This document shows, piece by piece, positions 1 to 64,000 of a DNA stretch of 64,000 bases (position 1 is its first letter; every line of letters starts with the position of its first letter). The notes beneath the pieces were generated by a model, which was not told the origin of the DNA, did no database searches, and saw only the letters and a program-made list of their open reading frames with translations. Source of the DNA: Candidatus Woesearchaeota archaeon (GTDB lineage Archaea; Nanobdellota; Nanobdellia; Woesearchaeales; JABGXB01). A program made the translations under genes and the position numbers. Where the stretch lies: contig JABGXB010000002.1 of NCBI GenBank assembly GCA_018675975.1, positions 1-64,000 on the forward strand, read 5' to 3'.

Positions 1-1
1 T

Positions 2-2593
2 ACTAATAATATTAATAATGAAATTTTAATTGATTATGTAGAAGATGGTCAAAATGTATTTTATATAAATAATAATATTGTTTATAATATTACAAAAAAT
101 GCAGATAATATAATTTTTAATAATTATACTCAAAAATATCCATCACAATTAAATTCATATTTACAAGAACAAATAAATGTTAAAAAAGCAACAACAGATA
201 AATTAATACTTAATAGTATTGAAAATTTTGATTTAGTTGAATACGATTTAAATAATGTAAAATATTCAAATGGAACACACATAGTTGATGTAAATACATT
301 TGATTTTGCAAACTGGGATTATGATTTTACACCACATATAAATAATGAACGTACATTTTTATACTTGCATAAAAATAATAAGCAATTTTGGTTAAATAAT
401 AATACAGTATATAATGTAACTGATTTTAATGCTGATATTGATAATAGTATTGAAAGTGCATATGAAGAAAAATATCCTTCTGAACTTTTTGTTTGGTTAC
501 AAGAACAAATAAATATTAAAAAAGCTACAACAAATAAATTAATACTTAATAGTATTGAAAATTTTGATTTAATTGAATACAATGCTAATTATGCAAAATA
601 TTCAAATGGAACTGAAATAGTTGAAATTAGTATAGTTGAATATACTGACCTAGATGATTTAAAAAATAAATTTAGTCAGTTTGAAATATTAGTTAATACT
701 GAAAATGAAAATGAAACATATGTTGATAATAATAATAATATAATTTGGATTCATAATAATACAATATATAATATTTCAAGTTCAGGAATTGTATTTGATA
801 ATTATATTCAAAATTATAATTCAAATTTAAAATTAGTATTAAAAAAAGAAATTGATTTTAATAAAAGAACTCAAATTGTTAACTCAATTGATTTAACTTT
901 TATTGAACAAAGTTCAATTGAACCAACAGTTATTAATGAAGATTTTAATTATACTATAAATGATGATGAATTTTCATATATTAATAATAATTACGACATG
1001 ACAATATTAGAATTTAATACAAATAAAATTGGAAATTATACTATTTTTATGAATCAATTAGATTTTGATATTGATTTAATTTTATTTAGAGAAAATGAAA
1101 AAATAATTTCTCAATATAAATTTAATGAAGCTGAAAATTTTAATTTTGAAAAAAATAATAATGATGGTGAAAAAATTTATATTGTTTTAATAAAATATGA
1201 AAGATATTTTTCACCCCCAACAATGGAAGAATTACCACAACTCCCTTTAGCAACAATTAATATCAAGAGAAATGGTATTGGTTGTTTTAGTCAAGTTAGT
1301 AATGTGTGTCATACAGATGGAAATATTTGGTGGAAAAATAGTTGTAATGAATTAGAAGAAATTAAAAATTCATGTTCATATGGTTGTACAATTGATAATG
1401 ATCAAAATATTTGTTTACAATGTACACAAGACTCACAATGTTCAGTTGGTAGTGTTTGTCAAAGTAATACTTGTGTTCAAGTGGAAGAGGTTGAACAAGT
1501 ATCAAGTTGTTCTGAATTTAAAGACGCTATTGAAAATGATATAAATATTAATATTACAAATGATATTGATTGTCAAGATTTTGAAAAAAATAAATGGAAT
1601 ATTCCAAGTTATTCAAAAACTATTGAAGGTAATGGTTTTACAATAAGTAATTTAGTACATAATTATAGATCTCGAAATTCAAAGGAAAGATCAGGAATTA
1701 TATTGAATTCAGATAATGCAAAAATGCAAAATGTTAATTTCAAAAATTATCATGTCTATTGTAGAAGTTCAAATTGTGGTTTAATTTCAGAAGGAAAAAT
1801 AAATTTAGAAAATGTTAATTTAACAGGATCAGTTAGTGGAGGCAATAATGTTGGCTCAGTAATTGGTTCTGGTTCTTTAATTGCAAATAATGTACAATTT
1901 CAAGGAACAGTAAAAGGAAATGATAATGTTGGTGGAATTGTTGGAAGAATGAATCCATATGAAGAAAACAATATTGAAAAAATAAAAGTTGATGCTACAA
2001 TTAATGGAAATGAATATGTAGGTGGGCTATTTGGTTCATCTTCAGCTGGTGGAACAAATGTAGCGAATTGTGTAGATACACATATTAATAATTCATACAT
2101 TAATGTAAATATAAATTCAAATGCATATTCTGGAGGAGTATTTGGTAAATGGGCTTGTAAAAATGGAATTATTGAAAATGTTTATGTAGATGGAAGTATA
2201 AATGCACGTAATTTTTATACAGGTGGTTTTAGTGGAGAGTTCGGATATTTCAGTGCATTTTTAAAAGGAGATTTTTTATTTGGAAAAATAAAAAATTCAT
2301 TTACAAAAGCATCCGTAGGAAATAAGTATATCAAAAAATATAAAAAATCAGGAGTTCGTTGGGGTTCATTTGGACCAGTACATCACTTTATATCATCATG
2401 GAATCATAAGTGGAAAACTTTAAATCAAGATGCAAATGATTGTTATTTTATTGGAAATGATATTAGTGCAGATGGATTGTGTAAAGGATTAAATGAAAGT
2501 GAATTAATTAATGTCAATTCATTTCAAAATTGGGACTTTGAAAATACATGGAATATGACTAATGAAGGACCAAAATTATTAGCATTTAATTAA
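2..2593 (+). CDS. Large repeat-containing surface/secreted protein, 5' truncated by window edge; internal tandem repeats, Cys-rich module, C-terminal GLUG-like beta-helix repeats
   Basis: Frame is open from base 2 (TNNINNEILIDYVEDGQNVFYINNNIVYNI...) through the listed ORF 365..2593. Repeated LQEQIN[VI]KKATT[DN]KLILNSIENFDL; Cys-rich CFSQVSNVCHTDGNIWWKNSC...; repeated NVGGIVG/YVGGLFG/YSGGVFG/YTGGFSG. Confidence 0.8.
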   Translation, partial: TNNINNEILIDYVEDGQNVFYINNNIVYNITKNADNIIFNNYTQKYPSQLNSYLQEQINVKKATTDKLILNSIENFDLVEYDLNNVKYSNGTHIVDVNTFDFANWDYDFTPHINNERTFLYLHKNNKQFWLNNNTVYNVTDFNADIDNSIESAYEEKYPSELFVWLQEQINIKKATTNKLILNSIENFDLIEYNANYAKYSNGTEIVEISIVEYTDLDDLKNKFSQFEILVNTENENETYVDNNNNIIWIHNNTIYNISSSGIVFDNYIQNYNSNLKLVLKKEIDFNKRTQIVNSIDLTFIEQSSIEPTVINEDFNYTINDDEFSYINNNYDMTILEFNTNKIGNYTIFMNQLDFDIDLILFRENEKIISQYKFNEAENFNFEKNNNDGEKIYIVLIKYERYFSPPTMEELPQLPLATINIKRNGIGCFSQVSNVCHTDGNIWWKNSCNELEEIKNSCSYGCTIDNDQNICLQCTQDSQCSVGSVCQSNTCVQVEEVEQVSSCSEFKDAIENDININITNDIDCQDFEKNKWNIPSYSKTIEGNGFTISNLVHNYRSRNSKERSGIILNSDNAKMQNVNFKNYHVYCRSSNCGLISEGKINLENVNLTGSVSGGNNVGSVIGSGSLIANNVQFQGTVKGNDNVGGIVGRMNPYEENNIEKIKVDATINGNEYVGGLFGSSSAGGTNVANCVDTHINNSYINVNINSNAYSGGVFGKWACKNGIIENVYVDGSINARNFYTGGFSGEFGYFSAFLKGDFLFGKIKNSFTKASVGNKYIKKYKKSGVRWGSFGPVHHFISSWNHKWKTLNQDANDCYFIGNDISADGLCKGLNESELINVNSFQNWDFENTWNMTNEGPKLLAFN
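161..612 (+). repeat. Two in-frame direct repeats of about 116 bp (161-276 and 497-612, offset 336 bp)
   Basis: ttacaagaacaaataaat[g/a]ttaaaaaagc...ttaatacttaatagtattgaaaattttgattta...aaatattcaaatggaac occurs twice, nearly identical. Confidence 0.9.
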
Positions 2594-2597
2594 TTTG

Positions 2598-3794
2598 TTA
2601 ATTACACATAATAAATTTAATAAACATAGTTGCATAACTACCCTTAGTTAATACAAATTTAAATTTTAATGTTTCTTTATCAACTAATTCATAATTAAAA
2701 TTATTTGATTTTAAAAATAAATTTCTGTAATCACCTTCTAAACTAATTTGAGGAAGTTCATTTAAAATAAAACTTCTTTGATTAATTTTAAATTCATTAA
2801 AAAAATTATCAATTTCAATTTTTATTTCATCCAAAATATTTACATCAAATTCATTCTCCAATTTTTTTATATCATCATAAAATGAATTTAATAAATTTGG
2901 ATCATAACCAATTAATGGAATTTTTAAATTAATCAATTTATTTATTTTCTCTATTTCAAAGTCATTAAAAAAATAAATATTTTGATTGATATTTTCAATA
3001 GTACAAATTTTTGTTTTAAATAAAATATCAATTAATTTTCCCGAAATTAAATTATATAAATAACTTTGAACTGAATGTAAAAATATCTTTAATATTTTTG
3101 GATTAATTGTATTTAATGCACGAATATGATCAGTATTACTTTTTTGTAATTCTTTAACTACAGCTTTTTCATAATTGTGAAAATCATCAATATTTAATTC
3201 ACAATCAATAGTTTCCATTTCAAAATCAATATTAGACTGTTGTTTTATTAAATTATAATTAAATTCTTTAAAATTTTTATTCAATAATAAAATACCTTGC
3301 TTGAAATTATTTTTTGAAAATCTTTGAGAATCAAAATAATTAATACAAGGTATAAAACCTAATTTAATTTCTATCTTCTTTAATAAATTTAATTTAGAAA
3401 TTGTTAAATCCAATTGTTTTATACAACTTACTCGAATTTCAAATTCATTATTATCTAAATCACCAATTTTTATTGGATTTTCACTCCAACCAATAAATTC
3501 TAATTTTATATCTTTATCAATTTCAATATTACACATAGATTCAGTATATCTATTTAAAGAAATGTACTGACTTGTAATACCATTTTTATCTTTAAGACCT
3601 GCAATACCAAATTGTTTTACACTAATTAAAAATACTTTTGCAATTTTATATAGTGCATCCATTGTAGTAAAATTTGATTTTGTTAATTTTAAAATTACAT
3701 ATTTATGATTTTTATCAGGTTTATTTTTTAATTTTGATTTATTTATAATTTCATTTACAATAAAATCATCATCAGTTTGTTTTATTTTATACAT
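2598..3794 (-). CDS. truD: tRNA pseudouridine(13) synthase TruD
   Basis: TruD motif QFGIAGLKDKNGITSQYISL; INPKILKIFLHSVQSYLYN; about 400 aa. Confidence 0.88.
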   Translation of the reverse strand: MYKIKQTDDDFIVNEIINKSKLKNKPDKNHKYVILKLTKSNFTTMDALYKIAKVFLISVKQFGIAGLKDKNGITSQYISLNRYTESMCNIEIDKDIKLEFIGWSENPIKIGDLDNNEFEIRVSCIKQLDLTISKLNLLKKIEIKLGFIPCINYFDSQRFSKNNFKQGILLLNKNFKEFNYNLIKQQSNIDFEMETIDCELNIDDFHNYEKAVVKELQKSNTDHIRALNTINPKILKIFLHSVQSYLYNLISGKLIDILFKTKICTIENINQNIYFFNDFEIEKINKLINLKIPLIGYDPNLLNSFYDDIKKLENEFDVNILDEIKIEIDNFFNEFKINQRSFILNELPQISLEGDYRNLFLKSNNFNYELVDKETLKFKFVLTKGSYATMFIKFIMCN

Positions 3795-3882
3795 AATTAA
3801 TAGAAAATTAAGCTATTTAAATGCTTTTTTAATATTTAGAATAATTTATAAATGAAAAAACATTATTTCTAATGAGGGGTAT

Positions 3883-4344
3883 ATGGCAGATTTTGAAATT
3901 AATCCACTAATTTTTATATTTTTAGGGGCAATCATATCATCAATTTCAACAGGAATTGTATATATACGAAAGGATTATGTTTTTTTAATATTTTTTCTAA
4001 TTGGAATTGGATTTTTAACTTATGGATTAGTTAAAAGAAAACACTATCATCAATATATACAAAAATTAGAAAAGAAAACAAAAAAACAAATAAGAAATAT
4101 ACCTGGAATTAATAATAATTTAAATAATAAAATAAGCTCAAAACAAAAATATATGCAAACAAAAAATAATGTACATCATCAGTCTAAAACAATATTTTAT
4201 AATAATTTAAATAATAAACATCAAAAAAGAAATTATATAATATTAAAACATTGTTCACATTGTCATAATCATCATAATGAAAATGAATATATATGTAAAA
4301 AATGTAATAATAGGCATTTTTATTATATGACACACCATAAATAA
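3883..4344 (+). CDS. Small membrane protein with two N-terminal TM segments and a C-terminal CxxC...CxxC zinc-ribbon-like tail
   Basis: Hydrophobic N-terminus; CSHCHNHHNENEYICKKCNNRHFYY; SD-like gaggggt upstream of ATG. Confidence 0.6.
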   Translation: MADFEINPLIFIFLGAIISSISTGIVYIRKDYVFLIFFLIGIGFLTYGLVKRKHYHQYIQKLEKKTKKQIRNIPGINNNLNNKISSKQKYMQTKNNVHHQSKTIFYNNLNNKHQKRNYIILKHCSHCHNHHNENEYICKKCNNRHFYYMTHHK

Positions 4345-4414
4345 ACATATATAATTACAATTATTATTTCTAATATTTCAAAAACTTAATAAAATATGGA
4401 ATTTCAAAAATCTC

Positions 4415-5668
4415 ATGAACAATTTTAAATATTCTCACATAGCAGACTGCCACATAGGTGGATGGAAAGATGATAAAATGAAAAATATGTCATTAAATTG
4501 TTTTAAAAAAGCAATTGAAATAAGTATAGAAAATAATGTTAATTTTATATTATTGGCAGGAGATTTATTTAATTCATCAATACCTTCAGTTGATAATTTG
4601 AAAGAAGTTGTTAAAATATTAAGATTATGTCTATATCGAAATATTCCAGTATATACAATTGCAGGAAGCCATGATTTTTCACCATCAGGAAAAACAATAA
4701 TAGAAGTATTAGATAAAGCTGGTCTTTTAATTAATGTATCTCGTGGAAATATAGTTAATGATAAATTAGAACTTGATTTTACTGTTGACAAATTAACAAA
4801 TGTAAAAATAACAGGCATTGTTGGTAAAAGAGGCGGACTTGAAAAAAATATTTTTAATAATTTAAATAGAGAAAAATTAGAAATAGAAAATAATTATAAA
4901 ATTTTTATGTTTCATACAGCAATTACAGAAATAAAACCAGCTGGATTGGAAAAAATGGATTCAACATCAATATCAACATTACCTAAACAATTTAATTATT
5001 ATGCAGGTGGACATGTACATTATGTGTTTAAAAAAGAAATGAAAATAAATAATGGTAATTCATTATTGACATACCCAGGTCCAACATACCCAAATAATTT
5101 TAAAGAATTGGAAGATTTAAAAAAAGGCACATTTTGGATTGCTAATGTTGAATTCAATAATAATGAATATAAAACTAATATTGAACTAATCGAAATACCA
5201 AGCCCAGAAGTTAAATGTTATAATATAGATATTGATGGAAAATCAGTAAATGAAGTTAATAATTTACTATTTGAATTATTTGATGAAAATATAAATAATA
5301 AAATTATTACAATTAGAATTTATGGACAAATAAGCTCTGGAAAAATATCGGAAATAAATTTTAAAAAATTAATATCATATTTATATGAAAAAGGTTCATA
5401 TTTTGTTACAATTAACACAAACAAATTAAAAAGCAAAGAATTTGTAAAATATAAAATTCATATTAAAGACAATATTGATCTTGAAAAAAGTATTATAGAT
5501 GAACATTCTGATAATATAAATATAGATTTCTTAAATACAGACAATAAAAGTGCTTTAATTAAAACATTAATTAATTCTTTAAATACTAATAAAATCGAAG
5601 GGGAAAAAATAAATAATTTTGAAGAAAGAATATTTGATGAATTAACCAATATATTAGAAATTGAATAA
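4415..5668 (+). CDS. Mre11-like DNA repair exonuclease (calcineurin-type metallophosphoesterase)
   Basis: Phosphoesterase motifs IADCHIGGW, LLAGDLFN, AGSHDFS, GGHVHY. Confidence 0.85.
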   Translation: MNNFKYSHIADCHIGGWKDDKMKNMSLNCFKKAIEISIENNVNFILLAGDLFNSSIPSVDNLKEVVKILRLCLYRNIPVYTIAGSHDFSPSGKTIIEVLDKAGLLINVSRGNIVNDKLELDFTVDKLTNVKITGIVGKRGGLEKNIFNNLNREKLEIENNYKIFMFHTAITEIKPAGLEKMDSTSISTLPKQFNYYAGGHVHYVFKKEMKINNGNSLLTYPGPTYPNNFKELEDLKKGTFWIANVEFNNNEYKTNIELIEIPSPEVKCYNIDIDGKSVNEVNNLLFELFDENINNKIITIRIYGQISSGKISEINFKKLISYLYEKGSYFVTINTNKLKSKEFVKYKIHIKDNIDLEKSIIDEHSDNINIDFLNTDNKSALIKTLINSLNTNKIEGEKINNFEERIFDELTNILEIE

Positions 5669-5798
5669 TAAATAAAAATAATATATATAATTCAAATAAA
5701 ACAAACAAATTCAAGTATGTATATACTTATAATTTAAATACTTTACAAAACATATTATTATTGTCAAAACACACATAAATACATATTAGGTGATTTAA

Positions 5799-6542
5799 AT
5801 TAAAATTATAATTACAGGAAAACCAGCCTCAGGAAAAGGAACAGTTGGAAATTTTATTGCAAAAAAAATGAAATTAAAAGAAATAAGTATGGGTAATATT
5901 ATTAGAGAAAGAATAAAAAAAGATAAAAAGTTAGAAATTCTTGTTAAAAAAAAAATGAATGCTGGAAAATTATTACCAGACAAAGTAATGAATGAAATTG
6001 CAAAAAAATATTTTAAACAAAATAAAATCAAAGATAATTTTATTTTTGATGGCTATCCAAGAACATTATTAGAAGCAAAATATATTACAAAATTATTTGA
6101 TTTTGATCATATAATAGAATTAAATATTACAAATAAAGAAGTTGTAAATAGAATCAAGAAAAGATTAATTTGTGGAGAATTTTCATATATAATTGGAAAA
6201 AAATATAAAATAATTTCAAAAAAAGTTAAAGAGTTAAGAAAAAAAAAAGGATTAAATAGCAAAGAAATAATAATTAAAGTAAATAGCTTATGTCCAAAAA
6301 CTGGAAAAATATTAGAAAAACGTAAAGATGATATGCCATTGAAATTAAAAACAAGATTAAATGAATATAATAAAAAAACAAAACCAATATTAAAATTTTT
6401 TAAAATATATGCAAAAATGATTGAAAATAATAATAAAATAAAAAAAAATGAAAAAAAAATTCCAAAAATTAATATAATAAATGGAATGGGTTCAATTAAT
6501 AAAATACAAAAAAAGGTTTATGATTTAATAAAAAATGGATGA
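5799..6542 (+). CDS. adk: Adenylate kinase-family nucleoside monophosphate kinase; N-terminus extended upstream of the listed ATG to include the P-loop
   Basis: IKIIITGKPASGKGTVGNFIAKKM is encoded directly upstream of the listed ATG; in-frame stop at 5796-5798; FIFDGYPRTLLEA and KRKDDMPLKLKTRLNEYNKKTKPIL motifs. Confidence 0.82.
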   Translation: MKIIITGKPASGKGTVGNFIAKKMKLKEISMGNIIRERIKKDKKLEILVKKKMNAGKLLPDKVMNEIAKKYFKQNKIKDNFIFDGYPRTLLEAKYITKLFDFDHIIELNITNKEVVNRIKKRLICGEFSYIIGKKYKIISKKVKELRKKKGLNSKEIIIKVNSLCPKTGKILEKRKDDMPLKLKTRLNEYNKKTKPILKFFKIYAKMIENNNKIKKNEKKIPKINIINGMGSINKIQKKVYDLIKNG

Positions 6543-7200
6543 AAATATATTAAAAAGAAGATCATGTAAAAATTATTTACAAATTCCAATTGAATGGAGT
6601 AAATTAGTGAATATTTTAAAAGCAGGAAGTTTGGCCCCTAGTGCGGGAAATTTACAAAATTGGAAATTTATAGTTATTCAAGAAAAAGAAAATAGACAAA
6701 AAATAGCTAATTCATGTTTATTTCAAACATGGATGAATCAAGCACCAACATATATTATTGTTTGTGGTAATTTTCAAATGGCACAAAAATATTATTTTGA
6801 AAGAGGAAATATGTTTACAATACAATCATGTGCTGCTGCAATGGAAAATATGCTTATTGAAGCGACCAATCAAAAATTAGGATCTAATTGGGTAGGTGCA
6901 TTTGATGAACAAAAATTAAATGAAATTTTAGAAATTGAAGATGAATGGAAAATATATAGTATTTTAACATTAGGATATGAATCTGAAAAAACTGAAATGC
7001 CAAATAAATTAGAATTAAAAGATCAAGTTTATTTTGAAAAATTTAAAGAAAATCAATATGAAGCATCATTATTTCCAATTTCAAATTTAAAAAATGAAAT
7101 TAATAATCAAATAAATAAAACAAAATCAGAAATAATTGGACAAAAAAATAAAATTCAAAAAAAAATAGAAGAAAATAAAAAAAAATTATTAGAAGAATAA
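6535..7200 (+). CDS. Nitroreductase-family protein with charged C-terminal coiled-coil extension
   Basis: RRSCKNYLQIPI...LKAGSLAPSAGNLQNWKFIVI; C-terminal NKTKSEIIGQKNKIQKKIEENKKKLLEE. Confidence 0.82.
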   Translation: MDENILKRRSCKNYLQIPIEWSKLVNILKAGSLAPSAGNLQNWKFIVIQEKENRQKIANSCLFQTWMNQAPTYIIVCGNFQMAQKYYFERGNMFTIQSCAAAMENMLIEATNQKLGSNWVGAFDEQKLNEILEIEDEWKIYSILTLGYESEKTEMPNKLELKDQVYFEKFKENQYEASLFPISNLKNEINNQINKTKSEIIGQKNKIQKKIEENKKKLLEE

Positions 7201-7276
7201 CAACCAATAAAGCATTAAAATTGAACGTATATCAATAATGAAATTTCAAAATCAAAGATGAAACTAAAAACCAGAA

Positions 7277-7294
7277 TTGAATTTTAAAATTCAA
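7277..7294. promoter_or_regulatory. 18-bp perfect palindrome (candidate operator) upstream of the wHTH gene
   Basis: ttgaattttaaaattcaa equals its reverse complement; a 10-bp palindrome tgaaatttca lies at 7239-7248. Confidence 0.5.
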
Positions 7295-7334
7295 ATATGA
7301 TATTTTTATATATAATAATAAAATATTATTTTTT

Positions 7335-7868
7335 ATGGATGGTGTAGAAGTTCTTGAAAAATTAATTGAAAAAAAGTTATTATTATTAATAAAAACAATA
7401 TTATCTGAACCCAATAAAGAATTTTACCTCCAAGAATTGTCTGAAAAATCAAAAGTACCAATTGCTACCACTTTTAGACTATTAAATAAGCTAATTGAAC
7501 TTAAATTAATAGAAGAAAGAAAGATTAGTAGATTTACAATATATAAGTTATCAAAGAACAAAGAAATAGAATTCTTAAGCAAATTGTTCAAATTTGAGAT
7601 TGATCCAATAAAAGAATTCTCCGACCTTGTAAATGCAAAATTTGCCATTTCTTCAATATATCGACAAGGTGAAAAATCAGACAAAAAATCTAATTTAGTC
7701 ATATTAGGTTATGATATAGAAGCTAATCAAATTTCGGAAATTGCAAAAGAAATAAAGGTTAATTATAATTATTTAATTAATTTCATAATACTTACACCAG
7801 AACAATTTAAACAAATGGAAAATATGGGAATAAATACAAACAAACATCATTTAATATATAATAGTTAA
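7335..7868 (+). CDS. Winged-helix transcriptional regulator
   Basis: EFYLQELSEKSKVPIATTFRLLNKLIELKLIEERKISRFTIYKL wHTH pattern. Confidence 0.75.
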   Translation: MDGVEVLEKLIEKKLLLLIKTILSEPNKEFYLQELSEKSKVPIATTFRLLNKLIELKLIEERKISRFTIYKLSKNKEIEFLSKLFKFEIDPIKEFSDLVNAKFAISSIYRQGEKSDKKSNLVILGYDIEANQISEIAKEIKVNYNYLINFIILTPEQFKQMENMGINTNKHHLIYNS

Positions 7869-8021
7869 TTTAGTTTCAATTAAACTCCAAAAGAAAAAAA
7901 TAAAACTAGTTTTCATAACAATAAAAAAACAATAAAAAACCTTATAAATGAAAAGGCCATAAAATTAAGTATAGGCTTTAAATGTTTGATGTTATAGTAA
8001 AAGAGGTTATCAAAAGTAAAA

Positions 8022-8087
8022 TTGAATATTGTTTATTGAAATGAACAATTTTTGATTGAGAATAATATTCAACACCTAATTATAGGT
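8022..8087 (+). promoter_or_regulatory. Two adjacent potential hairpins in the ftsZ leader
   Basis: ttgaatatt (8022-8030) pairs with aatattcaa (8064-8072); accta-atta-taggt hairpin at 8074-8087. Confidence 0.4.
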
Positions 8088-8114
8088 CTAAAAAATAAAA
8101 AGGTAGGCGATAAA

Positions 8115-9191
8115 ATGGAATTTGTGATTGAAAATGCTTTGAAAAATGCAGAAGAGAGTATGCCACAAAATAATGAGATTGGGCATGCAAATATAAAAGT
8201 AATGGGCACCGGCGGTGCAGGATGTAACATGGTTAATTGGTTACATAAAAAAGGTGTGCAAGGCGCAGAAACAATCGCAATAAACACTGATATGCAACAT
8301 ATTAATATGATATCAGCAGATAGAAAATTCTTAATAGGTAAAGAAGTAACTAAAGGATTAGGTGCAGGTGGATATCCCCAAAAAGGAGCAGAAGCAGCTA
8401 AAGAATCACTAAATGAAATTAAAGAAGTTTTAAAAAATTCCGATATGGTTTTTGTATGTGCAGGAATGGGAGGAGGTTCAGGAACTGGATCAGCACCTAT
8501 AATTGCAAGAGTTGCTCAAGATATGGGAGCAATAGTTATTGGAACAGTTACAATGCCATTTAAAATCGAAAGAGCAAGAGTTGACAAAGCAGAATATGGT
8601 CTGGACATGTTAAAAGACGTATGTGATACTGTTGTTGTAATAGATAATAATAGATTAGTTCAAATTGCAGGAAACTTACCTGTACAACAAGCATTTGCTG
8701 TAGCAAATGAATTAGTTTCTACAATGATTAAAGGTATTGTTGAAACAATTGCAATTCCATCATTAGTTAATTTAGATTTTGCTGATGTAAAAGCAGTTAT
8801 GACACAAGGTGGTATTGCATCAATTGGAATGGGAATTTCAGACACAAATAACAGAGTACCTGAAGCAGTAAATGCAGCACTTACAAATCCATTATTAGAT
8901 ATTAGTTATGAAGGATCAAGTGGAGCAATTATACAAATTACAGGTGGACCAGATTTAACATTAGATGAAATTAATATGGCAGGTGAATTAGTTACAGAAA
9001 ACATGTCAGAAAATGCAAATGTTATCTGGGGTGCACGAGTAAGTGAAAATATGAAAGGAAAATTTTCAGTTATGACTATCATGACCGGTGTAAATTCACC
9101 ATATTTAATGGGAAAATCCCAATTAAAAGAAAGAGAATCAAAAACTAAAACTTTCTCTGATGAATTAGGTATTAACCTGATGCATCATTAA
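8115..9191 (+). CDS. ftsZ: Cell division GTPase FtsZ (likely start 8115; the ORF track starts at 8052)
   Basis: Tubulin/FtsZ signature CAGMGGGSGTGSAPIIA; NIKVMGTGGAGCNMVN; SD-like aggtaggcgat just upstream of ATG 8115. Confidence 0.95.
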   Translation: MEFVIENALKNAEESMPQNNEIGHANIKVMGTGGAGCNMVNWLHKKGVQGAETIAINTDMQHINMISADRKFLIGKEVTKGLGAGGYPQKGAEAAKESLNEIKEVLKNSDMVFVCAGMGGGSGTGSAPIIARVAQDMGAIVIGTVTMPFKIERARVDKAEYGLDMLKDVCDTVVVIDNNRLVQIAGNLPVQQAFAVANELVSTMIKGIVETIAIPSLVNLDFADVKAVMTQGGIASIGMGISDTNNRVPEAVNAALTNPLLDISYEGSSGAIIQITGGPDLTLDEINMAGELVTENMSENANVIWGARVSENMKGKFSVMTIMTGVNSPYLMGKSQLKERESKTKTFSDELGINLMHH

Positions 9192-9232
9192 ATGCCTTAA
9201 TTTTTGCCCCCACAAAAAAATGGCTTAATCTT

Positions 9233-9263
9233 TTCAAGGGATTCAATCCCTTGAAATTTTTTT
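9233..9263 (+). terminator. Hairpin with T-tract downstream of ftsZ
   Basis: ttcaaggga-ttcaa-tcccttgaa (9-bp stem, 5-nt loop) followed by attttttttatt. Confidence 0.75.
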
Positions 9264-9265
9264 AT

Positions 9266-9478
9266 TTAATTAGAACAAGAATCATAATTAGATTTCAAAT
9301 TAAAATTTAATAGATTTAATTGAAGATTAGTATTAATAGTTTTATTTAATTCAAATAATAAGTCATCATTTAATTCAGTAGAATTAATTTCAATATTATT
9401 TGCATAAGCAATTCCAATACCAACAGTTAAAAAAAATAATATTAACAATAAATTAATTATAATTATTTTGAATTTCAA
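9266..9478 (-). CDS. Short signal-peptide/membrane protein of unknown function
   Basis: MKFKIIIINLLLILFFLTVGIGIAYA signal-like N-terminus; TTG start adjacent to the upstream gene stop. Confidence 0.5.
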   Translation of the reverse strand: MKFKIIIINLLLILFFLTVGIGIAYANNIEINSTELNDDLLFELNKTINTNLQLNLLNFNLKSNYDSCSN

Positions 9479-10405
9479 TTAACACCTTCTTTCAGCTCTT
9501 TTCAAATCACGATCAAATTCACTTAATTCTTTTTCATAATCATCCAATTTATCATCATAATGTTTAATATCATCTTCAAGTTCTCCAATATCATTTCGTA
9601 TTTTATCTTTATCAATTTCAGATAATACAGATTTTTTTGCCATTTCCAATTGTAATTTCAATTTAGAAATATCAGATCTTGTGCTAATTAAATTATTTCT
9701 TACATCAGTTAACTCATTTTCTTTTGAAGTTAACTTAACTTTTATTTCATTCAATTGTAAATTTAATAAAGATACATCTTCACCATTACGTTCACTAGTA
9801 ATTATTTGAACTTCAAGTGAATTTTTATTTGATTCAATTTCTAAAATTTCATTTTGAATATTTTCAATTAAGGTTTCAAATTGACTAACTTCTAATTGTT
9901 TCTCTTCAATATCATTATTTAAATTATCAACCTGTAAAGGATTAATTATTAAAGATAAGACAAAAATGTTATCTTCCAATTCAGATTTTAAAGAATTAAT
10001 TTTTCTACTTACAAATTCTATATTTTCTTCAATATCAGAAATTTTATCTCTCAATCTATCAGATTCTTGAATACAATTTTCAAATTTTGAAACTACTTCA
10101 ATAAATTCTTCAGGATTATAATAATTAGATCTTTGAGTATATTCAATATCATCTAATATGTTCAATTGCTCTTTTTCATAATCTTCATTTCTTGCAATTT
10201 TATTTTGAATTTCCACTACCTTAGAAATTAATAAATTTTTTTTTAATTCAAGATCTGAATTTAAATCAATATCTTCATTTAAATTTTTATAATTTTCTTC
10301 TATTTTTTTATTTTGTAAAACATATGCAAAAGTAGATACTAATATAATAAAAATTAACAAAATACCAGCAGTTAAAATTAATAGTTTTTTTTGAGCTATA
10401 TTCAC
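9479..10405 (-). CDS. Membrane-anchored coiled-coil protein
   Basis: Single N-terminal TM followed by about 270 aa of heptad-like coiled coil. Confidence 0.65.
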   Translation of the reverse strand: MNIAQKKLLILTAGILLIFIILVSTFAYVLQNKKIEENYKNLNEDIDLNSDLELKKNLLISKVVEIQNKIARNEDYEKEQLNILDDIEYTQRSNYYNPEEFIEVVSKFENCIQESDRLRDKISDIEENIEFVSRKINSLKSELEDNIFVLSLIINPLQVDNLNNDIEEKQLEVSQFETLIENIQNEILEIESNKNSLEVQIITSERNGEDVSLLNLQLNEIKVKLTSKENELTDVRNNLISTRSDISKLKLQLEMAKKSVLSEIDKDKIRNDIGELEDDIKHYDDKLDDYEKELSEFDRDLKRAERRC

Positions 10406-10505
10406 ATATAAAAATTAAAAAATATTTTTATAAATATTACATTAGTAAAAAGATTAGTTCATAAAATGAATAATGGGAAATAGATTATTGAACACAATAA
10501 TAAAA

Positions 10506-11606
10506 TTAAACATTATTTAAATCAAATTTTTCAATAATAATTTTATTTTTGGCAACTTTAATTACATATTCATCAACTTCATTTAAAACACCAAGTTTAC
10601 TTACACTTTCAGGAAGTAATATTCGCTTACCCCTATGATCTAATGTAGTAATCATTTCATGAAAACCATTTTTTATTTTTTTATCAGATAAACCCAATTC
10701 TTGAAATAATTCACCAGTTTCTTTTTTTGTAGATTTAATTTTTAAATCACGAGTTTTTTCAAATAAAAATTTTGCCATATGATCAGCAACATCAATCTTA
10801 GTAGCTTTCATTATACCTTGTAAACCTGGGCTTAAATTTAATTCCAAAACTAAAGGACCTTTTGAATCCATCATTATATCAATAGCACTAATATCACAAC
10901 CCAAAGTTTTTGATGTTCTAACACACATATCTTTTGTAATATCATCAAGTTCAATATTATAACCCTTACCACCTGCATGAATATTACTTCTATTTTCACC
11001 AGATATACTTTTTCTTTCCATACATGCTACAACTTTATCACCAACAACAATAGCTCTAATATCCTTACCACCAGTATCAATAAATTCTTGAATAATAAAT
11101 GGTTGTTTTAATGCACCCATAGCATCTAAAATACTTTTTGCACTTTCTTTACTATCTGCAAACATCACACCCTTACCATGAGTACCATTTGGCATTTTCA
11201 TAACAATTGGATAACTAATATTATTTAGAGTTCTTTTTGTAGCTTGATCAGAACTTGCATAATATGCTACAGGCATAGAAATATTTTTCGTATTAAAAGC
11301 AATTTGACTTAAAAATTTATCATGACCTATTAAAAAACTTTCAGCAGACATAGGCATATAACAAAATTGTTCTAATGTTTTAGAAATTGCATGAAGTATT
11401 TGAGCATATTTAAAAGAACCTCTTGCAAGAATACAATCATATTTTTTTAAACTTTCACCATCATATAATATTTGCATAGAACCTGCTTTCATCAATACTT
11501 CAAATTTTTTTATATTTAACATATCAACTTTATCAAAATAATTATTCATAGATTCAGCAATTAATTTTGAAGAAGTACCATTTAAAGATATTATCGCAGC
11601 TTTCAT
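10506..11606 (-). CDS. RimK-family ATP-grasp amino-acid ligase
   Basis: ATP-grasp pattern YPIVMKMPNGTHGKGVMFADS...IQEFIDTGGKDIRAIVVGDKVVACMER...LELNLSPGLQGI. Confidence 0.88.
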   Translation of the reverse strand: MKAAIISLNGTSSKLIAESMNNYFDKVDMLNIKKFEVLMKAGSMQILYDGESLKKYDCILARGSFKYAQILHAISKTLEQFCYMPMSAESFLIGHDKFLSQIAFNTKNISMPVAYYASSDQATKRTLNNISYPIVMKMPNGTHGKGVMFADSKESAKSILDAMGALKQPFIIQEFIDTGGKDIRAIVVGDKVVACMERKSISGENRSNIHAGGKGYNIELDDITKDMCVRTSKTLGCDISAIDIMMDSKGPLVLELNLSPGLQGIMKATKIDVADHMAKFLFEKTRDLKIKSTKKETGELFQELGLSDKKIKNGFHEMITTLDHRGKRILLPESVSKLGVLNEVDEYVIKVAKNKIIIEKFDLNNV

Positions 11607-11607
11607 T

Positions 11608-11952
11608 TTAATTTTTTAATTTAGGATTGATTAGAAAAAATCCCTTATTTAATATATTTTGACCTATAAGTACTTGATATCTCATATGAGATCTATCTGC
11701 AAGAGAAAATTCTTCTTTAATTAAAATTCCACTAATATTTAATTGAATTAAAACTATATCACGCACACTTCTCCCATGAGCATTTCTAACTTTAATTTGT
11801 CTTACTTTTTTTTTAAAACCAAGCTCATGTGCTAATTTAATGTCTATTGAAGACATGGTAGCACCAGTATCAATACGAGCATTTAATTGCGTTTCTTTAT
11901 TGAAAATTACTTTTTCTACTAAACCAATTATTGACATCTTTTGTAAATCCAT
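11608..11952 (-). CDS. RimB/COG4067-like retropepsin-type aspartic protease
   Basis: ARIDTGATMSSID catalytic DTGA motif; QVLIGQNILNKGFFLINP; directly upstream of the rimK-like gene. Confidence 0.82.
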   Translation of the reverse strand: MDLQKMSIIGLVEKVIFNKETQLNARIDTGATMSSIDIKLAHELGFKKKVRQIKVRNAHGRSVRDIVLIQLNISGILIKEEFSLADRSHMRYQVLIGQNILNKGFFLINPKLKN

Positions 11953-12089
11953 AATACTTTTTCAAATATATTTTTTAAAAACTTTTGGTTTTAAAACAAT
12001 TATATTGAATTTGAAAAAACTTATAAATAAAACCAATAATCTTTCAATAAGGTAAATTCTAGTATAATTTTCACATTTAGAGGTGTTTA

Positions 12090-12719
12090 ATGGAACAAAT
12101 GAAGACAGGTACAACAATTTTAGGAATTAAATGTAAAGATGGAGTAATTCTTGCATCCGATTATAGAATGACAATGGGCTACTTAAGAGCCGGAAAAATG
12201 AAAAAAATAATACCACTTACAGATAAAATATCTGCAGCTGTTGCAGGTTCAGTAAGTGAAGCTCAACAATCCACAAGATATTTACAAGCTGAGTTAAGAT
12301 TAAATCAATTAAAATTAAAAAGAGAAATGCAAGTAAGAGAAGCTGCAAATTTTGCATGTTCAATGTTATATTCAAATATTAAATATCCAACATCATACAA
12401 TTTTATGTATTGTGCACTTTTAATTGCAGGATATGATTTACATGGTGGTCACCTTTTTGCAGCACAACCTGATGGAAGTATACAAGAATGTGATGATTAT
12501 ATTTGTGATGGTTCTGGAATGGAATTTGCACTTTCAATAATAGAAGCTGAATGGAAAAAAGACATAACATGTGCAGAAGCAAAACATTTAGCAATTAAAG
12601 CAGTAAATGCAGCAATATCAAGAGACATTGCATCAGGTGATGCCATTTCAGTATTTCAATTTACTAAAGATGGAACAAAAGAAGTATTTTATGGTCAAAA
12701 TGATTTAGAAGTTAAATGA
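12090..12719 (+). CDS. psmB: Proteasome subunit beta
   Basis: TGTTILGIKCKDGVILASDYRMTMG; GSGMEFALSIIE; ISRDIASGDAISV. Confidence 0.92.
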   Translation: MEQMKTGTTILGIKCKDGVILASDYRMTMGYLRAGKMKKIIPLTDKISAAVAGSVSEAQQSTRYLQAELRLNQLKLKREMQVREAANFACSMLYSNIKYPTSYNFMYCALLIAGYDLHGGHLFAAQPDGSIQECDDYICDGSGMEFALSIIEAEWKKDITCAEAKHLAIKAVNAAISRDIASGDAISVFQFTKDGTKEVFYGQNDLEVK

Positions 12720-12753
12720 TTTTTAAATAAAAATAATTAAATGAGTAAAAAAA

Positions 12754-14649
12754 ATGTCTGATATATTAAAAGAAATAGTAGCAAAATTACCTGAAAGGTC
12801 AATATCTCATTCATGTTTTGAAGCTGCTAATATAATATTATATTCTAAAGACAAATCTATTGTTCAAGGAAATGGAAGTTTAATTAAAAGTTTAGTAAGA
12901 GAATTTAAAAAAAGAATTGAATTAAGACCAGATCCAGAACTTTGTTTGAATATAGAAGAAACTGAAAAAATAATTAGAGAAATTATTCCAGAGGAAGCAG
13001 TCATTAATAGAATTTTATTTGATGAGCAAAGATCAAAAATAACAATTGAAGTTGAAAAGCCAGGATTAGCAATTGGAAAAAATGCATCACTATTAAAAGA
13101 AATTAAAGATAAAACATTTTGGATTGCAAATATAACACGAACACCTGCAATACCATGTCAAATTATAGAAAATATTAGAGCTGTATTATATGAAAATAAT
13201 GATGAGCGAAAAAAATTTCTAAATAGAGTTGGACACCGAATTTATGATGGTTGGTTAAGAGGAAAAAAACAAGAGTGGATTAGATTATCATATTTAGGTG
13301 GAGCAAGAGAAGTTGGACGGAGTTGTATTTTTTTACAAACTAGTGAATCTAGAATTTTAATTGATTGTGGAATTAATGTTGCAAATGAAAAAGAAGTATT
13401 TCCATTTTTAGAAGCACCAGAATTTGATATTAATGAATTAGATGCAATTATAATATCCCATGCAAATTTAGATCATGCATGTTTAGTTCCTTATTTATTT
13501 AGATTTGGATATAGTGGTCCTATTTATGCAACAGAACCTACAAGAGATATTATGGCACTTTTACAATTTGATTATATTAAACAAATAAAAGCAGAAGGTA
13601 AAGAACCATTATATTCACCAGATGAAATTAAAAAACAAATTAAACAATGTATTACTTTATCATTTGAAGAAGTTACTGACGTTACTCCAGATATTAGATT
13701 AACGTTTTACAATAGTGGACATGTTATTGGAAGTTCATTAGTTCATATTAACATTGGTAATGGCCTTCATAATTTAATGTTTACAAGTAATTTTAGAATG
13801 CAACATACAAAATTATTAATTGGTGCAATTAGTAAATTTACACGATTAGAAACTTTAATGATAGAAGCAACTTATGGAGGAACGGATTGTAATTTACCAT
13901 CGCGAGTTGAAACTGAAAGACAAATAAAAACACACATTAAAAAAGCAATTGAGCGGAATGGAAAAATATTAATGCCAGTAAGTGGAGTTGGACGTGCTCA
14001 AGAAGCACTTTTAATTTTCGAAGAAATGTTTAGAGAAAAAACAATTAAAGAAGTACCTGTTTACATAGATGGTTCTGTTTGGGATATTACTGCAATTCAT
14101 ACAGCATATCCAGAATATTTAAACAATTATATTAAACAATCAATTTTTCATAAAGATCAAAATCCTTTCTTAAATAAAAATTTTAAAAATATATCAAGTC
14201 GAAAAGGAAGAAGTGATTTAGTAGAATCTGAAGGGCCAGCAATTATTCTTGCAACAAGTGCAATGCTTACAACAGGACCGAGTGTTTATTATTTTAAAGA
14301 ACTTGCAAGTGATCAAAAAAATATGATTATTTTTACAGCATTTTTATCAAATGGAACTTTAGGAAGAAGATTACAAGCTGGAGAAAGAACTTATAATTTT
14401 GAAAATACTGCAGGAAAAAATGAACCTATTGAAGCAAAATTAGAAATTGTTACAATTGATGGTTTTAGTGGTAATGCAGGAAGGGGAGAGTTAATGACAT
14501 ATTTGTCAAAACTCGATCCAAAACCAAAAAGAGTTATTTGTAGTTATGGTGAAACCAATAGAGTTATTGATCTAGCGAGTAGTATTCATAGAAAGTATAA
14601 AATTGAAACAAATACTCCAAGAAATTTAGATACGTTAAGATTAAGATAA
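12754..14649 (+). CDS. aCPSF1-type beta-CASP ribonuclease with N-terminal KH domains
   Basis: IGKNASLLKEI KH signature; LSYLGGAREVGRSCIFLQT; ISHANLDHACLVPYL; FNSGHVIGSSLVH-like and ATSAMLTTGPS motifs. Confidence 0.92.
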   Translation: MSDILKEIVAKLPERSISHSCFEAANIILYSKDKSIVQGNGSLIKSLVREFKKRIELRPDPELCLNIEETEKIIREIIPEEAVINRILFDEQRSKITIEVEKPGLAIGKNASLLKEIKDKTFWIANITRTPAIPCQIIENIRAVLYENNDERKKFLNRVGHRIYDGWLRGKKQEWIRLSYLGGAREVGRSCIFLQTSESRILIDCGINVANEKEVFPFLEAPEFDINELDAIIISHANLDHACLVPYLFRFGYSGPIYATEPTRDIMALLQFDYIKQIKAEGKEPLYSPDEIKKQIKQCITLSFEEVTDVTPDIRLTFYNSGHVIGSSLVHINIGNGLHNLMFTSNFRMQHTKLLIGAISKFTRLETLMIEATYGGTDCNLPSRVETERQIKTHIKKAIERNGKILMPVSGVGRAQEALLIFEEMFREKTIKEVPVYIDGSVWDITAIHTAYPEYLNNYIKQSIFHKDQNPFLNKNFKNISSRKGRSDLVESEGPAIILATSAMLTTGPSVYYFKELASDQKNMIIFTAFLSNGTLGRRLQAGERTYNFENTAGKNEPIEAKLEIVTIDGFSGNAGRGELMTYLSKLDPKPKRVICSYGETNRVIDLASSIHRKYKIETNTPRNLDTLRLR

Positions 14650-14729
14650 TTCTTTTAATTTAATAATTTTAAAAACTCTTTATAAATAATATAAAACAAA
14701 TTTATAAATAATAAATAAGTCGTTTCCAC

Positions 14730-15287
14730 ATGGACATTGGAGAATATAAAGGTTTTAAATTAAGTTCTTTAAACAACGAAATGATTATATTTAAAGAAAC
14801 CTTATCTAATCGTATGAGAGATTTAGATAGACTCTATCATTTTCAAAACGACAATCGAATTACAGGTTCTTCAAATTCTAAATCATATCATATTTTTCTA
14901 AATGCAATTGATAAAAACTGGCAAGAAATACAATCACTCGATCCATCTCAAAAAAATGCAATGAGTGGCATAATGTCAAAAATTGAAAACTTTTCAAAAT
15001 CATATTTAAGATGCATTTCCTATAAACAAATGATAATTGATGCTAAACCTCAGGAATTTACAACAGGTGATTATCAACACACTGGAAAACATGGAATGAA
15101 AATTACTTTATTTGAACATAAAATACAATTAATTTTATCTTCTTTATACGACTGTAGTTTACAAGGATGTAATATACCAACATTAATTAGGGAAGTAGAT
15201 AAAAAAGATATACCTCAAATAAAATCTGGATTAAAAGAACCTACTTTTGAATATATTAAATCTCTTTTTAATTTTAAAAATAATTAA
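14730..15287 (+). CDS. Hypothetical protein
   Basis: Uninterrupted ORF with codon usage like its neighbours; no family recognised. Confidence 0.6.
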   Translation: MDIGEYKGFKLSSLNNEMIIFKETLSNRMRDLDRLYHFQNDNRITGSSNSKSYHIFLNAIDKNWQEIQSLDPSQKNAMSGIMSKIENFSKSYLRCISYKQMIIDAKPQEFTTGDYQHTGKHGMKITLFEHKIQLILSSLYDCSLQGCNIPTLIREVDKKDIPQIKSGLKEPTFEYIKSLFNFKNN

Positions 15288-16174
15288 TAATTAGTTATAT
15301 CTTCTTTATCGTCATAATTTTTATTATAAGTTGCTCCACCAGAAACTTGTTTCCAATGTGCCCTTTTTGAAAAATATAAAAATACATCTTCAGTCTGTTC
15401 ATTGAAAGATTTTATATTTGTTCTATCATAAAAATGACCAGTTCCTGAATTAAAATGTTTTATTTTTCCACGTTCCATAAATAATTCACCTGCACCATAA
15501 ACTGATTTTCCAGCAGTTAATGTTGGATGTGCAAGTTTATAACCATAAACATCAATAATATATCTATGTTTTTTCTTTCGACTTCTAGAACCAATTACAA
15601 AATTTCCATCATTATCAATTACCCAAATATACCAACCATCTTCTAAATTATTATAATGTTTAAGTTTACCATTTTTATCAGTATGTGAATTAACATCAAA
15701 AACTCTTCCACTTTTTGAAGCATGAGAAGTATAAAATAATTGTTCATATGAATTTTTTTCATACTTATTATTATTTGTTTCTAAAATTTCACTACCAGAA
15801 ATACTTTTTGCAATTTGTTTTTGTATAGGGGTTTGCTTTTTATCCTTTTTTGATCTTCTTAAATAACCTATATCGAAATCTTTAATTGCCATCCTAGGAT
15901 CATATTTATGTAATTGCCAACAATTTTCTTTTGCATGTGTTTTCCAATCTAAATTATCTAATTTTGACTCTAAAGAATCAAGTTTAATTACAAATAAAAT
16001 AGAAATAAAAATTAATAATAAATAAATTATTGGATTTAAATTTAATAATATTGAATTGTTAATTGAAAATTTATCAATTATGAAATTTCCAGTAATAGTG
16101 CCAGATTTGAATAATAATATTATAAATAAAAAACACCACAATATAATCAACAATTTATAAAAATTTAATCTCAC
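15284..16174 (-). CDS. Membrane-anchored protein (two N-terminal TMs) with C-terminal 'AGELxxxxGxIxxxNxxxGHFY'-type domain
   Basis: Two hydrophobic segments; YKLAHPTLTAGKSVYGAGELFMERGKIKHFNSGTGHFYDRTN. Confidence 0.65.
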   Translation of the reverse strand: MRLNFYKLLIILWCFLFIILLFKSGTITGNFIIDKFSINNSILLNLNPIIYLLLIFISILFVIKLDSLESKLDNLDWKTHAKENCWQLHKYDPRMAIKDFDIGYLRRSKKDKKQTPIQKQIAKSISGSEILETNNNKYEKNSYEQLFYTSHASKSGRVFDVNSHTDKNGKLKHYNNLEDGWYIWVIDNDGNFVIGSRSRKKKHRYIIDVYGYKLAHPTLTAGKSVYGAGELFMERGKIKHFNSGTGHFYDRTNIKSFNEQTEDVFLYFSKRAHWKQVSGGATYNKNYDDKEDITNY

Positions 16175-16254
16175 AAAATAAAAATCTCTTTTTATAATTA
16201 TAATTGTTTGGATTATTACAATAACTTTTTATACTCATTTTTATTAAAATATTT

Positions 16255-17493
16255 ATGAAATATAATAGTTTTAAACTTTCAAATGGATTAGAAATATATT
16301 TTATTAAACAAAAATCTAGTATAATTTCTGCAGAAATTGATGTAAACTGGGCACCAAGAGATGAACCAAAAGGTAAAGAAGGAATATCACATTTTTTAGA
16401 ACATATTATTTGGAATTCAGGTTCTGTTAAATTAGATAGTAAAAAAGTTAAAGAAATTAAAAGAAAATTTGGTATGTCGAATGCAGCAACAGCAAAAGAC
16501 AGAACTTATTATTTTGCACAATTTTTTAAAAATAGATTTGAATTATTTTTAGAATTAATTAGTGAATTAGTTTTAAATAATAATTTTGAAACTGAAATAA
16601 TAAAGAAAGAAAAAGAAAGAGTTCTAAGAGAAATATCAGATAAAACCGGAAATGTAGAATATAAGGATATTAATAATTTTAGAAAAAAGTTTTTATTTAA
16701 TACAATACATAATCGCAGACCACTAGGATATTATGATTCAGTTGTCAATATAGATAGAAAAGATTTAATTGAATATTACAAAAAAGGATATGTAATAAAT
16801 AATATGAAATTAATATTAGTCGGAGAACTACCTTCAAATTTTAAAACATTAGTTAAAAAATATTTTGATAAATTTAAATCAAAAAAAGTAATACATAAAA
16901 AGTTTGAAAAAATTTCTTTGATGAAAAAAAAAATGATTAGTCATGTCAGTGCAAAAGAATTATTAAATAAAAATAATATAAAAAATAGTAGCGCACATAT
17001 GATAATTGAATTCTTTGCGCCAGAATTATTTCATAAAGATTTTGCTGCAATGGATATTGCAAATACTATTATTGGTGGCCCTAATTCAAAGTTACATAAT
17101 AAAATTAGTCGTGATGAAGGATTAGCTTATAGTATTTATTCTCATTATATTTGTAGATTTGGAATTGGACATATAATAATTAATACTAAAGTTAATGCAG
17201 ATAAAATCAAAAAAGCACAAAAATTAATATTTGATGTTATAAATAATTTTGAAAAGGATTTAAAACAATTAGATATTGATTTTGCAAAAGAGTCTTTAAT
17301 ATTTAGAAAATTTAAATCAATGGATTCTGGATATGGAGCTTTAATGTCCATTAGTGAATCTCTGTCAAGTGGATTAAGTTATGAAAATTATTTAAAATTA
17401 ATTAAAAAAGTTACAATTGAAGACGTAAAAAAAGTAGTTAAAAAATATTTAACTAAAAATCATGCAATTTTAATACGAGATCCTTTAAAATAA
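16255..17493 (+). CDS. M16-family zinc metallopeptidase
   Basis: Inverted zinc motif HFLEH in GISHFLEHIIWNSG; SKLHNKISRDEGLAYSIYSHY. Confidence 0.9.
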   Translation: MKYNSFKLSNGLEIYFIKQKSSIISAEIDVNWAPRDEPKGKEGISHFLEHIIWNSGSVKLDSKKVKEIKRKFGMSNAATAKDRTYYFAQFFKNRFELFLELISELVLNNNFETEIIKKEKERVLREISDKTGNVEYKDINNFRKKFLFNTIHNRRPLGYYDSVVNIDRKDLIEYYKKGYVINNMKLILVGELPSNFKTLVKKYFDKFKSKKVIHKKFEKISLMKKKMISHVSAKELLNKNNIKNSSAHMIIEFFAPELFHKDFAAMDIANTIIGGPNSKLHNKISRDEGLAYSIYSHYICRFGIGHIIINTKVNADKIKKAQKLIFDVINNFEKDLKQLDIDFAKESLIFRKFKSMDSGYGALMSISESLSSGLSYENYLKLIKKVTIEDVKKVVKKYLTKNHAILIRDPLK

Positions 17494-17497
17494 TTAT

Positions 17498-18616
17498 TTA
17501 TTTTTTTTCAAATCTTTTTGTAAACTCCTCTTTAAATTCTTTAAAACGTTTTTCTTTTATTGCAATTTTTGCATCTTCAATCATTCGTTTAATAAATCTA
17601 ATATTGTGTAAACTTTTTAATCTAAGTGCAGATGTTTCCTCTATTTTTGATAAATGATTAATATATGCACGAGAATAATTTAAACATGCAATACAATCAC
17701 AATCTTTTTCTATTGGATTATTATCATTTTTATGTTTACCACGATTTAAATAAATTAATCCGTCTTTTGTGAAAAGAGTATTATGTCTTGCAACTTTTGT
17801 TGGATAAACTGAATCAAATACGTCAACTCCTTTTTCAATCATATTTAATATATCAAGAGGTGTTCCTAAACCCATAATATATTTAGGTTTTTCTCTTGGT
17901 AAATGAACTATTGCAGAATTAACAGCCATATACATTTCTTCTTTTGGTTCACCAATTGCAACACCACCAATTGCAATTCCATCAAAATTTAAACTAGAGA
18001 TATATTTTGCAGATTCTTTTCTTAAATCTTCATAAAAATTACCTTGTACTATTCCAAATAACATTTGATTGGAATTTTTTTCAATTTTTAATTTATTGTG
18101 AAAATCTAAACTTAATTTACCCCATTTATGTGTCAATTCCATTGCTTCTTTTGCTTGATCATAACTCGCACCATATGGTGCCATATCATCTAACATCATT
18201 GCTACATCACTACCAATTTCTAATTGTATATTCATAATTGATTTTGGTGTTATTTTAAATTTTTGATTATTATATGGATTTAAAAAATTTAAACCAGTAT
18301 TATCTTTACCTTGAAAAAAATGTCTACTTGCTTGAAAACCACCACAATCTGTAAATATACATCCATTAAAATTCATAAATTTATGAAGTCCACCCATTTC
18401 TTCTATTAATTGACTACCAGGTCTGAAATTTAATATTAATGCATTTGAAATTATTGAATTATGATCAATTGCAATCAAATCCATAGAAGTATAATGTTTA
18501 CCAACACCACGAGTTGCCACAGCTAAAAATATTGGAGTTTCAATTTGACCATATTGAGTCTTTAAAATTCCAATTCTAGCTTTATTATCCTCGTGTATTA
18601 TTTCAAAATTTTTCAT
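17498..18616 (-). CDS. tgt: tRNA-guanine transglycosylase, bacterial-type length and architecture
   Basis: FGIVQGNFYEDLRKES; IAIGGVAIGEP; GVDVFDSVYPTKVARHN; CDCIACLNYSRAYINHL zinc site; 372 aa without C-terminal PUA extension. Confidence 0.9.
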   Translation of the reverse strand: MKNFEIIHEDNKARIGILKTQYGQIETPIFLAVATRGVGKHYTSMDLIAIDHNSIISNALILNFRPGSQLIEEMGGLHKFMNFNGCIFTDCGGFQASRHFFQGKDNTGLNFLNPYNNQKFKITPKSIMNIQLEIGSDVAMMLDDMAPYGASYDQAKEAMELTHKWGKLSLDFHNKLKIEKNSNQMLFGIVQGNFYEDLRKESAKYISSLNFDGIAIGGVAIGEPKEEMYMAVNSAIVHLPREKPKYIMGLGTPLDILNMIEKGVDVFDSVYPTKVARHNTLFTKDGLIYLNRGKHKNDNNPIEKDCDCIACLNYSRAYINHLSKIEETSALRLKSLHNIRFIKRMIEDAKIAIKEKRFKEFKEEFTKRFEKK

Positions 18617-18738
18617 AATTGAAAGATTTTGAATTTATTTATAACACTTATTAAAAATTATATTTGTTCCTTTAAAAAACAAATAATAATTACAATTGAT
18701 TCAATTAACTTTTTAAATATATTATTTGTCAGTTAATT

Positions 18739-20451
18739 ATGTTAATTATAAAAAACTTAGATAAGAGTTTTGAAGATAAACCTATACTCAATGATGCAAA
18801 TTTAGTAATAAATAAAGGAGAGAAAATTGCTTTAATTGGATCAAATGGAACTGGTAAAACTACACTTTTAAGATTAATTTTAGAATTTGATGATGATTTT
18901 TATGGCAATATAGAAAATACATTCAAAACTATTTCATATATGACTCAAGATTTGGATTTGAGAAATCAAAATAAATTATTTAATGAAGCTGTATTATTTG
19001 ATAATAGAATTATTGAAATATATAATAGATTAGAAGAAGTTGAAAATTTAATGTGTGATGATAATACTGTAGCAAATATTGAAACTTATCAAAAATTATT
19101 AGATGAATATGAAAGGTTAAATAAAAAGTTCATTGAACTTGGCGGACATAAATTAGAAGAAAAAGGAAAAAAAGTTTTAACTAATTTAGGATTTAAAGAA
19201 TCACAATTTAACCAACTTGTTGAGACTCTTTCAGGAGGAGAAAAAACTAAATTAAAATTAGCTAAGGCACTTATATGTGAAAGTGATTTTTTAATTTTAG
19301 ATGAACCTACTAATCATTTGGATATTGCAAATATTGTTTGGCTGGAAACATTTTTAAAACAATATAAAGGAAGTTTATTAATTATATCTCATGATAAATA
19401 TTTATTAAATAAAGTTTGTAATCATACTTGCTTAATTATTAATGAAAAAATACAAAAATATAAGGGGAATTATGAAACATTTTATTTAAAATTAAGTGAC
19501 TTAAATAAAAATAATAAAAAAGCCTTAAAAAAAATTGAACAAGAAATTGAAAGATCTAAAAAAATAATCAAAGACTATAAATCATGCTTTGGTGGATTAA
19601 AAAAAAAATTAAAAAATAATTTATATAAATTACATAAAAAATTACATTCACAAAAAATTGGATCTTTAGATATTACTGAAAAAGAAGTAAATATAAAATT
19701 TAATTCTAAAACTTTTATCCAAAGAGAATTTGATTCTGAAAAATATAAAGATTTGGAGGAAGAAAATAGAGATTCACCAGATTTTTTAGAACAAAATCAA
19801 AAATATATAAAACCAATTTTAGAAATTAATAAATTGAGTGTTCAATATGGAGAAAGAGTAATATTAGATAATTTAAATGTCAGAATAATACCAGGAGAAG
19901 TAATTGCTATAATTGGAGCAAATGGAGAGGGAAAAACTACTTTATTAAATGCCATCTATCATTTTTATAAATCTGAAAATATTAAATTTTATTTAGAATT
20001 TAATAGTACTCAAAGTAGATTCCACCAAGATATGGATTTAATTTATTTCGATCAAGAATATAAAAAATTAAATCACAAAAAAAATGTAATGGAAGAATTA
20101 GAAATTGATTATTTTTCAGAGGATTATGAAGACATGAGGAAAATATTATCAAATCTATTATTCACACCAAATCAATTAAAACAAAAAATATATACATTAT
20201 CAGGTGGAGAAAAAGCAAAATTAAATTTTGCAAAAATAATGTTATCTAATTATAATGTAATGATATTAGATGAACCTACAAATCATTTAGATATTAATAC
20301 AAAAGAATTATTATCTCAAGCATTATTAAATTATAATGGAACTGTTCTATTTGTAAGTCATGATAGAGATTTTGTTAAAGAAATAGCTGACAAAGTACTA
20401 TTATTAAAAAATGGAAAATTATGGCCAATTGATAAAAATAAATTAAATTAA
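18739..20451 (+). CDS. ABC-F family ATPase (two ABC domains, no TMs)
   Basis: Two P-loops (GSNGTGKTTLL, GANGEGKTTLL), two LSGGEK signatures, two LDEPTNHLDI motifs. Confidence 0.93.
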   Translation: MLIIKNLDKSFEDKPILNDANLVINKGEKIALIGSNGTGKTTLLRLILEFDDDFYGNIENTFKTISYMTQDLDLRNQNKLFNEAVLFDNRIIEIYNRLEEVENLMCDDNTVANIETYQKLLDEYERLNKKFIELGGHKLEEKGKKVLTNLGFKESQFNQLVETLSGGEKTKLKLAKALICESDFLILDEPTNHLDIANIVWLETFLKQYKGSLLIISHDKYLLNKVCNHTCLIINEKIQKYKGNYETFYLKLSDLNKNNKKALKKIEQEIERSKKIIKDYKSCFGGLKKKLKNNLYKLHKKLHSQKIGSLDITEKEVNIKFNSKTFIQREFDSEKYKDLEEENRDSPDFLEQNQKYIKPILEINKLSVQYGERVILDNLNVRIIPGEVIAIIGANGEGKTTLLNAIYHFYKSENIKFYLEFNSTQSRFHQDMDLIYFDQEYKKLNHKKNVMEELEIDYFSEDYEDMRKILSNLLFTPNQLKQKIYTLSGGEKAKLNFAKIMLSNYNVMILDEPTNHLDINTKELLSQALLNYNGTVLFVSHDRDFVKEIADKVLLLKNGKLWPIDKNKLN

Positions 20452-21300
20452 ATCAAAATTATTACAAATAAATCTATAGAAAAAACTATCAATTTCATTA
20501 CAAATTTTTATTATTTTATTATATTTACTAACTTTATCATCAGTAACTTGATTGGCGATTAAATTTTTTAAAGCAATTAAACAAATTTCATCATTAGAAC
20601 AATAGCCAATTGATGGACCTATTATCATTTTGTTATTTTGATATGGTTTTAAGGAATTATAATGATTTAAAAAATCTGTTTCAACTTGATTTAATTTAAA
20701 ATTTAATGTAAATGAAAAGAAAACTATAAAAATTAAAAATGTAATAAAAAATGCTTGACGTAAATTAAAATTTTTATGTTCTGCTGGAACACCAAATAAT
20801 TCTTTTTTATTGAAAATAAATGCAATTACAAGTAAATTTAATATAATAATCATTGCTGAAAATGGAATTGTAAAAGTTCCAAATTTTAAATTATTATAAA
20901 ATAAAGAATCAATTAATATAATAATAAAATTAATAGCGTGAATAATATACCAACCAGAAGCAAATTGATAATTCCATTTTTCTTTTTGCATCATTGCATA
21001 TATTAAAAATAAGGATAAAATAAAAAATACAAAATTTAAAAAAACTCCAAATCTTCCTGGAAAAATAGAAGATAATACTAAAGTATGTGAGAAATTTTCA
21101 TATAATAAACTTGGTAAATAACCCCAGAAAAGATAACCTAAACCAGAAACTAATGTATAAATAATAAATAAAAATAAACTAATTGGCATTTCTTTTAATT
21201 TAATTAAAAAAGGATTAAATGAACTTATCAGATCACTACCAATTAAGCCATTAGCTAACTTATTTTTTGCATTATTTAACTTATCTACTAGAACTGCCAT
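20443..21300 (-). CDS. Polytopic membrane protein (Yip1-like arrangement)
   Basis: Several hydrophobic segments; 3' ends overlap with the ABC-F gene. Confidence 0.6.
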   Translation of the reverse strand: MAVLVDKLNNAKNKLANGLIGSDLISSFNPFLIKLKEMPISLFLFIIYTLVSGLGYLFWGYLPSLLYENFSHTLVLSSIFPGRFGVFLNFVFFILSLFLIYAMMQKEKWNYQFASGWYIIHAINFIIILIDSLFYNNLKFGTFTIPFSAMIIILNLLVIAFIFNKKELFGVPAEHKNFNLRQAFFITFLIFIVFFSFTLNFKLNQVETDFLNHYNSLKPYQNNKMIIGPSIGYCSNDEICLIALKNLIANQVTDDKVSKYNKIIKICNEIDSFFYRFICNNFDLI

Positions 21301-21380
21301 TTCTCCTCTATTTTAAAATAAGTATAATAATTTTATAAATATAGTGGAGAATTTATAATAAAAAATATTTATTTCCAAAT

Positions 21381-22298
21381 TTATTTAGATGCAATTATAC
21401 CAGAGGTTTCTTCTAAATATTCTACGTTTTTAAATCCAACAGTATTTAATCTTTTAATTACTTTTTCAAATAAGACATTTTTATTAGAATTAATACCAGG
21501 ACGTGGAACATAATGATATAATTTACCATCTTGTTTTAAAACCCTATATAATTCTTCATAAAAACTAATATTATATAATTCTGTAAAATCATTTCCCGTA
21601 GGAGGATCATGTATAATTCTATCAAAAAAATTATTGTTAAAATTAACAATTTCAACTATTATATTTTTATTTTGTATTTTAATATTATTATTATCAAATA
21701 ATTCGGCTGTAAATGGATTAATTTTAGCTAATTCTAAAACATTTTCATTAATATCAAAGCTAAATACTTCATCCGCTTTTTCACTTAATAATAAACAAGT
21801 ATATCCAGCACCAAAACAAGTGTCTAATGCTATTCCCTGAATTGGAGAAATAGATTTTAATTTTAATTCTGTATCTTCTTTTACAGTAACTTCTTTACTT
21901 CTATGCATTGGGGTAGGACCAATTAATAAAGTTGGCCAAGTTTCAGTTGGTTTTAATTTATACGGTATATCTTTATCATCATATAAAATTAATTTTTCTA
22001 AATGTCCATCAATATTTAAATATATAAAATCCGCTTTTAAGTTTAAATCATAATAAAAATCAAAATAATTAACTTGACCAAAAGTAAATTCTTCGTCAAC
22101 CAATTCAGATCTAATAATTTTTCGAATTACATTTTTATTTAAATGTTCATCAAATTCTTCAGAATCATATGAGGTTATTTTAAATAAAAGTAAATCATCA
22201 TTTTTGCCTTCTAGAGGTAATCCCAGATTAACACTAATATGTAATTCAAAGCCAATACTTACTTTTATTTTTCTTAATTCTTTTGTAGTTAAATACAT
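21381..22298 (-). CDS. SAM-dependent methyltransferase (COG2521-like)
   Basis: GIALDTCFGAGYTCLLLSEKADEVFSFDINENVLELA; RIIHDPPTGN. Confidence 0.8.
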   Translation of the reverse strand: MYLTTKELRKIKVSIGFELHISVNLGLPLEGKNDDLLLFKITSYDSEEFDEHLNKNVIRKIIRSELVDEEFTFGQVNYFDFYYDLNLKADFIYLNIDGHLEKLILYDDKDIPYKLKPTETWPTLLIGPTPMHRSKEVTVKEDTELKLKSISPIQGIALDTCFGAGYTCLLLSEKADEVFSFDINENVLELAKINPFTAELFDNNNIKIQNKNIIVEIVNFNNNFFDRIIHDPPTGNDFTELYNISFYEELYRVLKQDGKLYHYVPRPGINSNKNVLFEKVIKRLNTVGFKNVEYLEETSGIIASK

Positions 22299-22332
22299 AG
22301 AAAAACCTATTTATATTTTTTTATAAGTTTAA

Positions 22333-23769
22333 TCATTTATTTAAAATATTCTCTAATATTTGTTTAGCAGTAGATGGGTTTGCTTTTCCTCTACTATTTT
22401 TCATAATAACACCAACTAAAAAATTAATTGATTTTAAATCTCCATTTTTATATGCATCCACAGCTATTTGATTATCTAATATTGCTTTTTTGGCTAAATC
22501 TGTAATAAAACTATCATCACTACTTTGCTCTAAATCATTTTCTTCAATATATTTGATTAAATCAAAATTAGATTCAGATAATACTTTCTCTAAAAGTAAA
22601 TTATTTATTTTATTATCAATAATTTTATCTAAATATTTTTTAATTAATATAGTTAAATTGTTTATATTGAAATTTAATTTACTAAAATTAATTTCCATTT
22701 GATTTAATATTTTAATAATCCTATTTCTAAAATAATTGGCAACTAACTGAGGATTAAATTTATTTTCATATTTACAATTCTTATTTAAAAATTCATTAAA
22801 AAATTCACCTAAATTTTTATCTTCTAAAATAATTTCTAAATCTTCTAAATTTATATCAAAATCTTCTAATATATTATTAATTTTATTATAATAAATATCA
22901 TCTTTATTACAATCTATCATTGACTCTTTTATTATTTCCTCAGTTATTTTAATTGGAGGAATATCATTTTCAGGATAATAACCATAATCTGCAGCTTCTT
23001 CTTTACTTCTTTGAAAAAAAGTTTTAGTTCCATCCCAACCACGAGTTTCTAATTTTATTGTTTCATTATTTTGAACACAATCTTTTTGTCTATTAATTTC
23101 AAATTCTAATGCTTGTTCAATATCTTTAAATCCATTTATATTTTTAATTTCAACTCTAGTATAATTTGTCTCTTTAATACTTATATTTGCATCCGCTTTT
23201 AATGTACAATTATATCTATCAAAAATATTTAAATATTCTAATATAATAATTAATTTTTTTAAAAACTCTCTAGCTTGTTCAGGTTTTGTCATAACTGGGT
23301 TCGTAACTAATTCAATTAATGGAGTTCCACTTCTATTGTAATCAATTAAACAAGTATTATTTGAAATAACCATACTCCCAGGATCTTCTTCAATATGAAT
23401 ATGATGTAATTTTACAAATTCATTTAAACCAATTTGAATTTTTCCACCCATACCAATTGGAAATTCATCTTGTGTAATTTGAAAATTTTTAACCAAGTCA
23501 GGATAAAAATAATTTTTTCTATCAAAACATAATTTTTTAGGTATTTGACAACCAATAATATTAGCAAGTTTTAATGCAAATAATACTGCTTGTTTATTTG
23601 GATGTGGTTTAGAACCAGGATAACCCAAACAAATATTGCAAACATTTTCATTTGCTTTAATATTTTTACCATGAAATGATGGATTTTTACAACTACAAAA
23701 TAATTTTGATTGAGTTTTTAAACTAATGTGAACTTCCAAACCTATAATAATATCACTTGTAAATTTCAT
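22333..23769 (-). CDS. gatB: Asp-tRNA(Asn)/Glu-tRNA(Gln) amidotransferase subunit B
   Basis: IIGLEVHISLKTQSKLFCSC; NVCNICLGYPGSKPHPN; C-terminal YqeY-like tail SRGKANPSTAKQIL. Confidence 0.94.
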   Translation of the reverse strand: MKFTSDIIIGLEVHISLKTQSKLFCSCKNPSFHGKNIKANENVCNICLGYPGSKPHPNKQAVLFALKLANIIGCQIPKKLCFDRKNYFYPDLVKNFQITQDEFPIGMGGKIQIGLNEFVKLHHIHIEEDPGSMVISNNTCLIDYNRSGTPLIELVTNPVMTKPEQAREFLKKLIIILEYLNIFDRYNCTLKADANISIKETNYTRVEIKNINGFKDIEQALEFEINRQKDCVQNNETIKLETRGWDGTKTFFQRSKEEAADYGYYPENDIPPIKITEEIIKESMIDCNKDDIYYNKINNILEDFDINLEDLEIILEDKNLGEFFNEFLNKNCKYENKFNPQLVANYFRNRIIKILNQMEINFSKLNFNINNLTILIKKYLDKIIDNKINNLLLEKVLSESNFDLIKYIEENDLEQSSDDSFITDLAKKAILDNQIAVDAYKNGDLKSINFLVGVIMKNSRGKANPSTAKQILENILNK

Positions 23770-25118
23770 TTTATTTTATTTGACAGCCACAATAATTTAT
23801 CTTCAGTAAAATGATTTGAAATTATCATCATACCTGTTGGCATATTATTATCTTTACCTGATGGAATTGATATGTGAGGTAATCCTGCTAAATTAGGACA
23901 ACAACAATATGTATCAGCTAACATTTCTTCATATGGTGAAATGTTTTTTATTTCATCAATTAAAGGTGCAATCGTTGGTGTACTTGGCCCAATTAAAAAA
24001 TCAAAATTATTAAAAATTTCTAAATACTTATCAATAATTAATTTTCTCACTCTCATTGCTTTATTCATATATGCATCTCTGTATGATGCCATTCTTGCAA
24101 AAGTCCCTAAGATTATTCTTCGCTTTGTTTCTTTTGAAAAATTTTCACTTCTTATTTTTATAAAATAATCATTATAATTTAAATTAGTTGGAATATTTTG
24201 AACACCATAACGAAGCCCACAAAGTTTTGATAAATTTGTACTAGCTTCACTTAAACTTAATATATAATAAACAGGTAAACTATATTTATTGATAAAAGAA
24301 ATATCTACAGTTTCAATTTCTACTTTAATATTTGATTTATCTAAATTGTTTTTTAATTGATCGATCTTATCTTTTACATTATTATTAATTTGATTATTTT
24401 CATCTAAATTAATTAATCCAATTTTAATCGTATTATTTTTATACTTAGTATCATCGTTTAATAAATCAACATAATTTTTATTTTCATGTTTTACATTAGT
24501 ACAATCATTCAAATCATATCCATCAATCATTTCAAGACCTACTGCAATATCTAAAATATCTTTTGCCATAATACCAATTTTATCTAAAGAATTTGCATAA
24601 CTAATAAGCCCATCTCTACTTATTAGACCATAAGTTGGAGTTAATCCATAAACACCACAAAAACTTGCAGGAGTACTAATTGATCCACCAGTACTTTCTG
24701 CTATACTAATATGACGAAATTTTGTTTTAGCTGTAAAACCAGCACAACCACCTGAACTTCCACCACAACTTCTTTTATCATCATAAGGATTTTTAGGAAT
24801 TTTTTTATCAATCCCTACATTTACATTATACCCACCAAAACCAAATTCATCATGTATTGTTTTTCCTATAAAAATTGGTTTTATATTTTTATTTTTAAAA
24901 TAATCTTTTGTGTTTTTAATTACTTTCGAATCATTTACAGGAAAATAATTATTTAAAATTTTACTTGATGATCTTGCTTGAGAATTTTTAATTAAAATTG
25001 CATCTTTAATAGAAATAGTAATAAAATCCCCATCATAATTTTCATCAATGGGTATTGTTTCCACTAAATAATTAAAACTATTATTAATATTTTCTATTTC
25101 TTGAATGACCTCTTTCAT
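23766..25118 (-). CDS. gatA: Asp-tRNA(Asn)/Glu-tRNA(Gln) amidotransferase subunit A
   Basis: Amidase signature RSCGGSSGGCAGFTA...ESTGGSISTPASFCGVYGLTPTYG. Confidence 0.94.
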   Translation of the reverse strand: MKEVIQEIENINNSFNYLVETIPIDENYDGDFITISIKDAILIKNSQARSSSKILNNYFPVNDSKVIKNTKDYFKNKNIKPIFIGKTIHDEFGFGGYNVNVGIDKKIPKNPYDDKRSCGGSSGGCAGFTAKTKFRHISIAESTGGSISTPASFCGVYGLTPTYGLISRDGLISYANSLDKIGIMAKDILDIAVGLEMIDGYDLNDCTNVKHENKNYVDLLNDDTKYKNNTIKIGLINLDENNQINNNVKDKIDQLKNNLDKSNIKVEIETVDISFINKYSLPVYYILSLSEASTNLSKLCGLRYGVQNIPTNLNYNDYFIKIRSENFSKETKRRIILGTFARMASYRDAYMNKAMRVRKLIIDKYLEIFNNFDFLIGPSTPTIAPLIDEIKNISPYEEMLADTYCCCPNLAGLPHISIPSGKDNNMPTGMMIISNHFTEDKLLWLSNKIK

Positions 25119-25124
25119 TTTAAA

Positions 25125-25403
25125 TTATTTTATTTTAGGACCAATAAAAAAACCATCTTGTATATGTATTGTATTTTTTTTTATTTCAACTTTATTTTCA
25201 TTAGCAATATCTTCTCTTAATTCATAATTCAAATCAATAGGGTGATATATTGGATTAATTTTATTTGTATCCACTTCACAGATTAAATTAAACATATCCA
25301 TAATTTCATTTAATTGAATTTTAAATTCATTATTTTCAGATTCAGTTAATTTTAATCTAGCATTTTTACAAATTTGATTTAATAAATTATCATCGATTTT
25401 CAT
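25125..25403 (-). CDS. gatC: Amidotransferase subunit C
   Basis: ICKNARLKLTESENNEFKIQLNEIMDMFNLICEVDTNKINPIYHP; next to gatA. Confidence 0.85.
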   Translation of the reverse strand: MKIDDNLLNQICKNARLKLTESENNEFKIQLNEIMDMFNLICEVDTNKINPIYHPIDLNYELREDIANENKVEIKKNTIHIQDGFFIGPKIK

Positions 25404-26838
25404 TTTTAATAATTATAGTTCCCTCTTTTGAGTCTTTAATTGCATAACCTAATTTTAATATTTTTTCTCTTAAAATATCTGATTGTGGCCAATCTTTATT
25501 ATTTCTTGCTTCATCTCTTTGTTTAGCTAATTCTTTAATTTCATTTGGAATTTTAATTTCAATATTATATTTTAATAAATTCATTAATTGATCAATTTTA
25601 ATATAAAAATGATTAAATATATTTTTTATATTATTATTAACTTCATTATTTTCAATACTATTATTTACTAATTTTAAAAATGCTGTAGTTTGACTTATTA
25701 TAATTGAATTATTAAAATCATCATTTATAGCTTCAATTATATTTTTATTAAAATTATCAATTTCATTTTTTATTTTTTCTTCAATATTATTTTCAATTAA
25801 ATTTAAATTGTTTAATTTTTGTAATCTATTATATGTTTCAATATACCGATCAAATATTTTTTTTGATTGTATAATAAATTCATTTGAAAAATTAATTTGT
25901 TGTCTATAATTATTAGAAATTAAAGCTAATCTGACAGCTCCTGCACCATATTTTTCAATTAATTCTCTTGCCGTATAAAAAGTGCCTTTTGATTTAGACA
26001 TTTTTTCTCCGTCAATTAACATATGTTCTGAATGCATATAGTAATTTGCATATTCTTTTCCATTACAACATTCAGATTGTGCGATTTCATCTTCATGATG
26101 TGGAAATTTTAAATCAATACCTCCACTTTTAATATCGAAAGTTTCACCTAAAAGATCTTTTGCCATAACACTACATTCAATATGCCAGCCTGGAAAACCA
26201 CTACCCCATGGACTGTCCCATTGCATTAAATGATTAGATTCTGCTTCTTTCCAAATAGAAAAATCTCTTGGATCTTCTTTTTCATCTAATTTAATTGTTC
26301 TTTCACTTGCATCTTGTTTTAATTCATCTAATTTATTTCCAGATAATTTACCATATTCGTTAAATTTATTTACTCTAAAATAAACCGAACCATTTTTTTG
26401 ATATGCAAAATCTTTTTCTATTAAAATTTTAATAAAATCAATTATTTTTTGAATAAAATCAGTAGCTCTTGGTTCATAATCAGGTTTAATTATACCTAAA
26501 TCCGCCATATCTTTTTTATAATTTATTTCATACTTTCTTGCTATTTCATAAGGATCAATTTTTTCTTTTTTGGCTTGTTTTAATATTTTATCATCACCAT
26601 CATCAGAATCATCAACCAAATGACCAACATCCGTTATATTCTGTACATGAATTACTTCATAACCAATATACATTAAACATCTTTTAATAAAATCAAATAT
26701 AATGAAAGTTTTTGCATTACCAATGTGAATATCATTATATACTGTCGGCCCACAAGTATACATTTTAATTTTATTAGGCTCAATAGAATTAAAATATATT
26801 TTCTTTTTCTTTAAACTATCAAATATTTGTAAAGCCAC
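25390..26838 (-). CDS. cysS: Cysteinyl-tRNA synthetase
   Basis: YTCGPTVYNDIHIGNAKTF; GWHIECSVMAKDLLG; KMSKSKGTF. Confidence 0.95.
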   Translation of the reverse strand: MALQIFDSLKKKKIYFNSIEPNKIKMYTCGPTVYNDIHIGNAKTFIIFDFIKRCLMYIGYEVIHVQNITDVGHLVDDSDDGDDKILKQAKKEKIDPYEIARKYEINYKKDMADLGIIKPDYEPRATDFIQKIIDFIKILIEKDFAYQKNGSVYFRVNKFNEYGKLSGNKLDELKQDASERTIKLDEKEDPRDFSIWKEAESNHLMQWDSPWGSGFPGWHIECSVMAKDLLGETFDIKSGGIDLKFPHHEDEIAQSECCNGKEYANYYMHSEHMLIDGEKMSKSKGTFYTARELIEKYGAGAVRLALISNNYRQQINFSNEFIIQSKKIFDRYIETYNRLQKLNNLNLIENNIEEKIKNEIDNFNKNIIEAINDDFNNSIIISQTTAFLKLVNNSIENNEVNNNIKNIFNHFYIKIDQLMNLLKYNIEIKIPNEIKELAKQRDEARNNKDWPQSDILREKILKLGYAIKDSKEGTIIIKNENR

Positions 26839-26875
26839 AAGTAAAACATAATAGAATTAATTTATAATTATTTTG

Positions 26876-27718
26876 TTATTTATATTGTTTAAATACTTTT
26901 TTTACATTTTTTAAACTAAGAGAACTTAATGCGCCAATATATACATTCAAATGATCTGGCCTAAAATTTAAATATTGATTTAAAGCCATAAAACCACTAT
27001 TTGCATTTATATCTAAAATCTTATTTATAGGCATCCAATTATAATATTGGGCCTCAATACTATTATTGTTTTTTCCAATTCCAATATTATTTGCTTTAAA
27101 CATATCTTTTGGCATTTTATAGAAAATAAAAATATTAAAATGTTCACTTTGATATTCATTATTTATAAGATCCGAAAAAAAAAAATGTAATCGTTCCCTT
27201 GATTTTGCATTAAAAATAAAATCTCTTTCTTCTTCAAATCCCCTTAAGCAACCTTGTTCATAAGTTTCTCCAATTTTTAATGTTTCAGCAACACTAAATT
27301 CTCTGCATCCTGCATATAATTTATTTTCAGATCTTAAAGGAACTAATACTTGCATATTTCTATTTATTATTAAACATAAAGAAGCTCTATGATAAAAATC
27401 ATCATTTACATTTAATATTTTTTTTTTCCTTATTCTTTTATTACTACTACAATCTTTTCTATAAAATAATAATCTTTTTTTATCTACAAAAATAGGTTTA
27501 TTTTGATGATCAAACATTTGAATTAATTCTAAATCTGAATTTAATTTAGTTTTTCCAGGTAAATTAATTTTATTATTTACTAAAAAATAACTTATATTAT
27601 CTATAACTTTTTCTTCTAATTCAAAATTGTCTGAATCAGTATATTCGAGAAATTGATTTATTGATAAATTTTGACTCTGTAATCGAAATTCATTACTTAA
27701 ATGCGTTTGTGCAGGCAT
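26876..27718 (-). CDS. NUDIX-like hydrolase
   Basis: Nudix-box-like GETYEQGCLRGFEEERDF (deviates from REUXEE as RGFEEE). Confidence 0.6.
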   Translation of the reverse strand: MPAQTHLSNEFRLQSQNLSINQFLEYTDSDNFELEEKVIDNISYFLVNNKINLPGKTKLNSDLELIQMFDHQNKPIFVDKKRLLFYRKDCSSNKRIRKKKILNVNDDFYHRASLCLIINRNMQVLVPLRSENKLYAGCREFSVAETLKIGETYEQGCLRGFEEERDFIFNAKSRERLHFFFSDLINNEYQSEHFNIFIFYKMPKDMFKANNIGIGKNNNSIEAQYYNWMPINKILDINANSGFMALNQYLNFRPDHLNVYIGALSSLSLKNVKKVFKQYK

Positions 27719-27849
27719 AAAAAATTGTTCAAGTGCTATTATATAATAATTTATCTAATAAAAACATTATTTTTTATTTTCACAATCATTTAAAAATTCA
27801 TAAACTTTATTCCATTTTATTGAAATTTTATTAAAAAATGAGTCTATCA

Positions 27850-27921
27850 TGTATATACACAGGTAATACATTTATATATATGTTTTGATAACACAATATA
27901 CACACATAACCATATGGTTAT
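27850..27921. promoter_or_regulatory. Palindrome-rich promoter region of the AbrB-PhoU gene
   Basis: tgtatataca palindrome (27850-27859) and 16-bp perfect palindrome ataaccatatggttat (27906-27921), 12 bp upstream of ATG. Confidence 0.55.
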
Positions 27922-27933
27922 ATTTATTTAAAA

Positions 27934-28845
27934 ATGAAACGAAAAATTGTTAGACATGGCCCAAGTTCCCTTACTATTTCACTTCCAATGAAATGGATAA
28001 AAAAACATAATATTAAAGCTGGAGATGAATTAGACATTAGAGAAATTAATTCATTTTTAACTATTGGAAATCAAAATCAAAATAATGATAAATCCATATT
28101 AATTGATGTTTCTAATATTGGAAAATCTATAAATCGGGTTATAGGATCAATCTACAGAGCAGGATATGATAATGTAAAAATTAAATATTCTAATCCGGAA
28201 GAATTTGATGAAATACAAGATGAAGTAGAAAAAATATCAAAAGGATTTGAAATTTTTAAATATAGTTCATCTGAAATACAAATTAAGTCAATTTATCAAC
28301 CAAATATAGAAGATTTTAATAATGTCCTTCAGAGATATTTTTATGCAATTAAAAATATAGGTGTTGATTTATTAGATACTTTAAAAAAAAAAAATTTAGA
28401 TTTTTTAAAAACTGTTATATTACAAGATAGAGCAATTGATAGACACAGTAATTTTTTAAGAAGAATTTTAAATAAAGGTTTACAAATTGAATTTGATCGA
28501 CCCTATTGCATTTATTATATAATAGAGCAATTAGAAATTTTTGCAGATTTATATAAAGAATTTGCAAAATTATATTATTCAAATAGAGAAAAAAAGATTT
28601 TGAATGATTACTTAATAATTATAGAACAAATAAATGAATTATTTGATATTTTTTTAAAAGCATTTTTTAATTTTACTTTTGATAAATCAAAAGCATTATT
28701 CAATAAAGAAAAAGAAATATATTCTACATTCGAAAAATTAAAAAAAAATCCCAATATAGATGTAGAAACATATAGTCAATTATATTTAATATTTAGATGT
28801 TTATTTGAAATTAAATGTGCATTACTTACTGGTTTTTTAAAATAA
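27934..28845 (+). CDS. Regulator with N-terminal SpoVT/AbrB domain and PhoU-like domains
   Basis: KRKIVRHGPSSLTISLPMKWIKKHNIKAGDELDI followed by PhoU-like helices. Confidence 0.85.
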   Translation: MKRKIVRHGPSSLTISLPMKWIKKHNIKAGDELDIREINSFLTIGNQNQNNDKSILIDVSNIGKSINRVIGSIYRAGYDNVKIKYSNPEEFDEIQDEVEKISKGFEIFKYSSSEIQIKSIYQPNIEDFNNVLQRYFYAIKNIGVDLLDTLKKKNLDFLKTVILQDRAIDRHSNFLRRILNKGLQIEFDRPYCIYYIIEQLEIFADLYKEFAKLYYSNREKKILNDYLIIIEQINELFDIFLKAFFNFTFDKSKALFNKEKEIYSTFEKLKKNPNIDVETYSQLYLIFRCLFEIKCALLTGFLK

Positions 28846-28897
28846 GATTTTTTTCATTTAGTAAGTTTTATAAGTATATTTTTATGTGTAAAGTTTT

Positions 28898-31117
28898 GTG
28901 GAAAGTAAATTATCAGCACCTTTTTCAATATATTTTCTTCATGGTGCATCATGCTCGGGAAAAAGTACATTACAAACCATTTTAATAGAAGATATTGCTA
29001 ACAAATTAGGTTCCAAATTATATAAACAATTTTTAGAATTATCTAATATCAAATTTACTGATAGATTAAGAAGAAAAAGTGAAATTGAAAAAAAATATAT
29101 TATGCAAAAAAATATAGTTGATGATGAAACATTTACCAGATTAAATGATTCTGAAGAATTTTTTATGACATATTCTTATAATGGTAAAAGGTATGGATTT
29201 TCAAGTTCTGCCCTAGAAGAACAAATTAATTTTTCACTTCAAAATCCAAATTCACAGTTTCAATATCCCATTTTTTTTGATAATAGTTCTCCAAATTTAC
29301 CAGTTATTACAAATAAAAAATTAATTGATGAAATTAATGACAAATTATCAGTTCATGAATTAGATCTGAAATTTGATATTAAAAAAATTTTAGTTTTTTC
29401 ATCACTTGATACAACTCGAACTAAATTTTCATATAGATTTAATGAATCTAAAGGTATTGAAGAATATCTAATAGAACGAGCAGATAATGACTTAGAAGAA
29501 AATTTATATTTTTTAAATAAATTATTAAAATATACTCATTTTAGTTGTCCATTTTTATTTAGAGATAGAGCTAAAATGGAAGAAAAACAAGCGGATGATG
29601 AAAGATTAATTAGTTGTTTAGACTATTCAAAAAAAATAGAATTTTTACAGGCAGGATACTCAAGAGGAAATTTTGATTCTATGTCCATAATGGAATCGCT
29701 TAATTTAATTACTGATAAAAATGAAGAAAAATTTTCAATAATAGGTCTTATGGAAGTATTAAAAGAATATTTTAGTCCTGCTAGTTTATATAAAAAACAT
29801 TTAATTAAATCAACAAAAAATTCTAAACATAAAAACACTATTGGAAAATATAGTGCAAATTTAAAAATTTATTATAAAAAAATTGCAGAATCATTTTGTA
29901 AAAAAATTAAAAAACAATATGAAACATTAAAAAAAAAAAAAACATTAAATCCACAAAAAAATGTTTTTTTTGGTAAGAAAAAAAAAAAATTAGAAAACAA
30001 AATTAAAGAAGAAAAATATGATTGTCTTGAAAAATTAATAAATAATTATTTTGACCCAGAATTTGACGTTAATAATATTAATGATAATCTTAAAAGAATA
30101 TACAATGATTTTATTATTAATTATGCAACATTAGATTTTAAAAGTAATTTTTTTGGAAGTAGACAAACACAAGAATATTTATCTTTAATAGAAAAAGAAA
30201 AACTTTTAAAATATAGTTTAGATGTTTATAAAAATTTAGGAATGGAATCAAAAATTATTAAAGATTTGCAAACATTATTAGATGACACTTATGAAAGAAA
30301 ACAAATTGTGGAAGGCAAGTTAAATAGTATTTTTGATATTGATCGATATGAAATAAGTGAAAAAATAGTTATTGATCTTAAAGAAAAATTAGTTCAAATA
30401 AGAGATGAGTTTGATTCTATTTTTAATTATAATAAAAAAAATAGAAAAAGTAATATTAGTATGAAAGATATTCAAATAGTAATCCGAAATATATCTCAAT
30501 TATATTCAGAGCAGTATATGAGATATAAAAGACATTCGAATCCTGAATTTAATGAACCTGAATATAGATTAAAAGGAAAAGAAAATATTTCTTTAGAAAG
30601 GTGGCTTTTAAAAAGAAGAATTAAAAAAAAATCCAAAAAAAAATATACAAATAAATCCAAAATTAAAAATATTAGGACTAGAGATCTTTTACCATTTTTA
30701 AAATATTTTGAAACATTTAGAGAAAATGAAATAGTTGAACTTCCAATCTTAATAGAAAATAGAGATAAAGTTTATTCAGACATATTAACTGTTTTTAAAG
30801 AAATCATAAGTCAAAGTGATCTTAGAAAATCCGAATCAGTTCATTTAATAAAATCATATACTGAAAATATTTTAAATGTATTATTTAGTTCAACTACAAA
30901 TACTAAACAATCTTCAGTGAATAAATCTATATTAACACAAAATATTTCATTTATTGAAGACTTAAATAAAATACTAAAAAATTATTCTAAATTAAAACTT
31001 TGTCAAATAGAAAATGAAAATTCAGATGAAAAAGAAAGTATTTTATTAGAAACATTATTGAATAAATTATATTTGAAAAATCCATTTAATTTTACTTCTG
31101 AAAGAATTATTGCATAA
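28898..31117 (+). CDS. Large P-loop-containing protein of unknown function (GTG start)
   Basis: YFLHGASCSGKSTLQTILIEDI; long charged, Lys-rich remainder. Confidence 0.65.
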   Translation: MESKLSAPFSIYFLHGASCSGKSTLQTILIEDIANKLGSKLYKQFLELSNIKFTDRLRRKSEIEKKYIMQKNIVDDETFTRLNDSEEFFMTYSYNGKRYGFSSSALEEQINFSLQNPNSQFQYPIFFDNSSPNLPVITNKKLIDEINDKLSVHELDLKFDIKKILVFSSLDTTRTKFSYRFNESKGIEEYLIERADNDLEENLYFLNKLLKYTHFSCPFLFRDRAKMEEKQADDERLISCLDYSKKIEFLQAGYSRGNFDSMSIMESLNLITDKNEEKFSIIGLMEVLKEYFSPASLYKKHLIKSTKNSKHKNTIGKYSANLKIYYKKIAESFCKKIKKQYETLKKKKTLNPQKNVFFGKKKKKLENKIKEEKYDCLEKLINNYFDPEFDVNNINDNLKRIYNDFIINYATLDFKSNFFGSRQTQEYLSLIEKEKLLKYSLDVYKNLGMESKIIKDLQTLLDDTYERKQIVEGKLNSIFDIDRYEISEKIVIDLKEKLVQIRDEFDSIFNYNKKNRKSNISMKDIQIVIRNISQLYSEQYMRYKRHSNPEFNEPEYRLKGKENISLERWLLKRRIKKKSKKKYTNKSKIKNIRTRDLLPFLKYFETFRENEIVELPILIENRDKVYSDILTVFKEIISQSDLRKSESVHLIKSYTENILNVLFSSTTNTKQSSVNKSILTQNISFIEDLNKILKNYSKLKLCQIENENSDEKESILLETLLNKLYLKNPFNFTSERIIA

Positions 31118-31290
31118 AAATAAAAGGCCAATTCTATGAATTGGCGCCTTTGTATGGAAACATCAAACCCCCAGCAAGGTTTTAAAATTTAATTCCGAAT
31201 TTTACTTTGGTAATTAAATCCTATATTAAGAGTGTTCAAATTTATATTTAATGATTGCTTGATATAAAAACCCCATACGCACATACAAAT
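31118..31290 (-). ncRNA. Candidate structured non-coding RNA, minus-strand orientation favoured by T-rich end
   Basis: 9-bp hairpin ggccaattc-tat-gaattggc-type followed on the minus strand by cttttattttt; internal atttaatt/aattaaat pairing; blocks less AT-rich than the surrounding spacer (aaacccccagcaagg). Confidence 0.35.
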
Positions 31291-31445
31291 AATTAAAATA
31301 CACATAATAACCACAACACACTATAAATAAATTCATAAAAAATATAACAATTCATATAGTAAAAAAATATAAACTTGTATTTATATAAAATTTCTAAAAT
31401 TCATTAATAAATTAATTTTATAAAGAAAAAAAAGAAAAAGAATGT

Positions 31446-32711
31446 GTGGTAAATAACTTTCTTATGAATAATTTGAATGATTTATTAAATTCTAAACCTA
31501 AAAGTAATCAAGATATTAGTGAAAAAGGTCAAAAACTAAAAAAAGAATTGATAGAACAAGCAAAAAAAGTAGAAAAAAAAAATACTAAAAAAACTACAAA
31601 GAAAACTAGTAAGAAGACTACTAAAAAAAAAACAGCTAAAAAAAAGAAAAATGAATTATTAAATCAAACCCATGATTATTCAAATATTAATAATAATGAA
31701 TATAGAAATCATTTAATTGATTATATTAATAAAAATTCAGATTTGGGTTTTGACTCTATATCAATTCTAGAACATTTAGTTGAATATGGAGTAGACTATA
31801 ATTATGCAAATGAATTAATTAATAATGTTAATTTAAGTAAAAATATATCAGAAACTAAAATTGTTGAAAAAGAAGAAAGAGAAATAATTTCAAAATCTCA
31901 AAATAATTTTAGATTTTTTATTGAACTATTTATAGTATTTATTATTATTACAATTTTATCATTAATGAGCAATGGAACAATCTATATCGTTGCCATGAGC
32001 TTTTTCCCTACAATATTAAATTTATGTTTAATACATTATTATTTTAAAAATAATAAAAATTATTTATTATCAATACCAATTTATTTAGTAATAATTTCAT
32101 TTTTTTCAATATTATTTAATTATGTACAAATTGGAGAAATATTTTTAAGAAATATTATTGATATAAAGGCAATTGCAATATATAATATAATATTAACTTT
32201 TATTTTTCAATTAGTTGAATTTGAAAATTTAAATATAATATTTGCAAATTTATCAAAACATTTCAATTTTCATAAAAAAGAAAATGTAAAAGATCTTAAA
32301 ATAACATTAAATAAAAATATAAGTATATTAAAAAAGAAAATATTAAAAATAAATCAATTAATTGAATCTACATACAAAATTAATAAAAAAGAATTAAATA
32401 ATGTATTAATTGATTTAAAATATTTAAAAAAATTAGAAAATATAGACTATAAAAATTTAATATTAAAAGCACATAATTATTTTGAAATATCTGATTTATT
32501 AGAAAAAGAAATCAAAAAATTAGAAAATGATGAAAAATTTTTTAATTTAAATAAAAAAGCAGGACACTTAAAAAGAGATAAATCAGGTAGATATTCTATT
32601 CTTAGTATCATAATGGTAAACAATCATGATATTGATTTAAAAAAATTATGGGAAGAAATTTTTTTCATAATAGATACTATTAAAGGAGAATTATATAATA
32701 ATAGTATTTAA
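31446..32711 (+). CDS. Membrane protein with Lys/Thr-rich H1-like N-terminal tail (start may be the ATG at 31464)
   Basis: KKVEKKNTKKTTKKTSKKTTKKKTAKKKKNE; four or more hydrophobic segments mid-protein. Confidence 0.65.
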   Translation: MVNNFLMNNLNDLLNSKPKSNQDISEKGQKLKKELIEQAKKVEKKNTKKTTKKTSKKTTKKKTAKKKKNELLNQTHDYSNINNNEYRNHLIDYINKNSDLGFDSISILEHLVEYGVDYNYANELINNVNLSKNISETKIVEKEEREIISKSQNNFRFFIELFIVFIIITILSLMSNGTIYIVAMSFFPTILNLCLIHYYFKNNKNYLLSIPIYLVIISFFSILFNYVQIGEIFLRNIIDIKAIAIYNIILTFIFQLVEFENLNIIFANLSKHFNFHKKENVKDLKITLNKNISILKKKILKINQLIESTYKINKKELNNVLIDLKYLKKLENIDYKNLILKAHNYFEISDLLEKEIKKLENDEKFFNLNKKAGHLKRDKSGRYSILSIIMVNNHDIDLKKLWEEIFFIIDTIKGELYNNSI

Positions 32712-32712
32712 A

Positions 32713-33360
32713 ATGAAAATTGAACAAGATAATTATTATAATGAAATTAGTGATGGATATAATAATTTATACAAAGAAGAACAAGATGATAAATGTAAAT
32801 TTATATTTTCAAGATATAATTGGAACGAATTATTTAAAAATCTTGAATTAAAAGAAAAAATAAATATTTTAGATCTTGGTTGTGGAACTGGAATAAGTAC
32901 ATTAAATCTAATTGAAGAATTAAATAAATATAAAAAATTTAAAGATAAAAAAATAAATATAATCTTAATTGATCCAGCAAAATTATTATTAGAAAAAATA
33001 ATTTTAATTGAAAAAGGTGAAATGTATCATGATCCTAAAATGGAAAATGAAAATTATACTGTAATAGATTTAAATGAATATGAATTAGATATTACTATTT
33101 CTAAAATTAATATGTATGGAGAAAATTTAAATGATATAAATTTTGAATGTGATTTTTTATTTTCATTAACTGCATTACAAAATGTAAGTAATTTAAATAA
33201 AATAATTGAAATAATAAAAAATAAAAAAATTAAGAATTTTATTTTATCATATCTTTATCGAGGAAAAGAAAACGAACTTGACAAAGTTATAGAGTTATTT
33301 GAAAAATTAGAATTTAAAAAATTATTAAAAAACAATAAAGACATTTTTTTTGTAAAGTGA
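32713..33360 (+). CDS. Class I SAM-dependent methyltransferase
   Basis: INILDLGCGTGISTLNLIEEL motif I. Confidence 0.75.
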   Translation: MKIEQDNYYNEISDGYNNLYKEEQDDKCKFIFSRYNWNELFKNLELKEKINILDLGCGTGISTLNLIEELNKYKKFKDKKINIILIDPAKLLLEKIILIEKGEMYHDPKMENENYTVIDLNEYELDITISKINMYGENLNDINFECDFLFSLTALQNVSNLNKIIEIIKNKKIKNFILSYLYRGKENELDKVIELFEKLEFKKLLKNNKDIFFVK

Positions 33361-33404
33361 TGATAATTATAATGCAAAATAAATACATTTATAAATAAAA
33401 CTTA

Positions 33405-34481
33405 ATGCCCTCATTTAATATGGTTCATAAAAATTTAAATCCAGAAGATATTATATCTGAAAAATTTGAAAAAATTCTAGGTCAAAACGAAGCTAAAATT
33501 CAATTAAAGTCTGCTATATTAATGGACAGACATGTAATCTTGGTAGGTCCTCCAGGAGTTGGTAAAACAAGTTTTGCAAAAAATGTTGCAGAATTATTAA
33601 AATCAATTAAAGCAGTTGATTGTTCTTATCATTGCAATCCAGAAAAACCTATTTGTCCTGAATGTTTACATAAAATAAAAAATAATGAAAAATTAGAAAT
33701 AGTTGAATTAAATGGTAAAGATAGATTCATTAGGGTACAAGGTTCACCAGATTTAACTGTAGAAGATTTAATTGGTGATATTGATCCAATTAAGGCATTA
33801 GAATATGGACCATTATCCATGCAAGCATTTACACCAGGTAAGATATTTAAAGCAAATAGAGGATTATTATTTTTTGATGAAGTTAATAGATGTCCTGAAA
33901 AATTACAAAATGCATTATTACAAATATTAGAAGAAGGAAAAGCAACTATTGGAAATCATGATGTAGATATTGATGCAAGCTTTATTTTTATTGGAACAAT
34001 GAATCCTACTGACTTTGCTGGAACACAATCATTATCTGAAGTTTTTTTAGATAGAACAGATTTAATATATGTAAATTATCCAGAAACTAGAGAAATTGAA
34101 ATGCAAATCTTAGATGAAAATACTCAAGAATTAGATTCAATTGAAATGCCAGAAAAAATATCTTATTCAATTGTTGAATTTATACAAAAATTAAGACAAA
34201 GTGATAAATTAGAAAAACAACCAAGTGTAAGAGCAAGTATTGGATTACATGAGAGAAGTCGATCATATGCAAAATTATGTAATTGTAATAAAGTTGAAAT
34301 GAAACATGTTGAGTTTGTAATACCTTCTGTTTTAGAACATAGAATTAAATTAAAACCAAATTATAAATTTTTAATGAAGCCAAAAGATTTTTTAAAAAAA
34401 GAATTTAATGACTTTAAAAAAGAAGGAAATAATTATGCAGGAATAGCACCTAAAAGAGAGAAGAGTTCTGAAGTTCCCTGA
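33405..34481 (+). CDS. AAA+ ATPase, MoxR/Mg-chelatase I-type
   Basis: HVILVGPPGVGKTSFAKNVAELL; GLLFFDEVNRCPEKLQNALLQILEEG; GTMNPTDFAGTQSLSEVFLDRTDL. Confidence 0.9.
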   Translation: MPSFNMVHKNLNPEDIISEKFEKILGQNEAKIQLKSAILMDRHVILVGPPGVGKTSFAKNVAELLKSIKAVDCSYHCNPEKPICPECLHKIKNNEKLEIVELNGKDRFIRVQGSPDLTVEDLIGDIDPIKALEYGPLSMQAFTPGKIFKANRGLLFFDEVNRCPEKLQNALLQILEEGKATIGNHDVDIDASFIFIGTMNPTDFAGTQSLSEVFLDRTDLIYVNYPETREIEMQILDENTQELDSIEMPEKISYSIVEFIQKLRQSDKLEKQPSVRASIGLHERSRSYAKLCNCNKVEMKHVEFVIPSVLEHRIKLKPNYKFLMKPKDFLKKEFNDFKKEGNNYAGIAPKREKSSEVP

Positions 34482-35694
34482 AAATAATGATTCTAAATTA
34501 GAGAAAGATAAACACGAAAGACAAACAACAACTAGTGATTTAACTAAAGGATCTGAACAAGAAAATGAAACATTTAGTGATTCTGATAAAAAAGGTCTTG
34601 CAAAGAGTTTAATCGATGATGATGGAGGTTCTTTAGAAGATGCAACATTAATTAATAGTGCAATAAATCAAGGTATGGGGGCTTTCACACCTAATATGAT
34701 GTTTGAAAAAATGGTTAGTAATTTTAGAAATTCTAAAAATATATATGGAGAAAGTATGATTAGGGCAACTACTGGCTATGACAGTGAATATATTGATAAA
34801 AATATTAAATATCCAGAATTTCAAAGAGAATTAGAAAAAAGAATGAAGGATAAAAAAGATGAATTTAAGAAAAAGAAATTAGTTGATAGTAAAGGAAATT
34901 ATACACAAAAAGCAACTGAGTTAGCAGTTTTATCTATGTATGCAACAGAGTTAGATAATTTAGAAGCAATTGATAATATCCATGGAAAAAAATTCACAAG
35001 AAAAATGGATAAGTATGGAGAAAAACAAGAAATTACAAATTATAAAAAGGGTGCGAGATTTAGAGATATTGCAATAAGACAATCTATTAAAAATCTAATT
35101 AGACATAATCAAAAAAAATTAAGTCTTGAAAATATGAAAATGTATGAAAGACAATCTAAAGGAGTCTTAAATATAATTTATGCTATTGATACAAGTAGTT
35201 CTATGAAAGGTAAGAAGTTAGAATCAACAAAAAAGGCAGGATTAGCACTTGCGTATAAAGCAATATCAAATAAAGATAAAGTTGGATTAATTGCATTTGC
35301 AGAAAATATTATTACAAGTATTGAACCTACAGATGATTTTTCAAAAATTGTAAATGGTTTGACATTATTAAAACCAAAAGATGAAACTGATTTTGAAAAA
35401 GTTATTAATGAAGCAATGAGATTATTTCCAGAAGGAGATGAATTAAAACATTTAGTTATTATAACAGATGCAATGCCTACAGCAGGAAATGATCCCGTTC
35501 AAGACACATTACAGGCAATTTCAATGGCAAGAGCTGCAAATATTACTATTAGTATAGTTGGAATGCAATTAGATGAACAAGGTGAAAGTTTAGCTCAAAA
35601 AATAGTTCAAATCAGTGAAGGAAAATTATACAAAGTTCTTGAAACTGAAAATTTAAATCAAATTGTATTGCAAGATTATTATGCATATGAATAA
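34482..35694 (+). CDS. VWA-domain protein (chelatase D-like); listed ATG at 34675, frame open and coding-like back to 34447
   Basis: IIYAIDTSSSMKGKKLESTKKAGLAL MIDAS motif (DxSxS); ITDAMPTAG; upstream in-frame ENNDSKLEKDKHERQTTTSDLTKGSEQENETFSDSDKKGLAKSLIDDDGGSLEDATLINSAINQG. Confidence 0.82.
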
Positions 35695-35718
35695 TTTTTT
35701 TATATTATAATTAATATT

Positions 35719-36276
35719 TTAAATAGTTTTATCCCAATCTGCTAAAAGAATACCATCTGTTTTTAATACTCTTTTAATTTGAGGAACTAAAATATATTTT
35801 AATTTTTCCGTATCACCTTTCATCATTTCTAATTGAGGTGAATTATAAAGTAATTTAGTATGGACAATGTCAATAGAATTATCATCTATCATAGAAAGTG
35901 AATTTTCTAAAAGTAAATTAACTCTATCATAATGTTCAAATTTTTCACCCGTTAAAGAACCATAGTCAATCCCTATTGGATGAGCACCTAATTCAAAAAG
36001 ACCTCTACAAATCCAAGGATAAAAAGTATATTTAGAAATTAAATCATCATCACATGCAGAAATATAATTATCATAAGAAGTATTAAAATCACTTGATACT
36101 GAACCACAACCTAAATCAAGAATTTTTTTACCTTTATAGTTTGGTAAATGATTTAAAATCTTTAAAATCCCAAGCTTCATCTCTGTAAAATCAAAATTAT
36201 CACATTCATATTGTTCAGATAATTTATCATTTAATGAAAATACTAATTTGTTTAATTCCATTAAGGACCTGCACAT
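35719..36276 (-). CDS. SAM-dependent methyltransferase-like protein
   Basis: GKKILDLGCGSVSSD; VLKTDGILLADWDKT. Confidence 0.65.
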   Translation of the reverse strand: MCRSLMELNKLVFSLNDKLSEQYECDNFDFTEMKLGILKILNHLPNYKGKKILDLGCGSVSSDFNTSYDNYISACDDDLISKYTFYPWICRGLFELGAHPIGIDYGSLTGEKFEHYDRVNLLLENSLSMIDDNSIDIVHTKLLYNSPQLEMMKGDTEKLKYILVPQIKRVLKTDGILLADWDKTI

Positions 36277-36328
36277 AGAAAATTTATAAAAGTTCCTAAA
36301 AAATTAATAAATATACTATAAAATAAAA

Positions 36329-36895
36329 TTATTTTTCAATTTTATGAATTTTTAAAATTTTAACTTCAAATTTTAAATCAGAATCAGTTAAAGGATTATT
36401 AAAATCTAATTTAACTATACCATCTTTTATTTCAATTACTTTAGCATAATGAAATTTATTATCTTTACCCTTAAATGAATAAGTATGACCTACTTCATGA
36501 AATTGTTCAGGTAAGCTACTTTGATATATAGACTCAATTAATTTAGGATTAGATTTACCATAAGCATTTTCAATAATAAATGTTTTTTTTTCACCTTCAA
36601 ACATTCCAATTAATTTTTCTTCAAATGATTTTAAAAGAGTCTCTGAACCAACTTTTACTTTCATTGGATCCTCAATCGTTTTTTGATCCACAATAGTTCC
36701 ATCTTCAAGTAAAGTTTTATATGAAAATTCAATATTATCATTTATATCAACAATTTTTTTTTCTTTTTTATATGGTTCTAATATTTCATCAATAAATTCA
36801 TCATTATGCTCAACATATTCTTCTTCATCTAATGAAATTAAATCATCTTTTTCTAAATCATCAAAATCTTTAAAATTTTCATCCATTAAAAACAC
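36329..36895 (-). CDS. FKBP-type peptidyl-prolyl isomerase (SlyD-like) with acidic N-terminus
   Basis: IEFSYKTLLEDGTIVDQ...LLKSFEEKLIGMFEGEKKTFIIENAYG. Confidence 0.75.
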   Translation of the reverse strand: MFLMDENFKDFDDLEKDDLISLDEEEYVEHNDEFIDEILEPYKKEKKIVDINDNIEFSYKTLLEDGTIVDQKTIEDPMKVKVGSETLLKSFEEKLIGMFEGEKKTFIIENAYGKSNPKLIESIYQSSLPEQFHEVGHTYSFKGKDNKFHYAKVIEIKDGIVKLDFNNPLTDSDLKFEVKILKIHKIEK

Positions 36896-37493
36896 CCATT
36901 ATCATATAAAATAAACTAGACCAAATTCCCCACCCATCAAAAAATGGTAGTGGAATTATATTAAAGAAAAATAAAAATTTATTTATTCTGCCAATATTTC
37001 CAATAGTAATTTGAGCTGAATGTTTTAATTTCATCTTACTAAATAATAAATATTGACATAATTTCCATATAATTAAATTTAATAAAGGACCAGACACACT
37101 AATTAAAAAATTATCCAAATATGTGAATACACCACTAGTAACTACAAAAGCAGGAACTATAAATGTAAAACCAAATGCAAATTTAAATAATAAAGACATA
37201 AATAAACCCTGAGTACTAATATCTATTATGGCACTAAAACCTAATGCTAAACCCATTAGTTTATGACCAATTTCATGAAGTCCAATTGATGGAATTAGAA
37301 TTAAAAAGGTATAACCTATTAATTTTAATTGATATGGATCTGAAATAGATTTAATGTCTCTATAATAACTTTCAGAATATGAATTAAATCTATGAGTTTT
37401 CTCAATCGGTAATTTAAAATAATCTTTTAATATAAAAGCAGCAACTAAAGTTCCAATTACTATTTTTATAATTTCAATAATACTAAATACCAT
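36879..37493 (-). CDS. Site-2-type (M50) membrane metalloprotease
   Basis: IPSIGLHEIGHKLMGLALGF (HExxH in a TM segment); PLPFFDGWGIWSS. Confidence 0.8.
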   Translation of the reverse strand: MVFSIIEIIKIVIGTLVAAFILKDYFKLPIEKTHRFNSYSESYYRDIKSISDPYQLKLIGYTFLILIPSIGLHEIGHKLMGLALGFSAIIDISTQGLFMSLLFKFAFGFTFIVPAFVVTSGVFTYLDNFLISVSGPLLNLIIWKLCQYLLFSKMKLKHSAQITIGNIGRINKFLFFFNIIPLPFFDGWGIWSSLFYMIMGVFNG

Positions 37494-37628
37494 AACTTAA
37501 CTGTTTTTTTTGTATTAATAAAATTATTTATTAAAATGACAAAAATAACTCAATTTATAAAAAAATGTCATTTAAAAAAGAAATAATTATAAAGCAAATA
37601 GATTTTTTGAAATATTGTTGAGAGTAAT

Positions 37629-38513
37629 ATGGGATTGATAGATAAATACATTAATTTTTTTGAAAAAAATTACAAACTATTAATTATAATTCCATTATTA
37701 TTATTATTTTTCTCATTTTTAATTATTGGACAAAATTATGCCAAAACTAATAGTTTTGTACAAAAAGATGTAAGTTTAAAGGGTGGTATTAGTATAACTA
37801 TAGATAATACTAATTCACAAATAACCGATTCTATTGAAAATCTAGAAAAAGAGTTAGAATCAGAATTTGATTATGCAGATTTTAGCTTACAAGAAATAAT
37901 AAATCCAAGAAGTGTCTTAATTCATGCCGCAGATATTGAAGAAGATAAAGTTAAAAAATTTTTAGAAAATAAATTTGGAGAATTTGAAAAAGAAAATTAT
38001 AATGTAAAAATTCAATCATCACAATTTGGAGAATCATTTTTTACTGATACATTAATTGCAATAATAATTGCATTTTTATTTATGGGTATAATTGTATTTA
38101 TTTATTTTAGAAAATTTGCTCCATCATTAGGTGTTGTACTTTCGGCATTTTCAGATATAATTATTACAGTTGCAGTAATAAACTTATTAGAAATAAGATT
38201 ATCAACAGCAGGTGTTGCAGCTATTTTAATGATTATTGGTTATTCAGTGGATACTAATATTTTATTATCAAGTAAAATTTTATCAAAATCTGATGAAACT
38301 TTTTCACAAAAAATGTCATATACTATGAATACTGGTTTAATGATGACATTTACAACACTAGGGGCTTTAATTGCAGGATTATTATTTGCAAAGGCTCCAG
38401 AACTAATACAAATATTTACAATTCTATTAATTGGATTATTAACTGATCTAATCATGACTTGGATTCAAAATGCAGCAATATTAAAATATTTTTCAGAGGA
38501 TAAAAATGAATAA
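37629..38513 (+). CDS. secF: Protein-export membrane protein SecF
   Basis: VSLKGGISITID; C-terminal SecDF TM block TGLMMTFTTLGALIAGLL. Confidence 0.88.
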   Translation: MGLIDKYINFFEKNYKLLIIIPLLLLFFSFLIIGQNYAKTNSFVQKDVSLKGGISITIDNTNSQITDSIENLEKELESEFDYADFSLQEIINPRSVLIHAADIEEDKVKKFLENKFGEFEKENYNVKIQSSQFGESFFTDTLIAIIIAFLFMGIIVFIYFRKFAPSLGVVLSAFSDIIITVAVINLLEIRLSTAGVAAILMIIGYSVDTNILLSSKILSKSDETFSQKMSYTMNTGLMMTFTTLGALIAGLLFAKAPELIQIFTILLIGLLTDLIMTWIQNAAILKYFSEDKNE

Positions 38514-40233
38514 AGAAGTTTGGAAAAAAGCATTATTAAATTGGAGAGTATTATTATTAATATTTTTTATTTTTATTAGTATAATTGCTATAAGACCAAG
38601 TTTATTCGAAGAAAAAGGAGTTGCAGTAAGAGCGATTTCACAAAATTCAACTTTTGCTAATGGTGGTTTGATTTCACCAAATGCTGAAATAAGTCCAAAA
38701 GATAGACAAGTTATTATTGAAATAAATAAATTAGATATTATTTCACCTGAACAATTTTATTCAATTTTATCAAGACTTGAAATTGGAGAAACATTTACAT
38801 TTAAATTAAGAGATGAACAAATTCCTAGAAGTACAACTATAATTCCATATTATGAAACTAAAGAAATGTTAGAAAATGTTACTGAAACAATTAATATTAC
38901 AAGTGAAGAAATTGTAAATGGAAGTTTAAAAAATATAACTAAACAAGTTGATCAAATTAGTGAAAAATTAATTAATAAATCATTTGCAACAAATAAAGCA
39001 AATTTAGGAATAAAAGTATATGAACCTCCTATGAGTAATATTAAAAAAGGTTTAGATTTACAAGGTGGAACATTTGCATTATTATCGCCTGAAGGAAATA
39101 TTACAATTGAAGAATTAGATTTATCAAAAAATTCATATGAACAAAGATTAAATGCATTTGGTCTTTCAGATATTACAGTTTCAAGTACTACAGATTTAGT
39201 GGGTAATAAATATATTAAAGTTGAAATTGCTGGTGCAACTGATGAAGATATAGTAAATTTACTTTCAAGTCAAGGTAAGTTTGAAGCAAAAATTGGTAGT
39301 GATATGTTATTTCAAGGTGGAAAAGATATTACATTTGTTTGTACAACACCACAATGTTCTGGAATTAATCAAAATGTAGGTTGTCAAAAAATTGGAAATG
39401 GTTGGGAATGTGGTTATCAGTTTTCTATTGAAATTACTCCTGAAGCAAGTATTAGACAATATGAAGTTATGAAACAATTAGATATTGTAGATTCACAATT
39501 ATCAAAACCAATTGATTTTTATTTAGATAATAGTTTAGCTAGTAGTTTACCAATATCAGCTGGATTAAAAGGTGTAAGAACAACAAGTCTTTCAATACAA
39601 GGTCGTGGACAAGGACCAGATCAATTAACTGCCAGAGATAATGCAATTTTAGAAATGAAAAAAACTCAATCTATTTTACAAACGGGTTCATTACCTGTAA
39701 AATTTAATATTGTAAGTATTAATCCAGTGTCTGCAAAACTTGGAAATGAATTTTTTAAAAATGCAATTTATGTAGGTTTACTTTCAATATTGGTTGTTTG
39801 TTTAATTATCTTTATCAAATATAGAAAATTAAAAATTGCACTTCCATTATTGTTTACTTCTATTTCTGAAGTAATTATATTATTAGGATTTTATGCAGCA
39901 TTTGGAAATAATTTAGATTTAGCTGCAATTGGTGGTATAGTTATTGCAGTTGGTACTGGAGTGGATCATCAAATTGTTATTATTCAAGAAATTTTACAAG
40001 GTACTGGAAATAGAATATTATCATGGAAACAAAAAATTAAAAATGCATTTAAAGTAATTAGTGCAAGTTATTTAACTACAATTGTTGCAATGATTGTATT
40101 AATGAGTGCTGGTGCAGGATTATTATTTGGTTTTGCATTAACAACTATTGTAGGATTAACATTCGGAATTTTAGTAAGCAGACCCGCTTTTGCACACATT
40201 ATTGAAAGTTTAATGAATGAAGAGAATAATTAA
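38506..40233 (+). CDS. secD: Protein-export membrane protein SecD
   Basis: IKKGLDLQGGTFALL; AAIGGIVIAVGTGVDHQIVIIQE; overlaps secF by 8 nt. Confidence 0.9.
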   Translation: MNKEVWKKALLNWRVLLLIFFIFISIIAIRPSLFEEKGVAVRAISQNSTFANGGLISPNAEISPKDRQVIIEINKLDIISPEQFYSILSRLEIGETFTFKLRDEQIPRSTTIIPYYETKEMLENVTETINITSEEIVNGSLKNITKQVDQISEKLINKSFATNKANLGIKVYEPPMSNIKKGLDLQGGTFALLSPEGNITIEELDLSKNSYEQRLNAFGLSDITVSSTTDLVGNKYIKVEIAGATDEDIVNLLSSQGKFEAKIGSDMLFQGGKDITFVCTTPQCSGINQNVGCQKIGNGWECGYQFSIEITPEASIRQYEVMKQLDIVDSQLSKPIDFYLDNSLASSLPISAGLKGVRTTSLSIQGRGQGPDQLTARDNAILEMKKTQSILQTGSLPVKFNIVSINPVSAKLGNEFFKNAIYVGLLSILVVCLIIFIKYRKLKIALPLLFTSISEVIILLGFYAAFGNNLDLAAIGGIVIAVGTGVDHQIVIIQEILQGTGNRILSWKQKIKNAFKVISASYLTTIVAMIVLMSAGAGLLFGFALTTIVGLTFGILVSRPAFAHIIESLMNEENN

Positions 40234-40249
40234 TATTTTTTAATAAAAA

Positions 40250-41029
40250 TTAAATTTCAAATTGATGTAAAAAATCTTCTTCGGCAAAATGTAATTTAGA
40301 AGGTATAATAATACAATGAACGGGTTTTCCAAAATCAAAATTAATTAAATCTTTAATTTTACCAAATTTAATAACTTCATCATCCGCACCTAATCTTGCA
40401 CAAACAATTATATTAGTATCATCATTAATTTCAAAATCTAAATCTTCTTCATCTAATAGTTTATTACTAGAATTTTTTAAAATATTTAATGCCTGATTTG
40501 CTGTTAAAAATTTATTATTTTGTGGATCTAAATCTAATAAAAATAAAGTATGTGCATCAATTGATTGATTTTGATTATATATTCTTATTGGAGTTGTTAT
40601 TTTATAATTTTCTTGTTCAAATGGAACTGAAGTTACTTTTCCAAATTTATACAATTGTAAACCTGTTTTAGAAATTGCAGTAAAAACACTTGCATTATGA
40701 ACTACTTTAGTTTCAATTTGTAATTCTTTTGCCCTCATTAACAAATCACAATGTGTTGTTGCAGATAATGGATCTCCAATAACTAAAAGAGAAATATTAT
40801 TTTCTTTTGATTTATTTAATATTAAATCTTCAATTTTATTTTCAATATCATCCCTATACAAAACATTTACTTTTTTATTAAATAATTGTTCTAATTCTTC
40901 AATTGAATTATGAATTAAACAAGTATAATATTCTATGTATACCTCATCACTATTTTTAATTAAATTTAACCCTTTTAGACTAATATCTAATTTATCATTA
41001 ATTCCAATACCTATTAAATTTAATACCAT
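40250..41029 (-). CDS. dph5: Diphthine synthase
   Basis: VLNLIGIGINDKLDISLKGL; LLVIGDPLSATTHCDLLMRAKEL; VVHNASVFTAISKTGLQLYKFGKVTSVPF. Confidence 0.93.
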   Translation of the reverse strand: MVLNLIGIGINDKLDISLKGLNLIKNSDEVYIEYYTCLIHNSIEELEQLFNKKVNVLYRDDIENKIEDLILNKSKENNISLLVIGDPLSATTHCDLLMRAKELQIETKVVHNASVFTAISKTGLQLYKFGKVTSVPFEQENYKITTPIRIYNQNQSIDAHTLFLLDLDPQNNKFLTANQALNILKNSSNKLLDEEDLDFEINDDTNIIVCARLGADDEVIKFGKIKDLINFDFGKPVHCIIIPSKLHFAEEDFLHQFEI

Positions 41030-41078
41030 AAATCAATCAAAAAAGTGTTATTTAAAAATATATTTAAAATAAAAAAAA

Positions 41079-42944
41079 TTAATCAAAAATTACTGATTTG
41101 TAGTCCACTTCATTTAATATGTATTTATTAATTAAAGATTGAAAATCATCAACTGATTGTGGTGCACCATGAATAACTTGTTCATTTATTAAAATTGTAG
41201 GTGCAGACATAATAGCACTAAGATTATTTTGAATTAATATATTAGATTCATCATTTTCCCACAAGGTTACATTTAAACAAGTATTAAAATCTTCAAAAGT
41301 AATATTAGTTTTTGCACGCACAAAATGCATTTCAGGTATTAATGTATTCATTAAATAACTAAATTGTTTATCCTTATCAGTATATGCCTCAGCTCTTTTA
41401 CTTTCTTTCTTTAATGTTTTTTGTAATTTAAATAATTCATCTTTAAAAAAACTAAAATCCCCACCTAATTTAACAAAACATTTTGCTGCTGGAATCGTAA
41501 TTTTTGTATTTTTGAATTCATCAATAACTAAAAATCTATCATAAAAATGTATTTTATTGACATAATTATCATCTAAATTTAATTCAACATTTTCATAAAA
41601 ACTTTTACAATGTTCACATTCAAAATTAAAATAATTATATACCCTTAATGGACTAGATACATTTCCCCATTCATTTTGATAATAATGATACAAAGGCCAT
41701 TCATATCTTAATCCATAATTATGATATTGTTCTCTTAAAATATATGTGAAATCTGTAGTTTTCAACAGGAAATTTTCAAATACATTAAAATTTGCAGCTT
41801 TCTCTACAGCTTTATCAAAAATATATGCAGGAAAATGTTTTAAATTCATACTACTAATCATAGTTTTTGCTGTATCTGATTCCATATCAATTACTTCAAC
41901 AACTATATTTGGAAAATAAAAATCTTCAATATTTTTAATTACAGATTCATGATCACAAAAAAAACATTTATCAGTTGTAATTACTACTATAGATATTAAA
42001 GGATCTATATCTTTTAAATCCGCAACATCTATTCTTTTATTTAATTGTTGTTTTAAATTAATTTCTGCCAATTTTATTAATCTTAAACGTTCTGCTTGTG
42101 AAATAAATTTATATGTTATATTTTTTTGATTTAATGCACTCAATACTTTTTCTTTAATAGTATCAACATTAGGTTCAACATATTCACCTTCTACTAAAAT
42201 CCAAGGAGTTCCATTAACACCCACATTTTTAGCTTTAATTGAATGATCAAATAATTCTGCTTGCAGTGATGGAGATTCCATACATTTACTAAATTTATCT
42301 TTATCAAAATCAATTCTATCTAATTGTTTTTGAATTAATTCTTCACTAAAATCATATTGATTATTAAACATTCTAGATTTAAATTCTTGTTTTGCAAGTT
42401 CATTATCTCCTAAACAAATAAAATATTCAGCTAATTGTTTTGCAAATTCATGTTGAGCTAAAGGAAATTGAACATATTCTATTTCAATTGCTTCAATAAA
42501 ATTAAATTCAAATTGTTTTAAATCATCATTTAATTCTTTACATGCAGGACATTGAAAGTCAATAAATTCAGTTATTTTAACTCTTTCAATATCATCATCT
42601 AAAATTAATACATAATCTTTAATCCCATCATCAGATTTATTTAGACCAGTTTCATTTCCAATAGTTTGATTAATTGAATTTCCATCAACAATTGGATTTG
42701 TAAATAAATAAATAAAACTAATCAAAATTATAAGAGAAATTACAAATAAACTTTTTTTTAATGTATTTTTATTTTCATTATTGTTTTCATTATTATTATA
42801 ATTATCAATAAATGTACTTTTTTCTTTTACTGGCGTATTTTCTACAGTTTCCTTATTTTCTATATTTTCATCATTATTCTCTAAATCTTCAGATTCATCA
42901 CTTGCTTTATGAAATTTAAAATTTACTTTTGGTTTCTCAGTCAT
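41079..42944 (-). CDS. Membrane-anchored multi-thioredoxin-fold (DsbA-like) protein
   Basis: Three CxxC sites: DFQCPACKEL, DKCFFCDHE, FECEHCKSF; single N-terminal TM. Confidence 0.85.
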   Translation of the reverse strand: MTEKPKVNFKFHKASDESEDLENNDENIENKETVENTPVKEKSTFIDNYNNNENNNENKNTLKKSLFVISLIILISFIYLFTNPIVDGNSINQTIGNETGLNKSDDGIKDYVLILDDDIERVKITEFIDFQCPACKELNDDLKQFEFNFIEAIEIEYVQFPLAQHEFAKQLAEYFICLGDNELAKQEFKSRMFNNQYDFSEELIQKQLDRIDFDKDKFSKCMESPSLQAELFDHSIKAKNVGVNGTPWILVEGEYVEPNVDTIKEKVLSALNQKNITYKFISQAERLRLIKLAEINLKQQLNKRIDVADLKDIDPLISIVVITTDKCFFCDHESVIKNIEDFYFPNIVVEVIDMESDTAKTMISSMNLKHFPAYIFDKAVEKAANFNVFENFLLKTTDFTYILREQYHNYGLRYEWPLYHYYQNEWGNVSSPLRVYNYFNFECEHCKSFYENVELNLDDNYVNKIHFYDRFLVIDEFKNTKITIPAAKCFVKLGGDFSFFKDELFKLQKTLKKESKRAEAYTDKDKQFSYLMNTLIPEMHFVRAKTNITFEDFNTCLNVTLWENDESNILIQNNLSAIMSAPTILINEQVIHGAPQSVDDFQSLINKYILNEVDYKSVIFD

Positions 42945-43081
42945 AATATACCTCTTATATCTTAAATAATGATTTATATAAATTATTTAAGAGACTTTCT
43001 ATTTTATCCAAACTAAAAAATATATTTTAAAGTCAATAATAATAGCAAATTGTTTATAAATTAATTATAATGTAAAAAAAC

Positions 43082-43993
43082 ATGATAGATTATGATAATA
43101 GAATAATCAAATTTAAAATTTCTATTTATGAACATAATACTTTTTTAATTGATTTATTATTAAAAAAATATGAATTTTATTCAAGGGAAGAATGGGAAAA
43201 TTTTATTGCATTAGGTAATTTGAATATTGATGATAAAATGCAATTAGAAAATATTGCTGTAAAATTAAATCAAGGAATAATATTAAAATTTCCAAATTCA
43301 TATGAACCTAAAGTAAATAAAAATTATTCGATTTTTTATGAAGATGAATTTCTTTTAATAATTAATAAACCAAGTAATTTACCAATGCATCCAACTGGAA
43401 GATATCATGGTAATACATTAATTAATTTATTAAAAAAAAAATATGATGAAAATTTATGGATTGTAAATAGATTAGATAGAGATACTAGTGGACTTTGTAT
43501 TATTGCAAAAGAAAAAAATGTTTTAACAAATTTACAAGAACAGTTTTTATGGAATAAAGTTAAAAAAAAATATAATTTAATTGTAATTGGAGAAATTAAT
43601 AATAAAGAATTTACAATTAATAAAAGATTAAAAGATATAAATTCAAAAACAACTAATAAAAAAACTATTATTGATCCCTATGGAAAAGAAGCTGAAACAT
43701 ATTTTGAAGTTGTTGAAACTAATAAATTTACAATACATGAAGGAAATATTAAATATCAATATCCATTTACTGTATTAAATGCATATCCTAAACAAGGGCG
43801 AACTCATCAAATTCGCGTTCACATTAGTTCCGTTGGTTATCCAATATTAAATGATAAAATTTATTCTAAAAATTTTTGTATATTAAATGAACAAATGTAT
43901 TTAAAATGTACATATATGAAATTTGAACATCCAAAAAAAGGAAATGTTGAATTTAAAATTCCTGATTTTGAATATACAGACTTACAATTTTAA
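43082..43993 (+). CDS. RluA-family pseudouridine synthase
   Basis: DEFLLIINKPSNLPMHPTGRYHG; NRLDRDTSGLCIIAK; AYPKQGRTHQIRVH. Confidence 0.92.
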   Translation: MIDYDNRIIKFKISIYEHNTFLIDLLLKKYEFYSREEWENFIALGNLNIDDKMQLENIAVKLNQGIILKFPNSYEPKVNKNYSIFYEDEFLLIINKPSNLPMHPTGRYHGNTLINLLKKKYDENLWIVNRLDRDTSGLCIIAKEKNVLTNLQEQFLWNKVKKKYNLIVIGEINNKEFTINKRLKDINSKTTNKKTIIDPYGKEAETYFEVVETNKFTIHEGNIKYQYPFTVLNAYPKQGRTHQIRVHISSVGYPILNDKIYSKNFCILNEQMYLKCTYMKFEHPKKGNVEFKIPDFEYTDLQF

Positions 43994-43994
43994 A

Positions 43995-45626
43995 ATGGAA
44001 AATAATAATAATAATAATAATATAGACGGACAAATAATAGGTGGAGATTTTACTGCAATTAAAGTTAGACAAAAATCAAAAACTAATTTTGAAATTGGTG
44101 AGCTATTAATTTGTGAAGTTGAAAATAAAAAAATAATATATAGAATTTTTGATTTATCATTTAGTTCACAAATTAGTGATCAAAATTTAGAATTAATATC
44201 AGGACTTAATTTAGAAAAAGATATTGATCATAATATTATTGAAAATGATTTGCGGAATTATATTACAGCAGATCTTCAAGCATTAATTGTTATAGAAGGT
44301 GATGGGAAATCACATGTTTGTAAAGTAATGCCATCAATGTTTAATTATATAAGACGTGTTTGTGAAAATGATTTTGATTTTTTTTCAAAAGAATCACATT
44401 ATGATTCAATTAAATTTGGAAATTTAAGAACTGGATCTAAAGAATTAAATGTACCAATTTATTTAGATGGTAAAGATGTTTATTCACATCACATTTTAAT
44501 AACAGCAACAACTGGAAAAGGTAAAAGTAATTTAGTTAAAAATTTATTATTTGATTCCTTAGATAAAACATTTGTTTCAAATTTAGTTTTAGATCCACAC
44601 AATGAATACTTTGGTGCAACATCACTAGGCCTAAAAGATCATAATATGGCTAAAACTTATTTGAAATTTTATTCTAATAATAAAGTAAATTATAATATAA
44701 ATGCAAATAGCCTGAAAATAAATTTAAAATTAATACAACCATTACATCTAAGAGGAGTAATTACTTTATCAGATGCACAATGGGAAGCAATTCAATTAAT
44801 TTATTCTAATTACAAAGAAAACTGGATTAATGAAATCTATCACGAAGATTCAATAAGGGCATTTTTATTAAAAAGTAAAATTCAAGAAGATACATACAAA
44901 GTAATTGTAAGAAAGTTTACCAATTTATTTTCATGTTATTATAAAAATGATAAATTATATTCTAAAGGAATTTTTAGTATTGGAGAAATTGAAGGCTTAA
45001 GTTTTATTTCAGATATAGTTAATCACATTGAAAATAATAATACAATTATTATTGACACATCTTCAGTTGCAAGTGCAGTTGAAATATTAATAGGTTCTTT
45101 AGTGGTTAGTGAAATATTTTCCAAATACAAATCATATAAAATGTTAGGGGAATTAGACAATAAACCATTAGTAAATATTATCCTTGAAGAAGCTCCAAGA
45201 GTAATTGGTAATGAAGCATTAAAAAAAGGATCTAATATTTTTGATACAATTGCAAGAGAAGGAAGAAAATTTAAAGTTGGATTAACTGCAATCACTCAAT
45301 TACCAAGTTTAATTCCAAAAACAATTTTAGCAAATATGAATACTAAAATTATAATGGGAACTGAAAATCATGGAGAAAGACAAGCTATTGTTGATTCTGC
45401 AGCTCATGATTTAAGTAAAGATGGAAGAAGTATAGCATCATTAGATAGAGGTGAAGCAATCTTATCAAGTAATTTTGCAAAATTTGCAATTCCCATTAAA
45501 ATTCCATTTATTGATACAATAATCAAACAATCCAAAGAAAAAATAGAAAAAGAAAAAACAAATATATATACTAATCATAAAATAGATGAAGTCAAAAAGA
45601 GTTTCTCCGGTATTGATTTAGATTAG
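43995..45626 (+). CDS. herA: HerA-like ATPase (probable start 43995)
   Basis: ITATTGKGKSNLVKNLL; NLVLDPHNEYFG; AREGRKFKVGLTAITQLPSLIPKTILANMNTKIIMG. Confidence 0.9.
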   Translation: MENNNNNNNIDGQIIGGDFTAIKVRQKSKTNFEIGELLICEVENKKIIYRIFDLSFSSQISDQNLELISGLNLEKDIDHNIIENDLRNYITADLQALIVIEGDGKSHVCKVMPSMFNYIRRVCENDFDFFSKESHYDSIKFGNLRTGSKELNVPIYLDGKDVYSHHILITATTGKGKSNLVKNLLFDSLDKTFVSNLVLDPHNEYFGATSLGLKDHNMAKTYLKFYSNNKVNYNINANSLKINLKLIQPLHLRGVITLSDAQWEAIQLIYSNYKENWINEIYHEDSIRAFLLKSKIQEDTYKVIVRKFTNLFSCYYKNDKLYSKGIFSIGEIEGLSFISDIVNHIENNNTIIIDTSSVASAVEILIGSLVVSEIFSKYKSYKMLGELDNKPLVNIILEEAPRVIGNEALKKGSNIFDTIAREGRKFKVGLTAITQLPSLIPKTILANMNTKIIMGTENHGERQAIVDSAAHDLSKDGRSIASLDRGEAILSSNFAKFAIPIKIPFIDTIIKQSKEKIEKEKTNIYTNHKIDEVKKSFSGIDLD

Positions 45627-45795
45627 TATAGATGCAATACCTAATAATTTATTATTAAAACCAAATTAAAACGTTAAATTTGATAAAAACCATTAAAAAA
45701 TAAATACCCAACGTTATAACATTTCATTAAAAATATAATAATATACAGACTAATTACATTTACTAGGAAATAAAAAAAACTAGAGCATAAAACAA

Positions 45796-46003
45796 TATAT
45801 TAAGGACTCGATTGATGTCATCGTAATCGGATATCAAAGTAAAGAAAAGTAAGCAATATATATCAAGGGAAGTGCTAGGATATAAAATTGTTATAGGTTC
45901 TGAAAAGAGCACAGCCAAAAAATTTAACATAGATAGTATGTTAAAAACTTAACGTCAGAACTTGAGGAAGAGCGATCGAAAATCGAACCCTATTTTTTAT
46001 TTT
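45796..46003 (+). ncRNA. Candidate structured non-coding RNA, family unknown
   Basis: Complementary helices: 45809-45813/45825-45829; 45872-45876/45908-45912; 45894-45903/45955-45964; 45925-45931/45937-45943; 45973-45976/45982-45985; followed by ccctattttttattttttttatctttttttt. Confidence 0.6.
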
Positions 46004-46066
46004 TTTTATCTTTTTTTTATAAAAGATAATTTATAATCAAACATTTGAAGAGATTAAGGCATTCTA

Positions 46067-46098
46067 TGGCCCCTAAAGGGGTCATATTCTTTTTCTTA
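46067..46098 (+). terminator. Hairpin with U-rich tail between the ncRNA candidate and the downstream gene
   Basis: tggcccc-taaa-ggggtca followed by tattctttttcttatt. Confidence 0.55.
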
Positions 46099-46191
46099 TT
46101 GACCAATATGTGACAGAAATAAAGATTAAATCAATTATTATTTTATTAAACAAAAAAATATTAATTATTATATATACTTAAATGTCACAAA

Positions 46192-48180
46192 ATGAAAACT
46201 GATCCTTTTACAAATAAACCGTTAAGAAATTTACATCCATTAATTAAAAATAAAAAATTTGAATATGAACCATTAATTGATGAAAGAAAATTATATGATG
46301 GTGAACCTTTTTTTCACCATGGACATTTAGCAACTACAAAAGATATTGGTAAAACAGTAGTTGATCACGGTGCTGAAAAAAATATGATTTCTGCTATCGA
46401 AAATGCAGCAAAACAAGGTGCAAGATCAATAGAATTAACACCGAATGCTTCAGGACAAGCACCAGGTCAAGGAATTGAATCAATAGGAACTGAACATAGA
46501 AAACAAATATCAGATTTTACAAAATTAAATAAAATGTGTGTAACGGGAGTTCATGTAAATCCATCACAAGTTGGAAATTTATCTGGTTTTAATCCACAAG
46601 ATAAAACATTTAGTGAAAAATATAGAAATTATCAATTAAGCGAAATAAAAAAAGGTATTGATTTTAATTCCGACATTCAAGGAGGAGGAGTTGTTTTTCA
46701 TACAAATGAATTTGCAAGACATAATTGGTCTGAACTTGACAATTTAGGAAATGATATAGAATTTGTACCACAAGGTCAAGATAAACAAAATTCAGATTTT
46801 ATAATTGTAGATAAAAGAACAGAACAAGCACAAACAGTTCCACAGAATTATGAATTTAATGATATAGATATAAAAAGATCAAATGATTTTAAACAACCAT
46901 TTGAAGTAAAAATAGAAAAAAAAAATTGGAATGAATTAAAAAAAGATTTTAATCAAAAAGAATTAGAAAAAGAATTAAATAAAAAATTCCAGAATGAAGA
47001 AAAAATAATTGATCCAAGTTTTTCACAATCCATATTATTTAATTTGAAAAAAAATGAAATCAATACTATCAATTCTCAATTAGAATATACAGAATTTAAA
47101 TTAAAACAATTAAGTACACAAAAAAATGAATTTAAAAAATTACATGAAGCAAATTTACAAGTTGAAACAAAATTAACTAAAGAAGAAAATAAAAGAATGA
47201 AAAAAATATATCCTGATTTAGAATTTCTAGGAGAAATTAGTGAATCTGAATATTATAATTATAAATTAAAAGAAGCAACAGTAATGTTATCAGATACTGA
47301 ACAAAAATATGGCGAGTCACATATACAAAAAAAAAGAATTTTTGAAGATATAAATAATGTAAAAAGTGGAGAAGAATTTGGATTTGAAAAGTCAGTAAAT
47401 TCTTTAGTGGATTTAGCAAAATATGCAAAGAAAAAAACTGATGAAAATAAAAATATTGAAAAACCAATTTTTTTAGCACCAGAAAATATTTTTCCAGATA
47501 ATGGTTTTGGGGCACACCCTCAAGAAATGAAAAAATTGATTATTGCAGCAAGACAAAAATTTACAAATGAATTATTAAAATCAGGTAAATGTAAAAATTA
47601 TAAGGAAGCATTCAAAAAAGCAAAACAACATATTCGTTCAACATTCGATACACAACATATGGGTATGTGGTTTGCAAATATGAAAGATAAACCAAATGAA
47701 ACATCAAAACAGAAAATTAAACGTTTTAAAAAATGGTATATTGATCAAGTAAAAGATACAAGTAAAGAAGATATGTATGGGGGGATGCACATTGTTGACG
47801 GTTTTACGGGACATACACATGTAGATTTAGGACAAGGAATTCACCCAATAAAAGAAGCAGTAAAAATAATTTCAAATAATACAGAAGGTTTTCTAGCATT
47901 AAATAGTGAAGCATATGAAGGTGGAGATATGCTAGAAAAAGTTTGGGATTTTTTTGCAATGCCAATGAGAGCACCAAAAACTGGAATTGAAGCAGATGCA
48001 TTTGCTAAATCAGCATCCATGTCTACAATAGATTCTGCGTTTGCAGGAATTCAAATGCATAATGATGCAAAAATTGTAAAAACAAATTCAACACCAACAA
48101 TGTATAATTCGAGTAAATCACATCCTCAAGAAACTGATATGAATCAAATTCAAAATTGGGATGGACTTCCATTAGAATAA
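46192..48180 (+). CDS. TIM-barrel / sugar isomerase-AP endonuclease-like protein with coiled-coil insertion
   Basis: PFFHHGHLATTKD, GVHVNPSQVGNLSG, GGVVFHTNEFAR, IFLAPENIFP, RSTFDTQHMGMW, GFTGHTHVDLGQG, LALNSEAYEGGDML; Lys/Glu-rich coiled coil between. Confidence 0.7.
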   Translation: MKTDPFTNKPLRNLHPLIKNKKFEYEPLIDERKLYDGEPFFHHGHLATTKDIGKTVVDHGAEKNMISAIENAAKQGARSIELTPNASGQAPGQGIESIGTEHRKQISDFTKLNKMCVTGVHVNPSQVGNLSGFNPQDKTFSEKYRNYQLSEIKKGIDFNSDIQGGGVVFHTNEFARHNWSELDNLGNDIEFVPQGQDKQNSDFIIVDKRTEQAQTVPQNYEFNDIDIKRSNDFKQPFEVKIEKKNWNELKKDFNQKELEKELNKKFQNEEKIIDPSFSQSILFNLKKNEINTINSQLEYTEFKLKQLSTQKNEFKKLHEANLQVETKLTKEENKRMKKIYPDLEFLGEISESEYYNYKLKEATVMLSDTEQKYGESHIQKKRIFEDINNVKSGEEFGFEKSVNSLVDLAKYAKKKTDENKNIEKPIFLAPENIFPDNGFGAHPQEMKKLIIAARQKFTNELLKSGKCKNYKEAFKKAKQHIRSTFDTQHMGMWFANMKDKPNETSKQKIKRFKKWYIDQVKDTSKEDMYGGMHIVDGFTGHTHVDLGQGIHPIKEAVKIISNNTEGFLALNSEAYEGGDMLEKVWDFFAMPMRAPKTGIEADAFAKSASMSTIDSAFAGIQMHNDAKIVKTNSTPTMYNSSKSHPQETDMNQIQNWDGLPLE

Positions 48181-48234
48181 TAATATAGTTTAAACCACAT
48201 ATATTTTTAAATAAAAATTAAAAAAAAATCAATT

Positions 48235-48675
48235 ATGTTATTAGAAAATATGTTATTAGAAAAAAATGATATTCAGTTATTTTCAAAAGAAATATTAAAT
48301 TTTATTGAAGAACAAAAAATAGGTAGAATCTCAGATTTAAACAAATTGATAGAAGCAGATAAAAAACGCTATGAATTGGATAAAGATCAACATTTTATAG
48401 AATTATCAACATCAGATAAAAAATATTCAATAGTATTTAACCTTTCTTATATAATTACAGATTGTGGAGTACCATTTGAATTAAAATTTAATCCTGAATT
48501 AAACTATACCATTACTTGTCTAAAATCAATTTATATTTTTGATGGTTTTAATAAATTTAATGTGGGTGGAATGCCAATGGTAGATGAATCTGGAAATTTC
48601 TTTCAATCAAAAGAAATACCTACAATTCAAATTCCAGCAATTAAACAAGAGTTAGAACTTTTTTACCAATTATAG
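48235..48675 (+). CDS. Hypothetical protein
   Basis: Uninterrupted ORF; no family recognised. Confidence 0.6.
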   Translation: MLLENMLLEKNDIQLFSKEILNFIEEQKIGRISDLNKLIEADKKRYELDKDQHFIELSTSDKKYSIVFNLSYIITDCGVPFELKFNPELNYTITCLKSIYIFDGFNKFNVGGMPMVDESGNFFQSKEIPTIQIPAIKQELELFYQL

Positions 48676-48783
48676 TATCATTAGAATAATTATTATCTAA
48701 TATTCATATAACATACGATATGTTTATAAAACAAATTTACTCATTCTATAATAAGAAAGTATGCAATTAGCATTATTCTAATT

Positions 48784-49374
48784 ATGAAAAAGAGGATTAA
48801 AATGGCTGTTAAAAAAAAAGTTTCGAAAAGATCAGGCAGATCAAGTAGAAAAAAAGCACCAGCGAAAAGAAGTTCAGCTAGGGTTTCAAAAAAAGCTCCA
48901 GCAAGAAAAGCTGTGTCAAAAAGTTCAAAATCAAGAGCTAAACCACCTGCAAGAAAAAGCAGTAAACCGGCTTCACCAAGTAATGGATATGAAGTAGGAG
49001 CATTAGCACTAAGATTAGGTTTAGGAGTTTACTTTTTATGGGTAGGCCTTTTATTAGCATTAAATAATGGATTTCAAGAATTCTTTAGTTCAGTTCTTGC
49101 AAGTTTAAATGCGTCACCAACATTATTTCAATTAGCATTTATCGTACACTTAGTATTAGGGTTTTGTTTAATTCTTGGATTATTTACAAGATATGCAGGT
49201 TTATTGGCATCAATAATAACCTTAGTGGCATTATTTACTGCTTGGGACGGTGTGACTTCACTTTTAACAGGTGCAGGCATTGTTTACATGATTAAAAATC
49301 TTGTAATAATCGTTGCTGGTTTTAGTTTATATAAAACAGGTAGTAAAGAAATGAGCGTTGACTACGCTCTTTAA
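48784..49374 (+). CDS. DoxX-like membrane protein with histone-H1-like basic N-terminal tail
   Basis: KKKVSKRSGRSSRKKAPAKRSSARVSKKAPARKAVSKSSKSRAKPPARKSSKPASPS then four hydrophobic segments typical of DoxX. Confidence 0.75.
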   Translation: MKKRIKMAVKKKVSKRSGRSSRKKAPAKRSSARVSKKAPARKAVSKSSKSRAKPPARKSSKPASPSNGYEVGALALRLGLGVYFLWVGLLLALNNGFQEFFSSVLASLNASPTLFQLAFIVHLVLGFCLILGLFTRYAGLLASIITLVALFTAWDGVTSLLTGAGIVYMIKNLVIIVAGFSLYKTGSKEMSVDYAL

Positions 49375-49454
49375 TTTTTTATTTTTTTTTACAATTAACT
49401 AATTCTAAAATATATATAGAAAAACATTATAAAGATCATTATAATTAACTAAAT

Positions 49455-50267
49455 ATGATACAAGAGCAAGTATATGAGCTAATTATGAAAGAAGATGATA
49501 TATCTTGGCAAGGTATGTTATATGATTTAGTTAGACAAGAGGAAATGGATCCTTGGAATATTGATATAGCAAAATTATGTGATAAATTTGTTAAAAATGT
49601 ATTAAAATTAAAAGAAACAAATTTAATGGTTTCTGGAAAAATTGTTTATGCTTGTGCACTTTTACTTAAAATTAAATCAAAATATTTACTTGAAAACGGC
49701 CTTAAAGGATTAGATAATTTATTTGACAATATTAATGGAACAAATGAAACATATGAAGAAGATGATTCAGAAATTGATAATACAAATAAAATAAGAGCAA
49801 AAGAAATTCAAAAAAAATTATTTCCAAGAACTCCACAACCAAGAGAAAGAAGAGTTAGTATTTATGATCTAATTGATGCACTTGGTAAAACTTTAGAAGT
49901 TAAAAATAAATTTATGCATAAAATAATTCCAAAAGTTAAAAGAGTACATATTCCATTAAAAAAAATGGATATTTCATTATTAATAAAAGATGTTTATAGA
50001 AAAATAAGAAATAATAATGATGAAAAATTAAACTTTTCACAATTATTACCAGAAAATGAATTTGCAACTAAAAAAGATAAAATATTTACATTCATGCCAT
50101 TATTACATTTACATAATTTAAGAAAAATACATTTGATTCAAAAAAAAGATCAAAATAATGATTTTGAAGTTTTACATTTAAGAAAAGGAATTAATGCACC
50201 TGAAGAAGAATATGAAATATTTAGTGAAAAACAACAAAAATTAAAAATAAATGTAACTAATAAGTAA
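49455..50267 (+). CDS. scpA: Segregation and condensation protein A
   Basis: DPWNIDIAKLCDKFVKNV; ACALLLKIKSKYLL; C-terminal winged-helix-like FTFMPLLHLHNLRKIHLIQ. Confidence 0.85.
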   Translation: MIQEQVYELIMKEDDISWQGMLYDLVRQEEMDPWNIDIAKLCDKFVKNVLKLKETNLMVSGKIVYACALLLKIKSKYLLENGLKGLDNLFDNINGTNETYEEDDSEIDNTNKIRAKEIQKKLFPRTPQPRERRVSIYDLIDALGKTLEVKNKFMHKIIPKVKRVHIPLKKMDISLLIKDVYRKIRNNNDEKLNFSQLLPENEFATKKDKIFTFMPLLHLHNLRKIHLIQKKDQNNDFEVLHLRKGINAPEEEYEIFSEKQQKLKINVTNK

Positions 50268-50312
50268 TAACAAAAACAAACAATTATAAATATTAATTGA
50301 ATTCTACACCGT

Positions 50313-51074
50313 ATGATATTAGAAAGAATTTTAGCGTTTTGTAACAAAATTCAAAAAAATGAAAAATCCAGAAATTTTGTCGAAAGAATAGAAAAAGATC
50401 TGCACACATTAATTTATGGTAAAGGCTATTCTAAAATAGGAGCTTTCGAGGAAAAATTTATATCAGATAATTATGGTAAACATAAAATGTTAGATGAATT
50501 TTTAACAAATAAACAAACTGGGAATCAATATAAAAAAGGTGAATATATTACTAATAGAGATTTTACAATGGCAGAACAACATATTATACAATATTATCCA
50601 GAATATTTTAAAAATGCAGAATCAATTAATGGAGTAAAACAAGCAGATATATTTTTATATGGAGATTTAAAATTAAAAGTTTCAGATAAATTTGACTTTG
50701 GAGATTCAATTTCAATGCATAAGTCAGACGGTGAAATAATTTTAACTAATGAAGTTGAAACTGAAGATTATATTACATTTCCAAATAGTTTTCTAACTGA
50801 AAATTTAAACATTGTAATTACTGGAGCTAGAAACGTAAGTGGAAAAGTATGCAATCCAGGATTTATACAATCAACAGAAAATATAGATATTGAAATAACT
50901 AAACCATTTAGTATAGAAATAAATACATATAAACATGAACAAGAATTAGACCTAAAAGGATTTGAATATGATTCATTATATAGAGTATATAGACCAATAG
51001 GTGAAAAAATGGTATTTGAAGTTATTCGATTAAATAGTGATAGTGGTAAAATTAAAGTTAGAAAATCATATTAA
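50313..51074 (+). CDS. Hypothetical protein
   Basis: Uninterrupted ORF between scpA and the rRNA operon. Confidence 0.6.
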   Translation: MILERILAFCNKIQKNEKSRNFVERIEKDLHTLIYGKGYSKIGAFEEKFISDNYGKHKMLDEFLTNKQTGNQYKKGEYITNRDFTMAEQHIIQYYPEYFKNAESINGVKQADIFLYGDLKLKVSDKFDFGDSISMHKSDGEIILTNEVETEDYITFPNSFLTENLNIVITGARNVSGKVCNPGFIQSTENIDIEITKPFSIEINTYKHEQELDLKGFEYDSLYRVYRPIGEKMVFEVIRLNSDSGKIKVRKSY

Positions 51075-51093
51075 TAATTAAAATAATTATTCA

Positions 51094-51110
51094 AACGAAA
51101 AGTTTTATAA
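51094..51110 (+). promoter_or_regulatory. Predicted rRNA operon promoter (BRE + TATA)
   Basis: aacgaaaagttttataa: purine-rich BRE-like element directly before a TATA box. Confidence 0.5.
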
Positions 51111-51220
51111 ACAGGAGGATTTCTCAAAACTATACCAATTGCCTCCAACACTAAATGTGTTATTTAAATAAAATAAATATTTACTATTTATTTGTATTAA
51201 AAATATTCAATTTTTAATTT

Positions 51221-52834
<1,614 letters not shown>

Positions 52835-52856
52835 TTTTTTCATTTATATTCAGAAC

Positions 52857-52930
52857 GGGGTCGTAGCTCAGCCTGGTAGAGCATCTGCCTTGCAAGCAGG
52901 GGGCCTCGGGTTCGAATCCCGACGACTCCA
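52857..52930 (+). tRNA. tRNA-Ala (TGC)
   Basis: ggggtcg...cgactcc acceptor with G3:U70; anticodon arm ctgcctTGCaagcagg; T-arm tcgggttcgaatcccga. Confidence 0.95.
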
Positions 52931-53034
52931 CTTTCAAATTAAAAAAATAATATTCAACAAATTACAAAATTATCATATGGCAAAAGATATGGTAAGAATG
53001 ACGAGGTATAAATATTTATTATTTTCATACTGAT

Positions 53035-56025
53035 GAAATCGATGCATAGGTAATGTCTTTGAACTAGAACAATCTAGGTTAAATAAAATATGATCCTTAC
53101 GCCAATAGAGGGATGGATTGGCTCGAGAGTCTATGAAGAATGTGACAAGCTGCATTAAGTTCCGGCGAGCTGCACGTAAGTTTTGAACCGGAAATATTTG
53201 AATGGGATTCCCATTAAATGCCGAAAGGCAAGAGAACGTAGGGAATTGAAGCGTCTTAGTACCTACAGGAAAAGAAAGCAAAAGCGATTCTGTAAGTAAG
53301 AGCGACTGAAAGCAGAACAGCGCAACCTGAATGGGATATGGAAACATATCGCGGATGTGGGTGGCTGTACTTGGCCGTAGTTGAGTAAATTAAAATTTTC
53401 TGGAAAGTTATGCGATACAGGGTGATAGCCCCGTAAATGTGAATCAACCGGCCGTTTAGAACAGTCATAGAGTAGCGGTAATTGGAAATTTGCCGTGAAT
53501 GTGGGAAGCAACAATTCCTAACGCTAAATACTCCTCGAGACCGATAGCGTATAGTACCGTGAGGGAATTCTGAAAAGTACACGTAATAGTGTGTGAAAAG
53601 ACCTGAAATCTATTGGTTATAGTGGGATGCGGCCCTAAGGGGTTGCATCGTGCGTTTTGAAAAACGCGCCAACGAGTGTATCTTTATGGCAAGAATAATC
53701 TGTAAAAGAGTATTCGAAGGGAAACCGAAATCATTGCAACGCAAGTGAGAATGGAGGTATTAAAGTGCCTATAGTCATGAGGATACGACCCGAAGCCGGT
53801 CGAGCTATGCCTGAGTAAGGTGAAGCGAACAATTTTGTTCGTGGAGGCCTGAAGAGTTGTTACGAGCACGTACTCTTATAACTTGGGTATAGGGGTGAAA
53901 AGCCAATCGAGACCGGTTATAGCTGGTTCCTAGCGAAATTGGCCTTAGTCAAGTGCAATCCGAGGTAGTGGTGTCGGTAAAGATACGGATTTGAGATTTA
54001 GGGGGCGAGAGCCTTCGGTTTTTTGTCCAACTCTAAATGGCATTACGCCGTAGACGATTGTAAACGGGGGATGGGGGTAAGCCTCATTCCCGAGAGGGGA
54101 ACAACCCACACTTTAGTTAAGGTCCCTAAATATCAGTTAAGTGTTAAAGGGTGAAAGGTGTCCATAAACATAGACAGTGAGGAGGTTGGCTTAGAAGCAG
54201 CCATCCTTTAAAGATAGCGTAACAGCTCACTCATCAAGTTTATGGGTCCTGAAAACGGACGGGGCTAAACTGATTACCGATACTAAAGGCAATAATTAAT
54301 GTAATTATTGTGGTAGCTAGGTGTATTGCTTGGGCAGAAGCTTCTTTGTGAAAAGGGGTGGACCGAGTAATAATAAGAATGTTGGCGATAGTAGGATCAG
54401 AGTGATGTGAGAATCATCATCATCGAAAGGGCAAGGGTTCCATTGCACTGTAAATCAGCAGTGGGTTAGTCGATCCTAAGCAGATTCCTAACTGGATATA
54501 CTGCGAAAGGGAAACAGGTTAATATTCCTGTACTTATTAAGTATGCGTGGCAACACAAGTCTAATTTCAGACGGTTGGGGCTAGATGCGAAACTGATCAA
54601 GGTTTTTAAACAAATTAAGTCTTTGGAGTGTTACAATGACGAGAAAAAGATTAAGTTTGTGAACAGTATTACTTCAGTAATATTGTGTTGATGCCTCGAT
54701 CCCATGAAAATGGAATTAGAAAAAATCTTAATAATTCGTACCAAGAACCGACACAGGTGCCCCTAGGTGAGAAGCCTAAGATGTGAAGGGAATAATCATT
54801 GTAAGGGAATTCGGCAATATTGGCCCTGTACCTTCGGTATAAGGGGTCCCTGATTTTGTGTGCTTATGTATGCATTTTCAGGGCGCAGTGACTAAGGAGG
54901 TCCGACTGTTTAACAAAAACTTAACCGGCTGCTAGCGTGTAAACGTGTGTATAGCCGGTGACGTCTGCCCAGTGCCAGTACTTTAAGTCCTGTTTCAACG
55001 GGATGAAGAGCTGGTAAACGGCGGGGGTAACTATAACTCTCTTAAGGTAGCGAAATGCCTTGCCGTTTGATTGACGGCCTGCATGAATGGCGTAACGAGA
55101 CTTCCGCTGTCCCTACAATGAACCCTCCGAACATTTGTTCTGGTGCAAAGGCCAGAGACTTCTGGTGGGAAGTAAAGACCCCGTGAAACTTTACTGTAGC
55201 CTGTAGTTGTGGTGTGAAAGGTGTTGTGCAGGGTAAAAAGTAGCTGTTTGAGGTGAGTATCGCAAGGTATTCGTTTAGGCGTCCATGAGACACTTTTTTA
55301 CAACTTTTACATCGCTAACCAATTTATTGGGACATCTATTGGTGGACAGTTTGGCTGGGACGGCACACCGTCGAAAAGATATCGACGGTGCCCTATGGTA
55401 AGCTCAATCCGGTCGGAAATCGGATGTAGAGTGCAAAAGCAAAAGCTTGCCTTAGTGGATTTCAAACAGAACGAAATCCATTCACGAAAGTGTGGTTTAG
55501 AGAACTCCCGCAGCTTCTTGTTGAGGCTCGGGAACTACTGAAAAGTTACTCCGGGGATAACAGAGTTGTCTCGCCCGAGAGTTCGTATCGACGGCGAGGC
55601 TTGCTACATCGACGTCGGCTCTCTCTATCCTGGCCGTGCAGAAGCGGCCAAGGGTGGGGGTGTTCACCCATTAAAAGGGATGTTAGCTGGGTTCACAACG
55701 CTGTGAAGCAGTTGGTTTAATATCTACCAGAAGTGTGGGATCTCTGAGATTAAGGGAGCTCCAGTACGAAAGGAACGAGTTGCCGATGCCTCTGGTGTAT
55801 CAGTTGTCTGACAAGGCATGCTGAGCAGCTACGCATTAGTTGATAAGTGCTGAAAGCATCTAAGCACGAAGCAATGACCGAAAAGAGAGATCATAGGAGC
55901 GGGAAGAAGACCCGTTTGATGGGATGGGTGTCCAATTACCAAGCTTTTGCGAGGTATTTAGCATGCCATTACCAATATCCATTTTCATATTTTATTCAAA
56001 GACATTACTAATTGCATCGATTTTC
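53035..56025 (+). other. Pre-23S processing stem
   Basis: gtaatgtctttg (53050-53061) complements caaagacattac (55997-56008); gaaatcgatgc (53035-53045) pairs with gcatcgattttc (56014-56025) across an internal loop. Confidence 0.8.
53068..55980 (+). rRNA. rrl: 23S ribosomal RNA
   Basis: Conserved 23S blocks, e.g. GGGGGTAACTATAACTCTCTTAAGGTAGCGAAATGCCTTGCCG, AGTACGAAAGGAACGA, GACCCCGTGAAACTTTACTGTAG; ends approximate. Confidence 0.95.
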
Positions 56026-56113
56026 ATTTTTTTTTATTAAAAAAATTAAGAATTGTTACTAAGGTAGACTAATCTATCATAAACATATTTTTATTAATTT
56101 TAAAAAAATTTAA

Positions 56114-57115
56114 TTAAAAATATCCATAAATAAAAATAACACTAACTAAAGAAATTAAACTAAATATCATAATAAATAATAATAATTTTAAAACAAATAT
56201 ATTATTATTTGATTCGATATAATTATCAGTATTAATTTTTTCCAAATCTGCTTTTAATAATTCAGTTTTATATTTAGTTAAAATAATATCATTATTTTGT
56301 AAATCTAATGTTTGTTTTAATTGATTTTCATTTAAATTAATATCACATAAACTTTTTTCAATAAAAATTTCTTTCTGATCAAATAATTCATCAAATTCAT
56401 TATAAATTTTTAAAACTACATTTGAATCAAAATTTAATTTATCAAATTCAAAACTTATTTTTTCTATATTATGTAAATCAAGTTCATTGATATTTTTATT
56501 TAATACTAAATCATTAATTGTTAATTCAGATCTAATATTGTATTCTTTATACTTTCCAATATTTTTTAAATTAACATCAATAGTAATTGGCTCTTGACAA
56601 AAGTAAATATCATTATTAATTTTTGTAGATAAAATTGATATTTTATGTTTATATTCCTCTACCTTAATTACAAAATTAATTTTGTCTGTATGTAAAGTAT
56701 CCAAACTATCAGTAGCTGTTATTAATAATTCAGCATTATATTTATCTTCAAAAGTATTTGATTGAATATTTAAATCTAAAGTAAAACTTTTTCTTTGATC
56801 ATTTTCCAATTCAAAATTTCTTTTTTGTTCTAAATTTAAATCAGGTATCGAAAAAACAATATCTATAGTATTAAATTCAATATCACTATTTCTACTAAAT
56901 AAATTTTTAACCTGAGTTTCAATGCTAATTTTTTCATTTGGAAAAACATCAATTTCTAAATTATCAATTAATGTTTTTTTATCACTACCGTATAGAACTT
57001 TAGATTTATACAATTCTAATTCTATAGCATTTGTTGCTGTGATTAACATTGAACCCAGTATTAAAATTGTTAATATTAATACACCTAATTTTTTAGCCAT
57101 ATTTAGACAAATCAT
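56114..57115 (-). CDS. Secreted/membrane-anchored beta-sandwich-type protein (COG1361-like)
   Basis: N-terminal signal, alternating beta pattern, C-terminal TM. Confidence 0.6.
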   Translation of the reverse strand: MICLNMAKKLGVLILTILILGSMLITATNAIELELYKSKVLYGSDKKTLIDNLEIDVFPNEKISIETQVKNLFSRNSDIEFNTIDIVFSIPDLNLEQKRNFELENDQRKSFTLDLNIQSNTFEDKYNAELLITATDSLDTLHTDKINFVIKVEEYKHKISILSTKINNDIYFCQEPITIDVNLKNIGKYKEYNIRSELTINDLVLNKNINELDLHNIEKISFEFDKLNFDSNVVLKIYNEFDELFDQKEIFIEKSLCDINLNENQLKQTLDLQNNDIILTKYKTELLKADLEKINTDNYIESNNNIFVLKLLLFIMIFSLISLVSVIFIYGYF

Positions 57116-57237
57116 TTAGCCTTTATAATAATTACCATTTTGTAATCACTTAGCAATAGTTACAACACACAGTGAATTATATACACTAAAATCCTTAGGT
57201 GAGATATTATTATAAATGAACCAATTTCTAATTTGAC

Positions 57238-57543
57238 ATGGAAGCATTAGAAAGTATAATTAAATCAATAAAAAGGTCCCCAGATGCGAATTTCTTAACT
57301 ACTGCAGGCCTAATTACACTAATTGGTTTTGATGCACCACCTGGTGGATTATTATTAACTTTTTTAGGTGTTAAACAATATATTTCTGGTTTTGATGGAT
57401 ATAAAATTGCTTCAAAATATATTAAAAGTTGTCAAAAAAAAAATCTTGAACCTAATTTTAATAGAGTTTCCAAATTAGTTGGATTTTGTGAAAAATTAGG
57501 ATATAAATATGCAGTTAAAGAATATTACAACAATAAAGCTTAA
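57238..57543 (+). CDS. Small hypothetical protein
   Basis: ORF with promoter-like spacing and codon usage matching neighbours. Confidence 0.55.
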   Translation: MEALESIIKSIKRSPDANFLTTAGLITLIGFDAPPGGLLLTFLGVKQYISGFDGYKIASKYIKSCQKKNLEPNFNRVSKLVGFCEKLGYKYAVKEYYNNKA

Positions 57544-57568
57544 TAAATAATTAGAATAACCTAATAAT

Positions 57569-58105
57569 ATGACTAAAATAACTGGAAAAGAATCTATTGG
57601 AGAATTAATTCAAAAGTATCCACAAATTGTACCAATTATAGAATCATTTGGATTACATTGTACTTCTTGTTCTTCGTCTAATTGGGAAACTTTAGAACAA
57701 GGTGCAAAAGGTCATGGATTAGAAAATAATGTTGTTGAAAAATTAATTACTTCTTGTAATGATTATATAGAAAATAGAACTGATAAAATTACATTAACTC
57801 AAAATGCAATTAATAAATTAAAACAATTAATGCAAAATGAAAGTAAAAATAATCATGGTTTAAGAATTGAAGTTATTACAGGCGGTTGTAGTGGATTTAA
57901 ATATGATTTATCTGTTGAAGAAAAACCAAAAGAAAATGATTTTGTTTATGATCAAGAAAATGTGAAAATTTTTGTAGCTAAAGATAGTTATGATGTATTA
58001 AAGGGAAGTTTAATTGATTATATTGATGCACTTCAAGGTGCTGGTTTTAAAGTTATTAATCCAAATTCATCTAAAGAATGCGGTTGTGGAAAAAGTTTTG
58101 CTTAA
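57569..58105 (+). CDS. DUF1858-like domain fused to A-type Fe-S carrier (HesB/IscA)
   Basis: IGELIQKYPQIVPIIESFGLHCTSCSSS then ITLTQNAINKLKQLM...GGCSGFKY...ECGCGKSF. Confidence 0.88.
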   Translation: MTKITGKESIGELIQKYPQIVPIIESFGLHCTSCSSSNWETLEQGAKGHGLENNVVEKLITSCNDYIENRTDKITLTQNAINKLKQLMQNESKNNHGLRIEVITGGCSGFKYDLSVEEKPKENDFVYDQENVKIFVAKDSYDVLKGSLIDYIDALQGAGFKVINPNSSKECGCGKSFA

Positions 58106-58198
58106 TAATAATTATATATTATAATCTTTAATCAAAAAATACAAATGTAAATACTAACCTTAGATTTAATTATTATAATACAAACACATTCTAATTAT

Positions 58199-58681
58199 AT
58201 GAAAATAGTTTTACAAAATGAAATTCCATCCAATAGTTCTAATAGTACTGAAATTGCAAATACAATTCTATCTCGAATTGGATTACTTCCAAGAAAAAGT
58301 GGATCAACAAAAAATATGAATAAAGTTTTATTAGAATTATATGAACGAAGTAAATTATCAAACAAAATGCAACAACCACATATTGCTTTAATGAGTGTAG
58401 AAGAAATGGCAATACATGCTGGCATTACAAGACAAACTTTTTATGAATATTTAGTTAGATGGATTGAATTAAATTTTATTGTAAAACAAAATTATGTAAT
58501 AGTAAAAAATAATACTAAAAAAATACTAAATGGATATAGACTTAATGGATCTAATATATTAAATGCATTTGAAAAAGTTAAAACAACAATTAATGAAAAT
58601 TTAAATCAAACATTAAACTTAACAAAAAAATTACAAAATGAAATTAAACGTGAAAAATTAATTAAGCATAAACATCAATAA
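58199..58681 (+). CDS. HTH-containing protein
   Basis: MSVEEMAIHAGITRQTFYEYLVRWIELNFI helix-turn-helix-like segment. Confidence 0.6.
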   Translation: MKIVLQNEIPSNSSNSTEIANTILSRIGLLPRKSGSTKNMNKVLLELYERSKLSNKMQQPHIALMSVEEMAIHAGITRQTFYEYLVRWIELNFIVKQNYVIVKNNTKKILNGYRLNGSNILNAFEKVKTTINENLNQTLNLTKKLQNEIKREKLIKHKHQ

Positions 58682-58862
58682 TATTTCCTTTTGTATAATC
58701 AAATTTAGGTTTTGGATTAACTAAATATGGTAAAGTTTTTTTATTTAAATCTAATTCTTCATTAATTGCATTCGTTTTTTTTGAACTTGCAATACCAGTA
58801 ATTCTTTTTTTACTCTTAACTAATGGAATATACGGATTATTATTTACTTCATTTATATACAT
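58662..58862 (-). CDS. Small hypothetical protein
   Basis: ORF fills the gap and overlaps the convergent neighbour; weak evidence. Confidence 0.4.
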   Translation of the reverse strand: MYINEVNNNPYIPLVKSKKRITGIASSKKTNAINEELDLNKKTLPYLVNPKPKFDYTKGNIIDVYA

Positions 58863-58897
58863 GCAAGTTAGAATTATTTAAAATTTATAAATTTGAC

Positions 58898-60631
58898 TTA
58901 ATTCGCTTCAATTTCAATTATAGTATCACTTGAAAGATTCTCACTTGAAACATTATTACTTGAAATATTAGGTTCTTCAAATTTTAAAATATCAACAATA
59001 GATTTAGAAAATTCTTTAGTTCTTCTTAAAAATTCAGCTTTGAATTTTTCATTATCAACATTTGAAACTAAATAATCAGTAAAATCATTAAAGTTACTTA
59101 ATAAGCCATTTTTACCAAACAATGTCATATCTAAATTCATATCATCCAAATCAATGTCACTCATAAAAAAATTATCAGATATTTGTTTACTTTCTTTCAA
59201 TGCCTTAATAAATTCAATTTCATCATTACTTGGAAGTCTTTTAGATTTAAATCCTCTATCTAAATCAGGATTAATATTGGATTTTCTTAAATCTCTACCA
59301 GGAACATTTGTAGTAATTACTTCAACTTCATTAGGATATAAATAAAGTTTTTTTACACCATTAGTAGATCTGTATTTAACAGTTGTTCTAAAACCATCAA
59401 AATCTGTTACTCTTGCAATACGTCCAGTATATTTGTGATTAGGAACATTAATTTTAACAAAAATCCCTCTATCATTCAAAGACTTAGATTCAACAATATC
59501 ATTATTTCCAGATTGAGCTTCACTAGAATCTGTTGATTCTATTCTACTTAAATTAAAAGCAAAATATCTCATACTATTACTAGCCTCTGCATCTATTTTT
59601 GAATATAATTCATTTTTCACTATAGCATAAAGAAAATTTTCACTAGCATAATCAAATGTTCTACATAAAATACTCAATAAATTAGAATCTAATAATCTTT
59701 TGTTAAGGTTTTGCGCATCTAAATAATCAGATGAAAAACTTAAAACAAAATTTTTATATTCAGTAATTGAAGATCTCATATTTTCATAAAAATTATTTAA
59801 TGCATGAAATATATTTTCTTCTTCTTTAATTAAATCAGCATCACTAACTACATTTTTTAATTTAGAATTTAATATTGATTCAAGTGACCAAACTAAACCA
59901 AAAGGATTTTTGTCTTCTGATTCAATCTCCCCAATAAAACTAAAACTATCTTCTAAATAAGTTTGTGCAATACCTGCTTGATTCTCATAAACATTTTGAA
60001 TTTGGTGAAATATAACACTCTTTTCAATCGGTGAAGGTTTGTTTCTTTTTAAATTAGCTAATGAATTTTCAATTTCAAATTTAGAAGTTAATACATTTTC
60101 TAAATCATCTCCCATTGATTTTAATTCTTCATCTAAATTAATATATAAATAATTTTGAGCATATGATTCAATATAAAAAGCTCTAGGTAATTTTGATTGT
60201 TCATCAACACATAATTTTCTTAAAAGAATAGATCTACCAAAATCAAAATCTAAATTATTTAATTCAATTTCATGTTCATCTAATAAAAATTGACACTCAG
60301 TATAATGTTTCATGTATAATAATTCAGGTTGAATTTTTGAATATAAATGAAATACGTTAAATACATCAGAATCAGTAAGATTTTTTTTTAATTTAACTCT
60401 TTTACATTCTTTCAAAAATGTAGAATATTCATTAAAAAGTTGATCATAATTTTCACGCTGTGAAAAAACTAATCCAAAATTTTCTAATTTATCTTCATTC
60501 ATTGAATCTAATCTTTTGCCTTCTTTTGACCCAAATAAGACATAAATTCCATCAAACATACCCATATTCATTACTGAAGAGTTATTTTTATAAATGAGAC
60601 TAAAATGTAAAATATATATTCCAAACATCAT
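58898..60631 (-). CDS. Hypothetical protein; start likely downstream at MGMFDGIYVLFG
   Basis: Long ORF; KOW/SH3-like segment VKINVPNHKYTGRIARVTDFDGFRTTVKYRS. Confidence 0.65.
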   Translation of the reverse strand: MMFGIYILHFSLIYKNNSSVMNMGMFDGIYVLFGSKEGKRLDSMNEDKLENFGLVFSQRENYDQLFNEYSTFLKECKRVKLKKNLTDSDVFNVFHLYSKIQPELLYMKHYTECQFLLDEHEIELNNLDFDFGRSILLRKLCVDEQSKLPRAFYIESYAQNYLYINLDEELKSMGDDLENVLTSKFEIENSLANLKRNKPSPIEKSVIFHQIQNVYENQAGIAQTYLEDSFSFIGEIESEDKNPFGLVWSLESILNSKLKNVVSDADLIKEEENIFHALNNFYENMRSSITEYKNFVLSFSSDYLDAQNLNKRLLDSNLLSILCRTFDYASENFLYAIVKNELYSKIDAEASNSMRYFAFNLSRIESTDSSEAQSGNNDIVESKSLNDRGIFVKINVPNHKYTGRIARVTDFDGFRTTVKYRSTNGVKKLYLYPNEVEVITTNVPGRDLRKSNINPDLDRGFKSKRLPSNDEIEFIKALKESKQISDNFFMSDIDLDDMNLDMTLFGKNGLLSNFNDFTDYLVSNVDNEKFKAEFLRRTKEFSKSIVDILKFEEPNISSNNVSSENLSSDTIIEIEAN

Positions 60632-60714
60632 TTGTTTTTAATAGATTAATATTATTATTTTTTAATATCAAATTATATAACTAAATTTATTAAATCTTTA
60701 ATTAGATTATTAAT

Positions 60715-61359
60715 ATGAAATATAATAAAAAGGTTTTTCTTAAAGAATTTATTATCAGACTAAAAAAACAATATCCAAATACAAAATGTAGCTTAAATTA
60801 TTCTAATGATTATGAATTACTTTTTGCAACCATTTTATCTGCACAATGTACTGATGAAAGAGTAAATAAAGTAACAGAAAAATTATTTAAAAAATATACA
60901 AGCATAATTGACTTTGCAAATGTTCCTATACAAGAATTAGAAATTGATATTAAATCAACTGGATTTTTTAGATCAAAAGCTAAATCAATAAAAGAGAGTG
61001 CAATTAAAATTTTAGAAGATTTTGATGGTAAAGTTCCAAATAAAATGGAAGAATTATTAAAATTACGAGGAGTTGCAAGAAAAACAGCAAATGTAGTTTT
61101 AGGAGTTTATTATAATATTGCAGCAGGAATTGTAGTTGATACTCATGTTAGTAGAATTAGTTATAGAACAGGATTGACAAAAAATAAAAACATCCCAAAA
61201 ATCGAATTAGATTTATGTAAAATTGTGCCAAAAAATAATTGGATTATTTTTTCTCATTTATTAATTGATTTTGGAAGAGAATTTTGTAGTGCACCAAATC
61301 CAAAATGTAATAATTGTTTTGTTAATGATATTTGTCCAAAAAAGCTAGATTGGCGGTAA
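60715..61359 (+). CDS. nth: Endonuclease III
   Basis: LSAQCTDERVNKVT; LRGVARKTANVVLG; VVDTHVSRIS; Fe-S motif CSAPNPKCNNCFVNDIC. Confidence 0.95.
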   Translation: MKYNKKVFLKEFIIRLKKQYPNTKCSLNYSNDYELLFATILSAQCTDERVNKVTEKLFKKYTSIIDFANVPIQELEIDIKSTGFFRSKAKSIKESAIKILEDFDGKVPNKMEELLKLRGVARKTANVVLGVYYNIAAGIVVDTHVSRISYRTGLTKNKNIPKIELDLCKIVPKNNWIIFSHLLIDFGREFCSAPNPKCNNCFVNDICPKKLDWR

Positions 61360-61423
61360 TACGACACTAAACCACAATATATAACAATTAACTTTATAAT
61401 AAGTAAATTTTTCTTTCAAAACT

Positions 61424-61894
61424 ATGGCAATTCAAAACGGAGATAGAATAGGAGTAGAATATACTGGTACATTAGAAGACGGATCTGTATTCGATTCATC
61501 AAAAAATCATAAAAAACCATTAGTATTCGAAGTGGGAGCAGGTCAAGTAATTAAAGGATTTGATAATTCAGTAATTGGAAAAGAAAAAGGAGATAAATTC
61601 GAAGTAACAGTTTCACCCGAAGAAGGATATGGTGAATATAAAGAAGAATTAAAAATGGAATTTCCAAATGAAAATTTACCTGAAAATGCAAAAGAAGGCG
61701 ATATGGTTTTATTATCAGATGGAAAAGGACAAGAATTTCCAAGTAAAATTTTAGAAATTAAAGAAGATAAAGTAAAATTAGATATGAATTATCCATTAGC
61801 AGGTAAAACATTAAAATTTGAAATTTTAATTCTTGAACATCAAACTAAACAAGAAACAGATGAATCTTCTGAAGAAAAAGTTTCTCAAGAATAA
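61424..61894 (+). CDS. FKBP-type peptidyl-prolyl isomerase (SlyD-like)
   Basis: GDRIGVEYTGTLEDGSVFDSSKNHKKPLVFEVGAGQVIKGFDNSVIG. Confidence 0.93.
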   Translation: MAIQNGDRIGVEYTGTLEDGSVFDSSKNHKKPLVFEVGAGQVIKGFDNSVIGKEKGDKFEVTVSPEEGYGEYKEELKMEFPNENLPENAKEGDMVLLSDGKGQEFPSKILEIKEDKVKLDMNYPLAGKTLKFEILILEHQTKQETDESSEEKVSQE

Positions 61895-61938
61895 TTTTTT
61901 AATATAATTTTTTAAATTAATACTATTTTTATTTTAAT

Positions 61939-62661
61939 ATGAAAACTACATGTAAAGTTATTTCATTTGAATATCAAACATCAGATATATTTGTATTTAA
62001 AGTTAAATGTAATGAAAATGTCGAATATAAACCAGGACAGTTTTTTATGTTATCAATAAGTGGAATTACTTATGATAATAAATTAAAAAAAGATCTATGT
62101 ATGCCAATTAAAAGGGCGTATAGTGTAAGTTCAATTAGAAATGAAAAGTATATAGAGTTTTGTGTTAAAAAAGAAAATGAAGGAACTGTAAGTTTAGCAT
62201 TAAGTAAATTAAAAATAGGAGACACAATTAATATAACAGGTCCATACGGAAAATTTGTATTAAAAGAAAATAAAAAAGATATAGTTTTACTTGCAATTGG
62301 AAGTGGGATTACACCAATAATGTCAATGTTGAGATCTATAGTTAAAAATAAAATTTATTTAAATAAAAAAATTACATTAATATATGGAAATAAAGAAGAA
62401 ATTACTTACAAAGATGAAATCATAAAATTATGTAAAGATAAAATTAATTTAATTTTTAGTTTAACAAAAATAAATAAAAAAGTAACAAATTGTCAAACTA
62501 TTTTTAATAGAATAACTATTTCAACATTAGAAGATTTAAATATTGATTATACAAATAGTAATATTTACATGTGTGGAAAATTAGAATTCATTAAAAATTT
62601 AAAAGATTCATTTAAAGAAAAAGGAATTTCAAAAGAAAATATTAATTTTGAGATCTATTAG
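61939..62661 (+). CDS. Ferredoxin-NADP reductase-like flavoprotein
   Basis: KPGQFFMLSI; KRAYSVSSI; GDTINITGPYGKFVL; LLAIGSGITPIMSMLRSI. Confidence 0.88.
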   Translation: MKTTCKVISFEYQTSDIFVFKVKCNENVEYKPGQFFMLSISGITYDNKLKKDLCMPIKRAYSVSSIRNEKYIEFCVKKENEGTVSLALSKLKIGDTINITGPYGKFVLKENKKDIVLLAIGSGITPIMSMLRSIVKNKIYLNKKITLIYGNKEEITYKDEIIKLCKDKINLIFSLTKINKKVTNCQTIFNRITISTLEDLNIDYTNSNIYMCGKLEFIKNLKDSFKEKGISKENINFEIY

Positions 62662-63085
62662 AACTTAATTCATCCATTTTCTTTTTCAAAGAACAATAAT
62701 CTTCATAAGTTTTATCATCAAAAATTTCTCTTGCATATTTATCATCAAATTTATTTGCTATCTCATGAGCTTTATTTAAACTAGTTGAATAATCTCCATC
62801 TAAAATATTTAGTAAACTAGCCTCTAAAATTTCATGTAATAAAATTGGCTTATTAAATTTAGGATCCATAAAATTATTTGCAAAATAAATGTCCAAATCT
62901 GCAAGATCAGAATTTATATAAAAAAAAGGACAGTCTCCATTTAATCTTTCTTCTTCTGTATACTCACAGGGAAATAATATATATCCTAATCCATTATAAG
63001 AGAAATGTTCATAGTATTCAAATTTAATATTTTCAACTACTTGTTTTAATTCTTGATAATTAATTTCCATTAATAGACCCATCAA
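62642..63085 (-). CDS. Hypothetical protein with HExxE-type motif
   Basis: KPILLHEILEASLLNI...KAHEIANKFDDKYAREIF. Confidence 0.6.
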   Translation of the reverse strand: MMGLLMEINYQELKQVVENIKFEYYEHFSYNGLGYILFPCEYTEEERLNGDCPFFYINSDLADLDIYFANNFMDPKFNKPILLHEILEASLLNILDGDYSTSLNKAHEIANKFDDKYAREIFDDKTYEDYCSLKKKMDELSSNRSQN

Positions 63086-63092
63086 GAGTTAT

Positions 63093-64000
63093 TTAAATAC
63101 CTTTTGTTTTAAATTTTAATAGATTTTTAGCTATTTCTAATTCTTCGTGAGTGTGCATTACAAAAATAGGTTTTGATTTATTATTAGAAATTAAATTAGA
63201 ATCAATCAATTTTTGTTTATTTTTATTATTGTCAATCATAAAACCCAAATGATTTAATTTTTTAATTATCATTTGACGAACTTTATATTCTACCTCTCCA
63301 ATACCACCAGAAAAAATAATTGCATCACAACCTCCTAAACTTGCATAATATGAGCCAATATAATTAACAATATGATTTACAAACATTTCAATTGCTAATT
63401 TTGATTTTTGATTTTTTGAATTAACTAAGACTTCCATTTTTGATGAATTCGCTAAACCCAATAAACCACTTTTATTATTTAATATATCTCGTATTTTATT
63501 TATACCATATTTTAATTTTTTATTCATATAAAAAATAATACCTGGATCAATATCACCAGATCTAGTTGCCATAATTAATCCATCATTAGGAGAAAAACCT
63601 AAACTAGTGTCATATGATTTACCATTTTTAATAGCACAAATACTTGAACCACTTCCCAAATGACAAGTAATTATTTTTGAATATGGCTTTTTAATTTTCT
63701 TTAATAATTTAATACCATAATCAGATAAATATTTATGACTAATTCCGTGAAAGCCATATTTGCGAATATTATATTTTGAAAAAAAAACATAAGGAATACC
63801 ATATAAATAATTTTGTTTTGGAATAGTAGAATGAAAGGCAGTATCAAAAACTGCAATATGTTTTATTTTATTAAATGTTTTTTTTAATATTTTTATTATT
63901 GAAATTGTTTTCGGATTATGTAATGGAGCTAAATCATTAATCGATTCCAAATAAGAAATAACTTTATTATCAATAATAATTGGTTTAGTAAATTTTCCAC
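63093..64000 (-). CDS. ackA: Acetate kinase, N-terminus beyond window end
   Basis: ITCHLGSGSSICAIKNGKSYDTSLGFSPNDGLIMATRSGDIDPGI; frame open to window edge (GKFTKPIIIDNKVISYLESINDLAPLHNP). Confidence 0.9.
   Translation of the reverse strand, partial: GKFTKPIIIDNKVISYLESINDLAPLHNPKTISIIKILKKTFNKIKHIAVFDTAFHSTIPKQNYLYGIPYVFFSKYNIRKYGFHGISHKYLSDYGIKLLKKIKKPYSKIITCHLGSGSSICAIKNGKSYDTSLGFSPNDGLIMATRSGDIDPGIIFYMNKKLKYGINKIRDILNNKSGLLGLANSSKMEVLVNSKNQKSKLAIEMFVNHIVNYIGSYYASLGGCDAIIFSGGIGEVEYKVRQMIIKKLNHLGFMIDNNKNKQKLIDSNLISNNKSKPIFVMHTHEELEIAKNLLKFKTKGI

Follow-up and report, generated by a model that had tools for sequence, protein, structure and literature searches.

How is the VWA domain of this locus translated, given that the 5' end of its reading frame contains no ATG, GTG or TTG? 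The window, that is, the whole stretch of 64,000 nucleotides analysed from a Candidatus Woesearchaeota archaeon, carries on its forward strand a frame-0 ORF (33405 to 34481) encoding a MoxR/ChlI-type AAA+ ATPase of 358 aa (PF07726, 73 bits; PF07728, 70 bits; PF01078, 62.5 bits), for which ChlI 6l8d is the closest solved structure. The 3' end of this ORF reads GAA GTT CCC TGA, with CCC as the last sense codon (34476 to 34478) and TGA as the stop (34479 to 34481). The +1 frame of the same strand is open from 34447 to 35694 (415 codons). Where it overlaps the end of the AAA ORF (34447 to 34479), it includes no ATG, GTG or TTG, and a CTG stands at 34468 (-11 relative to the stop). The part from 34480 to 35694 (404 aa plus stop) encodes a polar linker, a helical segment and a VWA domain, as judged from PF13519/PF00092 and the alignment. 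The first ATG, GTG or TTG is the ATG at 34675 to 34677; since it lies inside a conserved coding block of the alignment (...INQG-MGAFTP), it is unlikely to be the VWA start. An earlier note on the window had described the ORF end, the open frame and the CTG, and had proposed a programmed +1 frameshift at CCC-UGA (34476 to 34481) that gives both AAA and AAA-VWA. The description was confirmed in the sequence, and the proposal is supported by comparative data, beyond the window sequence alone. We consider it very probable that one gene yields an AAA ATPase and, by programmed +1 frameshifting at the stop codon, a fusion of this ATPase with the metal-binding VWA domain; the two would act in a ChlI/ChlD-like complex.

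The domain matches bear on the relation between the two halves. TIGR02442 models a cobaltochelatase as a single chain of 641 positions; the AAA part matches its positions 6-193 and the VWA part its positions 358-639, indicating that elsewhere the two halves form one chain. The scores (85 and 60 bits) are far under the NCBIfam cut-off of 779. Upstream of the AAA gene, the window holds two large ORFs (28898 to 31117, 739 aa; 31446 to 32711, 421 aa) without a Pfam match.

We gathered 178 non-redundant AAA-VWA junctions from Woesearchaeota and sister orders. The VWA protein was found in 128 of the 147 genomes searched in the order, the window genome (1.03 Mb, 3 contigs) included, and the named relatives are mostly Candidatus Woesearchaeota. 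The VWA frame was +1 relative to AAA at 175 of the 178 junctions and in the other frame at three, and no in-frame fusion occurred. After four distant loci (L212-L215) had been set aside, 174 junctions remained as the close-relative set, and 172 of them, from independent assemblies, showed the +1 relation. In the window, GC content is 24.5% and CCC makes up 0.9 per 1000 codons. Given this rarity and the same layout in 172 of 174 close relatives, the CCC-UGA with an open +1 frame is not a chance arrangement.

The sequence around the junction was compared among the 172 relatives with the +1 relation. First, the last AAA codon was CUU in 45, CCC in 44, CGG in 35, GGG in 21, CCG in 13, ACC in seven, CUC in three and another codon in four. 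The set CCC/CUU/CGG/GGG/CCG/ACC/CUC thus accounted for 168 of 172 junctions versus 43 of 595 other ORF ends (7.2%; Fisher p about 1e-121, a value inflated by kinship). A tree built from the VWA proteins gave about 59 changes of the shift codon, nearly always within the set; this count is not inflated by kinship, and common descent alone therefore does not explain the pattern. The earlier note had suggested checking homologues for a shift-prone codon, a stop and an open +1 frame, and this combination was present in 168 of the 172. In addition, all three stop codons occurred after the shift codon, and the base directly 3' of the stop was C in 136 of 172 relatives versus 97 of 595 other ORF ends; it is A in the window. 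The commonest form was CUU-UGA (35 loci), followed by C in every case. Finally, pairing with the anti-SD AUCACCUCC, found at the 16S tail of the window genome itself, peaked sharply at positions -12 to -7, 3 nt upstream of the shift codon. About 80% of relatives reached -5 kcal/mol or better at this peak, versus 1-11% elsewhere in the profile, and the motif there was GGUGAU or GGUGGU. The same +1 cassette also occurs in genomes from further orders of the class (L206, L207, L210, L211). Downstream RNA structure was absent in the window (z 0.32) and did not exceed the control in 86 relatives, and no Rfam family matched at the junction.

The CCC sites differed from the others. Pairing of -5 kcal/mol or better was found at 66% of CCC sites versus 86-100% of CUU, CGG, GGG and CCG sites, and C followed the stop at 36% of CCC sites versus 94% of the remaining sites. 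The window is the extreme CCC site, with neither element: the corresponding position (34467 to 34472) reads a degenerate UCUGAA with an energy of -3.2 kcal/mol. The earlier note had suggested a purine-rich stretch of the window as a possible SD stimulator. Such a stimulator is present in relatives at -12 to -7; the stretch itself pairs at only -3.1 to -3.2 kcal/mol with the genome's own anti-SD, and we rejected it as an SD, the SD having been lost in the window.

The tRNA set is of interest for this reduced site. A search of the window genome gave 31 tRNA matches even at E = 10, with UGG as the only Pro tRNA; CCC must therefore be decoded through a poor match there. In yeasts, +1 shifting is known to arise where the P-site tRNA preceding a stop codon is a weak match (PMC5009743). 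With SD and C lost, this UGG-CCC match probably does the work in the window species. A missing cognate tRNA was rejected as a general rule: it fits the window and perhaps G165 (shift codon CGG, no Arg CCG tRNA found), and it fails for G014, whose shift codon is CCG and which has tRNA-Pro(CGG). Counting against the shift reading, CGG and CCG are expected to re-pair poorly in the +1 frame. The tRNA set of the window genome is reduced in other respects, with a single Ala tRNA (UGC), and introns were observed in tRNA-Ile(UAU), tRNA-Trp and tRNA-Tyr. An odd AT-rich tRNA-like match (G000:C1:182192-182259) was not called by ARAGORN.

The VWA part might instead be a separate overlapping gene that starts at the non-AUG codon at -11 and is coupled to AAA translation, a reading to which we assign little probability. 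Among the 172 relatives, 123 have GTG and 10 have ATG as codon -11, the window has CTG there, and with an in-frame GTG at so many junctions initiation may occur at individual loci. However, this GTG belongs to the GGUGAU motif itself. Where it has been lost (GCG, GGG, GAG, AGG or AAG at -11), the shift codon persists, often together with the SD-like sequence. Upstream of -11, SD sequences are not enriched (12% versus 9% in the control). At L060, a +1-frame stop lies between -11 and the shift codon, directly before the latter, and at 14 loci, including the window, no start codon is present from -60 to +15. Moreover, a start at -11 accounts for neither the shift-codon set, nor the adjacent stop, nor the 3' C. 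On this evidence, the GTG start is refuted at many loci.

The SD before the AAA stop could also recruit ribosomes for a restart downstream after termination, as SD sequences near ORF ends are common in polycistronic mRNAs (PMC5009743). We find such reinitiation very hard to credit: a VWA-frame start stands at a usable distance, 4-14 nt past the SD, in only seven of 172 relatives, and at most of the 14 loci without a nearby start the first one lies at least 85 nt downstream (196 in the window), where the coding sequence is conserved. We give next to no probability to a pseudogene or to an uninterrupted gene broken by an indel from sequencing or assembly, a common kind of error that the earlier note had raised: the same +1 relation recurs in 172 close relatives from independent assemblies, within a conserved cassette of differing codons, and both motifs, Walker A (GPPGVGKT) and MIDAS (DTSSS), are preserved in the window. 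For the family, the comparisons already refute an indel. Neither a simple indel nor a clear VWA start without an open upstream frame, the outcomes named beforehand as damaging to the frameshift, was the rule among relatives.

We therefore return to programmed +1 frameshifting. A single mRNA would encode the ChlI/MoxR-like AAA+ ATPase and then, in the +1 frame, the linker and the VWA domain. Termination at UGA would release the AAA protein alone (358 aa). When the stop is recognised slowly in the A site, the P-site peptidyl-tRNA may slip by one base in the +1 direction, from CCC to CCU in the window, and reading in the +1 frame would then give a ChlD-like AAA-VWA fusion of 762 aa. In most relatives, pairing of GGUGAU or GGUGGU with the 16S tail, 3 nt upstream, and the C after the stop would drive the shift; in the window species, the weak match of Pro UGG on CCC would take over. 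The two products may assemble as a ChlI/ChlD-like ATPase complex, in a ratio set by the shift. The frame relation, shift codon, SD geometry, stop context and tRNA set are read directly from the sequences. From the comparative evidence we infer the occurrence of the shift, its efficiency and the complex.

A few junctions depart from the cassette. At L025 (G010, a one-contig genome), the AAA end reads TTG GGG TAA and VWA is in the -1 frame; GGGG-UAA would possibly fit a -1 slip. At L223, the cassette GGUGAU-UCA-CUC-UAG-C is intact, but a stop closes the AAA frame before it is reached, as an indel further upstream would cause. The distant L212, L213 and L214 (G195, G315 and G211) share a different conserved overlap (UUUCGGAGU; TTTCGGAGT) with VWA in +1, possibly a separate +1 site of the UUU-CGG type; no ATG, GTG or TTG is near the junction of L212. 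At L215 (G150, one contig of 490885 bases), an A9 run lies at the AAA end (actaaaaaaaaactaTAA), VWA is in -1 and ATG, GTG and TTG are again absent near the junction, so that a -1 frameshift like that of methanogen fs-chlD is a candidate here. Frameshifting of the AAA-VWA gene may thus be wider than the +1 cassette, with a mechanism that varies by lineage.

All 147 genomes of the order lacked a match to the ChlH/CobN large subunit (PF02514), with positive controls, and we rejected a link to cobalamin or chlorophyll on this ground. Together with the TIGR02442 scores given above, this means that the pair does not qualify as a Mg- or Co-chelatase. A calcineurin-like metallophosphoesterase gene was often observed on the same strand, mostly just 3' of VWA (L099 and 33 other named loci). 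It is not adjacent to the pair in the window, and the neighbourhood of the named loci is otherwise variable; we set it aside as a guide to function.

A 2021 review of archaeal recoding describes only -1 frameshifting as demonstrated, with one suspected +1 case, which is viral (PMC8211752), and our search of the literature on frameshifting with DPANN or Woesearchaeota returned nothing relevant. An RF2-type +1 signal in archaea, in a chlD-like gene of an order without the chelatase large subunit, seems new; +1 fs-chlD cases are mentioned without detail in the fs-chlD literature (PMC3711429, PMC9227772). If true, the window archaeon and at least 170 relatives would provide, as far as our search shows, the first well-supported case of +1 frameshifting in archaeal cellular genes. 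We think it likely, with less assurance than for the frameshift itself, that archaeal ribosomes perform an SD-assisted, RF2-type +1 shift in a cellular gene, that this is ancestral to Woesearchaeota and sister orders and arose independently of the bacterial RF2 signal, that all three stops and the poorly re-pairing CGG and CCG are usable, and that the shift sets the AAA/AAA-VWA ratio of a chelatase-like machine in organisms without chelatase. The 172 natural variants form a comparative set that bears on which codons shift, on how SD pairing makes up for a weaker codon (at CCC sites the SD is weaker and C less frequent) and on whether archaeal ribosomes use anti-SD pairing in elongation. In these archaea, VWA has probably been annotated wrongly as a gene of its own, and the results suggest an AAA-VWA machine that has no chelatase as its partner.

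Three known systems invite comparison. Antizyme (UCC-UGA) and the yeast +1 site of Kluyveromyces waltii (CCG-UGA-C) also place the shift codon before UGA, with a weakly matched P-site tRNA where the cognate is missing (PMC5009743). Unlike the archaeal family, they are eukaryotic, lack an SD and encode non-homologous proteins, and polyamine sensing is known only on their side. Frameshifted chlD (fs-chlD) of bacteria and methanogens, mostly -1, has a homologous AAA/VWA architecture with the halves in overlapping frames; its termination product resembles the small subunit and its fusion the medium subunit, and it too occurs in genomes without the large subunit (PMC3711429, PMC9227772). The published archaeal cases, however, shift -1 on A_AAA_AAR, whereas the window family would shift +1 with an SD and a stop codon. 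The closest likeness in the signal is to bacterial RF2, in which the 3-nt SD spacing and the C after the stop are published features of the +1 shift (PMC5009743). E. coli prfB carries AGGGGG-TAT-CTT-TGA-C, the same geometry as the archaeal cassette in direction, SD position, adjacent stop and following C, and CUU-UGA is the commonest archaeal form too. In contrast to RF2, the archaeal cassette uses seven main shift codons and all three stops, its products are AAA+ and VWA proteins and not a release factor, and its termination product would be a full ATPase instead of a short discarded peptide; of the three elements of the RF2 signal, two (SD and C) are missing from the window copy. On this comparison, the archaeal site is best described as one that would work like an RF2 site in a gene that is not an RF2 gene.
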